A stretch of 64,000 nucleotides of DNA from Microbacteriaceae bacterium (GTDB lineage: Bacteria; Actinomycetota; Actinomycetes; Actinomycetales; Microbacteriaceae). Every line of letters starts with the position of its first letter. Position 1 is the stretch's first letter. The position numbers and the translations under genes were made by a program. Positions 1 through 64,000 of the stretch are shown in pieces. The stretch covers positions 1 to 64,000 of the forward strand of contig JAHBSP010000007.1 in assembly GCA_019639055.1 (NCBI GenBank), given 5' to 3'. Below the pieces are notes generated by a model. That model was not told the origin of the DNA, made no database searches, and worked only from the letters and a program-made list of their open reading frames with translations.

Positions 1-1179
1 CGTCGTCGACGTAACAACAGTGATGACTTAGATTTCGAAATCAGCGATGACGATGTGCTACTTCCTATCGCTGGAATTTTAGACGTCCTAGACAACTACG
101 GATTCGTGCGCACCACCGGGTACCTATCAGGTAATGCAGACGTTTATGTTTCACTCGGGCAGGTTCGCCGTTACGGACTCCGTAAGGGTGATGCCATCGT
201 CGGTGCTATTAGACAGCCACGTGAGGGCGAAAATCAGCGACAGAAATACAACGCAATCGTAAAGATTGACTCTGTTAACGGTAAGCCACTTGCTGAAGCA
301 TTGGAGCGTCCAGAGTTTGCAAGGCTTACCCCGATATATCCAAATGAGCGTCTGCGTTTAGAAAATGGTTCAGCAGATCTAATCGGTCGCGCAATCGACA
401 TCGCCGCCCCGATTGGTAAGGGTCAGCGTGCACTGCTGGTTTCAGAACCACGCACCAACCGTGGAGGAGCGCTTAAGAGCATCGCCCAGAGCGTTTCAGA
501 AAACAATCCAGAAGTGCACTTAATGTACCTAGCAGTTAATGAGCGCCCAGAGGAAGTTACCGAACTTCAACGGGTAATCCGCGGTGAAGTCGTGGCTTCG
601 CCCTTTGACCATCCAGCAGAAGATCATGCTGCAGTTTCCGAACTCGCAATCGAACGTGCGAAGCGCATGGTTGAACTTGGGAACGATGTGGTCTTGTTGG
701 TTGACTCCCTCACCGGCCTAGCCCGCGCATACAACCAGATTGCGCCAACTTCAGGTCGCTTCCTAGTTGAGGGTGTCGACACTGCGACAGTATTCCCAAG
801 TAAGCGTTTCTTCGGCGCTGCTCGCAATGTCGAAAATGGTGGATCACTCACCATAATCGCTAGCGTGCTCACCGGTTACGGCTCAGTAGCTGAGGAAGCA
901 ATTCTTGACGAACTTCGTGTGGCGGCCAACTCGGAAATTAAGCTTTCTAAGAAGCTAGCCGATGCATACCTGCCTGTGCAGATAGACATTCACTCAAGTG
1001 GCACTAAACACGCTGAACAGCTAACCAATGCAGACGAACTTGCCGCAAGTTTCAAACTTCGCGGGTTAGTTGAGGGTGCGGATGTTCTTGAAAGTGCGAA
1101 AAACCTAGTTCAGAAGCTGGAGTCGACCAGCACCAATACCGAGTTGCTATTCTCGGCGCAGCGTGCTGCAACTAACTAA
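1..1179 (+). CDS. rho: Transcription termination factor Rho, 5'-truncated by window edge, ATPase site degenerate
   Basis: The reading frame is open from base 1, so the gene starts upstream. The visible part begins with an Arg/Asp-rich stretch like the actinobacterial Rho N-terminal insertion. The primary RNA-binding fold ([19 protein letters not shown]) and the motor fold ([39 protein letters not shown]) follow. The catalytic apparatus is altered. Walker A, normally PPKAGKT, reads EPRTNRGG (bases 445-468). DERPEE is NERPEE. DSITRL is DSLTGL (Gly at 715-717). The position of E. coli R353 is Tyr (967-969), and the arginine-finger GTR is GTK (1006-1008). The locus before prfA is the usual actinobacterial rho locus. 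I infer an RNA-binding Rho with poor or no ATPase activity. Whether an intact rho exists elsewhere cannot be seen here. Confidence 0.93.
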
Positions 1180-2258
1180 TGTTTGATTCCGTAAAAGCAC
1201 TACTTAGCGAGCTTGCCGAAGTTGAGGAGGCTCTAGCCGACCCTGCGGTTCACGCTGATCCGGCTCGGAGTAAAAAGCTGAACCGGCGTTACTCCGAACT
1301 AGCTCAAATCGCAGCAGCAGATAAGGCACTCCTAGCAGCAAACGATGACTACGCCGCCGCTAAAGAATTAGCTAAAGAAGACGATGCTTTTGCCGAAGAG
1401 CTACCAGCGTTAGAAGAAGCACAAAGACAAGCTCAGGAGCGACTTCGCAGGCTATTGATTCCTCGTGACCCGGATGATGGCCGTGACGTAATCATGGAAA
1501 TTAAGGGCGGTGAAGGTGGCGCTGAGAGCGCACTCTTCGCGGCAGACCTTATGAGAATGTATAGCCACTACGCTGACTCGAAGGGCTGGAAGGTAGAACT
1601 CCTCGATAAGAACGAGAGTGACCTTGGCGGCTTCAAGGATGTGCAAATCGCCATCAAGTCCAATGCGACCGATCCGTCTCAGGGTGTCTGGGCGCATCTG
1701 AAATATGAGGGCGGTGTGCACCGCGTGCAGCGCGTGCCTGCAACCGAATCTCAGGGGCGCATCCACACATCCACCACCGGTGTGCTGGTTTTCCCAGAAG
1801 TTGATGAACCTGAAGAGGTAGAGATCAACCCCAACGATCTTAAGATCGACGTTTTCCGTTCCAGTGGTCCGGGTGGCCAGAGCGTTAACACCACCGACTC
1901 TGCTGTGCGTATCACCCACCTTCCAACCGGAATTGTGGTTTCTATGCAGAACGAGAAGTCACAGATTCAAAACCGTGAAGCGGGCATGCGTGTGCTTCGG
2001 GCCAGGCTCCTCGCCAAGCAGCAAGAAGAGCTTGATGCAGCTGCAAGTGATGCGCGTAAGAGCCAAATTCGTGGCATGGATCGTTCCGAGCGTATCCGTA
2101 CCTACAATTTCCCAGAGAACCGTATCGCGGACCATCGCACCGGCTACAAGGCATACAACCTTGACCAGGTGATGAACGGGGCACTTGATCCGGTGATTGA
2201 GTCGTGCATCCACTTCGATGAAGAGGCAAGACTCGCTCATATTGGCGATGGAAACTAA
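1179..2258 (+). CDS. prfA: Peptide chain release factor 1
   Basis: Class I release factor that reads UAA/UAG in the ribosomal A site and triggers peptidyl-tRNA hydrolysis. The 359-residue length is normal for RF1. The catalytic GGQ loop is present ([14 protein letters not shown]), as is the P-x-T codon-recognition region ([12 protein letters not shown]). The start ATG overlaps the rho stop as TAATG, so translation is coupled to rho. It is followed by prmC, which methylates this protein's GGQ glutamine; the two reading frames overlap by 11 bases. Confidence 0.97.
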
Positions 2259-3096
2259 GAGCGCATTAGCTCTCGGAATTTCTCGGCTAAGCGCCGCTGG
2301 CATTGTCAGTGCTGAAAGCGAAGCTGTGCAACTTCTCGGGTTCCTTAGCGGGCGAGGCATGGGAGAGATTCGTGCTGATGCTATTACCGAGCGGGAGGTT
2401 CCTGCGGAAATTCTTGAAAAATTTGAAGAATTGCTGGCTAGACGCGAAAAGCGTGAACCGCTTCAGCACATCCTAGGTGAGGCACCTTTCCGCGAACTAA
2501 CTCTTCACGTTGGTCCGGGAGTTTTCGTGCCCCGTCCGGAAACAGAGTCCCTAGTGGAGTTAGCAGCAAAGTTGATTCAACGCCCCGACTCTTTGGTGAT
2601 CGACTTTGGTGCTGGCAGTGGTGCTATCTCTATCTCGCTGGCGCTAATGTTTCCACAAAGCACTGTCATTCCTGTGGAGATTTCCGCGGATGCGCATCCC
2701 TGGCTGCAAAAGAATCTTCAGAAATATCTGGGCGAAAGCGCCAGCTTTGTGAAAGGTGACATGGCGGATGCCCTTAGCGAGCTTGCGGGACAAGTCGACT
2801 TGATTGTGAGCAACCCTCCATATATTCCCGATTGGGCAGTGCCTGAGGATGATGAAGTGCGCCTTTACGACCCAGAACTTGCTCTCTACGGCGGCGAGGA
2901 TGGGCTTCGCGAGGTGCGGATTTTGGCAGGGCGTGCTGGGGAACTCCTAAAACCTGGCGGACAAATAATTATTGAGCACGCATCCACTCAGGGTGAGGGA
3001 GTAGCTGAAGTTTTTGCATTAGCTGGACTGGTAGGTGTGCAGACTCATCTTGATTTGGTTGGTCGTCCAAGAATTACTCAGGGCACCAAGCCGTAA
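2248..3096 (+). CDS. prmC: Release factor glutamine methyltransferase
   Basis: HemK/PrmC family SAM-dependent N5-glutamine methyltransferase acting on the GGQ motif of release factors. The SAM-binding motif is seen as [11 protein letters not shown], and the hallmark catalytic NPPY occurs in [10 protein letters not shown]. The substrate-positioning VPRPETE motif precedes them. I chose ATG 2248 ([10 protein letters not shown], 282 aa). The frame is open further upstream, but that would run deep into prfA. The gene overlaps prfA by 11 bases, as expected of a co-translated pair. Confidence 0.95.
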
Positions 3097-3190
3097 TAAA
3101 TTAAATTTTTGAGTAAGTTTGAGACGAAACAGCTTCTGAGCACACATATCTAATTGCAAACTTTTCGCAATGTGTGTTTAGGAGTGACAC

Positions 3191-4141
3191 TTGGTAATTT
3201 TCCGCAAATGGGTTATGCCCGTGCTTTTTCTGGTCGGAGTTTTGGCGATTGGTGCCTCACTCGTCAAACTTGCCTTCTTCGACGGTGAAGATACTTCACC
3301 CACAAACCCAGACTTCAACCTTGAAAATCAGGTAGTTGAAGTGGCTAAGGGGTCGCTCGTAAACACCCTGGATTTCTCCGGCACGGTTACAAGTAATCCG
3401 CAAATCAGGGTTAAGTCAACTTTTGATGGCACCGTGACCAAGGTTCATGTTCAAAACGGTCAAAAGATCGCGAACGGCCAAGTATTAGCCACGATAAAGA
3501 AGTACTCGGGAGGAAGTACCACTATTGTTGCTTCAGCTAGTGGGGAGATTGTCTCAATAGATTTGGTGGTAAATCAGGGTGTCTCTGTAGGTATGGAAGT
3601 TGCAACTATTCAACCTGACCGCTATCACCTAATCGCTCCTGTGCAGGCTATCCAGCTTTACCGCCTTTTGAATGTTCCGGCAACTGGCACAATTTCTGTA
3701 CAGGGTGGTCCAGCTCCGTTTGAATGTAGCGCACTAAAAGTCACCACTAGCAGTGAGGGTGGGGCAAATATCCAGTGTGCTATCCCTGCAGAGCAGATAG
3801 TCTTTCCAGGACTCCCAGCAACACTCTCAATCACTGTGGATGCAGTGGAAGACACCCTAGTCATCCCTGCCACAGCTGTGAGAGGCGGTGCTGGGAGTGG
3901 AATCGCCTATGTGGTCACGGATGCTGAAACCCAGACTTGGGAAGAGCGCACAGTAGAACTCGGCATTAGCGATGGTTTCCAGATTCAGGTGCTTTCTGGC
4001 CTCAGCGAAGGGGAACTGATTCTTGAATACGCGCCAGGAGTAGTGACTCAGCCCGGTATCGATCCTGGATGCTGGACCGACGAATACGGCAACATTATTT
4101 GTGATGGTGGCTTTCTGCCAGAGCCGGGGATTGTTCGTTGA
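3191..4141 (+). CDS. Efflux periplasmic-adaptor-like protein (MacA/HlyD type)
   Basis: One N-terminal membrane anchor (about residues 6-28) is followed by a biotinyl-lipoyl-like/barrel-sandwich domain (VKSTFDGTVTKVHVQNGQKI, with a second half near SASGEIVSIDLVVNQG) and beta-barrel segments. This is the architecture of membrane-fusion adaptors that work with MacB-type ABC exporters. The 316-aa length is short for MacA, fitting a monoderm without an outer-membrane partner. Start TTG 3191 has AGGAG six bases upstream. The C-terminus carries two cysteines about ten residues apart (GCWTDEYGNIICDGG). It overlaps the ATPase gene by four bases, so the three genes 3191-6068 form one operon. The substrate is unknown. 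Confidence 0.8.
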   Translation: MVIFRKWVMPVLFLVGVLAIGASLVKLAFFDGEDTSPTNPDFNLENQVVEVAKGSLVNTLDFSGTVTSNPQIRVKSTFDGTVTKVHVQNGQKIANGQVLATIKKYSGGSTTIVASASGEIVSIDLVVNQGVSVGMEVATIQPDRYHLIAPVQAIQLYRLLNVPATGTISVQGGPAPFECSALKVTTSSEGGANIQCAIPAEQIVFPGLPATLSITVDAVEDTLVIPATAVRGGAGSGIAYVVTDAETQTWEERTVELGISDGFQIQVLSGLSEGELILEYAPGVVTQPGIDPGCWTDEYGNIICDGGFLPEPGIVR

Positions 4142-4839
4142 ACCTAATTGAACTAAGAGATGTCGCTAAAAGTGTGCAGCTTGTAGATGGGGCTTTGCTG
4201 GAAATTCTTAGAGGCGTAAACCTTACTATTCAGGCCGGTCAACACATTTCGGTGGTTGGTCGTAGCGGTTCTGGAAAATCCACACTGCTCAATATGCTTG
4301 GACTGCTTGATGAACCTACTAGTGGTTCTGTGCTTATCGAAGATAAGGATTCTGAAAGTATGCGCGCGAAAGAGCGCGATGCTATTCGTGGAGGGAAAAT
4401 CGGGTTTGTGTTTCAGCAGTTCAACCTGCTACCAAACCGTACCGCACTAGAAAATGTGGAGATGCCACTGCTTTATTCCGATGATTTCTTCTTGAGGCGC
4501 GAAAAAGCAATTGAGGCGTTGGAGATAGTTGGTTTAGGTGAGCGAATAGAGAACACTCCAGAACAACTCTCCGGTGGTGAGCAGCAGCGAGTCGCTATCG
4601 CTAGAGCTTTGGTGCGGAAACCTGCTGTCATCCTCGCGGATGAACCTACCGGTGCACTCGATATTGAAACCGGTCAACAGGTGATGGGGATGCTTGATTC
4701 GCTAGTAACGGAGAGTGGTGCCGCACTTGTAACAATCACTCACGATCCGCAAATCGCAAAACTGGCCGATGCTCAATACCGATTAGAGGACGGTGCGCTT
4801 AGCAGAGTGCGAGTAAATACTCGGGAGAGGGCTGCATGA
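4138..4839 (+). CDS. ABC transporter ATP-binding protein, MacB/LolD type
   Basis: Complete nucleotide-binding domain of 233 aa: Walker [13 protein letters not shown]-loop VFQQFNLLP, signature [15 protein letters not shown], Walker [13 protein letters not shown] and H-loop THDP. The sequence belongs to the MacB/LolD/FtsE class, which powers mechanotransmission rather than channel-type transport. Start TTG 4138 overlaps the adaptor stop. The ATGA overlap with the downstream permease shows the subunits are made together. Confidence 0.93.
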
Positions 4840-6068
4840 AAAAGCTAACTTCACTCGCGAGTACATTAACCGAATCTTGGCAAGAAATTCGCACTCATAA
4901 ACTTCGCGTAATACTCGGGCTATTCGGAGTCTTTGTTGCAGTTGCGGCCATGACCCTAACCACTGCAATGGTTAGTCTGCAAGAAAAGAGCCAAATAATT
5001 GTCTCGGAGAAAAACAGTGGACGAATAGCGACTGTGCAGGTATCCGGTTGGGGTGAAGGATTTGGCTGGAATGAACTTTCACAAAAGTGGGAAACTATCT
5101 CGCCGCGTTACAATTTCAGCCACGCCTCCAGGGTTGTGGAATACATGCCCGGAAATATTCAACTACCAAGCGGTGTTACTCCCATCGGTATCAACGCTGT
5201 GGATATTCCCTACGCTGAAATCCACAGGCAACAATTAGTGACTGGACGCTGGTTCAATCAGGGGGATGCTTCACTCGTTTCCCCGCCAGTGATTATTTCT
5301 GAAGCGCTCTGGAACACTCTCGGAAATCCGAGCATCGACTCTGCGCCAAGTATCGAAATGGTCGGTGCCGGTGCTGGAAAGTACCGAATTATCGGGGTGG
5401 TTGAAAAGGTTAATGTCTGGGACGAAGATCCAAGAGTTTGGATGCTTTACGACCAATACATGTCGGGTATCGGTGAATCTATGGACAAAACTTACCTGAG
5501 TGGTTTTATTCGCATCTGGGTGGGGGAGTCGGTATCCGAAGAAGTAATCGCTAACTTGCAGGCAGATATGAAGGCCGGGCTTAGTGAAGAAATTTGGATA
5601 GATGTGAGCAGGATAGATGCAGGCATGTGGGGAGGATTTACCGAAGGACTACAAACTATGCGACTAATTGCATTAGTTATTGGAGTTGTCGTGCTATTCC
5701 TAGGCGTGCTGGCACTACTGAATGTGCAGCTGGTGGCTATGAAGCAGCGCATCCGAGAAATTGGAGTGCGGAGGGCGTTCGGGGCAACCGGTGGCAGAGT
5801 GTTTTCTACAATCATGCTTGAGAACGTGGTTGCGACTGTCTTAGCGGGCATTGTGGCGATTGCGGTAGTGGTCATCCTGTTGAAGCAACGACCGATAATG
5901 ACTTGGCTTATGGGTACTGCCGCGGATATGGTGTCTGCCGAGTATTCATTCCCATGGGATGCCGCGGTGATCGGTCTGGTAGCTTCGGTGATTGCCGGCG
6001 CACTTGCAGGGCTTATCCCCGCGATTATGGCGGTAAAGGCAAAGGTTATAGATACGATTCGCATCTAA
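4836..6068 (+). CDS. ABC transporter permease, MacB/FtsX type
   Basis: 410-aa permease with the MacB topology: TM1 near residues 23-45, a large extracytoplasmic MacB_PCD-like domain (about 50-270), then three TM helices in the FtsX domain (about 275-400). The coupling segment MKQRIREIGVRRAFGATGGRV contacts the ATPase and is typical of FtsX/MacB proteins. With the two genes upstream it forms a tripartite exporter without an outer-membrane channel. The cassette sits between prmC and tsaC, which are often adjacent in actinobacteria, so it may be an insertion into that region. Confidence 0.9.
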   Translation: MKKLTSLASTLTESWQEIRTHKLRVILGLFGVFVAVAAMTLTTAMVSLQEKSQIIVSEKNSGRIATVQVSGWGEGFGWNELSQKWETISPRYNFSHASRVVEYMPGNIQLPSGVTPIGINAVDIPYAEIHRQQLVTGRWFNQGDASLVSPPVIISEALWNTLGNPSIDSAPSIEMVGAGAGKYRIIGVVEKVNVWDEDPRVWMLYDQYMSGIGESMDKTYLSGFIRIWVGESVSEEVIANLQADMKAGLSEEIWIDVSRIDAGMWGGFTEGLQTMRLIALVIGVVVLFLGVLALLNVQLVAMKQRIREIGVRRAFGATGGRVFSTIMLENVVATVLAGIVAIAVVVILLKQRPIMTWLMGTAADMVSAEYSFPWDAAVIGLVASVIAGALAGLIPAIMAVKAKVIDTIRI

Positions 6069-6117
6069 ATAGGTGCGCTTCGGCTTAGTTTATGGCTTGT
6101 TTCAAGTTCTAAAGAAT

Positions 6118-6123
6118 TAGACT
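6118..6123 (+). promoter_or_regulatory. -10 box TAGACT, probable leaderless promoter of tsaC
   Basis: TAGACT ends six bases before GTG 6130. Transcription starting about seven bases past the box would begin at the start codon. The same spacing recurs at many genes in this window. Confidence 0.55.
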
Positions 6124-6129
6124 GGTTTG

Positions 6130-6795
6130 GTGGCTTCTACCTACGATTGCAGTGATCAGACGAGTATCGTTCACGGCATGCGCTTTGCAAAAGCAGCCGT
6201 GCAGCGTGGCGAACTCTTAGTAATTCCTACCGACACTGTTTATGGTGTAGCCGCTGATGCTTTCAGACCGGAGGCGGTGGAGCGGCTACTGAACGCTAAA
6301 GGACGCACCAGGCAGTCGCCACCTCCGGTACTTATTCCTAACTTGGCAGCTATGGGTGCTTTGGGGGATATGCTCACCGAGGATGTCAAAAATTTGGCTA
6401 GGGAATTCTGGCCTGGCGCACTTACTATAATCGTGCCAGCACAGCCATCCCTTGCCTGGGATTTGGGGGAGACTAACGGAACTGTTGCTTTGCGCATCCC
6501 AGATCATGAAATTACTCTGCAACTTTTGGAACAAACCGGTCCATTGGCTGTCTCTAGTGCCAACAAAACCGGGCAGCCGGCAGCAACCACAGTCCAGGAT
6601 GCTGAAGAACAGCTTGGGGATTTAATCACCGTCTACCTAGACGCCGGCCCTACTCCCGGGAATACTCCATCGACCATTATCGACGCCACAGCACACTGTG
6701 AGACCGGTGCACCGATAACTGTTGTGCGTCAAGGGGCAATTAGCGAGTCGAAGTTGAAGAAGGTGGCGCCTCTCGCATTCGGAGTGCAGGATTGA
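6130..6795 (+). CDS. tsaC: L-threonylcarbamoyladenylate synthase (Sua5/YciO/YrdC)
   Basis: YrdC-fold protein that makes threonylcarbamoyl-AMP for the t6A modification of tRNAs decoding ANN codons. Seen: GELLVIPTDTVYGVAADAF near the N-terminus, KGR near residue 55, the central PGALTIIV and SSANKTGQPA motifs, and the C-terminal TIIDAT...VVRQGAI. At 221 aa it is the short single-domain form. I chose GTG 6130 over TTG 6127 because a -10 box lies exactly six bases upstream. The stop overlaps the start of the next gene. Confidence 0.9.
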   Translation: MASTYDCSDQTSIVHGMRFAKAAVQRGELLVIPTDTVYGVAADAFRPEAVERLLNAKGRTRQSPPPVLIPNLAAMGALGDMLTEDVKNLAREFWPGALTIIVPAQPSLAWDLGETNGTVALRIPDHEITLQLLEQTGPLAVSSANKTGQPAATTVQDAEEQLGDLITVYLDAGPTPGNTPSTIIDATAHCETGAPITVVRQGAISESKLKKVAPLAFGVQD

Positions 6796-7955
6796 GATTC
6801 TATCTACTATTAGCGGCGATTGCGGCGAGCATGACTTTTGCCTATGCGCTAGTGATTTGGAAGCTTAGCCAAAAATATAAGCTGTATCCGGCCATCCGTG
6901 AGCGTGATATGCATGAACGCCCCACACCGAGACTTGGCGGTTTAGCAATATTCTTGGGGATGCTCACCACAGCTAGTGTTGCTCCGCAGTTGCAAGTGCC
7001 TGCTATTGATTTAATTTTTCAAGACAGTACTCTGATTATCTGCCTACTTATTGCCTCATTCATCACTGTAATCATGGGGCTGCTGGATGACCTTATCGGT
7101 CTTGACTGGATGATTAAGCTGGCGATTCAAATAGTGGCTGCCCTCATTCTTGGTTTTGGCGGTATCCAGCTTTACTCCCTACCCCTTGGGGGAGTAACTA
7201 TTGCTTCTCCAACTATCGGCTTGGTTATTACGATTCTGATAGTGGTTGTGACCATGAATGCGCTCAACTTTATCGACGGACTCGATGGGCTAGTCTCTGG
7301 TGTAGCGATTATCGCGAACTCAGTCTTTTTCACATACGTATTGATGTTCACTCGGGAACTTATGCCTAGTGCAAATTTCGGGCTGAGTATGATGATTTCC
7401 GCGCTAATTGTAGGTGCGTGTTTGGGTTTCCTTCCTCTCAACTGGCATCGCGCCAAAATGTTTCTTGGTGACTCGGGAGCGCTAGTAATCGGGTTGCTTA
7501 TGGCCGCATCCGCGCTGTCAATTGTTGGGCAGCTTGACCCTGCACTTGTTAATCAGGGCAGTCAGGTAGGTCAGAGCGATATTTTGCCGGCCTTTATGCC
7601 GGTGCTACTTCCGCTGGTGCTACTCGCACTTCCGCTACTAGATTTCGTGATGGCTGTTGTGCGTAGGCTGGCAGCGGGCAATAGCCCATTCCGCCCGGAT
7701 AAGAAACATATACACCACAGGCTCATGGATATGGGGCATTCCCATCTCGGCACTGTACTACTTTTCTATGCCTGGACTGCTGTGCTTACGGTAAGTTTCT
7801 TGCTGATGTTTATTCTGCAGCCGTGGAGGTTGGCACTGATATTCTTTGGAGTCGGGGTGTTAGTTTGCCTGGTCTTCACTTTTTGGCCGAAAATTTTCCG
7901 CAAGCAAAAGACTTCACCAACCGAAGTGATTAAAGGTAAGGAGCAGCTATCGTGA
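6792..7955 (+). CDS. wecA: Undecaprenyl/decaprenyl-phosphate N-acetylglucosaminyl-1-phosphate transferase
   Basis: Polytopic membrane enzyme of the MraY/WecA family that starts cell-wall glycopolymer synthesis by transferring GlcNAc-1-P from UDP-GlcNAc to polyprenyl phosphate. Family motifs are present: the RDMHERPTPRLGG loop, the catalytic LLDDLIGLDW, NALNFIDGLDGL, and the His-rich HIHHRLMDMGHSH typical of WecA/TagO rather than MraY. About 11 TM helices can be counted in 387 aa. TTG start overlaps the tsaC stop (TTGA). Confidence 0.9.
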   Translation: MRFYLLLAAIAASMTFAYALVIWKLSQKYKLYPAIRERDMHERPTPRLGGLAIFLGMLTTASVAPQLQVPAIDLIFQDSTLIICLLIASFITVIMGLLDDLIGLDWMIKLAIQIVAALILGFGGIQLYSLPLGGVTIASPTIGLVITILIVVVTMNALNFIDGLDGLVSGVAIIANSVFFTYVLMFTRELMPSANFGLSMMISALIVGACLGFLPLNWHRAKMFLGDSGALVIGLLMAASALSIVGQLDPALVNQGSQVGQSDILPAFMPVLLPLVLLALPLLDFVMAVVRRLAAGNSPFRPDKKHIHHRLMDMGHSHLGTVLLFYAWTAVLTVSFLLMFILQPWRLALIFFGVGVLVCLVFTFWPKIFRKQKTSPTEVIKGKEQLS

Positions 7956-8371
7956 AAGAGGCGAGAGCACTTTTTGTAAAGATACTAGTCTGGACTCTAA
8001 TTGCCTCTCTGGTAATCGCAGTCGTGGGCGGTGTGATCGGTTACTTTACTGCCGGAATACCCGGGCTGGTTAGCGCACTAATAGGCGCTGGGCTTGCAGC
8101 GCTTTTCGCAGTGATAACGGTGGTGGCTATCCTCCTGTCTCAGCGTTACTCACCACTTGCTTTTCTCGGCTTTGTTATGGGTTCTTGGCTGATAAAGTTG
8201 GGGCTATTTTTGGTACTAATGCTAGTCATCCGTGGACAGGATTTTATAGATCCGGTAGTTCTATTCGCAAGTATCGTCGCTGCAGTGGTGGCGACCCTTG
8301 CTATCGACGCGATATTTGTTTTGAAAGCGCGCATTCCATACACAGACTCGCTTAAATCGCATTTGGAGTAG
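7952..8371 (+). CDS. AtpI-like membrane protein preceding the ATP synthase operon
   Basis: 139-aa protein with four predicted TM helices and short loops. Position directly before atpB and size match the poorly conserved ATP synthase protein I, proposed to help c-ring assembly. The GTG start overlaps the wecA stop (GTGA), so it is transcribed with wecA rather than atpB; 259 bases separate it from atpB. Identity rests on topology and location more than on sequence motifs. Confidence 0.65.
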   Translation: MKEARALFVKILVWTLIASLVIAVVGGVIGYFTAGIPGLVSALIGAGLAALFAVITVVAILLSQRYSPLAFLGFVMGSWLIKLGLFLVLMLVIRGQDFIDPVVLFASIVAAVVATLAIDAIFVLKARIPYTDSLKSHLE

Positions 8372-8380
8372 TTTCTAGCG

Positions 8381-8471
8381 ACTCCCTACCCTTTCTGCTC
8401 TGAACCTACTCTTTGCAAGGGTAGGCACACTTCAAAAAAGGTAGGGAGCCCGAAGGTAAGGGGTAGGGAGT
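8381..8471 (+). repeat. Nested inverted repeats between AtpI-like gene and atpB
   Basis: ACTCCCTACCC at 8381-8391 is the exact reverse complement of GGGTAGGGAGT at 8461-8471. A second partial copy of the right arm (GGTAGGGAG) is at 8440-8448. A smaller CCTAC/GTAGG pair lies inside. The transcript could fold into alternative long stems. It lies immediately after the stop at 8371 and is not followed by a T-run, so its role (terminator, processing site or attenuator) is open. Confidence 0.6.
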
Positions 8472-8619
8472 AAAGAGCCCCAAACTCAATTAGCGAAGCG
8501 GCCTGCAAATCTGCTAGAGTTGTTTCGTTATTGCGAGTGAAAGCTCCGCTTTTATTCGCTTATTCGCTTGCCAATCTCAATGTTTTTATAAAGCATTCCG
8601 ACGCAGGAGACCACTCTGC

Positions 8620-8625
8620 TAGTAT
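8620..8625 (+). promoter_or_regulatory. -10 box TAGTAT before atpB
   Basis: TAGTAT ends five bases before ATG 8631, and there is no Shine-Dalgarno sequence at proper distance. This suggests leaderless transcription of the atp operon from its first gene. Confidence 0.5.
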
Positions 8626-8630
8626 CCGCC

Positions 8631-9437
8631 ATGATCGCGCCGTTGCTTCAAGCCGACGACGACTTCCACAGTCCGAGCCTTTCGGAATGGATTGGCCTTC
8701 CGCAAATTCTTTTTGAAGGCACACCATTCGCAATGAACCGCATCATCCTGGTGCGTATTATCGCGATTGCGGTCATGCTTCTACTCTTCTGGCTAGCACT
8801 TCGTAAAGCCCGTGTGGTTCCAAGCCGTGGTCAATCAGTTGGTGAAATGGCTATGGATTTTGTGCGCGTGCAGATTGCCGAGGAACTTCTCGGTAAGCGT
8901 CTAGGCACTAAATACACCCCACTACTTGCATCGATTTTCTTCGCGATACTTGCCGCCAACTTGACCGGTGTGATTCCGGGGCTCAACATTGCCGGATCCT
9001 CACTGGTTGCATTCCCGCTGGCACTAGGTATTGTCGCCTATATTGCTTTTATATATGCAGGTACCAAAGAGGTAGGGTTTGGCCGCTTCGTAACAGGGCA
9101 CCTATTCCCAGCCGGAGCACCAGCTTGGATTTACGTAATTCTTACCCCGGTTGAGTTCATCAACATCTTTATTGTGCGTCCACTTTCGCTAGCACTTCGA
9201 CTTCTGCTCAACATGGTTGTTGGACACCTCTTGCTAGTGCTTTGTTTCGCAGGAACGCATTTCTTATTCTTCAGCTCCCAAATTGAGAGCGGATGGATGC
9301 GCTGGTTCGGTGTCGGAACACTGCTCGGTGGCATCGTTATAACAATTGTCGAATTGGCTGTGGCTGCGCTACAGGCATACGTATTCACACTTCTGACTGC
9401 TGCTTACATTCAGCAGGCAGTCTCTGAAGAACACTAA
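8631..9437 (+). CDS. atpB: ATP synthase F0 subunit a
   Basis: Membrane stator subunit forming the proton half-channels against the c-ring. The essential stator arginine lies in the conserved SLALRLLLNMVVGHLLL helix. Five or six TM helices, 268 aa, normal for actinobacteria. ATG 8631 gives an N-terminus like the family's (APLLQADDDFHSPSLSEW). First gene of a complete B-E-F-H-A-G-D-C order. Confidence 0.96.
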   Translation: MIAPLLQADDDFHSPSLSEWIGLPQILFEGTPFAMNRIILVRIIAIAVMLLLFWLALRKARVVPSRGQSVGEMAMDFVRVQIAEELLGKRLGTKYTPLLASIFFAILAANLTGVIPGLNIAGSSLVAFPLALGIVAYIAFIYAGTKEVGFGRFVTGHLFPAGAPAWIYVILTPVEFINIFIVRPLSLALRLLLNMVVGHLLLVLCFAGTHFLFFSSQIESGWMRWFGVGTLLGGIVITIVELAVAALQAYVFTLLTAAYIQQAVSEEH

Positions 9438-9677
<240 letters not shown>

Positions 9678-9707
9678 TTCGCACCGTAAATTTTAAGGAC
9701 TATAAAC

Positions 9708-10250
9708 ATGACCTCGATAATTTTGGTTGCGGCCGAGGAAGAAGTAAACGGCGCTGAGCTGTTCTTCCCAGCCGTATACGACATCGTCTGGTCGCTGGTT
9801 CCGTTCGCGCTGGTCTTGCTCTTCTTCTGGAAGTGGGGCATGCCAATGATGACGAAGATTCTTGATGAACGTGCAGCAAAGATCGAGGGCGGTATCGAAA
9901 GAGCTGAGAAAGCTCAGGCAGAGGCCGACGAACGACTAAACGAATATCAGGAACTTCTCACCGAGGCACGTACCGAGGCAGCTTCAATCAGAGAACAGGC
10001 ACGAGTAGATGGCCAGGAAATCCTTGCCGAACTCAAGACCAAGGCTCAGGATGAGGCTGACCGGATCGTAAAGAATGCTCACGTGCAGATTGAGGCAGAA
10101 CGCCAAGCCGCTCTTATCTCACTTAAGAGTGAGGTTGGCTCATTGGCTCTTGACCTTGCCAGTGGTGTAATCGGTGAGACCCTCGGCGAAGACAAGCGCG
10201 CAAAATCTGTCGTAGACAGGTTCTTGAGCGAAATGGAGAAAAGTAAGTAG
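9708..10250 (+). CDS. atpF: ATP synthase F0 subunit b
   Basis: 180-aa peripheral stalk subunit: one TM helix (about residues 22-45), then a long charged coiled coil rich in Ala, Glu and Lys. A single b gene is present, as in most actinobacteria outside the mycobacterial b-delta fusion type. The stop overlaps the GTG of atpH. Confidence 0.95.
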   Translation: MTSIILVAAEEEVNGAELFFPAVYDIVWSLVPFALVLLFFWKWGMPMMTKILDERAAKIEGGIERAEKAQAEADERLNEYQELLTEARTEAASIREQARVDGQEILAELKTKAQDEADRIVKNAHVQIEAERQAALISLKSEVGSLALDLASGVIGETLGEDKRAKSVVDRFLSEMEKSK

Positions 10251-11017
10251 TGGGTAGCGCAACCAGAGCAGCAGAAAACAACCTCGCAGGTTTGAAACCG
10301 GGTGGAATTGACACCGGTGTTCAACTGATGCGTATTGCTGCTGCAATTGGTGCCAACCCTTCACTTACCAGCGCACTCGCAGACCCTGCTATCGATGATG
10401 CCGGTAAAGAGAAACTAATCAGCACCGTTTTCAAAGGCTCCACAGCAGATGCTCTAAAGGTTGCTTCCGCAGCGGTAAAAGAAGAATGGTCCAGCAACGC
10501 TGACCTTACTGCAGGAATCGAGCGCCTAGGCATCCAAGCAATTGCTCGCGATGCTGACGCAGATAAGACAGTCCAAGAGTTGTACACCTTCCAAGAGGTT
10601 GTCTCATCTGATCCTGAGCTCGAACTGGCGCTAAACTCTCGCCTAGTCGAGCCTGCTGCACGCGCTGATCTTGCCGAGAAACTGCTAAGCAATGCAACCC
10701 CAGCTACTAAAGCAATCGTGGCTGAAATGGTGCGTTCTCCTAGAAACCGTAGAGTGCATCAGCTTCTCGAATCTGCCGGCGAAATCGTGGCAGCTTCGGT
10801 AGGGAAGCAGGTAGCGAAGGTGCTAAGTGCATCCACTCTCGATGCTGCGCAGGTATCCAAAATTACCGAAACGCTTTCAAAGCAGTACGGTCCAGTAATC
10901 GCCCAGGTTGGGGTTCAGCCCGAACTAATCGGTGGCGTAAAAATCCAAGTGGGCAGTGACGTCCTTGACGGCTCGCTTGCATACAAAATTAACGAACTTA
11001 AACTCCAACTTAGTTAG
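10250..11017 (+). CDS. atpH: ATP synthase F1 subunit delta
   Basis: 255 aa, the long actinobacterial delta (OSCP) form that links the b stalk to the top of the alpha/beta hexamer. The C-terminal family signature is visible ([20 protein letters not shown]). GTG start overlaps the atpF stop as TAGTG. It ends 11 bases before atpA, with GAGGG between them. Confidence 0.94.
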
Positions 11018-11028
11018 AGGGAAAAACA

Positions 11029-12673
11029 ATGGCAGAACTAAAAATTAGCCCCGATGAGATCCGTTCGGCTCTCAAGGACTTTGCAAAGAGCTACCAGCCA
11101 GCAAAGACCAGCAAGACCGAGGTCGGCTATGTTGTAGACGCATCCGACGGTATCGCTCACGTTGAGGGGCTACCGAGTGCGATGGCAAACGAACTTCTTC
11201 GTTTCCAGGATGGCACTTTAGGGCTTGCGCTAAACCTTGACGAAGCTGAAATCGGTGTGGTTATCCTCGGTGAAGTCCAGTGGCATCGAGGCGAGTCCAA
11301 AGAGGTTTTACCGCACCGGAGACGTTTTGTCTGTGCCAGTGGGTGAAGGATACCTCGGCCGAGTTGTTGACCCACTAGGTAACCCAATCGATGGCCTTGG
11401 CGACATTAAGGATATTGAGGGTCGCCGTGCTCTCGAACTTCAGGCACCGGGCGTTATGCAGCGTAAGAGTGTGCATGAGCCACTACAGACCGGTATCAAG
11501 GCAATCGACGCCATGATTCCTGTCGGTCGCGGTCAGCGCCAGCTGATTATTGGTGACCGCCAGACCGGTAAGACCGCTATCGCTATCGACACCATCATCA
11601 ACCAGAAAGCTAACTGGGATTCTGGTGACGTCAACAAGCAGGTTCGCTGCATCTACGTAGCTATCGGTCAGAAGGGTTCCACAATCGCTTCAGTAAAGGG
11701 TGCGCTTGAAGAAGCCGGCGCTATGGAATACACCACCATCGTGGCATCGCCAGCATCAGACCCTGCAGGTTTCAAGTACCTTGCTCCATACACCGGTAGC
11801 GCTATTGGTCAGCACTGGATGTATGAGGGTAAGCACGTGCTTATCATCTTCGATGACCTCTCCAAGCAGGCTGAAGCATACCGTGCGGTATCTCTACTAC
11901 TTCGCCGTCCACCGGGCCGTGAAGCATACCCTGGAGACGTTTTCTACTTACACTCACGCCTTCTTGAAAGATGTGCAAAGCTTTCCGATGAACTAGGTGC
12001 AGGTTCTATGACCGGTCTACCAATCATCGAAACTAAGGCAAACGACGTTTCTGCCTACATTCCAACCAACGTGATTTCTATCACCGACGGTCAGATATTC
12101 CTCCAGTCAGACCTCTTCAACGCTAACCAGCGCCCAGCGGTAGACGTAGGTATTTCCGTATCTCGTGTTGGTGGTGACGCACAGCAGAAGCACATCAAGA
12201 AGGTTTCCGGTACTTTGAAGCTTGAACTAGCCCAGTACCGTTCCCTACAGGCATTCGCGATGTTCGCATCCGACCTGGATGCTGTTTCTCGCCGTCAGCT
12301 AGAACGAGGTGCTCGCCTAACTGAGCTACTCAAGCAGCCACAGTTCTCACCATTCCCAGCAGAGAAGCAAGTTATTTCTATCTGGGCTGGTACCAACGGC
12401 AAGCTTGACGATGTTCCTGTTGAAGACATCCTCCGTTTTGAGGCTGAACTTCACGACTACATTGCCCGCAACACCAAGATTTTCGAAACCCTCATTCAGC
12501 GTGGAGATCTGAAGGAAGACACCATCGCAGAGATAGAGCAGGCAGTTACCGAATTCAAGAAGCAGTTCCAGACTGGTGACGGATCTTCACTAACCGATGT
12601 CGGTGTCGAGGAATTCGACGCGATGGCGGAAGAAGACGTGCAGCAGGAAAAGATTGTGAAGGGTCGTCGCTAA
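11029..12673 (+). pseudogene. atpA: ATP synthase F1 subunit alpha, reading frame broken near 11270-11310
   Basis: The N-terminal beta-barrel runs in frame from ATG 11029 ([18 protein letters not shown] to VVILGE) and would stop at 11346. The rest of alpha, from [11 protein letters not shown] through the P-loop [12 protein letters not shown] to the normal C-terminus at 12673, is in the +1 frame. Between them family-like fragments alternate: frame 0 LGE, +1 SGIE, frame 0 GESKEV, +1 YRTGDVL. That suggests several clustered indels with a net +1, or local sequence error. The second frame has no convincing start of its own. Everything else in the gene and operon is intact, and alpha is essential for ATP synthase, so I favour assembly/sequencing error but cannot exclude real decay or frameshifting. 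Confidence 0.85.
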
Positions 12674-12676
12674 CAT

Positions 12677-15013
<2,337 letters not shown>

Positions 15014-15014
<1 letters not shown>

Positions 15015-15271
15015 TGACCCTTAAGGTTCGCGTAGTCTCTGCCACCGAAGAAGTATTCTCCGGCGAAGCGACTTTCGTTGCGGCTCGCACCGTAGAAGGT
15101 GAACTGGGTGTGTTACCCGGTCGCGAACCTATGCTGGGCATCCTTGGTGCTGGTGAGGTTCGAATCACCCTTGTCGGTGGCGAGAAAATCACTGCGGTTG
15201 CTGAGGGCGGGTTCCTCTCCGTTGAGAACGACACCGTCACTGTTGTAGCTGGTAACGCAAAGCTCTCCTAG
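15014..15271 (+). CDS. atpC: ATP synthase F1 subunit epsilon, short form
   Basis: 85 aa. Only the N-terminal beta-sandwich is present (VRVVSATEEVFSGEA, GELGVLPGREPML, GGFLSVENDTVTVVAG). The C-terminal helical hairpin that inhibits hydrolysis in other bacteria is missing. Short epsilons are known in several actinobacteria, so this is a lineage trait more than damage. ATG 15014 overlaps the atpD stop. Last gene of the operon; no clear intrinsic terminator follows. Confidence 0.93.
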
Positions 15272-15345
15272 AGTTTTAGCTACTGATTGCTGAGTTTTCT
15301 GGCTGCTAACTGCTGTCAAGAGCAATCTTGGTAAAACAGAGCGCT

Positions 15346-16830
15346 TTAGCGTTGGCGTTGCAACTTCGCTAGGTTGTGTGAGATTTCTTTAGTGCTCATG
15401 TATAGCGCTAAATAGTCTTTATACAGCGCGTCATATAGTGCCGCATTTGCCTGATTAGGAACGACCTGGCTAGCAATCGGGTTCCAGTCCTCAATCTTTG
15501 CTTCCGTGACCGTGTTTGCGGCAAGAAGTGCAGCTCCAAGGCTCGCCCCGATCGAAGTGGTAGAAATGTCTTGGGTGAGGCCGGTAATATCCGAAACTAT
15601 TTGCGTCCACAGTGAGCCCTTTGTGCCGCCACCGACAGCCGCTATGCGGGTAATTTTGGTGCCACTCTTGCGCATCTCTTCAACATTGTGACGGATGCCG
15701 AAAGCAATTGCTTCGAGTGCGGCTCGATAAATATCTCCTCTAGTGTGTGAAGTGGTGAGACCGATTATTACGCCGCGTGCGTTCAGGTCATTTATCGGGG
15801 TTCGCTCTCCGGCAAAATAGGGCAGCATTAGTAGGCCGTTTGCACCTGCAGGACTGGATGCAGCTTCTGCTACTAAGTCGGTGAAGTCAACATCTCCGAA
15901 AAGGGTTTTGAGCCACGAAGTAATTGCACCGCTAGTGGCGAGCCCAGCAGCAAGGTTGTAGCTATCCGGATATGCACCGACTGTAGCCCAGTTTGTTGGG
16001 TGTTTCAGGAGCTTATCTGTGGTGTTGACCATAAACATGCTTGTTCCGTACATCAGCATTAGGTCGCCAGGGTTGGTGGCGCCGATGCTGATGCTTTCCG
16101 TCCAGGCGTCAATAGTTCCGATTATCACCGGAATTCCTGCAGGAAGGCCGGTCTGCTTGGCCGCCTCTTCGGTGACTTTTCCTGCAATATCTCCCGGCCA
16201 TCCCAGTTGAGGGAGAGCGATATTTCCACGGAATTTATCGGCCCATTCGTCGTGCCAACTGTGAGTGTGGGGATCGTAGAGCGGATTACTTTGGCTTGCT
16301 GAATGATGATCTAGTCGATACTCGCCGGTGAGATTCCATGAAAGCCATGACGCTGGCATAAATAATTTCCGGGCAGCCTTCCAAACTTCTGGTTCGTTTT
16401 CTTCAACCCAGAGAAGCTTTGGTCCAACCGCTTGAGAAGTCAGGAATGATCCGGTTTGTTGGAAAACATTTTCTGCACCGAGGAGTGCATTCATGGACTC
16501 AATTTGTTCTATTGATCTGGTGTCAACGCCGTATAGGATCGCCGGTCTAAGAGGAGTGCCGTGTTCATCGGTGAGGAGAACACAAGGACCCATTCCGCTC
16601 ACACCCACTGCGACGATATTTTCTTCGCCACTCGCTAAGCCACGAGCGATAGTGACAAATTCCTGCCACCAAGCATTAGCATCGCCCTCGAAGTGCCCTG
16701 GTGCCGGGTTCAAGGATTTGTGTTCAACAATTTTTGAGGCAACAACCTCACCGGTTTCGATATTAACAAGTACACCTTTAGTGCTGGATGTTCCAATATC
16801 GACCCCGAGAGCATAGTTACTTATCAACAC
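15346..16830 (-). CDS. FGGY-family carbohydrate kinase, xylulokinase-like
   Basis: 494 aa with both actin-like ATPase domains. The N-terminal phosphate motif GVDIGTSSTKGVL, the catalytic-base region GTIDAWTESISIG and the C-terminal ATP motif VGGGTKGSLWTQIVSDITG are visible. It resembles xylulokinase and gluconokinase; substrate cannot be decided from motifs and no sugar transporter or isomerase lies nearby. GTG 16830 is the most upstream sensible start. It stands alone, convergent with the atp operon and divergent from the FtsK-like gene. Confidence 0.85.
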   Translation of the reverse strand: MLISNYALGVDIGTSSTKGVLVNIETGEVVASKIVEHKSLNPAPGHFEGDANAWWQEFVTIARGLASGEENIVAVGVSGMGPCVLLTDEHGTPLRPAILYGVDTRSIEQIESMNALLGAENVFQQTGSFLTSQAVGPKLLWVEENEPEVWKAARKLFMPASWLSWNLTGEYRLDHHSASQSNPLYDPHTHSWHDEWADKFRGNIALPQLGWPGDIAGKVTEEAAKQTGLPAGIPVIIGTIDAWTESISIGATNPGDLMLMYGTSMFMVNTTDKLLKHPTNWATVGAYPDSYNLAAGLATSGAITSWLKTLFGDVDFTDLVAEAASSPAGANGLLMLPYFAGERTPINDLNARGVIIGLTTSHTRGDIYRAALEAIAFGIRHNVEEMRKSGTKITRIAAVGGGTKGSLWTQIVSDITGLTQDISTTSIGASLGAALLAANTVTEAKIEDWNPIASQVVPNQANAALYDALYKDYLALYMSTKEISHNLAKLQRQR

Positions 16831-16907
16831 TCACTCATTGCACCAAATATTCACCACTAAGCGCAATCGGCTCGCCGGAGTCTGGGCAGTCAACAGAGAA
16901 TGGCAGG

Positions 16908-18920
16908 GTGAGTTTCCTCTGGTTGTTACCAATTTTCGTGATTCCGACAGTTATCGGATTGGTGCTGAGGACTCGAAGGTCTGGAAACAGGGTGTTTGGT
17001 GCATCCGAGATTATGTCTGGAAGGAGCGAGTTTTTCCGGGGCAGATTTTTAGAATCAGAGCTTGTGCTCTGCTTGGGTCGGCGTGTTAGAAAGATTCCTC
17101 ATGAAGGCGAACTCGGTGTGCTTGCACTGCACAGTAATGCTGAAGACTTCATGCGCGCACTCCAAGTGCAGTTCGGGTTCCTCTGCGATGCACCGGAGCT
17201 GTATCGAAAGCTGCCGCCACGCATCAAAGTAGCGTCAACGCTGGGAGAGTTGAAGGGTATTCCGAATGTAATTGCGATTACTGCAGATAAGAAAGCCGTG
17301 CTAACAACTCCGAAGCGGGTAAAGCGCATCAGCTACGAAAAGGTAAGCGAAGAAGAATTTATTGAGTATGTGACAAGGCGGGTAGCGGCACAAACGAAAC
17401 AAGCGAGTGTGCCGAAAGTAACTGCTACCTGCTTCCCAATTGGTTTTCACCAGTCAGGAAAAATATTCAGTATTGATTTGCTGGCGGATCATCATGCGAT
17501 GATTCTTGGCGCGAGCGGTAGTGGTAAGACTGTGTTGCTTCATAGCGTGCTCAGCGCGATAACTGAAGAAGTAGATCCTGAGCAGCTGCGATTTCTAGTG
17601 CTCGATTTCAAGGGTGGAACAGGTTTGCAGGGTTTTGCCAGTGCTGTTCACTGCGACCATATCGCCACCGATTTGGAGATTGCTGATGCTGAGCGAGTAT
17701 TACAGGTTTTAGAGAGCGAAATTCGCACTCGTGAGCGGGAAATTATCGAGTCCGGTAGCCTCGATGCAATTTCTGCCGGACTTCCTCGGCTGCTGGTGGT
17801 GATTGATGAATTGCCTGCTCTACTCAAACAATTGCCTTATGCGGCGGAGAATTTGAACGATATTGCTCAACGTGGGAGAGGGCTTGGTGTTCATCTATTT
17901 CTGGCTGCTCAGACACTGAAAGGTGTGCCACAATCACTGCTAGCAAATATCGGTTGCAGGATTCTGCTACTTCATCGCGATAATCATGAGCGAGAAACTT
18001 TTGCCGGTAAGGAGGGGCTGATAAATGTGGAGGTGGGTCAGTTTCTTTCCGATGGAGAAATTTATTCGGTAATTGTTCACGGTGCTACGCCAAGTATTAG
18101 TGACAATTCCTCGCCCAGAATCTTTAGGTCGAGTTGGTTGCCAAGTCTTCCGATTCAGTATTTGTCTGAAAGTCCAGAAATCATCGGTATCGCCGATGAT
18201 TTGGAAGCGCGTACTCAGCGAGAATTGCGGGCAGATGATTTCGGAAACTTCGTTACCGTTTCTGCACCTCCGAAGAGTGGAAGTAGCAACCTCCTAAACT
18301 GTTTGGCAGCTATTTGGGGGACCCTCAGATTGCAAGATCCTGAAGAAGTGTGGGATGCGGTGGATACGGCTTTTCAAGGGGACTGTGATGTTCCGATTAT
18401 TATCGACGATTTTGATGCTGTGATGGAGAGGCTACCAACAGAATGGGGATTTGAACTGCAGCAACGTCTACGTGCGATTGCAAGCGAAGGCAATCAGAAA
18501 CTTTGTCTCGCAGCAAAGAATGAAGCGGTGCTAAGAGGTTTTCTTCCTTGGGCCAGTGCCCACGTAGAACTTCAGGGTATGAACCCTGGTCGTGGCAGGT
18601 TGAATGAGGAAGCCGCGGTGCAGTTTGCGCTTGTGCAAGAGCGAGAGGGGCAGCTGAGTCCAAGCACTGCCACAGTGAATGCGCTGCAAACATACCCGAT
18701 CTATACCAGCCGCCAACAGCAGGCAGTGAAACGTTTTGGCAATTCGCGCGTGAAACATATCAGCGCTTGGCAACAGGCATCCACTCCGCAGATTTTCTGG
18801 AAAGTGGATCTGCTCGATTTTCGAATGTTTATGCAGCGGCGCGAACTTCCACCACCAACCATCGGGTATTCTTCCGCACTGGTATTTAGCGAGGGAGAGT
18901 TTCAAAGAGTTTGCCTCTAA
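16908..18920 (+). CDS. FtsK/SpoIIIE (EccC-like) ATPase with two ATPase modules
   Basis: 670 aa from GTG 16908, chosen because GAGAAT ends six bases upstream and because it places one TM helix (LWLLPIFVIPTVIGLVL) at the N-terminus. The first module is intact: P-loop GASGSGKTVLL (about residues 201-208), KGGTGLQGF and Walker B LLVVIDELPAL. A second module has a degenerate P-loop (APPKSGSSNLL, Lys replaced by Ser) and a Walker B-like VPIIIDDFD. An active first and degenerate later module is the pattern of EccC-type secretion ATPases, but no WXG100 gene is in the window. It lacks the FtsK gamma DNA-recognition domain. The frame is open further upstream, but that would overlap the divergent kinase. 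Confidence 0.8.
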   Translation: MSFLWLLPIFVIPTVIGLVLRTRRSGNRVFGASEIMSGRSEFFRGRFLESELVLCLGRRVRKIPHEGELGVLALHSNAEDFMRALQVQFGFLCDAPELYRKLPPRIKVASTLGELKGIPNVIAITADKKAVLTTPKRVKRISYEKVSEEEFIEYVTRRVAAQTKQASVPKVTATCFPIGFHQSGKIFSIDLLADHHAMILGASGSGKTVLLHSVLSAITEEVDPEQLRFLVLDFKGGTGLQGFASAVHCDHIATDLEIADAERVLQVLESEIRTREREIIESGSLDAISAGLPRLLVVIDELPALLKQLPYAAENLNDIAQRGRGLGVHLFLAAQTLKGVPQSLLANIGCRILLLHRDNHERETFAGKEGLINVEVGQFLSDGEIYSVIVHGATPSISDNSSPRIFRSSWLPSLPIQYLSESPEIIGIADDLEARTQRELRADDFGNFVTVSAPPKSGSSNLLNCLAAIWGTLRLQDPEEVWDAVDTAFQGDCDVPIIIDDFDAVMERLPTEWGFELQQRLRAIASEGNQKLCLAAKNEAVLRGFLPWASAHVELQGMNPGRGRLNEEAAVQFALVQEREGQLSPSTATVNALQTYPIYTSRQQQAVKRFGNSRVKHISAWQQASTPQIFWKVDLLDFRMFMQRRELPPPTIGYSSALVFSEGEFQRVCL

Positions 18921-18958
18921 ACCCTGCACAGAAGAGTTTATTCTGCAAAACTAGGAGT

Positions 18959-20035
18959 GTGCGTCGCGTCATTGTTTTAGGTGCCACCGGTTCTATCGGT
19001 ACCACTGCTTTGGAACTAATCGCTAGATACCCTGAAGAGTTCCAACTGGTTGGGGTAAGTGCTGGATCAGACCGAGAAAAACTTCAGGAAATCGCCAACA
19101 GATTCCAGCTTCCGGAATCAGCAACGGCTCTTGGGGCAGAAGCCTCAGCAGACCTCGTTAGAAGCACCCCTGTCGATGTGGTGTTGAACGGAATCACTGG
19201 AAGCGCTGGTCTTGCCGCAACACTTGCAACTTTAGAGACGGATGCACTACTCGCGCTCGCAAATAAGGAAAGCCTTATCATCGGTGGCGAGCTGGTAACT
19301 TCTCGCGCTAAGGAAGGGCAACTGGTGCCGGTAGATTCGGAGCATTCCGCAATCGCGCAGGCGCTTCGTTCAGGGGAGAGGCAGGAAGTTTCTAGGCTTA
19401 TCTTGACTGCTTCGGGTGGCCCATTCCGAGGCAGGAAACGCACCGATTTGGAGTCGGTTACGCCTGCTGAGGCGCTCGCGCATCCCACCTGGAATATGGG
19501 GCGAGTAATCACAACAAACTCTGCAACACTGGTTAATAAAGGGCTGGAAGTTATTGAGGCTCACCTGCTTTTCGGTATTCCACTCGCTCAGATTGATGTG
19601 GTTGTGCATCCGCAATCAATCGTGCACTCGATGGTGCAGTTTACCGACGGATCTATAATTGCTCAGGCATCGCCACCAGATATGACCCTCCCTATCGCGC
19701 TAGGTATTTCTTGGCCACACCGCTTAGCTGGTGCAATGCACCCACTAGATTTCACCAAGTCACAAAGCTGGACTTTCGAACCGCTTGATGAGGACGCTTT
19801 CGGAGCCGTAGCACTCGCTAGAAAAGTAGGAGAACTCGGAAGCGGCTATCCCGCAGTTTTCAACGCATCCAATGAGGTCGCGGTGGACAGATTCCATGAC
19901 GGAAGCCTCAGTTTCTTAGGTATCACCGAGCTAATCTCAGCGGCTGTTGATGCTTTCACTCCACTGCCCGAAATGACTCTCGAGGGAGTGCTCGGGGCAG
20001 ATGCTTGGGCACGGAATTTTGCTTCCGAGTTTTAG
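18959..20035 (+). CDS. dxr: 1-deoxy-D-xylulose 5-phosphate reductoisomerase
   Basis: Second step of the MEP isoprenoid pathway. The NADPH-binding GATGSIGTTALELI starts the protein; NKESLI, the metal ligands in PVDSEHSAI, the flexible-loop ASGGPFRGR and MGRVITTNSATLVNKGLE are all present. I prefer GTG 18959 (358 aa) over TTG 18911, which would add 16 residues before VRRVIVLGATGS. AAAACT lies six bases before this GTG, but an AGGAG also sits just upstream. rseP follows. Confidence 0.94.
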   Translation: MRRVIVLGATGSIGTTALELIARYPEEFQLVGVSAGSDREKLQEIANRFQLPESATALGAEASADLVRSTPVDVVLNGITGSAGLAATLATLETDALLALANKESLIIGGELVTSRAKEGQLVPVDSEHSAIAQALRSGERQEVSRLILTASGGPFRGRKRTDLESVTPAEALAHPTWNMGRVITTNSATLVNKGLEVIEAHLLFGIPLAQIDVVVHPQSIVHSMVQFTDGSIIAQASPPDMTLPIALGISWPHRLAGAMHPLDFTKSQSWTFEPLDEDAFGAVALARKVGELGSGYPAVFNASNEVAVDRFHDGSLSFLGITELISAAVDAFTPLPEMTLEGVLGADAWARNFASEF

Positions 20036-20072
20036 CTAAATCACCATTCAGCTAACTGTCGGTGTAATCTCA

Positions 20073-20078
20073 TAAACT
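20073..20078 (+). promoter_or_regulatory. -10 box TAAACT, probable leaderless promoter of rseP
   Basis: TAAACT ends six bases before GTG 20085. No Shine-Dalgarno sequence is present in between. Confidence 0.55.
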
Positions 20079-20084
20079 TGCTTC

Positions 20085-21401
20085 GTGCAAGAAGTCCTTC
20101 TCTATATTCTCGGAGTAGTCGTTATCTTCTTGGGCATCGCAATTTCGATCGCGCTGCACGAGATTGGCCACTTAGTTCCCGCGAAAAAATTCGGTGTTTA
20201 CGTAGATCAATACATGGTCGGGTTTGGCCCAACCCTCTGGTCCACTAAGAGGGGCGAAACCGAATACGGAATCAAAGCCATCCCTCTCGGTGGCTATATT
20301 TCCATGGCAGGGATGTTCCCACCAGAAGTCGAGGGAGAGGTGCGTAAGGATCGCACCAGCTTTGCCTCGCAAATGGTGCAGGATGCCGAAGCGATAGAAA
20401 CCATAGACATTGACCCTTCACGCAGTTTTGTGATGCTACCCGCGCTAAAGCGAATCATTATTATGCTCGGCGGCCCGATCATGAATCTGGTGTTAGGGCT
20501 CGGACTTTTCACCATCCTGGTAGTTGGTTTCGGACTTCCCCAGCAGTCAACGACTGTGTCCTCAGTCTCTGAATGTGTTATTCGCGTTTCCGAGGAACGT
20601 TTCGAGTGCCTAGACACCGACCCCAAAGCACCTGCTTATGAGGCTGGCATTCAGCCAGGCGATACCCTGATTTCTTGGAACGGCACCGAAATTACCAGCT
20701 GGGCTCAGATTTCTTCACTAATTTCAGAATCTGGTGGTAGGAGCATCCAACTCGTTGTTGAACGTGATGGGGCACTTAGAAACCTAGTAATCACACCGAT
20801 GATTACTGAGCGCTACGCATTCGATGAAAACGGCAACGTGATTGTTGATGAAGATGGCAATTACGTGACCGTGGAACGCGGCTTTGCCGGAATTACTTCG
20901 CTTGAGGTGAGGGTGCAAGGAAACTTGCTTGATTCGGTTGAACTTACCGGCAGGCAAACCAATGCAGTGGTCGGAGTAATTCTTGACCTACCGAGCAGGC
21001 TTGTGAATGCTTTCAATGCAGCGTTCGGGGCAGAAGAACGTGACCCTAACGGACCAATGAGTATTGTTGGGGTGGGCAGAATTGCCGGAGAAATCACCAG
21101 CTATGACGGTCTCGACTTCACTGAAAGAGCGGCTGGAATTATTGGAATCCTCGGCGCGCTAAATATTGCGCTCTTCGTATTTAATATGATTCCACTGCTT
21201 CCTTTGGATGGTGGTCATATTGTTGCGGCAATGGTAGATGGCGGTAGGCGAACTATTGCTAAAATAAGAAAAAAGCCAGCACCGACTCCGGTGAATCTGG
21301 CAAAATTGATGCCCCTAACAGTGGCTGTTGCTTCAGTGCTGATTCTGATGACCATCCTGTTGGTTTATGCGGATATAGTCCGGCCAATTTCACTGTTCTA
21401 A
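20085..21401 (+). CDS. rseP: Site-2 intramembrane metalloprotease RseP/RIP family
   Basis: 438-aa M50 protease. The zinc HExxH is ALHEIGHL in TM1, the third ligand is in NMIPLLPLDGGH, and a single PDZ domain sits near residues 185-240 (PAYEAGIQPGDTLISWNG). In actinobacteria these proteases cleave anti-sigma factors and other membrane substrates. GTG 20085 is supported by the -10 box six bases upstream. A TTAGCT/AGCTAA inverted repeat lies between dxr and this gene. Confidence 0.92.
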   Translation: MQEVLLYILGVVVIFLGIAISIALHEIGHLVPAKKFGVYVDQYMVGFGPTLWSTKRGETEYGIKAIPLGGYISMAGMFPPEVEGEVRKDRTSFASQMVQDAEAIETIDIDPSRSFVMLPALKRIIIMLGGPIMNLVLGLGLFTILVVGFGLPQQSTTVSSVSECVIRVSEERFECLDTDPKAPAYEAGIQPGDTLISWNGTEITSWAQISSLISESGGRSIQLVVERDGALRNLVITPMITERYAFDENGNVIVDEDGNYVTVERGFAGITSLEVRVQGNLLDSVELTGRQTNAVVGVILDLPSRLVNAFNAAFGAEERDPNGPMSIVGVGRIAGEITSYDGLDFTERAAGIIGILGALNIALFVFNMIPLLPLDGGHIVAAMVDGGRRTIAKIRKKPAPTPVNLAKLMPLTVAVASVLILMTILLVYADIVRPISLF

Positions 21402-21421
21402 AGACTTTATAGAGGAAAATT

Positions 21422-22726
21422 ATGGACCCGAATACCGGGGAATACACTGAGCCTGAAAGTGCTCAAGTTTTAGAGACTGATCGACCGAACTGGAAGCGGC
21501 ATGTTTTCCTTTTCATTTCTGGGCAGACGATTTCCACATTTGGTTCGATGCTGGTTGGTTATGCCGTGATGTGGTACCTAGTCATAGAAACCCAATCCGG
21601 TTTGATGATGGCGCTCTGGGGAATTTTTGGTGCGCTCCCACAGGCACTGGTTTCCACATTCGCTGGTGTGCTGGCAGACCGAGTCAACAGAAAACTGTTA
21701 ATTATTGTTGCAGACGCATCTATCGCGATCGCCACCGTAATTTTGGCGTTGTTTATGACATTCGGATACACAGAATACTGGCTAATATTCCTAATTCTGG
21801 CTATCCGCTCAGCCGGGCAGGGCATCCAGAATCCGGCAGTTACAGCCATGATTCCGCAGATCGTCCCTACCAGTCAACTTATGCGCGTAAACGGTATTAG
21901 GCAGAGCTTTGATTCGGCACTTATGCTCCTCGCTCCGGCTGCTGCTGGAGCAATCTATGGACTGTGGGGGATTATCCCGACTTTCTATGTGGATGCGGCT
22001 ACCGCATTTATCGGGATAGCGTTCCTGCTGATGATTCCGGTAAAGACTCTTCGTGGCGCTGAAGAACAGGGGAGCTATATTAGTGAACTTGTTGAGGGTG
22101 TGAAATACGTTTGGCACCACGCCTTCGTGCGCTGGATTCTTACCCTGTTTGCGATTGTTTTCTTCCTCACCGTGGCTCCTAGTGCACTAACGCCACTGAT
22201 GCTTGAGCGCGAATGGGGCGGGGAAGTTTGGAAACTTACAGTCCTGGAAATCGCTTTCGCTGTGGGAATGATGATCGGTGGAATTGTAATCGGTATCGTT
22301 GGTTCAAAAATCAAGAAGATTCCGGTGATTCTTGGCGCTATCCTCTCGTTCTCGATATTTTCACTGCTACTGGGTGTCGCACCAGATCTAATCACTTTCT
22401 ACGTGTTTATGTTCCTTGTCGGTATCTCGGTTCCGTTCTTTAGCACCACAACGGTTACGCTCCTGCAGGAGACTGTTGAGCCTGAAAAGCAGGGTCGAGT
22501 GTTTGGACTTATGGGAATTGTTTTCGCACTGGCAATGCCGGTTGGTTTGGCAATCCTCGGACCTTTGGCAGATATTGTAGACATCCGTTGGATTCTGATC
22601 GTTACCGGCGTATTCACAGTATTGATTTGCGGATGGGCAGTCGCAGTACCAAGCGGCAGAAAAGCAATAACCGCTATCAATGAGCATGAATTGAACAAGG
22701 CTGAATCAGCGAAAAAGCAAGACTGA
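21422..22726 (+). CDS. MFS transporter, MefA/drug-efflux-like
   Basis: 434 aa, 12 predicted TM helices, with the MFS motif A-like GVLADRVNRKLLIIVADA between TM2 and TM3 and a second-half counterpart. It resembles the MFS_3 group that includes macrolide and multidrug exporters; the substrate is unknown. AGAGGAAAA precedes ATG 21422, so unlike many neighbours it has a ribosome-binding site. It lies 20 bases after rseP and is probably cotranscribed with it. It converges with the fused synthase gene on the other strand. Confidence 0.85.
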   Translation: MDPNTGEYTEPESAQVLETDRPNWKRHVFLFISGQTISTFGSMLVGYAVMWYLVIETQSGLMMALWGIFGALPQALVSTFAGVLADRVNRKLLIIVADASIAIATVILALFMTFGYTEYWLIFLILAIRSAGQGIQNPAVTAMIPQIVPTSQLMRVNGIRQSFDSALMLLAPAAAGAIYGLWGIIPTFYVDAATAFIGIAFLLMIPVKTLRGAEEQGSYISELVEGVKYVWHHAFVRWILTLFAIVFFLTVAPSALTPLMLEREWGGEVWKLTVLEIAFAVGMMIGGIVIGIVGSKIKKIPVILGAILSFSIFSLLLGVAPDLITFYVFMFLVGISVPFFSTTTVTLLQETVEPEKQGRVFGLMGIVFALAMPVGLAILGPLADIVDIRWILIVTGVFTVLICGWAVAVPSGRKAITAINEHELNKAESAKKQD

Positions 22727-22761
22727 AATATCCAAAAATATTTAGCGGGATGCGCGGGGCT

Positions 22762-24633
22762 CTAGGAAGAAAGCCCTAAGGAACTGAGCGTCAAAAGTTC
22801 TAAAGCGCGAAGGCCATCCTTAGAGAGCACGGATTCAACGTGCCCCTGCACCGATGAGAATCCGGGGCCGTTAAGTCCAAAAACGTCACCGGTTGCACCA
22901 TCAAAGTCGGCCACTACACCCTCAGGCAAAGCTCCAAACTTTGCGGTGAAAGTATTGTAAAAACCGATTGTGAGCAGTCGCCCCTGAAGCGGAACTTCTA
23001 ACTGCACACCCTGACGAGGTGCAGGAAGTTTTTCTAGGCGTAGCCCCATGACAAGTGAAAGTACCTGATGGCTGAGGCAAACTGCTAGCAGTGGCTTGGC
23101 GCTCTTCAATCTTGCGCGCACCACTTTATGAACCGCGGCGATTCGGACATCGGTAATATTTTCTGGATCACCAGGACCTGGCCCGGCCAGAAGGAGGTCG
23201 TATTTTTCGGCGACTGCGTGGTCGTAGCTGTTCCAGCGCACAATATCTACTTCGAGTCCCAAGTGGCGAAGCTGATGACCAATCATTGTGGTGAAACGAT
23301 CCTCGAAATCAACTATTAGTACCTTTTTTCCTGCAAGCGCAGCAATGGGTTTAGGTGCTTGTTCCTGCAACCAAAACTCAGCCAGGGAGCGGTTGCGCCT
23401 AGCAAGAGCCGCCTGAACTTCAGGGATACTATCTAATTGCACCGGCTCCGCGTCTGCTTTCCCGTTTGCGCGCACAGCACGTTTGTCCTCTATAAATCCA
23501 AATGCGCTAAGCAAACCGGATGCTTTAGAGAGGGTTTCCAGGGCTTCGCTGTGAGGATCAGAATTTCTCACCAGTGTTGCTCCAGCGCTAATGCGGATAG
23601 CGCCATCCTCGGAAATTTGTGCTGTGCGAATCAGGATTGGGGCATCCAAGTCATGCGAGCCCTGGTCGTTGGGTGAAATTAGCGCCAAAACTCCGGAATA
23701 GTATCCGCGCGGACGTTTCTCATACTTCTTGATGATGGTGCAGGCATTCTCCATTGGTGCGCCGGTTACGGTTGGTGCAAACATTGTGCGAAGCAAAACA
23801 TCACGCACATCGAGGTCAGTGTGCCCTCGAAGCAAATATTCTGTGTGGGTAAGCCTCGACATCTGTTTCAGGTAAGGTCCGTGAATGTAACCACCGGAGG
23901 AGCAGATTTCGCTCATCATTTTCAGTTCTTCATCGACGACCATAAACAGTTCGCCGACTTCTTTCTGATTACCAAGGAAATCAATAAAGTCTAGAGGGTC
24001 AGGGTTGCCTTTTACGTGCCGGAAAGTACCCGAAATCGGATTCATGGTGGTGACCCCATTTTTTACCGAAATATGCCGCTCAGGGGATGCTCCAACCAGA
24101 ATCTGTCCGGGGGTGACAATCGCGAAAGTCCAATATGCGCCACGTTCGTTCACAAGCAGTTTTCTAAGCAGGGTGAGTGCCAGTCGGTGAGTGTTACTAC
24201 CCTCCAGATTCGCCACCGCGATGAAATCTCTTCTAATAACGAAGTTTGCACCTTCTCCGCCACCGATTTCGTCACGAATTACTGCCTGGACGCTTCGCTC
24301 ATATTCCGCATCCGGTATATCGAAACCGGAAATTTCCACATTCGGAGAAAAATCAGGAAGCAATTCGATTAGCGAGTCTTCAGAAATTTCTTCCCGTTTT
24401 GAAATCTCCATAACTCGAAGCGGAGTGTTATCTTCAAAGACTTCATAGCCACGTTCACGAATCTGCGCATAGGGAATCATCACCAGTTGTTCGCTCTTGT
24501 TGAGCGGAATATCACGTAGTGACTTTAGATCTTTGACCCCGCCAGTGAGAACCTCAGCAGCCGCTTGATCTTTGCGAACAAGAATCGCCCACGACTCAAT
24601 TTTCGAATCAATAATCTTAGAAAGCAGGGGCAT
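22762..24633 (-). CDS. Fused anthranilate synthase / 2-amino-2-deoxyisochorismate synthase, PhzE-like
   Basis: 623 aa, one chain. The chorismate-utilising TrpE-like domain (about 1-400) has MNPISGTFRH, TVTGAPMENAC and RISAGATLV. The class I glutamine amidotransferase domain (about 435-615) has AGPGPGDP, the nucleophile in AVCLSHQVLS, and His-Glu in VQGHVES. Order and length match PhzE, which aminates chorismate, more than separate trpE/trpG; the CLSHQ form is also PhzE-like in my recollection. No other phenazine or tryptophan gene is in the window. It stands alone between an MFS exporter and ispG, breaking the usual rseP-ispG adjacency. The product, ADIC or anthranilate, is undecided. Confidence 0.82.
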   Translation of the reverse strand: MPLLSKIIDSKIESWAILVRKDQAAAEVLTGGVKDLKSLRDIPLNKSEQLVMIPYAQIRERGYEVFEDNTPLRVMEISKREEISEDSLIELLPDFSPNVEISGFDIPDAEYERSVQAVIRDEIGGGEGANFVIRRDFIAVANLEGSNTHRLALTLLRKLLVNERGAYWTFAIVTPGQILVGASPERHISVKNGVTTMNPISGTFRHVKGNPDPLDFIDFLGNQKEVGELFMVVDEELKMMSEICSSGGYIHGPYLKQMSRLTHTEYLLRGHTDLDVRDVLLRTMFAPTVTGAPMENACTIIKKYEKRPRGYYSGVLALISPNDQGSHDLDAPILIRTAQISEDGAIRISAGATLVRNSDPHSEALETLSKASGLLSAFGFIEDKRAVRANGKADAEPVQLDSIPEVQAALARRNRSLAEFWLQEQAPKPIAALAGKKVLIVDFEDRFTTMIGHQLRHLGLEVDIVRWNSYDHAVAEKYDLLLAGPGPGDPENITDVRIAAVHKVVRARLKSAKPLLAVCLSHQVLSLVMGLRLEKLPAPRQGVQLEVPLQGRLLTIGFYNTFTAKFGALPEGVVADFDGATGDVFGLNGPGFSSVQGHVESVLSKDGLRALELLTLSSLGLSS

Positions 24634-24668
24634 GCGTTCAATGCTACCGAACTATCAGGTTTTAGTCT

Positions 24669-24674
24669 TAGGCT
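24669..24674 (+). promoter_or_regulatory. -10 box TAGGCT, probable leaderless promoter of ispG
   Basis: TAGGCT ends six bases before GTG 24681; the intervening TAATGG contains no ribosome-binding site. Confidence 0.55.
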
Positions 24675-24680
24675 TAATGG

Positions 24681-25832
24681 GTGCCAGCAATAAATCTAGG
24701 TATGCCTCATGCTCCGGTGACTCTCGCTCCTCGGAGAAAATCTAGGCAAATTAAAGTAGGGAAAGTTCTCGTCGGTGGGGATGCGCCAATCAGCGTGCAA
24801 TCAATGACGACTACCAAAACAACCGATATCAACGGCACCCTACAACAAATAGCTGAACTTACTGCAACCGGCTGTGACATTGTCAGAGTTGCTGTGCCTT
24901 CACAGGATGATGCCGATGTTTTGCACATCATCGCGAAGAAAAGCCAGATTCCGGTAATCGCCGATATTCACTTCCAACCCAAGTATGTTTTCCAAGCCAT
25001 CGATGCCGGATGCGCTGCCGTGCGCGTGAACCCTGGCAACATCCGTAAATTTGACGACCAGGTCAAGGAAATTGCGAAGGCTGCTGGCGATGCCGGGGTG
25101 AGTATCCGGATTGGCGTAAACGCCGGTTCTTTGGACCCTAGGCTTTTGCAGAAGTACGGGAAGGCAACTCCGGAGGCTCTTGTTGAAAGCGCGGTTTGGG
25201 AGGCTTCACTTTTTGAGGAGCACGACTTTCATGATTTCAAAATCTCTGTGAAACATAACGACCCGATTGTGATGGTGCAGGCATACCGCATGCTCGCAGA
25301 GCGCGGCGACTGGCCGCTACACCTTGGAGTTACCGAGGCAGGACCTGCTTTCCAGGGCACCATTAAGAGTGCGACAGCTTTCGGTATTCTGCTCTCTGAA
25401 GGAATCGGTGACACCATCAGGGTTTCGCTCTCCGCCCCGCCTGCGGAGGAAGTTAAAGTTGGTTTGCAAATTCTGCAGTCGCTGAACTTGCGTGAGCGCA
25501 AACTGGAAATTGTTTCCTGTCCTTCCTGCGGTCGTGCTCAGGTGGATGTCTACACCCTCGCTGATTCTGTTACTGAAGGTTTGAAGCATGTCCAGGTTCC
25601 ACTCCGCGTAGCTGTGATGGGCTGTGTTGTGAACGGCCCAGGTGAGGCGCGCGAAGCGGATCTCGGTGTTGCCAGTGGTAACGGCAAGGGACAGATTTTT
25701 GTGAAAGGCGAAGTTATTAAGACCGTGCCCGAGGCAGAAATCGTGGAGACTCTGATTGCTGAGGCGAACCGTATCGCTCAAGAAATGGGTACCGAACTCG
25801 GGGTAGGCTCTCCCACAGTTGTTACCAAATAG
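24681..25832 (+). CDS. ispG: 4-hydroxy-3-methylbut-2-en-1-yl diphosphate synthase
   Basis: MEP-pathway [4Fe-4S] enzyme converting MEcPP to HMBPP, 383 aa without the plant insert. Cluster cysteines are seen in SCPSCGRAQ and [10 protein letters not shown]. The N-terminus VPAINLGMP...[12 protein letters not shown] is the usual actinobacterial one and supports GTG 24681. dxr lies 5.7 kb upstream in the same strand. The acyl-CoA dehydrogenase-like gene begins four bases after the stop. Confidence 0.96.
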
Positions 25833-25835
25833 GGG

Positions 25836-27026
25836 ATGAGTGAAGTGAGCGTGCTGGAAAATTCGCTGTTAGAAAAAATGCGAGAGCGCGCATACGTTTT
25901 TGATCAGGAAAATAAGTTTCCGGATGCCGATATCACCGATCTAAAAAAGGCGGGCTACCTAAAGATCGCGCTCCCTGAAGCTTTTGGGGGCAGAGGCTTA
26001 TCGCTGGCTGAAGTTATTGTCGAGCAGCGCTTCCTTGCCGCTTATGCACCAGCAACCGCGCTATCGGTTGCCATGCACCAAATCATAAACACTGCACTTG
26101 CGACAGCTTTTCAGGCCACTTGGATGTCTGAATCACAGAAACAGGCGCTGGCTCAAGTTTTCGAGGCTACCGCTGCTGGTGAACTTTTCGCACTCGGAAT
26201 TAGTGAGATCGGCAACGACCAACACCTTTACGATTCCAAAACCGTAGCGACTAAAACCGCTGACGGCTACAAGGTTTCCGGAATTAAAAACACTGTCACC
26301 GCTGCCGGTGCTTTCGACTCAATTGTTTTTCACGCGCTCGATGACGAAAACCAGGAACTCGTTTACTTCTTCCTGCCGCGCAACGACTCCATGAAACCCC
26401 ACGGAACATGGGACACTCTCGGTATGCGCGCCAGCCAGTCATTCGGAATCCACTTCACTGAAACGGTGGCTCCTGAATCCGCAGTGCTTTGGAAATCCAA
26501 ACTGGGGGAAAAGAAAGACCCGTTTATCGGCACGCTCGCAAAAGCTTTCTCGCTGATCGTCACCTCGATTTATCTGGGTATTGGTGACCGCGGTGTGGAA
26601 ATTGCTAGGGATGCTGTGCGCTTCCGTGAAAGCAAACTGCAACAACAGCTCGAAAGCAAACAGCAAGAACAGGATGCGTTTGGAGGCGATTCCTTCGCTA
26701 GCGATACCAGCGCAATCGACGCCTTAGCTCGGGACACCCTCGGAAGAGCGGCAATTGCGGTAGACGCTGCCGGAAATCATCTGCTCAGGATCGCGGAGAC
26801 TCCAAGTATCAGTAGCGAGCGCTCGTGGTCTATTGCTGGGGCAAAAACCGTGGTGTTGCAGGCATCAAAGCAGGCAGTGCAAATAGCAACAGATTTGCAG
26901 GGTGCCGGCTGGTTTAGGGCAGGAAGTGAATTGGAGAGGCTCAGTCGTGATGTGCTTGCAGGAGATTTGCATCCAAATAAACCCAGTGTTGCTCGTGCCC
27001 GCGCGGCAGATGCCCTTCTCGGCTGA
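25836..27026 (+). CDS. Acyl-CoA dehydrogenase-family flavoprotein
   Basis: 396 aa with the three-part acyl-CoA dehydrogenase fold: N-terminal helices ([25 protein letters not shown]), central beta domain ([30 protein letters not shown]), C-terminal helices. It resembles the members that include flavin-dependent DszC/hydroxylase-like enzymes as much as true dehydrogenases; I do not see a clear catalytic glutamate motif and leave the substrate open. A Gln/Glu/Lys-rich insert lies around residues 265-280. Starts four bases after ispG, hence cotranscribed. Confidence 0.8.
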
Positions 27027-27027
27027 C

Positions 27028-27033
27028 TAGAAT
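27028..27033 (+). promoter_or_regulatory. -10 box TAGAAT, probable leaderless promoter of proS
   Basis: TAGAAT begins two bases after the upstream stop and ends seven bases before GTG 27041, leaving no room for a ribosome-binding site. Confidence 0.6.
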
Positions 27034-27040
27034 TAAAGAC

Positions 27041-28792
27041 GTGCCAGATCGTCTTTCTCAACTTTTCGTTCGTACCCTCCGCGAGGACCCAGCCGATGCT
27101 GAGGTTCGTAGCCACAAACTTCTAGTTCGCGCCGGCTACATTCGCCGTGCCGCTCCGGGTATTTTCACCTGGTTGCCTCTGGGGCTGAAGGTGCGTCGCC
27201 GGATTGAGAAAATTATCCGAGACGAGATGGCAAACGCCGGAGCTCAGGAAGTTTTCTTCCCTGCGCTACTTCCTAAAGAGCCTTACGAGTTATCAGGCCG
27301 CTGGAAGACCTACGGTGATGGTATTTTCAGACTCACCGATCGTAAGGGTGCTGATTATCTACTTGCGCCTACGCACGAGGAAATGTTTACCCTCCTAGTC
27401 AAGGATCTTTACTCTTCCTACAAAGATTTACCGCTAACTATCTACCAAATTCAGGACAAGTATCGTGACGAGGCCCGCCCTCGTGCAGGTCTCCTACGCG
27501 GACGTGAATTCTCGATGAAGGATGCCTACTCATTCGATATCGACGACGCGGGGCTAGATTCCAGCTACCAAAAACAGCGGGATGCTTACGAACGGATTTT
27601 CCAGCGCCTCGGCATCGAGTACGTGATTGTGAATGCGGACAACGGCCTGATGGGAGGAGCCAAGAGCGAAGAGTTCCTACACCCAACCCCTGTTGGTGAA
27701 GACCTTTTTGTGCGCACTGACAGTTACGCCGCCAACGTGGAGGCTTTTGTAACCACCGGGCTTGCTGAAATTGACGCCAGTTCCACTCCAGCTGCGGCTG
27801 TGCATCCAAGTCCTAATACTCCAACAATTGAGACCCTGGTTGATTTTGCCAACGCAAACTGGGCTAGGGATGACCGGAAGTGGACAGCCGCTGACACACT
27901 GAAAAATGTTGTGCTGAAACTTACCCACCCTGACGAGTCGACTGAACTTGTAGTGGTGGCTGTTCCTGGTGATAGGGAAGCAGATCTAAAACGCATAGAG
28001 GTTGCTTTTGCTCCTGCGGAAGTAGCAACAGCAGAGGCGGAAGATTTCAAGAATTACCCAGAGCTAACAGTTGGATATATCGGCCCATGGTCTGAATCGG
28101 GTCAGTTCCTGGGTGAAAAGCATCCTGCAAAGATTCGCTACTTTGCTGACCCTCGTGTGGTAAACGGTAGTGCTTGGATTACTGGCGCAAATGTGCACGG
28201 ACACCACGCAATCAATGTTGTTGCAGGGCGAGACTTCACCCCAGACGGATACATCGAAGCCGCTGAAATACTTGCTGGAGATCAGGCACCTGACGGTTCA
28301 GGTCCGGTAGAGATTGCTCGTGGAATGGAAATTGGTCACGTATTCCAGCTCGGTCGTTTCTTCGCGGATGTGCTCGGGCTACAGGTGCTTGACCAGAACG
28401 GCAAGCTAGTGACTGTAACCATGGGTTCCTATGGAATCGGCGTGACTAGACTCTTGGCAATTCTTGCTGAAGAAAACAACGACGAAAAGGGTCTGATTTG
28501 GCCAAAGAATGTCGCCCCTTACGATGTGCAGATTGTTGCAGCTGGTAAAGATGATTCAATTCTGGATGCTGCTCTTGCGCTCGCGGGAGATCTGGAATCT
28601 GCCGGTTTTGATGTGCTGGTTGATGACCGCGCGGTCTCTCCGGGTGTGAAATTTGCTGATGCTGAAATCATTGGTGTGCCATCGATTGTTATTGTGGGTC
28701 GAAGAGCAGGTGAGCAGATTGCTGAGTTCTGGAACCGTGGCACGGGCGAAAGAAAAGAAGTGCACTTCTCTGAAGTAGCTGCGTTGATTTAA
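27041..28792 (+). CDS. proS: Prolyl-tRNA synthetase, bacterial type with editing insert
   Basis: Class II synthetase of 583 aa. Motif 2 ([26 protein letters not shown]) and motif 3 ([13 protein letters not shown]) flank the INS editing domain (about residues 225-390), and the anticodon-binding domain closes the protein. The N-terminus ([18 protein letters not shown]) is typical. Usually followed by rimP in actinobacteria; here nusA follows directly after 90 bases. Confidence 0.97.
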
Positions 28793-28821
28793 CTCTCAGC
28801 AGACTCACTACTCACTTGAAG

Positions 28822-28827
28822 TAGAAT
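28822..28827 (+). promoter_or_regulatory. -10 box TAGAAT upstream of nusA
   Basis: TAGAAT lies about 55 bases before the nusA ATG. It would give a leader of about 50 bases containing the G-rich ribosome-binding site AGGGGG. This is a leadered gene in contrast to many neighbours. Confidence 0.45.
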
Positions 28828-28882
28828 CTATTAGCAACCATCTAAAGCAGGTGGTCTGCATCCAGTTGAATAGGGGGCCCGC

Positions 28883-29884
28883 ATGGATATCGATTTGAAC
28901 GTGTTAAGAACGATTGAACGTGAGCGAGAGATCCCCTTTGATGAATTAGTGCATATTATCGAGCAGGCTATTCAGATTGCCTACATTAAGCACCAGCAAT
29001 CAACCAACGAGATTACGCTCACTCATGAGCAAGTTCGAGCTGTGTTAGACAAGAAAACCGGCGAAATCAGTGTTGCAACTCTCGAATTTGATGAGGAAGG
29101 CAACCTTATCGCTGAGCATAAGGATGAAGATTCAGAGTTCTCAAGGGTTGGAGCGAACGCGGCAAAGCAGGTAATCAACCAGCGAATCCGTGATATCGAG
29201 GATGACAAGATTCTGGGAGAATTCTCCGGTCGTGAGGGCGATATTGTTAGTGGAATTATTCAACAAGCCACTAACCCGAAGATGGTACACATTGATTTAG
29301 GTGCTGTTGAAGGGGTTATGCCTCCAGAGGAGCAGGTTCCGGGTGAAGATTATGCTCATGGAAAGCGCATAAGAGTTTACGTAACCAGCGTCACCAAGGG
29401 ACTCAAAGGACCATCCGTGACTGTTTCTCGTTCACACCCTGGTCTAGTTCGTAAGCTTTTCGCACTCGTTGCTCCAGAAATTGCCAACGGAGAGGTAGAG
29501 ATCGTTACCCTTGCTCGCGAGGCAGGACATCGCACCAAGATTTCTGTACGTTCAAAAGTGCCCAATGTAAATGCTAAGGGTGCCGTTATTGGCGAGATGG
29601 GCTCGAGGGTCCGCGCTGTAACCACAGAACTCAACGATGAAAAAATTGACATTATCGACTGGTCGGAAGATTTAGCCACTTTTGTTTCCAATGCTCTTTC
29701 CCCTGCGAAGGTTACCGAAACGCTGGTTGTGGATGCCGATGCAAAGGCGGTTCGTGCGTATGTTCCTGATTTCCAGTTATCCCTAGCGATCGGTAAAGAG
29801 GGGCAGAACGCTCGTCTGGCGGCCAAACTTACCGGCGCAAAGATTGATATTCAGCCGGACTCGCGCGCAGGAGATAGCGAATAG
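28883..29884 (+). CDS. nusA: Transcription elongation/termination factor NusA
   Basis: 333 aa, the normal actinobacterial length without the C-terminal acidic repeats. Order: N-terminal RNAP-binding domain (1-125), S1 domain (EGDIVSGIIQQATNPKMVHIDLG), KH1 (EVEIVTLAREAGHRTKISVRS) and KH2 (LSLAIGKEGQNARLAAKLTGAKIDI). It acts on pausing, intrinsic termination and antitermination. Given the degenerate Rho in this window, NusA-stimulated intrinsic termination may carry unusual weight here (inference). Confidence 0.96.
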   Translation: MDIDLNVLRTIEREREIPFDELVHIIEQAIQIAYIKHQQSTNEITLTHEQVRAVLDKKTGEISVATLEFDEEGNLIAEHKDEDSEFSRVGANAAKQVINQRIRDIEDDKILGEFSGREGDIVSGIIQQATNPKMVHIDLGAVEGVMPPEEQVPGEDYAHGKRIRVYVTSVTKGLKGPSVTVSRSHPGLVRKLFALVAPEIANGEVEIVTLAREAGHRTKISVRSKVPNVNAKGAVIGEMGSRVRAVTTELNDEKIDIIDWSEDLATFVSNALSPAKVTETLVVDADAKAVRAYVPDFQLSLAIGKEGQNARLAAKLTGAKIDIQPDSRAGDSE

Positions 29885-30038
29885 CAGAAGTTTCACCTTC
29901 AAGGTGAAGTCCGCACTGTTGTTGCGGTAGTATTGGAGATTGCGGTGCCAAAATGGCAACGCTATCAAGCTTTATGAAAGCAGATCGGCAAATGGACAAA
30001 TAATGAGCGGCTCGAAATGAGACCCGTAAGTATTTAAC

Positions 30039-30073
30039 GGTTTGCGCCTGACCAAAAGGTGCGCAAACCTTTT
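30039..30073 (+). terminator. Hairpin with T-run just upstream of infB
   Basis: GGTTTGCGC (30039-30047) pairs with GCGCAAACC (30061-30069), followed by TTTT. It ends about six bases before the infB Shine-Dalgarno AGGAG at 30079-30083. It may act as a nusA terminator or as an attenuator controlling read-through into infB. The 203-base gap from nusA holds no ylxR gene. Confidence 0.6.
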
Positions 30074-30087
30074 GGGACAGGAGAATT

Positions 30088-32823
30088 GTGGCTGCGAAAC
30101 CACGTGTACATGAAATTGCGACTGAGTTTGGTCTTGACAGTAAGACCGTACTCGAAGTTCTTAAAGAAATGGGTGAGTTCGTTAAAGGACCATCCTCTAC
30201 AGTCGAACCTCCGGTAAAGCGAAAGCTAGAAACCGCACTCGACGAGCGGGGACTGTTGAACCAGAAACCCGCTGAGGCACCAGCCAAAGCAGAAAAAGCT
30301 GTACCAGCAGGTAAGCCTACTGCTACCAAACCGGCTACACCTGCACCGGCAACACCAACAGCGCCGAAGCCAGCAAACTCAAAACCGGCAAAATCTGCCG
30401 AAAAACCCGCTGAAAAACCGGCTGGAAAACCCGCTGCCAAGCAGGCTACCCCAGAACCTTCAACTAAGGCTCCAGCCCCAAGCGCGCCAGCGCCAGGTAT
30501 TCCAAAGCCAGGAGCGCCACGCCCTTCAGGGATTCCGCGCCCTGGAAACAACCCGTTCTCACCCAGCCAAGGTATGGGACGAGGTCCTCGTCCAGGCAAT
30601 AACCCCTATGCTTCAAACCAGGGGATGCGCCAACGCCCAGGTCAGCAAGGACAGGGTGCACAGGGCGGCCAGGGTGGCCGCGGTGGTGGTCAAGGGAATC
30701 GCCCAGGGCAGGGCGGCCCAGGTGGTCGTGCCGGTCAAGGGGCAGGCACAGGTACCCGGCCGGGAGGATTTACACAGAATCGCCCAGGAGGATTCCCAGG
30801 AGCGCCCGGTGCAGGAGCGCCTGGTGGCGCCCCTGGTGCAAAACCAGGCTTTGGTGGCAGAGGTCGTGGAGGCACCGGTGGTGCTTTCGGTAAGGGTGGT
30901 AGCCAGAAGAGCAAAAACCGCAAGTCAAAGGCCGCAAAGCGTCAAGAATTCGAGCTGAGGGAAGCTCCAACACTTGGTGGTGTTATGGTGCCAAAGGGCA
31001 CTGGTGACACTGTGCTTAGACTTCGCCAAGGTTCCTCAATTGTGGACTTTGCCGAGAAGATTGAACAGCTCAGTGGCATCCAAGTTCCACCAGGAAACTT
31101 AGTAACTGTTCTCTTCCAACTCGGGGAGATGGCTACTGCGACCCAGTCACTTGATCAGGCAACATTTGAAATTCTTGGCGCCGAACTCGGTTACAAAGTT
31201 GAAGTTGTTTCTCCCGAGGACGAGGACAAGGAACTACTTGAAGGCTTTGATATTGATCTCGAAGCAGAATTAGAGGAAGACGAGGCGCTGCTTCAACCTC
31301 GACCACCTGTGGTTACTGTTATGGGTCACGTAGACCACGGTAAAACCAGCTTGCTGCGGGCGATTCGTAAAGTTCGTGACCGCATGGAAGAAGCCGGTGG
31401 TATTACTCAGCACATTGGTGCATACCAGGTGGAAGTTCCGCATGAAGGCACGCAACGTGCAATTACATTCATTGACACCCCGGGTCACGAAGCTTTTACC
31501 GCTATGCGTGCTCGTGGTGCTCAGGTGACAGACATTGCCGTGCTGGTTGTTGCAGCCGACGATGGCATCATGCCGCAGACCATTGAGGCACTAAACCATG
31601 CAACTGCAGCGAATATCCCTATTGTTGTGGCCGTAAACAAGATCGATGTTGACGGAGCCAACCCAGACAAGGTTCGCCAGCAACTAACCGAGTTTGGTCT
31701 AGTGGCAGAAGAATACGGTGGGCAGACAATGTTCATCAACGTATCCGCCAAGAGTGGCCAGGGCGTTTCAGAACTTCTGGATGCACTGCTACTTACAGCA
31801 GATGCTGGTCTTGACCTTCGTGCTAACCCCGATAGGGATGCTCGTGGTGTAGCTATCGAAGCAAACCTCGATAAAGGTCGCGGTTCTGTCGCTACTGTGC
31901 TCATCCAATCGGGAACTCTTCGTATCGGTGAAGCAATCGTTGCCGGCACTGCATACGGTCGTGTGCGTGCGATGTTCGATGAGGACGGCGAGAATGTTGC
32001 CGAGGCTGGCCCGAGTCGTCCGGTGCAGGTGCTTGGACTCAACTCTGTGCCTCGCGCAGGTGACACCTTCATTGTGACTGAGGATGAGCGTACCGCTCGT
32101 CAGATTGCGGAGAAGCGTGAAGCTGCCGAGCGTAACGCTCAGCTTGCTAAGAGCCGTAAGCGTCTAAGCCTTGAAGATTTCACTAAGGCACTTGAAGAGG
32201 GCAAGGTCGAAAGCCTCAACCTTATTATCAAGGGTGACGTTTCTGGTTCCGTTGAAGCACTCGAAGAATCCCTACTCAAGCTAGAGGTTGACGATTCAGT
32301 TCAACTACGCATCATCCACCGCGGTGTTGGTGCCATTACTGAATCTGACGTGAACCTAGCGACAGTTGATGATGCTGTAATCATCGGTTTCAACGTTCGT
32401 CCTGATTCCAAGGCTCGCGAGCGCGCATCTCGTGAAGGTGTAGACATCCGCTTCTACTCGGTTATCTACGCTGCGCTTGAAGACATCGAAAACAGCCTCA
32501 AGGGCATGCTCAAGCCGGAGTATGAAGAGGTTCAGTCAGGTGTTGCCGAGGTTCGTGAAGTATTCCGCTCATCCAAGTTCGGAAATATCGCTGGATCTAT
32601 CGTTCGTTCCGGTGTTATCACTAGAAATGCTAAGGCGAGAATTATTCGCGACGGCGTAGTGGTAGCAGATGGGCTGGCGATCGAGAGCCTGCGCCGTTTC
32701 AAGGATGATGTGACCGAAGTCCGTACAGATTTCGAATGTGGTATCGGTCTCGGCAAGTTTAACGATATTCAGGTCGGCGACGAGATTGAAACAATCGAGT
32801 TGAAGGAGAAGCCAAGAGTCTAG
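30088..32823 (+). CDS. infB: Translation initiation factor IF-2
   Basis: 911 aa. The N-terminal IF2 domain ([31 protein letters not shown]) is followed by a long low-complexity Pro/Ala/Lys then Gly/Gln/Arg-rich linker (about 60-290), usual in actinobacteria. The GTPase core has G1 [12 protein letters not shown]3 DTPGHEAFT and G4 NKID. The C-terminal fMet-tRNA-binding domain ends at residue 911. GTG 30088 has AGGAG five bases upstream. rbfA follows after 47 bases. Confidence 0.97.
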
Positions 32824-32870
32824 GTTTACCTAGCTCCTTGGCGTACCCGCTAATTCTTTAGGAGGTGCCC

Positions 32871-33305
32871 ATGGTTGATGAGGCCAGAGCAAGACGACTT
32901 GCAACGCGAATTCAAGAAATCATTGCATTGTGGTTAGAACGAGGGGTGAAAGATCCTCGGATTGGGTTTGTAACCATTACCGAGGTTCGAGTGACTCCAG
33001 ATTTGCTTCATGCCACCGTTTTTTACACGGTATACGGCACTGCTGAAGAGCAGGCAGAAACTGCAGAGGGGCTTCTTGCCAATACCGGTCAGGCACGGAA
33101 ACGTGTTGGTGCTGGTCTTGGCGTGAAAAACACTCCCACAATCGAGTTTGTGCGCGACACCATCCCTGAATCTAGTGAACGAATTGCGGAACTGCTTCGT
33201 GAAGCTAGGGAAAGGGATGCTGCGGTTGCGGCTGCGACGGGAGCGGAATACGCGGGAGACCCAGACCCTTACCTAAAACCTAAGACCTTAGAGGACTCCG
33301 AGTAG
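32871..33305 (+). CDS. rbfA: Ribosome-binding factor A
   Basis: 144-aa KH-fold 30S maturation factor. Family motifs KDPRIGFVTITEVRVTPDLLHATVFYTV and the conserved IEFVRDTIPESSERIAELL are clear. ATG 32871 has a perfect AGGAGG five bases upstream; an in-frame GTG at 32865 overlaps that Shine-Dalgarno and is rejected. The last 18 bases overlap the end of panE on the other strand. Confidence 0.96.
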   Translation: MVDEARARRLATRIQEIIALWLERGVKDPRIGFVTITEVRVTPDLLHATVFYTVYGTAEEQAETAEGLLANTGQARKRVGAGLGVKNTPTIEFVRDTIPESSERIAELLREARERDAAVAAATGAEYAGDPDPYLKPKTLEDSE

Positions 33306-34283
33306 CTCTTTAGGCGCAAGCGGAGTTCCTCGTTTGATAACCGTTCCGAGCAGGCCCATTAGTTTCTCGTTAACCGAGGCGGTAGTTCCAATACGCTCAG
33401 CTTCGCGAATAATTGCTCCGCTCAGGTAATCAATTTCTGTCGGTTTTCCGCGCATCACACTCTGTGCTGTAGATCCAAAATTGTCGGTGTTTATTTTTTC
33501 GGCCCAGCCGCGAATAAACTCTTCGGCTTCTGCAATCGGTTGCTCTACAAACTCGCTAATTTTTTCGGGACTGAAAACTTTGATAGTGCCGTATTTTATT
33601 CCGGCGTCCAAACCTATTTTGGCGGTTTCGCGCATCGCAGCAGTTAGCACAGAAAGCAGTATCGGATTCTGAACGGCTTCTGCGAAACTTAGTCCGGTGA
33701 GCGCTGGCAGCATATTTGAGGTGTTGATGATTAGTTTTGTCCACTGGTAACCGGTGAGATTCGGGATGCTGCTACCACCGTATTCTGATAGCAGTTCTGC
33801 AGCCATTTCCGTTGTGGAATTTGGGGTTTCTCCGCTACCGAAAAAGGTGGGATTGCCGTCGGTGACAAAAACTTTTCCGGGTTCAAGGTGGTAACCGCCT
33901 ACCATGGAGATGCCCACTGCCACTTTATTGGCGGCACTACTGATTGGCGCACCTGCTTCGGCAATCTTTAGCGCATCAATTCCGTTTTGGATCAGCACTA
34001 TAGGAAGACCGTCGATTACATCGGCATTGGTCTGGAGTGCTCTGAGAGCATCATGCGCTTTAGTTACCAGAAAAACCGCTTCCAGATTCCATTCGGTCAT
34101 TGCTTTCTCGGCAGCAGGAGCATTGATTATTTTGTGGCCCCAGGCCCCAGCTACTTCCAGTCCGTGTTCTTGAATAGCTCGCAGATGTTCGCCCCTTGCG
34201 ACAAGAAAAACCTCGTGTTTCTGGGAGAGAGCCAGCGCATATGCTCCGCCAATACCGCCTACCCCGATGATCCCGATTCGCAC
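33288..34283 (-). CDS. panE: 2-dehydropantoate 2-reductase family protein
   Basis: 331-aa 6-phosphogluconate-dehydrogenase-like fold. N-terminal NADP-binding GVGGIGGAYALAL, a lysine in VTKAHD and in YQWTKLIINTSNMLPALTG matching the family's catalytic Lys and helix, and the late GKPTEIDYLSGAI. This supports ketopantoate reductase (pantothenate/CoA synthesis), though family members also reduce other 2-oxoacids. GTG 34283 has TAGTAT ending seven bases upstream. It diverges from truB with 51 bases between starts and overlaps rbfA tail to tail. Confidence 0.85.
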   Translation of the reverse strand: MRIGIIGVGGIGGAYALALSQKHEVFLVARGEHLRAIQEHGLEVAGAWGHKIINAPAAEKAMTEWNLEAVFLVTKAHDALRALQTNADVIDGLPIVLIQNGIDALKIAEAGAPISSAANKVAVGISMVGGYHLEPGKVFVTDGNPTFFGSGETPNSTTEMAAELLSEYGGSSIPNLTGYQWTKLIINTSNMLPALTGLSFAEAVQNPILLSVLTAAMRETAKIGLDAGIKYGTIKVFSPEKISEFVEQPIAEAEEFIRGWAEKINTDNFGSTAQSVMRGKPTEIDYLSGAIIREAERIGTTASVNEKLMGLLGTVIKRGTPLAPKELLGVL

Positions 34284-34290
34284 ATTCCCA

Positions 34291-34296
34291 ATACTA
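34291..34296 (-). promoter_or_regulatory. -10 box TAGTAT, probable leaderless promoter of panE
   Basis: On the minus strand TAGTAT ends seven bases before GTG 34283. It lies back to back with the truB promoter. Confidence 0.55.
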
Positions 34297-34322
34297 CCCG
34301 CGCTCTGGTTGCGCGCCTGCGG

Positions 34323-34328
34323 TAGTTT
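34323..34328 (+). promoter_or_regulatory. -10 box TAGTTT, probable leaderless promoter of truB
   Basis: TAGTTT ends six bases before GTG 34335. The two divergent -10 boxes are 26 bases apart, so the panE and truB promoters must share most of their upstream DNA. Confidence 0.55.
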
Positions 34329-34334
34329 GTTTAG

Positions 34335-35237
34335 GTGGAGAATAAAGCACCTCGAGGGATCCTACTGGTTGATAAACCGGCAGGAATTACTAGCCATGAT
34401 GTGGTCTCTAAGGTTCGCCGCGCACTACACACAAAAAAGGTTGGACATGCAGGCACGCTTGACCCGGCGGCTACCGGACTTTTAGTGTTGGGTGTTGGCG
34501 CATCCACTAAGCTACTAACCTGGCTGGTTGGGCAGGATAAGACCTACCAAACCACGATCAGGTTAGGTTGGGGAACCGTGAGTGACGATGCCGAATCGGA
34601 TGTTACCGATTCAGCACCGGAAGGATTGGTTGATTCCCTAACCGAAGCCCAGATTCGCAGTGCGCTGCCAGAGTTCACCGGCAAAATTCAGCAGGTTCCA
34701 AGTGCAGTAAGCGCTATCAAAGTAGCTGGAAAGCGTGCCTATGATTTGGTTCGCGCAGGGCAAGAAGTGCAACTAAAGTCTCGCGAAGTTACTGTATCGA
34801 GGTTTGAAATTTCAGCCATAGAGCGGGGTGTTGATGCCGGCAGAGATTTTATCGATTTAACAGCCGAAGTAGATTGCTCGAGCGGAACCTACATTCGTGC
34901 GCTTGCCAGAGATTTAGGCGGCGCCCTCGGTGCTTATGGCCATTTGACTGCGCTTCGCCGCACTCGGATTGGCGCATGGCAGGTTAGTGATGCCCTGCAA
35001 ATCGAGCAGCTTTCAGAAAGTATTTCGCTAATCAGCGATGCTGATGTTGCGAAGTCGTTGATGCCAAGCTTTCAAGCATCCGATGCCCAGGCGACGGACA
35101 TTTTCCACGGTCGACAAACAAAAATTGACTCGCACGATATGGATCTTATTGCTGCAATATCGCCCACAAATCAGTTGCTGTCGATTGGAAGCAGTGTAGC
35201 GGGTAGATTTATTCCGAGCATAGTTTTTCCAACCTAG
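34335..35237 (+). CDS. truB: tRNA pseudouridine55 synthase
   Basis: 300 aa. Catalytic Asp in [16 protein letters not shown], conserved [17 protein letters not shown] at the N-terminus, [13 protein letters not shown] and [14 protein letters not shown]. It isomerises U55 in the T-loop of tRNAs. The C-terminal PUA-like part is present but diverged. Its position between rbfA and ribF is canonical, interrupted here by panE and two membrane protein genes. Confidence 0.94.
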
Positions 35238-35247
35238 GGGGTAGTAA

Positions 35248-35616
35248 GTGGCAGATTGGTTAACCTGGACGCTAATAATTGCCGGTCTTTTCGGTGCGGT
35301 TTTTGCGTTTGTTTCTTACCCGATTTGGAAGCGTCCGAACGATCTCCACATTTTTGTTGCCGGCGCTATCGCGCTCCTGCTTCTGGTGCAGGTGGGTCTT
35401 GGAATTGCAACCGCAATTGCGGGCGCCGGTCCTTCAGGAAACACCGCGGAGTGGTGGCTTTACCTAATTACTGCGGTTGTGGTCGTATTTGTGGGAACTA
35501 TTTGGTCATTCGTTGACCCAAACAAGTGGTCGCTTTTGATCCATGCGGCTATCGGGATCACAATAGCTGTTATGGTTTATCGCATGCACCAGATCTGGTT
35601 CATCCAGATCGCTTAG
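35248..35616 (+). CDS. Small four-helix membrane protein, unknown function
   Basis: 122 aa with four hydrophobic helices (about residues 6-22, 36-58, 69-87, 95-112). Polar residues are few. GTG start with GGGGG upstream, ten bases after truB. I do not recognise the family. It and the next gene sit between truB and the ribF-like gene. Confidence 0.75.
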   Translation: MADWLTWTLIIAGLFGAVFAFVSYPIWKRPNDLHIFVAGAIALLLLVQVGLGIATAIAGAGPSGNTAEWWLYLITAVVVVFVGTIWSFVDPNKWSLLIHAAIGITIAVMVYRMHQIWFIQIA

Positions 35617-35621
35617 TTGGG

Positions 35622-35627
35622 TATCCT
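35622..35627 (+). promoter_or_regulatory. -10 box TATCCT before the 136-aa membrane protein gene
   Basis: TATCCT ends seven bases before GTG 35635, matching the leaderless pattern. Confidence 0.5.
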
Positions 35628-35634
35628 TAAAGGC

Positions 35635-36045
35635 GTGTCAGATTCGGAAAAACTAACTACCAGATCCAAGGGATTTGGTAGTTTTTTGGTGGTTGCATAT
35701 GGAATTCTGGCACTGGCTGCTCTAGGTCGTAGCTTTATTCAAATCACTAGCAGATTCGAAGAGGCGCCACTCTCATACTCGCTCTCGGCAGTTTCAGCGC
35801 TTGTCTATATCGTTGCGCTGGTAGCGCTCCTGCTCAAAGGAAGTTTTTGGCACAGTGTTGCCTGGGTTGCGATTAGTTTCGAAATGGTAGGCGTGCTTCT
35901 GATCGGCACAGCCTCAATAATTTGGCCGGATCAATTCCAGCACACTACCGTATGGAGTCTCTACGGAAATGGATACGGTTTCTTCCCGCTGGTTTTGCCG
36001 ATGCTCGGTATCTGGTGGCTTTGGAAGGTTGGAAAAAACAGATGA
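35635..36045 (+). CDS. Small membrane protein, unknown function
   Basis: 136 aa from GTG 35635, with about four TM helices (residues 15-37, 52-70, 78-97, 110-130). A TTG at 35617 would extend the protein by six residues but lies before the -10 box. Overlaps the ribF-like gene by ATGA, so the two are translated together. No function can be inferred. Confidence 0.75.
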   Translation: MSDSEKLTTRSKGFGSFLVVAYGILALAALGRSFIQITSRFEEAPLSYSLSAVSALVYIVALVALLLKGSFWHSVAWVAISFEMVGVLLIGTASIIWPDQFQHTTVWSLYGNGYGFFPLVLPMLGIWWLWKVGKNR

Positions 36046-36614
36046 GATATTTCTCTCCAGCGGATGTACCAAGCGGTCTCCAAACGGTAGTAACACTTGG
36101 AAAGTTTGATGCGGTACACATCGGGCATCAAGCATTACTCAGACAGGTTCGGGATGCTGCAAAAGCGGCCGGTCTTCAAAGTGCGGCAGTAATAATGGAC
36201 CGAAACCCGCTACTGATTCTGCGTCCAGAGTTAGAGGTCAAACCTGACCTGATTACTAATGACCGAAAATCTGAACTTATTGACCAAATTGGCATCGATA
36301 TTCAACTTCAGCTTGAAGTAACCAAGGAACTCCTCAGTATGGAGCCGGAAGATTTCGTAAAAGAAATTTACGTTGAAACTCTTGGAGCAAAGTACGTTGT
36401 TGCCAGCGAGAATTCACGTTTTGGTAAACGCGCTCGCGGTGACATTAATCTACTTCGAGAAATTGGTCCAGAACTAGGTTTCGAGGTTATTCCCGACGAG
36501 CTGGTTTATGTTGACGGTCAGCGGGCATCATCAAGCACGGTCAGAAACCTGATTGATTCAGAGGACTTTGAAGCTGCCGAAAGGATGCTCGGCCGTTCTT
36601 TAGCGGAACTCTAG
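36042..36614 (+). CDS. RibF-like protein, FMN adenylyltransferase domain only, degenerate
   Basis: Full-length bacterial RibF (about 310 aa) joins an FMN adenylyltransferase and a riboflavin kinase. Here the protein is 190 aa and stops at LGRSLAEL, exactly where the kinase domain would begin; no kinase motif appears in any frame of the following 67 bases. In the remaining domain HxGH is kept (KFDAVHIGHQ), but the TFDPHP loop is IMDRNP and GxNFxFG is SENSRFG; RASSSTVRNL is kept. ATG 36042 overlaps the previous stop. I infer a partly inactivated paralogue or a repurposed nucleotide-binding protein. Riboflavin kinase must then be encoded elsewhere. Confidence 0.8.
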   Translation: MRYFSPADVPSGLQTVVTLGKFDAVHIGHQALLRQVRDAAKAAGLQSAAVIMDRNPLLILRPELEVKPDLITNDRKSELIDQIGIDIQLQLEVTKELLSMEPEDFVKEIYVETLGAKYVVASENSRFGKRARGDINLLREIGPELGFEVIPDELVYVDGQRASSSTVRNLIDSEDFEAAERMLGRSLAEL

Positions 36615-36681
36615 AATCCAGTCTCTTTCCGAGCCGGCGCTTCAGCGGTGGCAGAACTATGAGCTTAGGTGCGTGCAGAGC

Positions 36682-37410
36682 CTAATAGGAGGTTTCGTCT
36701 ACCGTTCCGAGTGAGCGACCTGTCTTGTATCTGGACTGTAAATCGTCGAGAATCGCAATAGTTGCGCTGGTGCCAAATCGGGTCACTCCCAAGTCCAACA
36801 TCTCCAGTAACGTATCTAGCGAGCGAATACCGCCACTGGCTTTTAGCTCGCTTCGCCCTGCAACTGCCGCTTTCATCACTTTCAGATCTTCAATAGCTGC
36901 CCCACCGCCGTTGAATCCGGTTGAGGTTTTTACAAAAGCGGCCCCGGCATCCGCACTCGCTTTAGAGCCTGCTGCAATAGTTTCCGCTGTTAGGAAAGCA
37001 GTTTCTAGGATTACCTTCACAGGTAGTGGATGTGCGGCCTCGACAACCGCGCGAATATCTGCTGTGACTTCGCTAATCATGCCTGATAGTAGGAAACCGA
37101 CGTTGATAACCATGTCAATTTCGGCGGCCCCATCTGCTATCGCTTGCTTAGTTTCGGCAACTTTGCCGGCAGTGTTCGCGGTGCCGTGGGGGAAGCCAAC
37201 CACTGTAATAACTTTGGTATCAATATCTGCTGCCAGCTCATTCACATAGGTGACATCGCTGGAGCGCACACAGAGGGCACCAATGTTGTAGGGCTTGAGT
37301 TTGAGCACCTCATCGGTGAGTTCCTCGCGGGTGATATTTGGTTTCAAAATCGCGTGGTCAATCATGTCGGCTACGGTTTTGTAAGTTGGAAGGCTTTTTT
37401 CGCTGTTCAC
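36682..37410 (-). CDS. deoC: Deoxyribose-phosphate aldolase
   Basis: Class I aldolase splitting 2-deoxyribose 5-phosphate into glyceraldehyde 3-phosphate and acetaldehyde in nucleoside salvage. Schiff-base lysine in FVKTSTGF; proton-relay lysine in ELKASGGIRS; DHAILKPNIT near the N-terminus. I chose GTG 37410 (242 aa) because TAGGAT ends seven bases upstream. The frame is open to 37467, but that would enter the methyltransferase gene. Confidence 0.93.
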   Translation of the reverse strand: MNSEKSLPTYKTVADMIDHAILKPNITREELTDEVLKLKPYNIGALCVRSSDVTYVNELAADIDTKVITVVGFPHGTANTAGKVAETKQAIADGAAEIDMVINVGFLLSGMISEVTADIRAVVEAAHPLPVKVILETAFLTAETIAAGSKASADAGAAFVKTSTGFNGGGAAIEDLKVMKAAVAGRSELKASGGIRSLDTLLEMLDLGVTRFGTSATIAILDDLQSRYKTGRSLGTVDETSY

Positions 37411-37417
37411 GGGTTCA

Positions 37418-37423
37418 ATCCTA
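37418..37423 (-). promoter_or_regulatory. -10 box TAGGAT, probable leaderless promoter of deoC
   Basis: On the minus strand TAGGAT ends seven bases before GTG 37410, in the 28-base gap after the methyltransferase gene. Confidence 0.5.
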
Positions 37424-37438
37424 CGCTGAGTCGCTTCG

Positions 37439-38359
37439 CTAGAGCGTGATCTGGTTCCATTCAGCAACGATTTTGGATATGTGCGAAATTTCGCCTGGAT
37501 CTACTCGGCAGCATCCGCCGATTGCGGTGATTCCTAAGTGCAGCCATTCTTCCACCAGATTTCCGGGGATGTCTGGAGCGCCAACCCAAGTATGGTTCTT
37601 AGCGTCCCAAAGTTCCCCGGAGTTCGGGTATGCGATAAACGGTTTGTCGGTAACTTTCCTGGCTGCAATGAGTGCGCCAGTAACCTCGGCAGGGTAAGAA
37701 CAGTTAATCCCGATAGCAACAACGCGATCACTGGTTGCAGCTAACTCAAAAGCATTTTCTAGTGATTCTCCGGTTGGTAGCCGGCCGCTATTGACCGTCA
37801 CAGAAATCCAGGCGGGTGTATCCAACTGATCAAGAGCATCCACAATGCCGCCGATTTCGGCGATTGCCGGAATTGTTTCCACTGCGAAAAGATCCGGTCC
37901 AGCGGAAGCGAGCACGCGCATCCGTTCCAAATGCCAATCACGAAGCTCTGTGGCACTTAGACCGTAGTCACCACGATATTCGCTACCGTCCGCAAGCATT
38001 GCGCCGTAGGGGCCAACTGAGGCTGCTACTAGCCCACTTCCGTGTTCGTCACGAGCCTCGCGAGCCAACTGCACACTTAGTCGCATAAGCTTTTCGGTTT
38101 GCTCTCTAGAGAATCCGGCAGCCGCGAAGCCTTCAAATGAGGCCTGGTAGGAGGCAGAAATTCCGATCCGGGCACCCGCGCGGTAGTAATCAAGGTGGGC
38201 TTGGCGTATGGCATCAGGACTTTCAACCAGGGCAGTTGCAGACCACATTGGATTATTGACATCAATTCCGCGCTGCTCTAGAAGTGTGCCCATTCCGCCG
38301 TCGAGCACGAAAGGGTCAGCGTTTAGGAAATCTTTTATTTTTTCAATTGATGCACTCAT
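37439..38359 (-). CDS. mmuM: Homocysteine S-methyltransferase (MmuM-like)
   Basis: 306-aa Zn-dependent TIM barrel transferring a methyl group from S-methylmethionine or SAM to homocysteine. DGGMGTLLEQRGID opens the protein. The zinc cysteines are in GINCSYP and IGGCCRVDP. No cobalamin domain is attached, separating it from MetH. It starts seven bases after the M20 peptidase stop, so both are on one transcript. Confidence 0.9.
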   Translation of the reverse strand: MSASIEKIKDFLNADPFVLDGGMGTLLEQRGIDVNNPMWSATALVESPDAIRQAHLDYYRAGARIGISASYQASFEGFAAAGFSREQTEKLMRLSVQLAREARDEHGSGLVAASVGPYGAMLADGSEYRGDYGLSATELRDWHLERMRVLASAGPDLFAVETIPAIAEIGGIVDALDQLDTPAWISVTVNSGRLPTGESLENAFELAATSDRVVAIGINCSYPAEVTGALIAARKVTDKPFIAYPNSGELWDAKNHTWVGAPDIPGNLVEEWLHLGITAIGGCCRVDPGEISHISKIVAEWNQITL

Positions 38360-38365
38360 GGTTAC

Positions 38366-39691
38366 CTAAAGTTTCGAAATAAAGGTTTTGAAAAACTCTA
38401 CAGCGCGAAGCCAATGGTCCACACGCACCTGCTCATTCTTGGCGTGCATAGTTGCTCTTTCAGCAGCGGAAAGAATCAGCGGGGAGAAGCGGTACACGGC
38501 ATTACAAATTTCAGAAAAGAACCTAGAGTCTGTGGCACCAACCACAAGGTATGGGGTCACAACAGCTTCAGGAAAAACTTCCGCAACCGTGGATTCGAGG
38601 GTGCGCCAATCTTTGGAGGTAGTGGATGAAATAACCGAAGCTTCTGAGCGATTAATTTCCTCAATTTTCACTCCCTTATCGCTGATTACTTTGCGAAGGT
38701 GTGCAAGAACATCATCCCCGGTATCTCCCGGGTTGAGTCGCACATTCAGGATCGCTTCGGCCTTCTCAGCGAGCGCATTATGGGCGAGACCGGCGTTTAT
38801 CATCGTGCAGACAATGGTGGTGCGAATCATGGCTGCGGACTCGTTGGTAGATTTTGCGAGCGCCGAAATAATCAGTGGACGAGTTATTGGTAGTCCTTTG
38901 GCGGCAATTTTTAGTACACCTGAGTCTGCTGCGGCTCCAAGTTTTTTCACCATATCTTCAACAGGTTTGGGAAGACCAGCAGGCATTGGATGTTTGTTAA
39001 TTTGAAGAATTGCTTTTGAAATGCGGTCAGTCGTGGTTGATTTTGGTGGTGTGGATGCGTGCCCGCCCTGCTGTTCGATGCTGAGCTTTATGGTCATCAG
39101 CCCACGTTCTGCCACACCAATTACAGCAACCGGTTTATTGACTCCCGAGAATCCTTCTTCGGCAACTGCGCCACCCTCGTCAAGGACCATTCGCACATTC
39201 ACGCCTGCTTCTTTTAAATGCTTGACCACAGCTTGTGCGCCTCTTCCGAAACTTTCCTCATCGTGTCCGAAAGCTAAATAAATGTCGGTTTGTGGGATGA
39301 ACCCATCACTTACAAGCGATTCCACTGCTTCCAGAATTCCCACCTGGGCACCCTTGTTGTCCATGGTGCCTCGGGCATAGAGCACCGCTTCTGCACCTTC
39401 GCCTTCGATAACAGGAACAAACGGTGCTCGAAGCCAGCCTTCATCAGTGGCAGGCACAACATCGTAGTGAGCAAGGAGCACTACCGCGCTTTCGGAAGAT
39501 TTACCTTTCCAGCGATAGAGCGGAGTATGGTCAAGAATTTTCAGGTCTAATGTTTTACTGAGCTTTGGGTAAAGTTTTGCGACCAGAGTTTGGTATTCAG
39601 AAAATTTTGTCCAGTCTGCTTGATAATCCTCATCCGGGGTGATGGTGGGGATGGCAAGCAGCTGCATGAAACGAGATATTGAATCACTCAC
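38366..39691 (-). CDS. M20-family metallopeptidase
   Basis: 441 aa di-zinc peptidase. Ligands and catalytic residues appear in order: LLAHYDVVPAT (His, with catalytic Asp), YARGTMDNKG (bridging Asp), FGHDEESFGRGA (catalytic Glu pair) and the C-terminal MHAKNE His. The dimerisation lid domain lies between. It resembles carboxypeptidase PM20D1/Pm20-type dipeptidases with a free-standing cytosolic form; substrate unknown. GTG 39691 has TAGCAT six bases upstream. Confidence 0.88.
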   Translation of the reverse strand: MSDSISRFMQLLAIPTITPDEDYQADWTKFSEYQTLVAKLYPKLSKTLDLKILDHTPLYRWKGKSSESAVVLLAHYDVVPATDEGWLRAPFVPVIEGEGAEAVLYARGTMDNKGAQVGILEAVESLVSDGFIPQTDIYLAFGHDEESFGRGAQAVVKHLKEAGVNVRMVLDEGGAVAEEGFSGVNKPVAVIGVAERGLMTIKLSIEQQGGHASTPPKSTTTDRISKAILQINKHPMPAGLPKPVEDMVKKLGAAADSGVLKIAAKGLPITRPLIISALAKSTNESAAMIRTTIVCTMINAGLAHNALAEKAEAILNVRLNPGDTGDDVLAHLRKVISDKGVKIEEINRSEASVISSTTSKDWRTLESTVAEVFPEAVVTPYLVVGATDSRFFSEICNAVYRFSPLILSAAERATMHAKNEQVRVDHWLRAVEFFKTFISKL

Positions 39692-39697
39692 TTCTCC

Positions 39698-39703
39698 ATG
39701 CTA
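39698..39703 (-). promoter_or_regulatory. -10 box TAGCAT before the M20 peptidase gene
   Basis: On the minus strand TAGCAT ends six bases before GTG 39691. The six-base spacer GGAGAA could alternatively serve as a Shine-Dalgarno sequence, so leaderless initiation is less certain here. Confidence 0.45.
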
Positions 39704-39752
39704 ATGCTCTGCATGCTTTAGTAAGTAGGGATGTGCAGTAGAGTTGCTTTTT

Positions 39753-40976
39753 GTGAAGCTTGGCAAAAACTACTGGTCACTACTGACTTCCTCTTCAATG
39801 TCGAATTTGGCAGACGGTATCGCTGGTGTAGCTATGCCACTTATTGCCATAACCCTTACTAGGGAGCCGGTGCTTATTGCAGGCATTACTGTGATGATTA
39901 GACTACCTTGGCTATTTCTTGCGCTCCCTGTTGGTGCTTGGATTGACCGGATGGACCGACGGAAAGTAATGCTTGTGGCCAATACTTTCCGCGGCTTGCT
40001 GATTCTGTTTTTCTCTTTGCTATTTCTGTTGAATTTGGCAAACATCTGGATTTTTTATGTGATTGCGATCCTTTGGGGCGTTGGAGAACTGTTCTATGAC
40101 ACCGCAGCACAGTCGCTAATGCCGCAGATAGTTGCCAAAGCTAACCTCGATAAGGCAAACTCTCGCCTATATACGGCAGAAGTTGCGATGAACAACTTTA
40201 TCGGGCCACCTCTCGGTGGTTTCCTTGTGGGGCTCGGCGTGATAACAGGTTTTGCCACCCCTGGAGCGATTTGGTTGATTGCTGCCGGGCTGTTACTGCT
40301 CATAAAAGGTAATTTCAAGGTTAAAAAGACCGGGCCTAAAGCAACAATTTATGCGGATGTGAAAGAGGGCATCCGCTACTTGTTCAGCAATCGCGTGCTC
40401 ACCAGTTTGGCTTTTATGACCGGAATATCTAACCTTGCCTCTACCGCATCCGGGTCAATTTTTGTACTTTTCGCTGTCGGCCCTGAATCTGTTATGGGTT
40501 TGACTGAAGTGCAGTTTGGTGCCCTGATTATTACCGGCGGTATCGGAACACTTATAGGTACAGTTGTGGCTCCGTGGCTAACGAAAACACTAGGCAGGCA
40601 ACTCACACTGGCAATTGGGGTTTGCACCACTTCGCTGATGGCTGCCATTCCTTTCTTCTCCAAAGAATTTTGGGTTCTGGGTGGCGTGTTTGGATTAGCG
40701 GGACTGATGATTATGGCCTGGAACGTTATCGTAGTGACACTTCGCCAAAGAATTGTTCCCGCTGAAATGCTCGGACGAATCAACAGCTCCTACCGACTTA
40801 TCGCTTGGGGGACTATGCCACTCGGAGCAATTCTCGGAGGGGTAATTGCACAAATTTTTGGATTGCTTCCCACATTTCTAATCACCGGGATTATCGCGCT
40901 CACCCCACTTCTTTTCCTGCCTTTTATAACGAATAAGGCCATTGATGATGCTGAAGCGGCGGCGGAAACCGATTAG
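39753..40976 (+). CDS. MFS transporter
   Basis: About 407 aa with 12 TM helices and the motif-A loop GAWIDRMDRRKVMLVANTF after TM2. It belongs to the same broad MFS_3-type exporter group as the gene at 21422 but is clearly diverged. GTG 39753 is preferred to TTG 39744 because TAGAGT (39739-39744) would overlap the latter. Divergent from the M20 peptidase gene. Substrate unknown. Confidence 0.83.
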   Translation: MKLGKNYWSLLTSSSMSNLADGIAGVAMPLIAITLTREPVLIAGITVMIRLPWLFLALPVGAWIDRMDRRKVMLVANTFRGLLILFFSLLFLLNLANIWIFYVIAILWGVGELFYDTAAQSLMPQIVAKANLDKANSRLYTAEVAMNNFIGPPLGGFLVGLGVITGFATPGAIWLIAAGLLLLIKGNFKVKKTGPKATIYADVKEGIRYLFSNRVLTSLAFMTGISNLASTASGSIFVLFAVGPESVMGLTEVQFGALIITGGIGTLIGTVVAPWLTKTLGRQLTLAIGVCTTSLMAAIPFFSKEFWVLGGVFGLAGLMIMAWNVIVVTLRQRIVPAEMLGRINSSYRLIAWGTMPLGAILGGVIAQIFGLLPTFLITGIIALTPLLFLPFITNKAIDDAEAAAETD

Positions 40977-41108
40977 TAGGGCTAGAATAGAAATGCACTG
41001 CTAGTTCATTCGAACACCTTCGCCTTAGGCGTTGTTGCTGTACGAGGCAGATTAGGGCAGTGAATCTCAACTCAATTCAAGTGCCTATTCTGGCACATAA
41101 GGAGAACA

Positions 41109-43232
41109 GTGGCGCCAGCTACTAATCAAACAAAGAAAAAGACCCGTTACGTCGACAACACCGGCTTACTACCCGTGTTGGCTCGTCATGCTCGCGAACT
41201 TGAAAAAGCTGCAACCAAGGGGAAGCTAAACGCTTCTAACCGCACCCGTTACCTAGTCTTGGCTAGGCTTATGCGCGAAGAGAAGGCGAAAGTTGCCACT
41301 CTTGGTGAAGCTGAAAAAGCAGAAACACTGAAGCGACTGGATGGCCTTGCAGCAATTCTTGCCAAGACCGCAGCACTAGATATTTCGCTAATCACTCTGC
41401 TTGAGAGCGCGGATCCGCTAAGTTCTTCGGCGCAGAAACTACGCCGCGATCTACTGCTTGAAGCAGGCAACGAACTAGCCCCTGATGACCTGATTATTAT
41501 CGAGGACAAGCCAGAAACTGATCCACTCGCTGAAAAGCAGGTTGTGCCGCCCTCGGTTGTTAGGCGCGAGCAAGCAAATCCATTTATGCCACCAATTTTT
41601 CCACAGAAGAAGGGTGATGAATCCGGATCCGGCATTCTCGCTAACTGGGAGATGCTAACACCGCTGTACCGCGCATTTGAGATGGGTGCGGGCGGGGGAA
41701 CTTCCACCATGTCACTCCCAGACGCTCCAGAAATTGACAGGTTTGCACCTCCGGGCAGGGCTGTTATGAAGCACCAGGCTCAGGTACTAGAGTCTGTTCG
41801 CCTAGGACATCGTGCTTTCCTACTTGCAGACGAGCCTGGACTTGGAAAGACTGCCACTTCACTGCTGTCAGCCTCAGTGGCTGGTGCATACCCGTTCTTA
41901 GCAGTAGTGCCAAATGTTGTAAAAACGAACTGGTTGCGAGAAGCAGAAATATGGACACCAGATCGGAAAGCAACAGTCATCCACGGCGATGGCGATGAAG
42001 TAGATGCCTTTGCAGACATTTTTATCATCAACTACGACATCCTTGACCGTCACTTTGGATGGTTATCCAAGCTCGGTTTCAAAGGCATGGTTATTGATGA
42101 GGCACACTTCATTAAGAACCGTGATTCGCAGCGCAGCCAGCATGTTTTAGCGCTCGCTGATCACATTCGTGAAACGCAGAGCATCACCGAGGACATTTAC
42201 GGTAAACCGAACCGCCCACTAATGATTGCTCTCACCGGTACACCCCTTATCAACGATGTTGAAGACTTTGGCCCAATCTGGCAGTTCCTTGGCTGGATTG
42301 ACGAGAAGAAGCCAAAAACTAAGCTTATGCACGCACTCGAAGAAAACGGACTAACCCCAGCAGACCGTGGGTTCCTTCCTGAGGCTCGTAAAACAGTTAT
42401 TGAACTGGGAATCGTGCGACGCAAGAAGATTGACGTTGCTAAGGATATTCCGGCAAGACAGGTCGCCGATATGCCGGTTGAGCTTGAGGGCGAACTGGGC
42501 CGTTCAATCGTTCAGGCTGAGCTTGAACTGGCTGCCCGACTAAACGCTAAATTCCAGAAACTGCGCGCAGCCCAGCCGGATGCCGATATTGAGGCGCTAA
42601 TTCTGCAGGTTGCAGACAGCGAGCTGGAGGATTCCCGAGCAGCGGGGGACGGTCAAAACGTTTTCGCACTCATGCGCAAGATCGGTCAAGCAAAGGCAGA
42701 GTTGGCAGCGGACTACACCGCTCAACTTGCCAGAAGCGTCGGCAAGGTGGTTTTCTTCGCAAAACACATCGACGTCATGGATATTGCTGAAGATGTACTT
42801 GCGAAACGAGGATTGAAAACGATTTCGATCCGCGGAGATCAAACTCCGAAGCAGCGTCAAAGTCAGATTGATGAATTTCTCAACGATCCTGAAGTTTCGG
42901 TTGCGGTATGTTCGCTAACCGCTGCTGGCGTAGGCCTAAACCTACAGGTCGCATCCAACGTTGTTCTGGCAGAACTTTCCTGGACCGCGGCTGAGCAGGA
43001 GCAGGCTATCGACCGCGTGCACCGTATTGGCCAGGAAGAGCCGGTTACTGCTTGGCGCATCCTCGCATCGCAAACCATCGACGTGAAGATTGCCGAACTC
43101 ATTGACTCCAAGGCTGGACTAGCCGCTAGAGCGCTAGACGGTGCCCAGTTCGATAAGGAAGAGTCCGGCTCGGTTCAGAGGGATGCGCTAGCTGCAGTTC
43201 TTCGGGATACGCTCGGCTTAACCAAACGTTGA
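41109..43232 (+). CDS. SNF2-family DNA helicase/translocase
   Basis: 707 aa. Helicase core: motif I DEPGLGKTATSLL, Ia LAVVPNVVKTNW, II VIDEAHFIKN, III ALTGTPLIND, V AAGVGLNLQVASNVVLAELSWTAAEQEQAIDRVHRIGQ (V-VI). It resembles the SMARCAL1-like bacterial SNF2 proteins. The first 190 residues are charged and lack a recognisable domain. GTG 41109 has AAGGAGA upstream, and a TAGAAT box (40983-40988) gives a leader of about 115 bases. No restriction or methylation genes are near, so a DNA repair role is more likely than defence. Confidence 0.88.
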   Translation: MAPATNQTKKKTRYVDNTGLLPVLARHARELEKAATKGKLNASNRTRYLVLARLMREEKAKVATLGEAEKAETLKRLDGLAAILAKTAALDISLITLLESADPLSSSAQKLRRDLLLEAGNELAPDDLIIIEDKPETDPLAEKQVVPPSVVRREQANPFMPPIFPQKKGDESGSGILANWEMLTPLYRAFEMGAGGGTSTMSLPDAPEIDRFAPPGRAVMKHQAQVLESVRLGHRAFLLADEPGLGKTATSLLSASVAGAYPFLAVVPNVVKTNWLREAEIWTPDRKATVIHGDGDEVDAFADIFIINYDILDRHFGWLSKLGFKGMVIDEAHFIKNRDSQRSQHVLALADHIRETQSITEDIYGKPNRPLMIALTGTPLINDVEDFGPIWQFLGWIDEKKPKTKLMHALEENGLTPADRGFLPEARKTVIELGIVRRKKIDVAKDIPARQVADMPVELEGELGRSIVQAELELAARLNAKFQKLRAAQPDADIEALILQVADSELEDSRAAGDGQNVFALMRKIGQAKAELAADYTAQLARSVGKVVFFAKHIDVMDIAEDVLAKRGLKTISIRGDQTPKQRQSQIDEFLNDPEVSVAVCSLTAAGVGLNLQVASNVVLAELSWTAAEQEQAIDRVHRIGQEEPVTAWRILASQTIDVKIAELIDSKAGLAARALDGAQFDKEESGSVQRDALAAVLRDTLGLTKR

Positions 43233-43288
43233 ATTACTAGTAAGTTAAATTTGGTAGAACATTTGCCCGATAAGTCGGAAGTTGAATA

Positions 43289-44653
43289 TTGAACGAAATA
43301 TATTTTCTTGTCGTTGCAGTTATTGCACTAGCACTCTTCTTTGACTTTACAAACGGATTTCATGACACCGCCAACGCCATGGCTACCCCAATTGCCACCG
43401 GAGCACTCAAACCGAAAACTGCGGTCACGATTGCAGCAATTCTTAACCTGGTTGGTGCTTTCATATCGGTTGAAGTGGCAAAGACAATTTCAGGTGGTTT
43501 AATCAATGAAGATCCTTCCGGTGGTGGTGTACTTATCCATCCCGGATTTATTTTTGCCGGACTAATTGGTGCAATAGTTTGGAACCTGCTTACCTGGCTA
43601 CTTGGCTTACCTTCCAGCTCCTCGCACGCTCTTTTCGGTGGGCTTATCGGTGCTGCGTTGGTTGGCGCAGGATTTAGTTCCGTCAATTACGATGTACTAC
43701 TTGCAAAAATCATTATTCCTGCAGTGCTTGCGCCAACAATAGCTGGCCTAGGAGCGTTCCTAGCTACCAGAATCGCATACAAAATTACTCGCCGTTTCGA
43801 CTCTCGCCCGGACGGTCGCGGAGGCTTCCGCTGGGGGCAGATTTTTTCATCCTCCTTCCTAGCGCTATCTCACGGAACTAACGACGCACAGAAAGTTATG
43901 GGTGTTATTACTCTTGCCCTAGTTTCAGCAGGGATGCAGGAGCCCGGCACTGACCCGCAGTTCTGGGTGATTCTTAGCTGTGCACTTGCGATAGCGCTTG
44001 GAACATACTCTGGTGGATGGAGAATTATTCGCACACTAGGTTCTGGACTTACAGAGGTTAAACCAGCTCAGGGATTCGCTGCTGAGGTGACCAGTGCTAC
44101 AACAGTTTTGGTATCTAGCCACTTTGGTTTCGCGCTCTCAACCACACAGGTAGCATCCGGAAGTATTATCGGCTCTGGGCTTGGTCGTCGCGGTTCGAAA
44201 GTGAAATGGCGCACAGCAGGTCGTATCGGAATCGCTTGGCTGATGACCCTTCCAGCTGCCGGAATTGTAGGGGCGCTAGCAGCCTGGGTTGCTCACTTCG
44301 GTCTCATTGGGTACATAATCGACACCTTTGTTGGCATGATAATCATCCTCGGTATTTGGTTGTGGTCGCGCAAGCAGAAAGTCAACCACGAGAATGCCGT
44401 AAGTGGGGTTGCGGCAAGTGCCAAGGTCGTCAAGATTAAGAAGAACATCAAGCCTCTTGAACCACGTCGCGCTAAAAAGGCCCGCAAGGTTGCTAAGGCT
44501 CGCAAGAAGGAAAAGGAAGCAAAAGCTGCTGCAAAACTTCGCGAAGAGATGCTCAAAACAGCGGAGATAGAAAAGATCGAAGCGAAGAAAAAGGCGAAGC
44601 AAGATTCTAAGAAAAAGAAATCCAAGAAAAAAGGGAAAGGGGCTAAGAAATGA
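43289..44653 (+). CDS. pit: PiT-family inorganic phosphate transporter with Lys-rich tail
   Basis: 454 aa. Both inverted repeats carry the PiT signature: FDFTNGFHDTANAMATPIATG near the N-terminus and LALSHGTNDAQKVMGVITLAL in the second half. About ten TM helices end near residue 370. The final 85 residues are a highly charged Lys/Ala/Glu-rich cytosolic extension ending in runs of lysine, longer than the usual short tail. TTG 43289 is the annotated start, placing the signature near residue 12. ATGA overlap with the next gene. Confidence 0.92.
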   Translation: MNEIYFLVVAVIALALFFDFTNGFHDTANAMATPIATGALKPKTAVTIAAILNLVGAFISVEVAKTISGGLINEDPSGGGVLIHPGFIFAGLIGAIVWNLLTWLLGLPSSSSHALFGGLIGAALVGAGFSSVNYDVLLAKIIIPAVLAPTIAGLGAFLATRIAYKITRRFDSRPDGRGGFRWGQIFSSSFLALSHGTNDAQKVMGVITLALVSAGMQEPGTDPQFWVILSCALAIALGTYSGGWRIIRTLGSGLTEVKPAQGFAAEVTSATTVLVSSHFGFALSTTQVASGSIIGSGLGRRGSKVKWRTAGRIGIAWLMTLPAAGIVGALAAWVAHFGLIGYIIDTFVGMIIILGIWLWSRKQKVNHENAVSGVAASAKVVKIKKNIKPLEPRRAKKARKVAKARKKEKEAKAAAKLREEMLKTAEIEKIEAKKKAKQDSKKKKSKKKGKGAKK

Positions 44654-44985
44654 TTGACTGGTCACTATTCCCGCTGGTAACTGTGGTTAGCATCGGTGTC
44701 GCGGTGCTACTGGTAGTAATTTTTTCGATTGGAATCCGTTTGCTTGCCAGCGCCGGCTATGCACTCGCTGTTGAGCCAAAAGAGTTTACAGACCAGATCA
44801 CTCTCCCCGATGAGGAAGAGCTAAAAGCTGCCAAGAAAATGAAAAAGAAGCTACAAAAGCAGCTCTCTGATGCAGAACGTCGACTCTATGTTGCAGGTGC
44901 TATATGTTGCTTTGTTTTGGCGGCAGCAATCATTATTAGCGGTTTACTGTTGTTATTAGGGGTAGACAAGCACCTGTTTGGCTAA
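44650..44985 (+). CDS. Small two-helix membrane protein coupled to pit
   Basis: 111 aa: TM1 (about 6-32), an acidic then lysine-rich amphipathic middle (PDEEELKAAKKMKKKLQKQL) and TM2 (about 80-103). Start overlaps the pit stop (ATGA), so it is made with the transporter. Small membrane proteins downstream of pit are seen in other actinobacteria to my knowledge, but their role is unknown. A phosphate transporter accessory subunit is a reasonable guess. Confidence 0.75.
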   Translation: MIDWSLFPLVTVVSIGVAVLLVVIFSIGIRLLASAGYALAVEPKEFTDQITLPDEEELKAAKKMKKKLQKQLSDAERRLYVAGAICCFVLAAAIIISGLLLLLGVDKHLFG

Positions 44986-45024
44986 AGACTTGGTTTCTTA
45001 GAGTTCCTTGTAGCTCTAGCTGTT

Positions 45025-47139
45025 TTAGTCATCCAAAAGTTCAGAGATTGCCCAAGCATTTTCCCAAGCAATCTCTTTCCAAACCTCGTAACGGCCACTC
45101 TTACTTCCGTGCCCGGCGGTCATTTCTGTGCGCATAAATGCGCTCTGACCTAGCTCTTGCAGACGCGCTAAGTATTTTGCCGGTTCAACATAAAAGACCC
45201 TAGTGTCATTGAAACCGGTCGTGATTAGCATATGCGGGTATTCGACGCCCTCACGAAGATTCTCGTAAGGGGAGTAGCTTGCCATGTAGTCATACACTCC
45301 CTCATCAGCGAGGGGATTTCCCCACTCCTCCCACTCGGTGACCGTAAGCGGATACTCCGGGTGAAGGATGGTGGTGAGTGCATCCACAAAAGGCACGCTA
45401 AGGTGAATAGCGCTATAAAGTTCAGGAGCTTGGTTTGCGATAGCTCCCATAAGGAGTCCACCGGCACTACCCCCGCTTGCAAGAATGCGTTCAGGGTTAC
45501 TGATTCTTTCGCTGATCAGCATCTTGGTGGCGGCGATAAAGTCACTGAAAGTATTTTGTTTGTGGAACAGCTTCCCCTGCTCGTACCACGCGCGTCCCAT
45601 TTCGCCGCCTCCGCGCACATGAGCAATCGCGAACAGGATTCCCCTATCTAGTAGCGAAATCCGCGGAACAGACAAATACGGGTCGATACTGTGCTCATAG
45701 GCGCCATATCCGTAGATTAGTGTGGGTAGATTCTTCAATTCATATTCGGATGACCAAACCAGAGATACCGGAATTTTGGTGCCATCTGGAGCTTCAGCCC
45801 AAACTCTTCGCTGCTGATATTTCTTCGGATCGTAGCCGCCAAGCACCTTAACCTGTTTCAAAAGTTTGCGTTCGCCTGTGCTGGCTGTAACCTCCCAAAT
45901 TGAAGCGGGGGTGGCAAAAGAACCGTATCCCAGTCTGTATGTGGGTGTATCCCATTCGGCTCCGCCGCTTGCACTGGCGCTATAAAGTTCTTCATTAATG
46001 GGGATGTCTTGAAGTTCGGCCTCTTGAATGCGCTGGTTGGTAAAAATAATCCCGCTACTGGATAGGCTGTTTTTGCGGTAGTCGACCAGTACAAAATCGC
46101 GATAGGACGCTACTCCCTCGTAGCGAGTCCCCGCGACAGGAGGTAGCAGAATTTTTGCCTCAACTGGGGGAGTCACTCCAATATCGCTAGCGGAAATGTA
46201 TCCCACTTCAAAGTCTGGAGAGTTTTGATTGTGAGTGATAAGTACCAACTCTTCACCGGCAAAAACTGAGATATCTATATCGAAATCGATGCCTTCCCTG
46301 CGCCCCCAGACGCTCACCAGATCGGCCAGCGGATTGTTTATATCCTGCACCCAAATTTCGCTGGTGTTCTTGGAACCAGCACTGAAAACAAAGTAGCGAT
46401 TTGATAAATCCGTGCCATCAATATTTAGCCAGAAGCGTTCATCTTTTTCTTCGTATACGAGTTCATCCTCGGTAGCGGGTGTTCCAACCTTATGACGCCA
46501 TATTTGGTATTGGCGCCAAGCCTCGTCTGGAGTCAGGTAAAAGACGTATTCACCACCAAAAGAAAAGCTGGCACCGGCTGCGGTCTTCGGAATAAAATCA
46601 GCAAAGTCTTCACCGGTTTGTAAATCTCGTATGCGCAGGTCATATCGCTCTGCCCCGGTAGTGTCGATGCCATAAAGCAGCAAGTTTCCATCATCGGAGA
46701 TGTCCAGGGTGCCTACTGAGAAGTATTCGTGCCCTTCCGCCTCGATATTGCCGTCAAAATAAACTTGTTCATTTTCGGCGAATTCAATTTCGTCAAGTAT
46801 TGGGATGTCCCAAGGGTTTCCTGGATCAACGGGTATGCGAGTTTGGATTGAATAGTTTTTTCCTGCTTGCGACCTACTGTTGTACCACCAGTTTTTGTGC
46901 TTACTTGGAAGGGACGTATCGGTTTCTTGAACCCTAGATTTGATTTCCTGGAAGAGTACATCTCTAAGTGGCTGCTGACTTTCAAAAGTTTTCTCTGTGA
47001 AGTCATTCTGGGCGGTAATCCACGCCACCGTTTCAGGGCTTTCTTTATCGCGAAGCCATTCATAATTATCAACAAAAACTTTGCCGTGGTAACTGCGTTC
47101 AAACGGAACCCGTTTAGTATTCGGCGCCTTATCGGACAT
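45025..47139 (-). CDS. ptrB: Oligopeptidase B / prolyl oligopeptidase (S9A)
   Basis: 704 aa from ATG 47139; a longer frame to 47325 lies inside psuK and is rejected. The N-terminal seven-bladed beta-propeller (RVPFERSYHGKVFVDNYEWLRD onward) and C-terminal alpha/beta-hydrolase are both present. Triad: Ser in ASGGSAGGLL, Asp in TTGFNDTRV, His in TAGHGSKSGR. It cleaves short peptides after basic residues if it is a true oligopeptidase B. It overlaps psuK by 11 bases and is the third gene of the psuG-psuK-ptrB operon. Confidence 0.9.
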   Translation of the reverse strand: MSDKAPNTKRVPFERSYHGKVFVDNYEWLRDKESPETVAWITAQNDFTEKTFESQQPLRDVLFQEIKSRVQETDTSLPSKHKNWWYNSRSQAGKNYSIQTRIPVDPGNPWDIPILDEIEFAENEQVYFDGNIEAEGHEYFSVGTLDISDDGNLLLYGIDTTGAERYDLRIRDLQTGEDFADFIPKTAAGASFSFGGEYVFYLTPDEAWRQYQIWRHKVGTPATEDELVYEEKDERFWLNIDGTDLSNRYFVFSAGSKNTSEIWVQDINNPLADLVSVWGRREGIDFDIDISVFAGEELVLITHNQNSPDFEVGYISASDIGVTPPVEAKILLPPVAGTRYEGVASYRDFVLVDYRKNSLSSSGIIFTNQRIQEAELQDIPINEELYSASASGGAEWDTPTYRLGYGSFATPASIWEVTASTGERKLLKQVKVLGGYDPKKYQQRRVWAEAPDGTKIPVSLVWSSEYELKNLPTLIYGYGAYEHSIDPYLSVPRISLLDRGILFAIAHVRGGGEMGRAWYEQGKLFHKQNTFSDFIAATKMLISERISNPERILASGGSAGGLLMGAIANQAPELYSAIHLSVPFVDALTTILHPEYPLTVTEWEEWGNPLADEGVYDYMASYSPYENLREGVEYPHMLITTGFNDTRVFYVEPAKYLARLQELGQSAFMRTEMTAGHGSKSGRYEVWKEIAWENAWAISELLDD

Positions 47140-48019
47140 CAATTGGTGGTCTAGCTCCCATCTTAGAAACTGCGACTCTGCCCGACTCAATTCCCTGCAG
47201 TACCGCTTCAGGAAGGGTTTTTCCGCTAATTGCAGCCGCAATAAAACCGCCGCTGAAGGCATCCCCAGCACCCGTTGGGTCAACCGCCGAAATCTGAGGG
47301 GCGTTGAAGTGTTGCACCTCTGCACCAGTGGCAGCTAAAGCAACTCCGTCAATACTGGCAGTCGTGGCCACGACTGGGAATTGCTCACCGAGTGCTTTGG
47401 TTGCTTCCATCAGCCCAGAGACTCCAGAAAGCAGCTCGGCCTCGTCAAGATTTGGAAGTAGGTAATCCGCTCCAGAAATTTCGGCCAAGAAGTTTTCCAC
47501 CCCAAAATTAGAAATTAGGGATGCACTACCCGGGTCCAAAGACACCGTAAGTCCAGTAGCCTTGGCTCTAGCAATTAGGTTTTGCCAAATACCAGAATCG
47601 CCTCCAGCAATAATCGAATACCCGCTTAAATGCAGGTGGTCTGCTTCCTGTAAATCCTGAGCGGTAATCTGCTCGGGGGAGGTGAGCCAATTTGCACCGC
47701 GCTGGTTATACATGTGTCGCTGATTGCCATCGATAATGAGCACGATTGCGCCGGTATTCTCCGTATCAGTGCCTATAAGTCTGGGCTGAACCCCATACTT
47801 GTCTAAATCTTTACTTAGACGGTCAACATCACTTGTTCCTACAGTCCCGAAGAACCTGGAACTGGCTCCATAAGCACTAATCCAGCAAGCAGTATTGGCA
47901 GCGGAACCTCCACCACTAGAAACAATCTCGCTTTTCGTATCGGTGTCTGGGTTCATTGCCTCTAATGGGCGCACCACTACGTCATCGATTACGTCACCGA
48001 TACAGAGTGCCAGCTTCAT
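47129..48019 (-). CDS. psuK: PfkB-family kinase, probable pseudouridine kinase
   Basis: 296-aa ribokinase fold. The N-terminal substrate motif GGGSAANTACWISAYG and the catalytic DPTGAGDAFSGGFIAA near the C-terminus are intact. It follows psuG without a gap, and kinase plus glycosidase form the known pseudouridine degradation pair: pseudouridine to 5'-phosphate, then uracil and ribose 5-phosphate. The specificity is taken from context. Confidence 0.87.
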   Translation of the reverse strand: MKLALCIGDVIDDVVVRPLEAMNPDTDTKSEIVSSGGGSAANTACWISAYGASSRFFGTVGTSDVDRLSKDLDKYGVQPRLIGTDTENTGAIVLIIDGNQRHMYNQRGANWLTSPEQITAQDLQEADHLHLSGYSIIAGGDSGIWQNLIARAKATGLTVSLDPGSASLISNFGVENFLAEISGADYLLPNLDEAELLSGVSGLMEATKALGEQFPVVATTASIDGVALAATGAEVQHFNAPQISAVDPTGAGDAFSGGFIAAAISGKTLPEAVLQGIESGRVAVSKMGARPPIDVR

Positions 48020-48919
48020 TTAGGCGGCTAGCTCTTTTGCGATTTCTGCAGCAAGTTTGATGTTGTTGCGCACCAAATCTAGGTTTACTTCAAGCGAACG
48101 CCCATTGCTAGCTTCCACTACGTAACTGAGTAGGAAAGGAGTAACCGCCTTGCCGGTTACATTCTGGGCAACAGCTGCTGCCACACCCTCTGCCAGGATA
48201 CGGTCGTGCTCTTCTTTTTCCCACTGCTGATCTTCTGGAATCGGGTTTGCTACGAGGATGCCCTGATCCTGCTTCAGCGCTCGCTGAGCTTTGTATACGG
48301 CCGCAATTTCACTAGCGTTCTCTACACGCCAGTCGAGTTCTAAGTCTGACTTTGATAGCCAGAAGCTGGGGAAAAAGTTGGTTTTGTATCCGAGCACTGG
48401 CACACTAAGTGTTTCTAGACGTTCTAGGGTTGCGCTCAGATCCAGCACGCTCTTTGCTCCGGCGGAAACAATAGCGACAGGGTTGGTTGCCATAGCGCTG
48501 AGGTCCGCTGATTCGTCAAAGGATTCATTAGCCCCACGGTGCACTCCGCCGAGGCCGCCGGTAGCGAAAACTTTAATTCCCGCCTTGGCGGCAAGGTATG
48601 CGGTGGCAGCAACAGTGGTTGCACCCGAACCCTTACGAGCAGTAAGGATTGGTAGATCTCTGATACTGGCCTTGGCGATATCCTCGTTGGAGATACGCTC
48701 AACCTCATTTTTTTCCAAACCGACATGAGCAATTCCATCGAGCACAGCAATGGTTGCAGGTGTAGCTCCGTAGCTTGCCACAAGATCTTCAAACTCGATC
48801 GCTGCCTGGAGATTACGTGGTCTAGGGAGACCGTGCGAGATGATTGTTGACTCAAGTGCTACTACTGGTTTATTTGCATCTAGGGCGGCTGATACAGCCT
48901 TTGAAACATTGATTTGCAT
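48020..48919 (-). CDS. psuG: Pseudouridine-5'-phosphate glycosidase
   Basis: 299 aa. Cleaves the C-glycosidic bond of pseudouridine 5'-phosphate. Family motifs: VALESTIISHGLPRPRN, the Lys-containing GSGATTVAATAYLA, TGGLGGVHRGA and GYKTNFFPSFW. ATG 48919 has TATCCT six bases upstream and no ribosome-binding site. First gene of the psuGK-ptrB operon, divergent from aspA. Confidence 0.95.
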   Translation of the reverse strand: MQINVSKAVSAALDANKPVVALESTIISHGLPRPRNLQAAIEFEDLVASYGATPATIAVLDGIAHVGLEKNEVERISNEDIAKASIRDLPILTARKGSGATTVAATAYLAAKAGIKVFATGGLGGVHRGANESFDESADLSAMATNPVAIVSAGAKSVLDLSATLERLETLSVPVLGYKTNFFPSFWLSKSDLELDWRVENASEIAAVYKAQRALKQDQGILVANPIPEDQQWEKEEHDRILAEGVAAAVAQNVTGKAVTPFLLSYVVEASNGRSLEVNLDLVRNNIKLAAEIAKELAA

Positions 48920-48925
48920 CTTTCT

Positions 48926-48931
48926 AGGATA
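48926..48931 (-). promoter_or_regulatory. -10 box TATCCT, probable leaderless promoter of psuG
   Basis: On the minus strand TATCCT ends six bases before ATG 48919. The divergent aspA -10 box is 27 bases away, so the two promoters overlap. Confidence 0.55.
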
Positions 48932-48958
48932 GCCGTATCGGCTACGTATTTACTTGAC

Positions 48959-48964
48959 TAAGAT
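48959..48964 (+). promoter_or_regulatory. -10 box TAAGAT, probable leaderless promoter of aspA
   Basis: TAAGAT ends seven bases before GTG 48972. This decides against the upstream TTG 48954 as the start. Confidence 0.5.
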
Positions 48965-48971
48965 GATTACC

Positions 48972-50378
48972 GTGAAGACAAGAACAGAAACGGATTCGCT
49001 AGGTAGCCTAGAGGTTCCAGTAGATGCTTATTGGGGAGTTCACACTGCAAGGGCGCTAGAGAACTTCCCGATTTCCTTAAGGCCAATTTCTGTATATAAG
49101 GACCTCGTGGTCGCTTTTGCACAGATCAAAATGGCCGCCGCCAGAGCTAACCGAGCAATCGGGGTGCTTGATGGTCATAAAGCAGATTTAATTGAAACAG
49201 CCTGTCAAGAAATTATTGATGGCAAGCTGCACGATCAATTTATTGTTGGCATTATTCAAGGTGGTGCCGGAACAAGCACCAATATGAATTTCAATGAAGT
49301 TATCGCCAACAGGGCACTAGAACTCGGTGGTTGGGAGAAAGGTGATTACAGTCATCTGCATCCTTTAGATGATGTTAATCGCTCTCAGTCCACAAACGAC
49401 ACTTACCCTACTGCCATCAAACTGGCACTGATTTACGGTCTACAGCGTTGCCTTGATGAGCATGAACTGCTTCGTAAAGCCTTTGCACGTAAAGGTGCAG
49501 AGTTTGTTAACGTGCTGAAAATTGGTCGCACCCAGATGCAGGATGCAGTTCCCATGACCCTCGGCCAAGAATTTACCGGCTTTGCCACCACCCTGGGTGA
49601 GGATTCGGATCGACTGAAAGCGGTCATCCCACTCATGCTGGAAATGAATATGGGTGGAACCGCTATTGGTACCGGAATCACCGCTAATCGTGAATATCGT
49701 CCGCGCGTAATTGAGGAGCTGGTAGAAATTACTGGCCTTCCGGTAACTAGCGCCTTCGACCTGGTCGAAGCCACCAGCGATACCGGTGTTTTCATGACCT
49801 ACAGTGGCGTGCTAAAGCGAGCAGCCACCAAACTTTCGAAGATTTGCAACGACCTTCGCCTTCTTTCCTCAGGACCTCAGGCAGGTCTTGGAGAAATTAA
49901 CCTTCCACCTAAACAAGCTGGCTCAAGCATTATGCCGGGCAAGGTAAATCCGGTAATTCCAGAAGTGGTTAACCAGGTTGCTTTCTCAATAATTGGTTCG
50001 GATGCCGTGGTCACGGCAGCCAGTGAAGCAGGGCAACTACAGTTGAACGCTTTTGAACCGGTTATTGCTCATTCGCTGTTGCAGAGTGTTACATGGTTCA
50101 CTAATGCCTGCTTTACACTGCGGGTCAACTGTATCGATGGAATTACCGCAAACGAAGAACGGCTAGCGGCTATGGTTTCCACCTCGGTGAGTGTGGTTAC
50201 AGCGCTTACTCCGTATATTGGCTACGTGCATTCGGCAGCTCTTGCGAAGAAGGCTCTTCATGGCACTTCCAGCATCGCTGACTTGGTTGTTGAAGAAGGC
50301 TTGATGACTAGGGAACAGGTTGAGGATGTGCTACAGCCTGCAAAACTAAGTGGCGCGGTAGATCCAGAAGAGAGATAG
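48972..50378 (+). CDS. aspA: Aspartate ammonia-lyase
   Basis: 468 aa from GTG 48972. The fumarase/aspartase signature GSSIMPGKVNPVIPE with the catalytic serine loop is intact, and NFPIS near the N-terminus plus the SQSTNDTYPTA and TxMQDAVPMTLGQE motifs fit aspartase rather than fumarase C. It interconverts L-aspartate with fumarate and ammonia. TTG 48954 would add six residues and overlap the -10 box. The frame ends 13 bases before the convergent membrane protein gene. Confidence 0.9.
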   Translation: MKTRTETDSLGSLEVPVDAYWGVHTARALENFPISLRPISVYKDLVVAFAQIKMAAARANRAIGVLDGHKADLIETACQEIIDGKLHDQFIVGIIQGGAGTSTNMNFNEVIANRALELGGWEKGDYSHLHPLDDVNRSQSTNDTYPTAIKLALIYGLQRCLDEHELLRKAFARKGAEFVNVLKIGRTQMQDAVPMTLGQEFTGFATTLGEDSDRLKAVIPLMLEMNMGGTAIGTGITANREYRPRVIEELVEITGLPVTSAFDLVEATSDTGVFMTYSGVLKRAATKLSKICNDLRLLSSGPQAGLGEINLPPKQAGSSIMPGKVNPVIPEVVNQVAFSIIGSDAVVTAASEAGQLQLNAFEPVIAHSLLQSVTWFTNACFTLRVNCIDGITANEERLAAMVSTSVSVVTALTPYIGYVHSAALAKKALHGTSSIADLVVEEGLMTREQVEDVLQPAKLSGAVDPEER

Positions 50379-50391
50379 GTGCTGGGGCTTT

Positions 50392-51408
50392 TTATCCGAA
50401 ACGACTAAAAAGCCACAGCGCAAAGCCGATGGCGGCAATTGCGCCGAAGAAGTATACCGGCCAGAGAGAACCCTTCAGCCGTTGTCCTTCTGGAGCAACC
50501 GCGTCTATTTGACGGTTACCGACGCGATCATCCGCGTAGTAATCGGTTTGTTTCACGGTCTCGACACCAACATTGTTCACTACCGCTTCGATAAAACTCC
50601 AAGTGCCAGGGTCAGCCAGATTAAAGTGACCTCCGCTGTATAAGAAGAGTTTATTGTCGATGATTTCGATGTCAGTGCTATTGGCAAAGTCAATCATTAG
50701 TGCCATCAGTTTTGGATTCAGCACATAAAGTGCATCGCGCTCGTAGCCTTTAGGGCAGTAGAGCTTGAAGTGTTTATCAAAATCTCCTTCAAGAGAGAGC
50801 ACCTGATCCTTTGAGAAGGATGCTGGCAGGTTGGAAATTTTCCAGAAATTATTCCGCAGCGAATCAAGCACGATGTGAGGCAAATTGCGATCTAACTGAA
50901 TCATCATAAAAAACCAGTTATGGGTTTGTTGATTCTTGCCACTGCCAGTTTTGTATGTGTAGTTTGATACATCTATTGGACGACCAGCAATGCGCATAAA
51001 GCGATCACTGGTTGATCTAGAATGCCCGTTACCAAAAATCATCCCCTGGTAAAAAGGAGCTGATGTGGCCGGCTCATAATTGAAGCCGTTGGCATTTGCA
51101 AACCAGGTAAGTTTGGCTCGCTTAATTTGGCTGTTTCTGAATACAAAGAAAACCAAAACTGAAAACGCCACTAACCCTAAAGCAACCAAAATTGGAGTTA
51201 GCGGGTTGGCACCGGAACTGTTCGCTCCAAACATTGCCGTAATGAAACCGGAAAAAATTGCTAGAAAAGCTAAGCCGATAACCCCGAAAATTACGTAAAC
51301 AAATATCGTGTAGCCGGTTCTTTGCGTTGGTTGACCGGAAAGTATTTGCTTAGCCTGAGCGGCTGTTATCTGTGCGGTCAGGGGGCTGTAATCAAGTTTT
51401 AACTCCAC
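50392..51408 (-). CDS. Uncharacterised membrane protein
   Basis: 338 aa. Cytosolic N-terminus, two TM helices (about 33-60 and 70-92), a soluble domain of about 220 residues with many aromatic residues and the stretches GFNYEPATSAPFYQGMIFG and LEGDFDKHFKLYCPKGYERDALYVL, then a C-terminal TM (about 312-335). The soluble part resembles actinobacterial conserved hypothetical proteins, but I cannot name the family. GTG 51408 has TATTGT six bases upstream. Confidence 0.8.
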   Translation of the reverse strand: MELKLDYSPLTAQITAAQAKQILSGQPTQRTGYTIFVYVIFGVIGLAFLAIFSGFITAMFGANSSGANPLTPILVALGLVAFSVLVFFVFRNSQIKRAKLTWFANANGFNYEPATSAPFYQGMIFGNGHSRSTSDRFMRIAGRPIDVSNYTYKTGSGKNQQTHNWFFMMIQLDRNLPHIVLDSLRNNFWKISNLPASFSKDQVLSLEGDFDKHFKLYCPKGYERDALYVLNPKLMALMIDFANSTDIEIIDNKLFLYSGGHFNLADPGTWSFIEAVVNNVGVETVKQTDYYADDRVGNRQIDAVAPEGQRLKGSLWPVYFFGAIAAIGFALWLFSRFG

Positions 51409-51414
51409 TACTCA

Positions 51415-51420
51415 ACAATA
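51415..51420 (-). promoter_or_regulatory. -10 box TATTGT before the uncharacterised membrane protein gene
   Basis: On the minus strand TATTGT ends six bases before GTG 51408, the same layout as DUF1304. Confidence 0.45.
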
Positions 51421-51435
51421 ACCAGCTTCGCTTAG

Positions 51436-51657
51436 CTAGAGGTCAAGCTCCAATATTTTTGTGCGACCCTTATGTCCTCGTTTTATTGATACTGATGACT
51501 TCGGAACCTCAAAATAATCCGCCAAGAGTTTTATCAGTGCGCTATTAGCGGCGCCGTCAACTGCACGTTCTCTGATGTATACGGTGAACACCTCACCGTC
51601 TCGCTCAATTAAGGGGCCCTTGGAGCTCCCGGGTTTTACGCGAACTTCAACAAGCAT
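51436..51657 (-). CDS. DUF167/YggU-family protein
   Basis: 73 aa. The family signature is clear: VEVRVKPGSSKGP at the N-terminus, AVDGAANSALIKLLADYFEVPKSSV in the middle and RGHKGRTKILEL at the end. Small alpha/beta protein of unknown function found in all domains of life. ATG overlaps the DUF1304 stop (TAATG). Confidence 0.88.
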   Translation of the reverse strand: MLVEVRVKPGSSKGPLIERDGEVFTVYIRERAVDGAANSALIKLLADYFEVPKSSVSIKRGHKGRTKILELDL

Positions 51658-52070
51658 TAACCGCTAATCCATTGCACCAAAATCAGCAGTAGAGCCGCAA
51701 GGGGAAGTAAGCCTTGAATGAGTGCGCCTACAAGCATCCGCCGGTTTTTGACTAGCAGCACAATGGATGCTGCCAACATAAAGGAGAGACCGAAAATTAG
51801 CAGCGTAGTTCCGGTGGTAATCATTGCTGGTTGCGCGAAAGCTAAACCTAAGCCGATTACTAGTGCGCCAGCCAGAACGCCTAAGCCTAAGAACAAATTG
51901 TAGAAACCAAGGTTTAGTGCCCAGGGCCTAGCAATTTCTGCTTCTTCCTGGGTTTTGACGCCAAATCTCTTCCAAACAGCAGGGTTTTGAAAGGCGAGGC
52001 TTTCCATGTAGAAGAACACAAAATGTAGCACAGCAGCTAAAACAGCAAGCAGGGTAATCAGGATAGTCAT
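51657..52070 (-). CDS. DUF1304-family membrane protein
   Basis: 137 aa with four TM helices. The family pattern of an N-terminal helix followed by ESLAFQNPAVWKRFG and the N-x-G-x-Y-N-L-F-L motif (ALNLGFYNLFLGLG) is present. Function unknown. ATG 52070 has TATTGT six bases upstream, back to back with the rpsO promoter. Confidence 0.87.
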   Translation of the reverse strand: MTILITLLAVLAAVLHFVFFYMESLAFQNPAVWKRFGVKTQEEAEIARPWALNLGFYNLFLGLGVLAGALVIGLGLAFAQPAMITTGTTLLIFGLSFMLAASIVLLVKNRRMLVGALIQGLLPLAALLLILVQWISG

Positions 52071-52076
52071 GGCTTA

Positions 52077-52082
52077 ACAATA
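52077..52082 (-). promoter_or_regulatory. -10 box TATTGT, probable leaderless promoter of the DUF1304 gene
   Basis: On the minus strand TATTGT ends six bases before ATG 52070. Confidence 0.5.
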
Positions 52083-52096
52083 AACCGGTTTTCTGC

Positions 52097-52194
52097 TAGG
52101 ATTTCTAGGTTGCCGTGTATCGGCCGCGGATAAAGAGAGCTAATACCAATTCAGGTTCTAGCGCCGCGCAGCAACCTACGAAAGGAAACTAGAT
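52097..52194 (+). promoter_or_regulatory. rpsO promoter and structured leader
   Basis: TAGGAT (52097-52102) is a good -10 box, giving a leader of about 85 bases. Its ends pair: TAGGTTGC (52106-52113) with GCAACCTA (52171-52178), closing a GC-rich interior (CGGCCGCGG, GCGCCGCGC). The right arm lies just before the Shine-Dalgarno AAAGGAAA. Autoregulatory S15 leaders are known in several phyla, including actinobacteria, and this is a candidate. It is a rare structured leader among mostly leaderless neighbours. Confidence 0.6.
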
Positions 52195-52464
52195 ATGACG
52201 CTAGATGCAACTGTAAAACAAGAGATCATCAAAGAGTATGCAACTCACGAGGGCGACACTGGTTCCCCAGAAGTGCAGGTTGCTATTCTTAGTCGCCGAA
52301 TCAAGGACCTGACTGAGCACCTTAAGGTGCACAAGCACGACCACCACTCACGTCGTGGTTTGCTATTGCTTGTTGGTCAGCGTCGTCGCCTACTCGGATA
52401 CCTACAGCAAGTAGATATCGAGCGTTACCGTTCACTAATTGAGCGCCTGGGCATTCGCCGCTAA
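52195..52464 (+). CDS. rpsO: 30S ribosomal protein S15
   Basis: 89 aa. Whole-length match to S15: the helix [50 protein letters not shown] with the 16S-binding HDHHSR loop, and the C-terminal [16 protein letters not shown] 52195 is preceded by AAAGGAAACTAGAT. Followed by a strong intrinsic terminator. Confidence 0.99.
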
Positions 52465-52482
52465 GAATTCTTAGTGATTTCT

Positions 52483-52516
52483 AAAGTGGGTGAGGTTTCC
52501 TCACCCACTTTTGTTT
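52483..52516 (+). terminator. Intrinsic terminator of rpsO
   Basis: AAAGTGGGTGAGG (52483-52495) pairs perfectly with CCTCACCCACTTT (52499-52511) around a three-base loop. The T-run TTTTGTTT follows. Confidence 0.93.
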
Positions 52517-52555
52517 AACCGGAATAAAAGTTCCACGATTTCGGTTATAGGCACC

Positions 52556-53743
52556 ATGAACAACGACTCATCTGAAGCAGTGGCTGATTCAGCATCTGTA
52601 AACAAACAAATGCAGTTTGGACTTTTTAGTGTCGGAGATGTAACCACCGACCCTACTACAGGTAAAACCCCAACCGAGTATGAGCGCATCAAAGCGATCG
52701 TGCGTATCGCCGAGAAGGCTGAAGAGGTTGGGCTTGACGTTTTTGCTATCGGGCAACACCACAATCCACCTTTCATCCCTAGCGGTCCCACCGAGATTCT
52801 TTCCCATATTGCGGCCAAAACCAAGGAACTAATTCTTTCGACCGCAACCACGTTGATCACCACCACAGATCCGGTGAGAATCGCAGAAACCTACGCAACC
52901 TTGCAACACCTTTCTGACGGGCGGATGGATCTAACGCTCGGTCGCGGAAACACCGGTCCTGTTTATCCCTGGTTTGGTAAAGACATTCGCCAGGGCATCG
53001 AACTGGCAGTAGAAAACTATGCGCTACTTCGCAAACTTTGGGATGAGCCAGTGGTCAATTGGTCAGGAAAGTTCCGTACTCCACTTCAGGGTTTCACTTC
53101 CACTCCCGCACCACTTGATGGAGTTGCGCCCTTTGTCTGGCACGGTTCGATTCGCTCACCAGAAATTGCGGAACAGGCTGCCTACTACGGAGACGGTTTC
53201 TTTGCCAACAATATTTTTTGGCCATCAGAGCACTATCAGCGACTGATCGGTTTGTATCGTGCCCGATATGCGCACTACAACCACGGAACTCCAGAGCAGG
53301 CAATTGTCGGACTCGGCGGTCAAGTGTTTATGCACAAAAACTCGCAAGAAGCTGTGAAACAGTTCCGCCCATACTTCGACAATGCGCCAGTTTATGGACA
53401 CGGTCCATCACTTGAGGAGTTCACCGAAATGACTCCGCTTACTGTAGGCAGCCCGCAGGAGATTATTGACCGCTATGCCACCATGCGCGATAAGTTCGGT
53501 GACTATCAGCGCCAACTATTCCTGATGGATCACGCAGGTCTACCGCTTGAGATTGTGCTTGAGCAGATTGAAATTCTCGGTACTGAGGTGGTTCCTGTGC
53601 TCCGTAAGGAACTGGCAATTGGTCGCCCAGCCAATGTTCCGGATGCACCAACCCACCAGAATCTACTCGCCAAAAAGCAGGCTAAAGAGTCAGAGAAAGT
53701 AACCAGCAGTGTTGGTGATACAAACTACGGGGTGTGGGAATGA
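52556..53743 (+). CDS. Luciferase-like monooxygenase (LLM class, CE1758 family)
   Basis: 395 aa from ATG 52556. F420/FMN-binding TIM-barrel features: FGLFSVGDVTTDP, DVFAIGQHHNPPF, STATTLITTTDPVRIAETYATLQHLSDGRMDLTLGRGN. The frame is open from 52490, but that would run into the rpsO terminator. The next gene, a flavin reductase overlapping by ATGA, is its expected partner. Together they form the two-component system annotated CE1758/CE1759 in corynebacteria. The substrate is unknown. Confidence 0.88.
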   Translation: MNNDSSEAVADSASVNKQMQFGLFSVGDVTTDPTTGKTPTEYERIKAIVRIAEKAEEVGLDVFAIGQHHNPPFIPSGPTEILSHIAAKTKELILSTATTLITTTDPVRIAETYATLQHLSDGRMDLTLGRGNTGPVYPWFGKDIRQGIELAVENYALLRKLWDEPVVNWSGKFRTPLQGFTSTPAPLDGVAPFVWHGSIRSPEIAEQAAYYGDGFFANNIFWPSEHYQRLIGLYRARYAHYNHGTPEQAIVGLGGQVFMHKNSQEAVKQFRPYFDNAPVYGHGPSLEEFTEMTPLTVGSPQEIIDRYATMRDKFGDYQRQLFLMDHAGLPLEIVLEQIEILGTEVVPVLRKELAIGRPANVPDAPTHQNLLAKKQAKESEKVTSSVGDTNYGVWE

Positions 53744-54399
53744 AAAACTACCGAATTGTCGCGCTTACTGCAGGACTAAATTCACCTTCTTCAAGCAGGC
53801 TGCTCTCTGACCGAATTGCCGAAGCCACCAAAAAGTCACTGGAGGAGCTAGGGAATAACGTAAGTGTTGAAACCTTCGAGCTCAGGGATTACGCTCACGA
53901 TATCGTAAACAATCTGCTTACCGGTTTTGCCCCACCAAAACTGGAAACCATGATCAACTCTGTCGTTAGTGCAGACGGTTTGATTGCGGTTACCCCAATT
54001 TTCTCGACAGGTTATTCCGGGATTTTTAAATCATTTTTCGACATCCTGGAGCCGGATGCTCTGCAAAACATGCCGGTAATTTTGGGAGCGAATGCTGGAA
54101 CTCAGCGCCATTCACTGGCAATTGATTACAACATCCGGCCACTTTTCAATTATTTGAAAGCACTTTCTGCTCCGACTGGAGTGTTTGCGGCTTCTTCTGA
54201 TTGGGGAGCGGACAACGATTCAGCGCTTCAACTCCAACAGCGGATAGACCGAGCTGTTATCGAACTCACGCAAATGCTAATAAATCCGAGCGCACCAAAG
54301 CCGGACAAGATCGCTGAAATTCAAGACGAATTTGATCCGAACAATTTCAATGGAAGCCGTAGCTTCGGGCACATGCTCGGCGGATTAGCTGGAGAGTAA
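53740..54399 (+). CDS. NADPH-dependent FMN reductase (CE1759 family)
   Basis: 219 aa flavodoxin-like fold. The FMN phosphate loop is TAGLNSPSSSRLL, followed by VTPIFSTGYSGIFKSFFDIL and GANAGTQRH. It presumably supplies reduced flavin to the overlapping luciferase-like monooxygenase. ATG 53740 overlaps its partner's stop. The C-terminal tail (FDPNNFNGSRSFGHMLGGLAGE) is characteristic of this group. Confidence 0.88.
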   Translation: MKNYRIVALTAGLNSPSSSRLLSDRIAEATKKSLEELGNNVSVETFELRDYAHDIVNNLLTGFAPPKLETMINSVVSADGLIAVTPIFSTGYSGIFKSFFDILEPDALQNMPVILGANAGTQRHSLAIDYNIRPLFNYLKALSAPTGVFAASSDWGADNDSALQLQQRIDRAVIELTQMLINPSAPKPDKIAEIQDEFDPNNFNGSRSFGHMLGGLAGE

Positions 54400-54413
54400 A
54401 CATTGCCTTGGAA

Positions 54414-54432
54414 CACCGGTAACTCGCCGGTG
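54414..54432. terminator. Small hairpin between convergent genes
   Basis: CACCGG (54414-54419) and CCGGTG (54427-54432) form a GC-rich stem with a seven-base loop. There is no T-run on either strand, so termination is only suggested by position between two convergent stops. Confidence 0.35.
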
Positions 54433-54447
54433 GGAGTGCTCAGCTAA

Positions 54448-55752
54448 TTAGCGAAGCGGATTGTAAGGCTCTAGTTCTTCCGCAACTTTGCCGGTAAGAA
54501 CTTGCTCCGAGAGTAGCTTCCCTGTGACTGGACCGAGTACTACGCCCCACATTCCGTGACCACCGCCAACAAAAACTTTCGGGTTCTTCGTTGCGCCAAT
54601 AAGGGCGAGACCGTCGGTTGAGACCGGGCGAGAACCAACCCATTCGTCTTGGCGATCTTCTAAATCTAGACCGGTGAAAAGATCCTTCACGCTGTTGATA
54701 ATTGCGCGGATGCGTTTTGGTTTCAGTGGCTCGTCTGGGCGGAGAAACTCCATTGTGCCTGCGATACGGAAACGCCCCTGGTATGGAGTGCAGGCAACGC
54801 GCTGGGCCGGGAAGTAAACCGGGTTCTTAATTTCCGGGGATGCAGCGACGCTAAATGAGTAGCCTCGACCAGCCTGTACCGGCTCTTTCACGCCAAACTT
54901 CTTGGCAAGTTTAGGTAGCCAAGCTCCGGTGGCGAGCACTGCGGCATCTGCAGCAATCTTGCTCCCGTCGGTAAACAGCACTTCAACGCCGTCAGCAGTG
55001 TCAACGATGTCTGCAACCTCTTTGCCAAACTCGGTTGTTCCTCCAGCCTTTACAAAGGAATCAACTATTGCCTGCACGAATGGTCCAGGTGCAATAAATC
55101 TTTGATCGCGGAGTGCGTAGACTTCGGCAATGTTTTTTGAAAGCTGTGGAATTACTGATTGCGGATCGTCCAGCTTCTCAATATTGACTTCAAGACCGGC
55201 TTTACGAACATTGTCCATTTCGTGAATAAAGCCTTTTACGTCTTTGCTGTTCTTGAATGCGATCAGAAAGTCTCTTGGGAAGGTTTCTGCCTTGACTCCA
55301 GCTTTTATCATTTCGTCGTAGCTGGGGAGTGCCATCTTGTTTAGTGGCACTAGCTGCTTCATGGTTTTCATCCACGACTTATCGGTTGCATGGGTGATGA
55401 ACCTGAGCAGGAAGTTCCACAGCTTTACGTCAAGGCGAACCGGGATGTGTAGCGGTGCGTTCGGGTCAAGAATGGACTTCGCCATGTATCCCCACAGCGC
55501 TGATTCTGCCAAAGGCATGGTCAGAGCTGGTGCTAACCAGCCCGCATTACCCCAGGAAGAACCAGCAGCCACACCTTTTCGGTCAAGCAGAATTACTTCT
55601 GCCCCTTGTTTGCGTAAATGCCAGGACGTGGATGCACCCACCATTCCTGCTCCGATAACAACAATTTTCTTCTGGGAACTGTCAGTCGCAGCCAATTCAA
55701 ACTCTTCTTTTACTCGTAGGACAACACTGTCCGCGCCTTTGTGAATTACCAT
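54448..55752 (-). CDS. D-amino-acid dehydrogenase-like FAD oxidoreductase (DadA family)
   Basis: 434 aa from ATG 55752; ATG 55761 would add three residues. FAD motif VIGAGMVGASTSWHLRKQGAEVILLDRKGVAAGSSWGNAGWLAP, the middle VLATGAWLPKLAKKFGV and the C-terminal GGHGMWGVVLGPVTGKLL are DAO/DadA hallmarks. An unusual N-terminal tail of about 28 residues precedes the FAD fold. TATGAT lies four bases before ATG 55752. It likely oxidises D-amino acids or glycine-type amines; electron acceptor unknown. Divergent from pnp. Confidence 0.83.
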   Translation of the reverse strand: MVIHKGADSVVLRVKEEFELAATDSSQKKIVVIGAGMVGASTSWHLRKQGAEVILLDRKGVAAGSSWGNAGWLAPALTMPLAESALWGYMAKSILDPNAPLHIPVRLDVKLWNFLLRFITHATDKSWMKTMKQLVPLNKMALPSYDEMIKAGVKAETFPRDFLIAFKNSKDVKGFIHEMDNVRKAGLEVNIEKLDDPQSVIPQLSKNIAEVYALRDQRFIAPGPFVQAIVDSFVKAGGTTEFGKEVADIVDTADGVEVLFTDGSKIAADAAVLATGAWLPKLAKKFGVKEPVQAGRGYSFSVAASPEIKNPVYFPAQRVACTPYQGRFRIAGTMEFLRPDEPLKPKRIRAIINSVKDLFTGLDLEDRQDEWVGSRPVSTDGLALIGATKNPKVFVGGGHGMWGVVLGPVTGKLLSEQVLTGKVAEELEPYNPLR

Positions 55753-55782
55753 GACAATCATAGTCGCCTAAGGCATGCGTGC

Positions 55783-55991
55783 TAGAATTATTTGTTAGTT
55801 ATAAACAAACTAAATTCATAAACAATGGAGTAGGTTCGCAGAAGCTGGCCACCGGTGGTGAATTTCTGAGATTCTGCAGTATCTAGATACCGCAAAGGTT
55901 CGTTCGCAGAGATTTTCTACTGTTGGTCAGGCGAGACTAGGAAAGCCTGTCGTCTGCTTATTGCTACTCCTAAAAATAAAGAGGAGGGGCC
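55783..55991 (+). promoter_or_regulatory. pnp promoter and long structured leader
   Basis: TAGAAT at 55783-55788 gives a leader of about 195 bases. Visible elements: inverted repeat TTTGTT/AACAAA (55791-55809) overlapping the start region, CCACCGGTGG, the perfect 12-base palindrome GTATCTAGATAC (55879-55890), and a CAGGC/GCCTG hairpin (55928-55949). It ends in GAGGAGGGG before TTG 55992. Autoregulated pnp leaders that PNPase and RNase III process are well known in enterobacteria; here structure only is seen. Confidence 0.55.
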
Positions 55992-58244
55992 TTGGAAGGT
56001 CCAGAAATTAAAGCTGCCGAAGCTGTCCTAGACAATGGAAAATTCGGTAAAAGAACTGTTCGTTTTGAAGCGGGAAGACTCGCACAGCAGGCTGCTGGCG
56101 CAGTCGTCGCCTATCTAGACGGTGAAACTACCGTGCTCAGCGCAACCGCTGTTGGTAAGGAGCCGCGCGCATCCTTCGACTTCTTCCCACTAACTGTGGA
56201 TGTTGAAGAGCGTTCATACGCTGCCGGCAAGATTCCAGGTAGCTTCTTTAGGCGTGAAGGACGTCCAACCACCGACGCTACTCTGGTAGCTCGTCTGATT
56301 GACCGCCCCATTCGCCCAAGCTTCGATGACGGTTTCCGTAACGAAGTTCAGATCGTAATCACTGTCCTTAGCATTGCTCCAGACGAGTACTACGACGCAC
56401 TTTCAATCAACGCAGCTAGCGCATCCACCCGTATTTCAGGTCTGCCATTTGCAGGACCAATTGCGGGTATTCGTATGGCACTGATTGATAACCAGTGGGT
56501 TGCCTTCCCTAAGCACTCACAGCTTGCAGATGCAGTGTTCGACCTAGTTGTTGCAGGTCGCGTAATCACCAACGAGGACGGCCAGGAAGATGTTGCCATC
56601 ATGATGGTGGAAGCAGAAGCTACCGAGGGCAGCTGGAAGCTAATCAAGGATGGCGCAACCAAGCCAGACGAAGAGGTAGTTGCACAGGGTCTAGAGGCTG
56701 CAAAGCCATTCCTAAAGCAGCTTGTTGAGGCTCAGGAGCAGCTTGCAAAGCAGGCAGCGAAGGAGACTGCAGAGTATCCAGTATTCCCTGCATACACTCC
56801 AGAACTGTTCAGCGTTGTTTCCGGTGCGGCTATTGCAGAACTTGAGAAGATTTACACCATCGCTGATAAGCAGGAGCGCCAAAACGCTGACGATGCTCTC
56901 AAGGCATCCGTAAAGGAACTTGTTGCTTCAAAGGTGGAAGCTGGTGAACTAACCGAGACCGATCTTGAGCAGTTCAGCGCGGCATACAAGAGCGCAACCA
57001 AAAAGGTCGTTCGTGGTCGAATCCTAAACGAAGGCGCCCGTATCGACGGCCGTGGGCTTACAGACATCCGTCCACTTGATGCTGAAGTTGAGGTTCTTCC
57101 TCGTGTTCACGGTAGTGCAATCTTCCAGCGCGGTGAAACCCAAATCATGGGTGTAACTACTTTGAACATGCTAAAGATGGAGCAGCAGCTTGACGGTCTA
57201 ACACCGACCCTAACTAAGCGCTACATGCACCACTACAACTTCCCACCATATTCAACCGGTGAAGTTGGTCGTGTTGGTACCCCTAAGCGTCGTGAAATCG
57301 GTCACGGTTTCCTTGCAGAGCGAGCTCTTGTGCCTGTGCTTCCAAGCCGTGAAGAGTTCCCTTACGCAATTCGTCAGGTATCTGAAGCCCTAGGCTCAAA
57401 TGGTTCTACCTCTATGGGTTCTGTTTGTGCATCCACCCTGGCGCTACTGAATGCTGGTGTGCCACTGCGTGCATCCGTTGCCGGTATCGCTATGGGTCTA
57501 GTTTCCGAAACTGTTGAAGGCAAGACCAAGTACGCAACCCTAACCGACATTCTCGGGGCTGAAGACGCACTTGGTGATATGGACTTCAAGGTTGCTGGAA
57601 CCAGTGATTTCATCACCGCTATTCAGCTCGACACCAAGCTCGACGGTATTCCTGCCAGCGTGCTAGCTGCGGCTCTAAAGCAGGCAAAGGATGCGCGTTT
57701 GACAATTCTCGATGTGCTAAACCGCACCATCGACGCTCCAGACGAGATGGCAGAAACCGCTCCACGCATCATTAGTGTGCAGATTCCTGTTGACAAGATT
57801 GGTGAACTAATCGGTCCTAAGGGCAAGACCATCAATGCTATTCAGGATGAGACCGGAGCAGAAATCTCTATTGAGGAAGACGGAACCGTCTACATCGGTA
57901 GCGATAATGGTGCAGCGGCCGAGGCGGCGCGTGCTCGGGTAAACGAGATTGCTAACCCACAGATGCCAGAAGTCGGTGAACGTTACCTGGGTACCGTTGT
58001 TAAACTGGCAACCTTTGGAGCTTTCGTTTCACTACTTCCTGGTAAAGACGGCTTGCTTCACATCTCTGAGGTGCGCAAGCTTGCCGGTGGTAAGCGTGTT
58101 GAAAACGTAGAAGACGTGCTTTCTGTCGGTCAGAAGATTGAGGTTGAAATCACCAAGATTGATGACCGTGGCAAGCTTTCACTCTCACCAGTGACAGACG
58201 AAGAAGACCTCGGATCCGGTGGAGTATTCATCGAAGAAGAGTAA
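55992..58244 (+). CDS. pnp: Polyribonucleotide nucleotidyltransferase (PNPase)
   Basis: 750 aa: two RNase PH domains (first from about 20, second with [20 protein letters not shown]), a linking helical domain, then KH ([34 protein letters not shown]) and S1 ([33 protein letters not shown]). It is the phosphorolytic 3'-5' exoribonuclease. TTG 55992 is supported by GAGGAGGGG just upstream. rpsO lies 3.5 kb away instead of adjacent, with the monooxygenase pair and dadA-like gene in between. Confidence 0.97.
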
Positions 58245-58266
58245 TATCTTGTAACACTTACACGAA

Positions 58267-58306
58267 AGACCACCCGCTAAATTGTTGGCGGGTGGTCTAC
58301 TTTTTT
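58267..58306 (+). terminator. Intrinsic terminator of pnp
   Basis: AGACCACCCGC (58267-58277) pairs perfectly with GCGGGTGGTCT (58288-58298), then AC and six T. Strong Rho-independent terminator. Confidence 0.93.
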
Positions 58307-58360
58307 GTCTGCATACCATAATGTATTTATAAAAGCTCCATATAGAAAACTAGGGTAACC

Positions 58361-59359
58361 ATGGATACGGATGAGAATCCAAAAGTATTCAGTGCTTTTG
58401 ATTTAGCAGTTGGTGGCAATAATCGTCGTCAACTACCAAACACTGAATATCAATTGACTCCTGTGGGGCTAAGCACCAGCACATTCGGTTGGAAAGTGTC
58501 TGAACAGGACGCTTTTCAAATCCTTGAAACTTTTACTGCCCGGGGCGGAAACTTACTTACTGTTTCCGACAGCAACGCGAGCGGTCGAGCGGAATGGATG
58601 CTTGGCCGTTGGATTTCTGAACGGGGTAGGCGAGAAAACCTAGTTATCGCGTCTCGGGTAGCAGTGTCTAGAGTTGGCGAGATACTCACCAAACAAGATT
58701 TGCTTGAAGAAGCGCTGGGATCATTGGAGCGACTACAGCTCGAACAGGTAGATATTCTGGCGCTTCCTTTCTGGAACGCGGAGCAGCCATTCGAAGAGAT
58801 TTTGGCAGCTGCAGAAGAACTCCTAAATTCAGGAAGAGCAAAGTACATTGCCAGCAATGGATTCTCGGCCGAACAACTTTTAGGATCACGGATAGCCTCC
58901 GCACAGAGTGGGCTACCAAAGTTCTCTGTTGCGCTGAATGAATATTCACTAGTGCGCAGGTCTGTGTTCGAAAATGAAGTGTTACCCGTGGCAAAAATGC
59001 AGGGACTCGGAATTATCGGTAAACATTCTCTGGCCAACGGGTTTTTGAGTGGCAGTTTCCGTGAAGATGAAAAATTAAGGGACATGTCGCGAAGTAAACA
59101 AATTGCCGAATATACGGGTAAGCAGGGTCAGAAGCTACTTGCTGCACTGGACGCACTCTCTGAGGAGTTGGGGCGTAGCCTGGCAGAAATTTCTCTCGCT
59201 TGGCTACTAAGGCATCCGGCGCTTTCAGCTGTGACGGTCAGCGCACTAAATTCTCATCAGATTTCACAATCAATGGACAGCATAGATGTTCATCTAAATC
59301 CTGCGCAGTTATCATTACTGGATCAGGCATCCGGCGCAGGCGGTAGGCTCGATTTGTGA
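58361..59359 (+). CDS. Aldo/keto reductase fold protein with catalytic tetrad lost
   Basis: 332-aa TIM barrel clearly of the AKR family (GLSTSTFGW, GRAEWMLGRWI, EALGSLERLQLEQVDILAL, LAEISLAWLLRHPALSAVTVSA). The catalytic residues are not there. Where AKRs have D-T-A-D-x-Y-G the protein has TVSDSNA: Asp is Thr (58559-58561) and Tyr is Asn (58574-58576). The Lys is Arg (58655-58657) and the LH motif is LP (58766-58768). The frame is intact and ends by overlapping dapB. I infer a maintained pseudoenzyme, perhaps binding NADP(H) or regulating a neighbour. ATG 58361 has TAGGGT four bases upstream. Confidence 0.85.
   Translation: MDTDENPKVFSAFDLAVGGNNRRQLPNTEYQLTPVGLSTSTFGWKVSEQDAFQILETFTARGGNLLTVSDSNASGRAEWMLGRWISERGRRENLVIASRVAVSRVGEILTKQDLLEEALGSLERLQLEQVDILALPFWNAEQPFEEILAAAEELLNSGRAKYIASNGFSAEQLLGSRIASAQSGLPKFSVALNEYSLVRRSVFENEVLPVAKMQGLGIIGKHSLANGFLSGSFREDEKLRDMSRSKQIAEYTGKQGQKLLAALDALSEELGRSLAEISLAWLLRHPALSAVTVSALNSHQISQSMDSIDVHLNPAQLSLLDQASGAGGRLDL
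59344..59349 (+). promoter_or_regulatory. -10 box TAGGCT, possible internal leaderless promoter of dapB
   Basis: TAGGCT lies inside the last codons of the aldo/keto reductase-like gene and ends six bases before GTG 59356. dapB could be transcribed leaderlessly in addition to read-through. Confidence 0.45.
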
Positions 59360-60108
59360 GCATTCCTGTAGTTGTAGCTGGTGGTAAGGGCCGTATAGGC
59401 AGCATAATCGTTCAGCAGATTGAAGATTCAAAAGATTACACCGTTGCCGGCGTTTTAGATTCCACTGCTACAGGGGAAACCCGAGCTGATTACGCGCGCA
59501 AGGGGATCGGTCTTGTAGTTGATGCCACCAACCCTGACTCGAGTATCGCAAACATTCACTGGGGCTTAGAAATTGGCGCGAATGTGCTGGTCGCAACCTC
59601 CGGGTGGGATAGTGAAAAACTTGCAGCGCTTGAAAAGGAAATCAGCGCATACCCGAATCAGGGAGTGCTCGTTGTGCCGAATTTCTCGGTGGGGTCAATT
59701 CTGGCTACCAAACTAGCCACCCTGGCTGCGGTGCATTTTCCTTCTCTAGAAATTTCCGAAACACATCATGCTAAGAAAAAGGATGCCCCTTCCGGCACCG
59801 CAATCAGGACCGTAGAAAAAATTGTCGAGGCGATAAGCGCGGCAGGTCTCACAGTATCAGCGCCAGAATCTGAAGTTGTCGGTGATATTGACACAGAAGT
59901 TTTAGGAGTCGGCGTCCACAGCTTCCGCAGGAATGGCGTACCGACCTCCCAGCAGGTTGACTTCTTCGGCAGGGGAGAGGCAGTCGCTATCAACCATCAA
60001 GTATTTAGCTATGACGCCTACCGACAGGGAATCGATGTGGCACTTGGGCAAATCAGGAACCTAAAAGGACTACACCTTGGTCTAGAGAAATTCTTGGGGC
60101 TGAATTAG
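59356..60108 (+). CDS. dapB: 4-hydroxy-tetrahydrodipicolinate reductase
   Basis: 250 aa, lysine/diaminopimelate pathway. N-terminal NAD(P)H motif VAGGKGRIGSI and the catalytic HHAKKKDAPSGTA are intact; the C-terminal substrate domain follows (GVHSFRRNGVPTSQQVDFFG). GTG start overlaps the previous stop. dapA, the preceding enzyme of the pathway, lies 2.7 kb downstream on the same strand. Confidence 0.95.
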   Translation: MSIPVVVAGGKGRIGSIIVQQIEDSKDYTVAGVLDSTATGETRADYARKGIGLVVDATNPDSSIANIHWGLEIGANVLVATSGWDSEKLAALEKEISAYPNQGVLVVPNFSVGSILATKLATLAAVHFPSLEISETHHAKKKDAPSGTAIRTVEKIVEAISAAGLTVSAPESEVVGDIDTEVLGVGVHSFRRNGVPTSQQVDFFGRGEAVAINHQVFSYDAYRQGIDVALGQIRNLKGLHLGLEKFLGLN

Positions 60109-60542
60109 TGGGAACAAAAATTGCGGTTGTTGCAATCACGATAGCGGTCGGTGTCTACCTTTTCATCATCGGTCAGTGGGCTATAGAAATGATGCAGTCT
60201 AGCGAACCTGTCGGTGTCGCTATGGGTTACGCACTATTCCTACTCCCTGTAATCGGTGCCTGGGCAATTATTCGGGAAATTTGGTTTGGTATCAAAGCGA
60301 ATAAGCTTGCGGAACGTCTAGAGGGTGAAGAATTGCCCGGGGATGGCCTACCCACCGCCCCAAGCGGTCGCCCACTTCGCCAGGCAGCAGATAATGACTT
60401 CACGCGCTGGGCTGATTATGCTCGCGAAAATCAGGATGACTGGAAGGCCTGGTACTTGCTTGGAATCGCGTATTCGAATTCTGGCGATCAGAAGCGCGCA
60501 CGTGCATCCATTCGGAAAGCAATCAAGCTCAGTAAAGTCTAG
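60108..60542 (+). CDS. Membrane-anchored single-TPR protein
   Basis: 144 aa. Two TM helices (about 6-28 and 38-60) are followed by a linker and a C-terminal TPR-like helix pair (NQDDWKAWYLLGIAYSNSGDQKRARASIRKAIKL). Function unknown; similar small proteins sit next to dapB in related actinobacteria, as far as I recall. The GTG start overlaps the dapB stop as TAGTG. Confidence 0.8.
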   Translation: MGTKIAVVAITIAVGVYLFIIGQWAIEMMQSSEPVGVAMGYALFLLPVIGAWAIIREIWFGIKANKLAERLEGEELPGDGLPTAPSGRPLRQAADNDFTRWADYARENQDDWKAWYLLGIAYSNSGDQKRARASIRKAIKLSKV

Positions 60543-60579
60543 GGGTTTTAGAACTCTGGTTTAACGCGCAAACTATGGC

Positions 60580-61479
60580 CTAAATTAAGCTCTTTACCGC
60601 GTCTTCAAGCTTCGAGTATTTCCACTCGAACCCGGACTTCTGAAGCACTGTCGGCAAAACGTTAGCATCAGCAAGAATTAGTGCTTCGCCTGCTTCGCCC
60701 ATTAGTCGCACCATAAATTTTGGAACCCTCAGCCAAGCTGGTCGTTTTGCCAGTTTCGAAACAGTTTTTACGAATTCATCTGAGCTAGTTTCTGCGGGTG
60801 CTACTAGGTTGACTGGCCCACTAATTTTGGAGTCTATAAGGAATTCGATTGCCCGTACCTCATCATCCAAATGAATCCATGGCCAGTGTTGCTTTCCGGA
60901 ACCGTATTTACTACCCAAGAACAGTTTGGCGTTTGACCAGATTATGCTCAAAAATCCGGTTTCCGCCAAGACCAGTGAGGTGCGGATGTTCAAAGTTCTA
61001 GTAACTTCCAGCGCTCGGTTCGCTGTAGTTTCCCACTCGGCCACGAGCTCCGGCAAAAATCCCTTACCTGCTGGGCTTTCCTCGGTTAAAATTTCGCCTG
61101 GTCGGTCTCCATAGAATCCGTAAGCTGATGCGCTGATAAAAACTTTTGGTGGTTTCCCCGCCTTGGCAAGTTTTTCAATAGCATTCACAAGCGTGTTCGT
61201 AGCTTGAATGCGCGAATTTCGTAATTCTTCCCGGTACTTTTTTGTCCATGGAATTTTAGAAATACTGGCACCTGAGAGGTTAATTACCGCGTCGATTTGC
61301 GGGATGTTCTCAAGCTTTTCCGCAGGAATTTTGCCGTTAGCAGGATCCCAACTAATTTCATCAGCGGTTTTTGCCTCGCGGCGCACCAACGAAACTACCC
61401 TCCAACCTGAACTGGTTAAAGATTTACTTAGTGCAGTGCCAACTAAACCACTGGCACCGATAATAACTGCGGTTCGGAT
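60580..61479 (-). CDS. TIGR01777-type NAD-dependent epimerase, start codon apparently ATC
   Basis: Extended SDR protein of about 299 aa. The Rossmann GASGLVG motif is encoded upstream of any ATG, GTG or TTG in this frame. The first standard codon is TTG 61389, which would delete the whole nucleotide-binding beta-alpha-beta unit. Reading from ATC at 61479 gives xRTAVIIGASGLVG, aligned with the family's usual start. Later motifs support the family: INLSGASIS, SASAYGFYGDR, PWIHLDDEV, NLVAPAE. Either a rare ATC (or ATT 61464) start or a single-base error/mutation is likely. The gene lies four bases after the OsmC stop. Substrate unknown. Confidence 0.75.
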   Translation of the reverse strand: MRTAVIIGASGLVGTALSKSLTSSGWRVVSLVRREAKTADEISWDPANGKIPAEKLENIPQIDAVINLSGASISKIPWTKKYREELRNSRIQATNTLVNAIEKLAKAGKPPKVFISASAYGFYGDRPGEILTEESPAGKGFLPELVAEWETTANRALEVTRTLNIRTSLVLAETGFLSIIWSNAKLFLGSKYGSGKQHWPWIHLDDEVRAIEFLIDSKISGPVNLVAPAETSSDEFVKTVSKLAKRPAWLRVPKFMVRLMGEAGEALILADANVLPTVLQKSGFEWKYSKLEDAVKSLI

Positions 61480-61483
61480 AGCG

Positions 61484-61912
61484 TTATCCGAGAAGTGTAG
61501 CTTCTAGTGTCATCGACACTGAAGAAAGGGCTTGGGAGACAGGGCAGCCGGTTTTGGTCTCTTCCGCGTACTGTTGGAAGTCTGCTTCGCTAAGCCCCGG
61601 AACTACGGCACTAACCTTCAGCTCGATTCCGGTTATTCCGGTTCCAGGTTGGAAAGTTACAGCGGAACTGGTTTCGATTGATTCTGCAACGAAACCAGAG
61701 TTTGCCAATTTGTGTGAGAGGGCCATCGAATAGCAGGTAGCGTGCGCTGCGCCTAGAAGTTCTTCAGGATTTGTGTTTGAACCGTGAGATTCGGAGCGTG
61801 CTTTCCAATTGACCGGGAAGTTAGCGATTCCTGAAGAATCTAAATTTACTGAACCTTTACCTTCGGCTAAAGTTCCATGCCATTTTGCGGTCGCTTTACT
61901 TGTAACAGCCAT
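61484..61912 (-). CDS. OsmC-family peroxiredoxin
   Basis: 142 aa. Two redox cysteines at family positions: AAHATCYSMALSHKLA (peroxidatic) and TKTGCPVSQALS (resolving). OsmC proteins reduce organic hydroperoxides, with dihydrolipoamide systems as known reductants. ATG 61912 has GGAGGAAAA upstream, a classical ribosome-binding site. Likely cotranscribed with the epimerase gene. Confidence 0.92.
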   Translation of the reverse strand: MAVTSKATAKWHGTLAEGKGSVNLDSSGIANFPVNWKARSESHGSNTNPEELLGAAHATCYSMALSHKLANSGFVAESIETSSAVTFQPGTGITGIELKVSAVVPGLSEADFQQYAEETKTGCPVSQALSSVSMTLEATLLG

Positions 61913-62026
61913 TTTTCCTCCTGAAATCGTGACCCAAATCTAGACCAAGTGCCTAAAAGCGCGTCGTTACTACCTCCAGCTTAAGCATTTATTGATGTCA
62001 ATCAAGGAAAAGTTTGAAACATCGCT

Positions 62027-62032
62027 TAAGTT
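62027..62032 (+). promoter_or_regulatory. -10 box TAAGTT, probable leaderless promoter of thyX
   Basis: TAAGTT ends six bases before GTG 62039; the spacer GAAAGG could weakly act as a ribosome-binding site. Confidence 0.5.
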
Positions 62033-62038
62033 GAAAGG

Positions 62039-62767
62039 GTGAGTGAAATTGAGTTTCGTAGTGATGTAACCGTAGAGCTTGTCAGGGCAAGTGCCAATGA
62101 TTCAGATGTGCTTTTTGCTGCCCGTGTATCCACCCAGGGTGAGCAAACTCTGGAATCGGCAGCTTCAGGAACAGCAGCCGATGAATCCAAGGACCGCGGT
62201 CTAATCAACTTCCTGATGCGAGACCGTCACGGCTCACCCTTTGAGCACAATTCAATGACTTTCTATGTGCAGGCACCAATTTTTGTGTTCCGTGAATTTA
62301 TGCGCCATCGTATCGCCAGCTACAACGAAGAATCCGGTCGTTACCGCGAAATGCGTCCGGTTTTTTATGTGCCCTCCGAGGATCGGAATCTAATTCAAGT
62401 CGGTAAGCCTGGAGCTTATGATTTTGAACCGGGAACTGCCGAACAGCACAAACTGCTTCAAGAAGTTATTAAGCGCGAGTCTGAGAGTGCTTATCGTGGC
62501 TACCAAGAATTGCTGGATGCTGGGATCGCCCGCGAAGTTGCCAGGTCTGTTCTCCCGCTGAATCTTTACTCCAGCATGTATGTGACTATGAACGCTCGTA
62601 GCTTGATGAACTTCTTGAGTCTTCGCACCAAGCATCCTGAATCACATTTCCCATCATTCCCGCAGCGCGAAATTGAGATGGTTGCGGAAAAGATGGAGCA
62701 GTTCTGGGTGGAGCTAATGCCACTCACTGCTGCCGCATTCGAAAAGAACGGCCGCGTATCACCATAA
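62039..62767 (+). CDS. thyX: Flavin-dependent thymidylate synthase
   Basis: 242 aa. The ThyX signature RHRx7S is present as RHRIASYNEES, followed by GRYREMRPVFYVP. Converts dUMP to dTMP using FAD, NADPH and methylene-tetrahydrofolate. No thyA is seen in the window. ThyX is common in actinobacteria and its next-gene pairing with dapA is typical there. Confidence 0.96.
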   Translation: MSEIEFRSDVTVELVRASANDSDVLFAARVSTQGEQTLESAASGTAADESKDRGLINFLMRDRHGSPFEHNSMTFYVQAPIFVFREFMRHRIASYNEESGRYREMRPVFYVPSEDRNLIQVGKPGAYDFEPGTAEQHKLLQEVIKRESESAYRGYQELLDAGIAREVARSVLPLNLYSSMYVTMNARSLMNFLSLRTKHPESHFPSFPQREIEMVAEKMEQFWVELMPLTAAAFEKNGRVSP

Positions 62768-62780
62768 TTGCCGGTTTTGG

Positions 62781-62786
62781 TAGTCT
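62781..62786 (+). promoter_or_regulatory. -10 box TAGTCT, probable leaderless promoter of dapA
   Basis: TAGTCT ends six bases before GTG 62793, the second of two tandem GTG codons, which favours that start. Confidence 0.55.
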
Positions 62787-62792
62787 GAAGTG

Positions 62793-63770
62793 GTGTCAGA
62801 AACAACTAATCCCTTCGGTCAGGTGCTTGTTGCGCTAGTTACTCCTATGACTTCAGATGGTGAAGTCGACTGGGCAGCCACAGAGAAGCATATAGACGAC
62901 TGCATCAATAGTGGTGCAGATGGAATTGTTGTCACCGGCACCACCGGAGAAACTAGCACGCTAACCGACCCGGAGAAACTTGAACTCGTGCGGGTAGGTA
63001 AGTCAGTAGCTGCCGGTCGCGCCAAAATTATTACCGGCGGTGGATCTAACGAAACCGCTCACGCCATCCAGCTTTATAAGGACAGTGAGAAGGCTGGGGC
63101 AGACGGAATCATGATCGTCACCCCCTACTACAACAAACCAACTCAGGCAGGAATCCTGACCCATTTCCGGATGGTCGCAGATTCCACCGACTTGCCTGCA
63201 ATTCTTTATGACATTCCGGGTAGAACCGGTGTTGCGATTGGCTACGACACGATTTTGCGCCTTGCTAGGCACCCGAATATTGTCGCGATTAAGGACGCTA
63301 AGGGTGACTTTGCGCAGGTTTCTAGGGTGCTAAATCAAACAGATCTCACCTACTACTCCGGTGATGACGTTAATGTGCTCCCGCACCTAGCAATCGGTGC
63401 TGTTGGATTGATTGGTGTCACCGCTAACATTACCGCTGCCCCGTATCGCAGAATTGTGGATGCGGTAAACAAGGGAGACCTCAAGTTAGCTACCGAAATG
63501 CACAAGCAGCTAGAACCACTGGTTCGTGCAGTAATGACTCACGTTCCCGGAACAGTCGCTGCAAAATATATCCTGCACGGACTTGGTCGTATCTCTAGCC
63601 CGAGAGTGAGATTGCCTCTCGTTGGTCCTGAAGAGTGGGAGGCAGCGATCATTGAAGATGAAATCTCACAATTGCATGAGATTGGCGGAGTGAATTTCAA
63701 TAACTTTAAGCCTGACCGAAACGCAGCAGCAGGGGGAGCACTGCCTAAAATCGCCGGCACAACCAGATAG
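62793..63770 (+). CDS. dapA: 4-hydroxy-tetrahydrodipicolinate synthase
   Basis: 325 aa. Condenses pyruvate with aspartate semialdehyde. Schiff-base lysine in VAIKDAKGDF, catalytic Tyr in ILYDIPGRTG, and GTTGETSTL near the N-terminus are all present. The C-terminal extension past residue 290 is usual in this lineage. GTG 62793 preferred over GTG 62790 for -10 spacing. RNase J begins three bases after the stop; dapA-rnj order is conserved in actinobacteria. Confidence 0.95.
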   Translation: MSETTNPFGQVLVALVTPMTSDGEVDWAATEKHIDDCINSGADGIVVTGTTGETSTLTDPEKLELVRVGKSVAAGRAKIITGGGSNETAHAIQLYKDSEKAGADGIMIVTPYYNKPTQAGILTHFRMVADSTDLPAILYDIPGRTGVAIGYDTILRLARHPNIVAIKDAKGDFAQVSRVLNQTDLTYYSGDDVNVLPHLAIGAVGLIGVTANITAAPYRRIVDAVNKGDLKLATEMHKQLEPLVRAVMTHVPGTVAAKYILHGLGRISSPRVRLPLVGPEEWEAAIIEDEISQLHEIGGVNFNNFKPDRNAAAGGALPKIAGTTR

Positions 63771-63773
63771 CGA

Positions 63774-64000
63774 ATGATTTTGAGCGATATACCGCAGCTA
63801 AATAAAAATACCCTTCGAGTAGTACCGCTTGGTGGGGTCGGGGAAGTGGGCAGGAATATGACTGCTTACGAAATCAACGGCCAGATTCTTGTGGTCGACT
63901 GTGGCGTGCTATTTCCCGACGATCACCCTGGTGTTGACCTGATTCTTCCCGACTACACCAGCCTCCGTGACCGCGTAGACGATATTGTCGGTATCGTCCT
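63774..64000 (+). CDS. rnj: Ribonuclease J, N-terminal part, cut by window end
   Basis: The frame from ATG 63774 is open to the window end (75 codons). It reads RVVPLGGVGEVGRNMTAYEI and ILVVDCGVLFPDDHPGVDLILPDY, the opening of the metallo-beta-lactamase domain of RNase J. The zinc-binding HxHxDH motif would lie beyond the window. It starts three bases after dapA and is probably cotranscribed. Confidence 0.93.
   Translation, partial: MILSDIPQLNKNTLRVVPLGGVGEVGRNMTAYEINGQILVVDCGVLFPDDHPGVDLILPDYTSLRDRVDDIVGIV

Follow-up and report, generated by a model that had tools for sequence, protein, structure and literature searches.

The question raised by this locus is whether a rho gene that stands in its usual place, and whose ATPase part has lost catalytic residues, still encodes a motor and, if not, what the cell has kept. 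Rho has been treated as one indivisible machine with near-universal catalytic residues, and many bacteria depend on it for viability. We analyzed the rho gene at the start of a 64,000-nucleotide stretch of DNA from a Microbacteriaceae bacterium with a small genome (the whole stretch is called the window), together with the rest of the genome and the Rho proteins of relatives. A preliminary description of the window had proposed an ATPase-dead Rho that survives as an RNA-binding or structural factor. That proposal is the best-supported reading of our results, given the preserved RNA cleft, an inverted pattern of evolutionary rates, and the recurrence of similar proteins in other genera.

Identity of the gene at the rho locus

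The gene, its neighbor, and its RNA-binding domain are located as follows.

1-1179, forward strand: rho, the 3' 392 codons plus the stop codon (1177-1179), with the 5' end outside the contig; recognized by its open frame (frame 1, open throughout), TIGR00767 and NF006886
58-285, forward strand: OB-fold primary RNA-binding domain (Rho_RNA_bind), from PF07497 (89.9 bits) and the residue table
1179-2258, forward strand: prfA (release factor 1), the canonical neighbor, whose start codon overlaps the rho stop codon

The contig (C15) begins at window base 1, which leaves the start codon of rho and the part for its N-terminal domain outside the sequence. The usual upstream neighbor, thrB, ends 46-70 bases from the edge of another contig (C5). 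With thrB at that edge and prfA directly after rho, the break falls inside the N-terminal part of rho, in a canonical thrB–rho–prfA locus split over the two contigs. With the N-terminus missing from the query, the protein scored 443 bits against TIGR00767 (curated cutoff 509.45) and 412 bits against NF006886 (cutoff 315). The domain order of Rho is present, with Rho_RNA_bind followed by ATP-synt_ab (PF00006, 66.4 bits); the RNA-binding and nucleotide-binding domains of an intact relative (G084) scored 90.8 and 92.8 bits. The protein also resembles the short-form Rho of the paralog_Rho2 family (NF041509), which is Rho-like, with a score of 398.8 bits against a cutoff of 628; unlike a second copy of that kind, the eroded protein here is the sole Rho.

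The preliminary description had named an intact rho elsewhere as the finding that would make this gene a decaying duplicate. A TIGR00767 profile search of the whole genome, which is 99% complete, found no second rho. Weak matches to the same profile at window positions 11495-11587 and 13968-14735 are F1-ATPase-like genes and not copies of rho. The gene is this genome's one genuine rho and an ortholog by descent.

A contig break inside the gene could be a sign of an artefact, in which sequencing error, a contaminant contig, or an intact copy elsewhere accounts for the unusual protein. We consider this exceedingly improbable. Approximately 50 substitutions fall at invariant sites while the frame remains open and the GC content by codon position remains coding-like, rho is single, and thrB lies at the edge of the other contig, as the canonical order predicts. 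In addition, relatives show the same erosion, among them G338, whose complete genome is a single contig, and G081, on its main contig.

Residues replaced and residues kept

We aligned the protein to the Rho proteins of E. coli and M. tuberculosis and of 25 intact relatives, and we use E. coli numbering throughout. The following features of the ATPase part, all on the forward strand, were placed from the alignment or, for the last two, from the residue table.

445-468: former Walker A motif, EPRTNRGG in place of PPKAGKT
538-555: NERPEE segment, with D210N; E211 and R212 kept
703-720: Walker B, DSLTGL, with D265 kept and R269G
748-780: Q-loop (secondary RNA site), VEG, with Val at 286 and G287E; a low-confidence loop in the AlphaFold2 model
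871-891: R-loop, TGYGSVA in place of VETGSKM, with K326V
916-930: RVAAN in place of KGTGN, including K336R
967-969: Tyr at the R353 position (R353Y)
1006-1008: Lys at the arginine-finger R366 position (R366K), in GTK

All of the residue changes in the preliminary description (EPRTNRGG, NERPEE, DSLTGL, the Tyr at R353, GTK at R366, and the loss of KGTGN) were real. PPKAGKT occupies the Walker A position in 25 of 25 intact relatives; here the changes are P179E, K181R, A182T, G183N, K184R, and T185G, converting GKT to NRG. The Walker lysine and threonine and the arginine finger are lost, as that description had said, although the lysine and threonine should be numbered K184 and T185 rather than K181 and T182. 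Position 286 of the Q-loop is Ser in intact relatives and Thr in E. coli; M. tuberculosis has Thr at the K326 position, where this Rho has Val. A further change, K352A, lies beside R353Y. The claim that other ATPase residues had been lost was correct in part: D210, R269, R353, and the Q- and R-loops are changed, but the catalytic Glu (E211), the Arg valve (R212), and the Walker B Asp (D265) are retained. From the aligned residues, the catalytic center is not wholly erased. The loop that binds phosphate, the arginines that act in trans, and both the Q- and R-loops have been replaced, so that the protein has very likely lost the ability to hydrolyze ATP and to translocate RNA.

The retained E211, R212, and D265 could be taken to mean that the protein still uses nucleotide slowly, with arginine standing in for the Walker lysine. 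The lysine-to-arginine change recurs (in this genome, in genera g16 and g82, and in genomes G610, G566, and G569) and could keep nucleotide binding. However, this change is also the one that comes most easily when constraint is relaxed, and the protein is in addition altered at T185, G183, R353, the arginine finger (R366), and both RNA loops. We regard continued ATPase activity as very improbable.

In the OB fold, the RNA-cleft positions Y62, F64, R66, D78, Y80, E108, Y110, and K115 are all retained, and the only two changes at invariant OB sites, A63G and K87R, are both to the E. coli residue. Such preservation of the OB fold points to continued binding of RNA. The AlphaFold2 model has a pLDDT of 87.6 and is nearest, among solved structures, to M. 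tuberculosis Rho (TM 0.88 by query, 0.95 by target), in a comparison in which the homologue alignment pulls the model toward the parental fold. With the Rhos of M. tuberculosis and E. coli (PDB 7oqh and 3ice), the protein shares orthology, the locus order of the family, the OB and RecA-like domains, the modeled fold, and the RNA-cleft residues. It differs from them in Walker A, the arginine finger, R353, and the Q- and R-loop residues, and in its TIGR00767 score (443 against 509).

Rates of change and recurrence among relatives

Sites invariant in the 25 intact Rhos number 28 in the OB fold, 112 in the ATPase part, and 36 in the C-terminal part. This Rho differs at 2, 30, and 20 of them, respectively (Fisher's test, OB fold versus the rest, p = 0.003). 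Intact genomes that were left out singly mostly had 0-2 differences, the exceptions being the outgroup G027, with 5 differences in the OB fold, and G075, with 13 in the ATPase part. The Rho of G075 (L227, genus g76) scores above the family cutoff yet has these 13 differences, and it may represent early erosion.

Branch lengths, estimated on a fixed RpoB/RpoC topology and expressed relative to RpoB/RpoC, were 1.2 in this Rho versus 0.77 in intact Rhos for the OB fold, 1.6 versus 0.20 for the ATPase part, and 4.3 versus 0.56 for the C-terminal part. The ratio of ATPase to OB rates was 1.33 versus 0.26 in intact Rhos, 5.9-fold higher (bootstrap 2.9-9.7). The ATPase part has changed approximately 8-fold faster than in intact Rhos and the OB fold at a near-normal, somewhat accelerated rate, with selection on this rho being read from one long branch (genus g1 is represented by one genome) and from other genera. 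In a neutral simulation at 0.2 substitutions per site, 6.4 stops were expected in the rho frame, and 0 of 2000 frames stayed open. The preliminary description had held that this is not random decay and that the frame and RNA-binding domain are intact, and the counts at invariant sites and the open frame agree with it. Judged by the open frame, the kept RNA cleft, and the inverted rate pattern, the erosion of this rho is not simple decay.

A rho gene is present in 393 of 400 genomes of the family. The low-scoring Rhos, which we aligned for residue comparison, fall in a few genera, and in six genera the only rho encodes a protein with a heavily damaged ATPase. The Walker lysine is missing from g1 (to which this genome belongs), g6, g16, g82, and most of g15; g19 and the G014/G306 branch of g15 have kept it and have lost other residues of the catalytic site and the channel. 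Rho is partly eroded in g45 and g13. At all 24 family loci with an eroded or partly eroded Rho that we checked, prfA adjoins rho, and there is a single rho per genome. The eroded relatives keep a long, arginine-rich N-terminal extension. Erosion is graded across genera, and the g82 and g19 Rhos are truncated at the C-terminus. Among the eroded Rhos, L116 (G018) and L147, L148, and L150-L152 (g82) have a shortened C-terminus without the arginine-finger region.

Parsimony on the RpoB/RpoC tree gives five losses of the Walker lysine. AU tests did not reject grouping this genome with g82 (p = 0.345) or with g16 (p = 0.638), so the safe count is three to five apparently independent losses. Within g15, the P-loop lysine (as GKS) is present in two species (G014 and G306; L117 and L134) and lost in seven (L135 and L137-L142), which makes at least one of the losses recent. 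All nine g15 Rhos are already changed at other catalytic residues and may thus record the order in which residues were lost.

In g82 and g15 pairs, dN was 0.009-0.124 for the OB fold and 0.028-0.292 for the ATPase part, and the OB value was lower in every pair; for the OB fold, omega was 0.02-0.11 in the g82 pairs and in most of those from g15. Intact pairs had the reverse order, with ATPase dN below OB dN in four of four. OB dN was also below ATPase dN in g6, where values were near saturation, and the order was the same in g45 and g13. This inversion of dN is the strongest sign that RNA binding, and not the motor, is kept. The label of Luna-type that the preliminary description gave the lineage was not confirmed, and placement by RpoB/RpoC is uncertain.

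Among 216 genomes from the wider phylum, eroded Walker A motifs or channel loops were also found in G610, G566, G452, G466, G569, and the f55 group. Nine Rhos from other families of the Actinomycetota (L308 and L310-L317, in G610, G566, G452, G569, G466, G509, G529, G559, and G614) have an eroded Walker A motif, a deleted Q-loop, or both, with a recognizable OB fold; those of the f55 group are only about 450 amino acids long. Stronger constraint on the OB fold than on the ATPase part was not seen in the class-distant eroded f55 Rhos. A Rho match is absent from 10 of the 216 genomes. Several genomes of families f34 and f59 at 97% or greater completeness are among those with no match, and full loss of rho also occurs in the phylum.

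These observations bear on the possibility that the gene is vestigial, that is, that Rho has become dispensable and the gene is being lost, motor first, with no present function. A C-terminal part changing 7-8 times faster than in intact Rhos would fit this idea, as would the graded erosion with C-terminal truncation and the genomes in the phylum that have no rho match. The 392-codon open frame, set against the stops expected under neutrality, argues the other way, as do the low OB omega values and the presence of an eroded rho in every sampled genome of g6, g15, and g82. We judge a vestigial gene to be quite unlikely.

A probable motor-less Rho and its possible function

We favor the interpretation, with a probability of roughly 0.7, that rho has been converted here to a gene for a non-motor RNA-binding protein and retained at its canonical locus. 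In the path that we envisage, the changes in the loop that binds phosphate, in the arginines that act in trans, and in the channel loops that grip and move RNA would have cost the protein its motor. The primary RNA site in the OB fold has persisted, as have the frame and the fold as a whole, the OB fold being the most constrained part in the related eroded genera. Selection may then keep binding of nascent or free RNA by the OB fold, perhaps helped by the arginine-rich N-terminal extension of the relatives, with the RecA-like half staying as a scaffold. The downstream effect could be RNA protection, condensates, or passive docking on RNA polymerase.

A different possibility is that the protein still acts on transcription without hydrolysis, docking on RNA polymerase through its N-terminal part, sensing RNA with the OB fold, and inactivating or slowing the complex as a roadblock. 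The N-terminal domain of E. coli Rho holds the contacts to RNA polymerase, and allosteric destabilization is a current model (PMC8828861); NusG is retained here with a normal score, and the conserved half of the protein is the N-terminal half. However, a proposal of motor-independent release by M. tuberculosis Rho was later argued against, and a hydrolysis-competent site is required for that Rho to disrupt transcription complexes (PMC4499133). We consider a motor-independent terminator unlikely.

The preliminary description had also suggested that the organism relies on strong intrinsic terminators in place of Rho. Canonical terminators were not enriched at convergent gene ends and, if anything, were rarer (2 of 21 pairs, versus 5 of 11 and 8 of 19 in intact-Rho relatives of similar GC), in a crude test with small numbers that used a crude gene caller and samples of approximately 200-260 kb from eight genomes. 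Hairpin z-scores likewise showed no enrichment of intrinsic terminators. With no such enrichment, the idea of terminator replacement is unsupported. In the sample of this genome (L228-L237 and the window), the gaps of convergent pairs were unusually short (median 39 bases), and terminators were fewer than in G010 and G073. Loss of coding purine bias, which has been seen in rho-less Bacilli (PMC13323073), was not found here; the value was 0.513, versus 0.487-0.511 in intact relatives.

If the motor is gone, this organism probably shares the absence of ATP-driven Rho termination with rho-less bacteria (Cyanobacteria, Mollicutes, and some Bacilli; PMC13289151 and PMC13323073 for two of these). 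It differs from them in that the gene is kept, the frame is intact, and the RNA-binding half is conserved. The long N-terminal extension of the eroded relatives, and RNA binding outside the channel, are features of the atypical Rhos with extra disordered domains of M. tuberculosis, Bacteroides thetaiotaomicron, and Clostridium botulinum (PMC8828861, PMC13269538, PMC4703818), but those proteins keep the motor. In the literature searched, of which coverage was incomplete, we found no paper on an ATPase-eroded sole Rho.

The recurrence of motor loss in relatives suggests conversion of Rho to an RNA-binding protein that no longer has a motor. We give about even odds to a broader view, in which Rho has repeatedly been converted in the Actinomycetota from an essential ATP-driven terminator to a class of pseudo-ATPase RNA-binding proteins with a role of their own, kept by selection at the rho locus in cells with no other functional Rho. 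An RNA-binding half under strong selection in the absence of the motor would separate the two functions of Rho by a natural experiment. Such lineages would make it possible to test for a motor-free role of Rho and to ask what keeps antisense and runaway transcription in check when the motor is missing. For these organisms, the annotation of rho as present in genome surveys would not equate to Rho-dependent termination or to sensitivity to the Rho inhibitor bicyclomycin.
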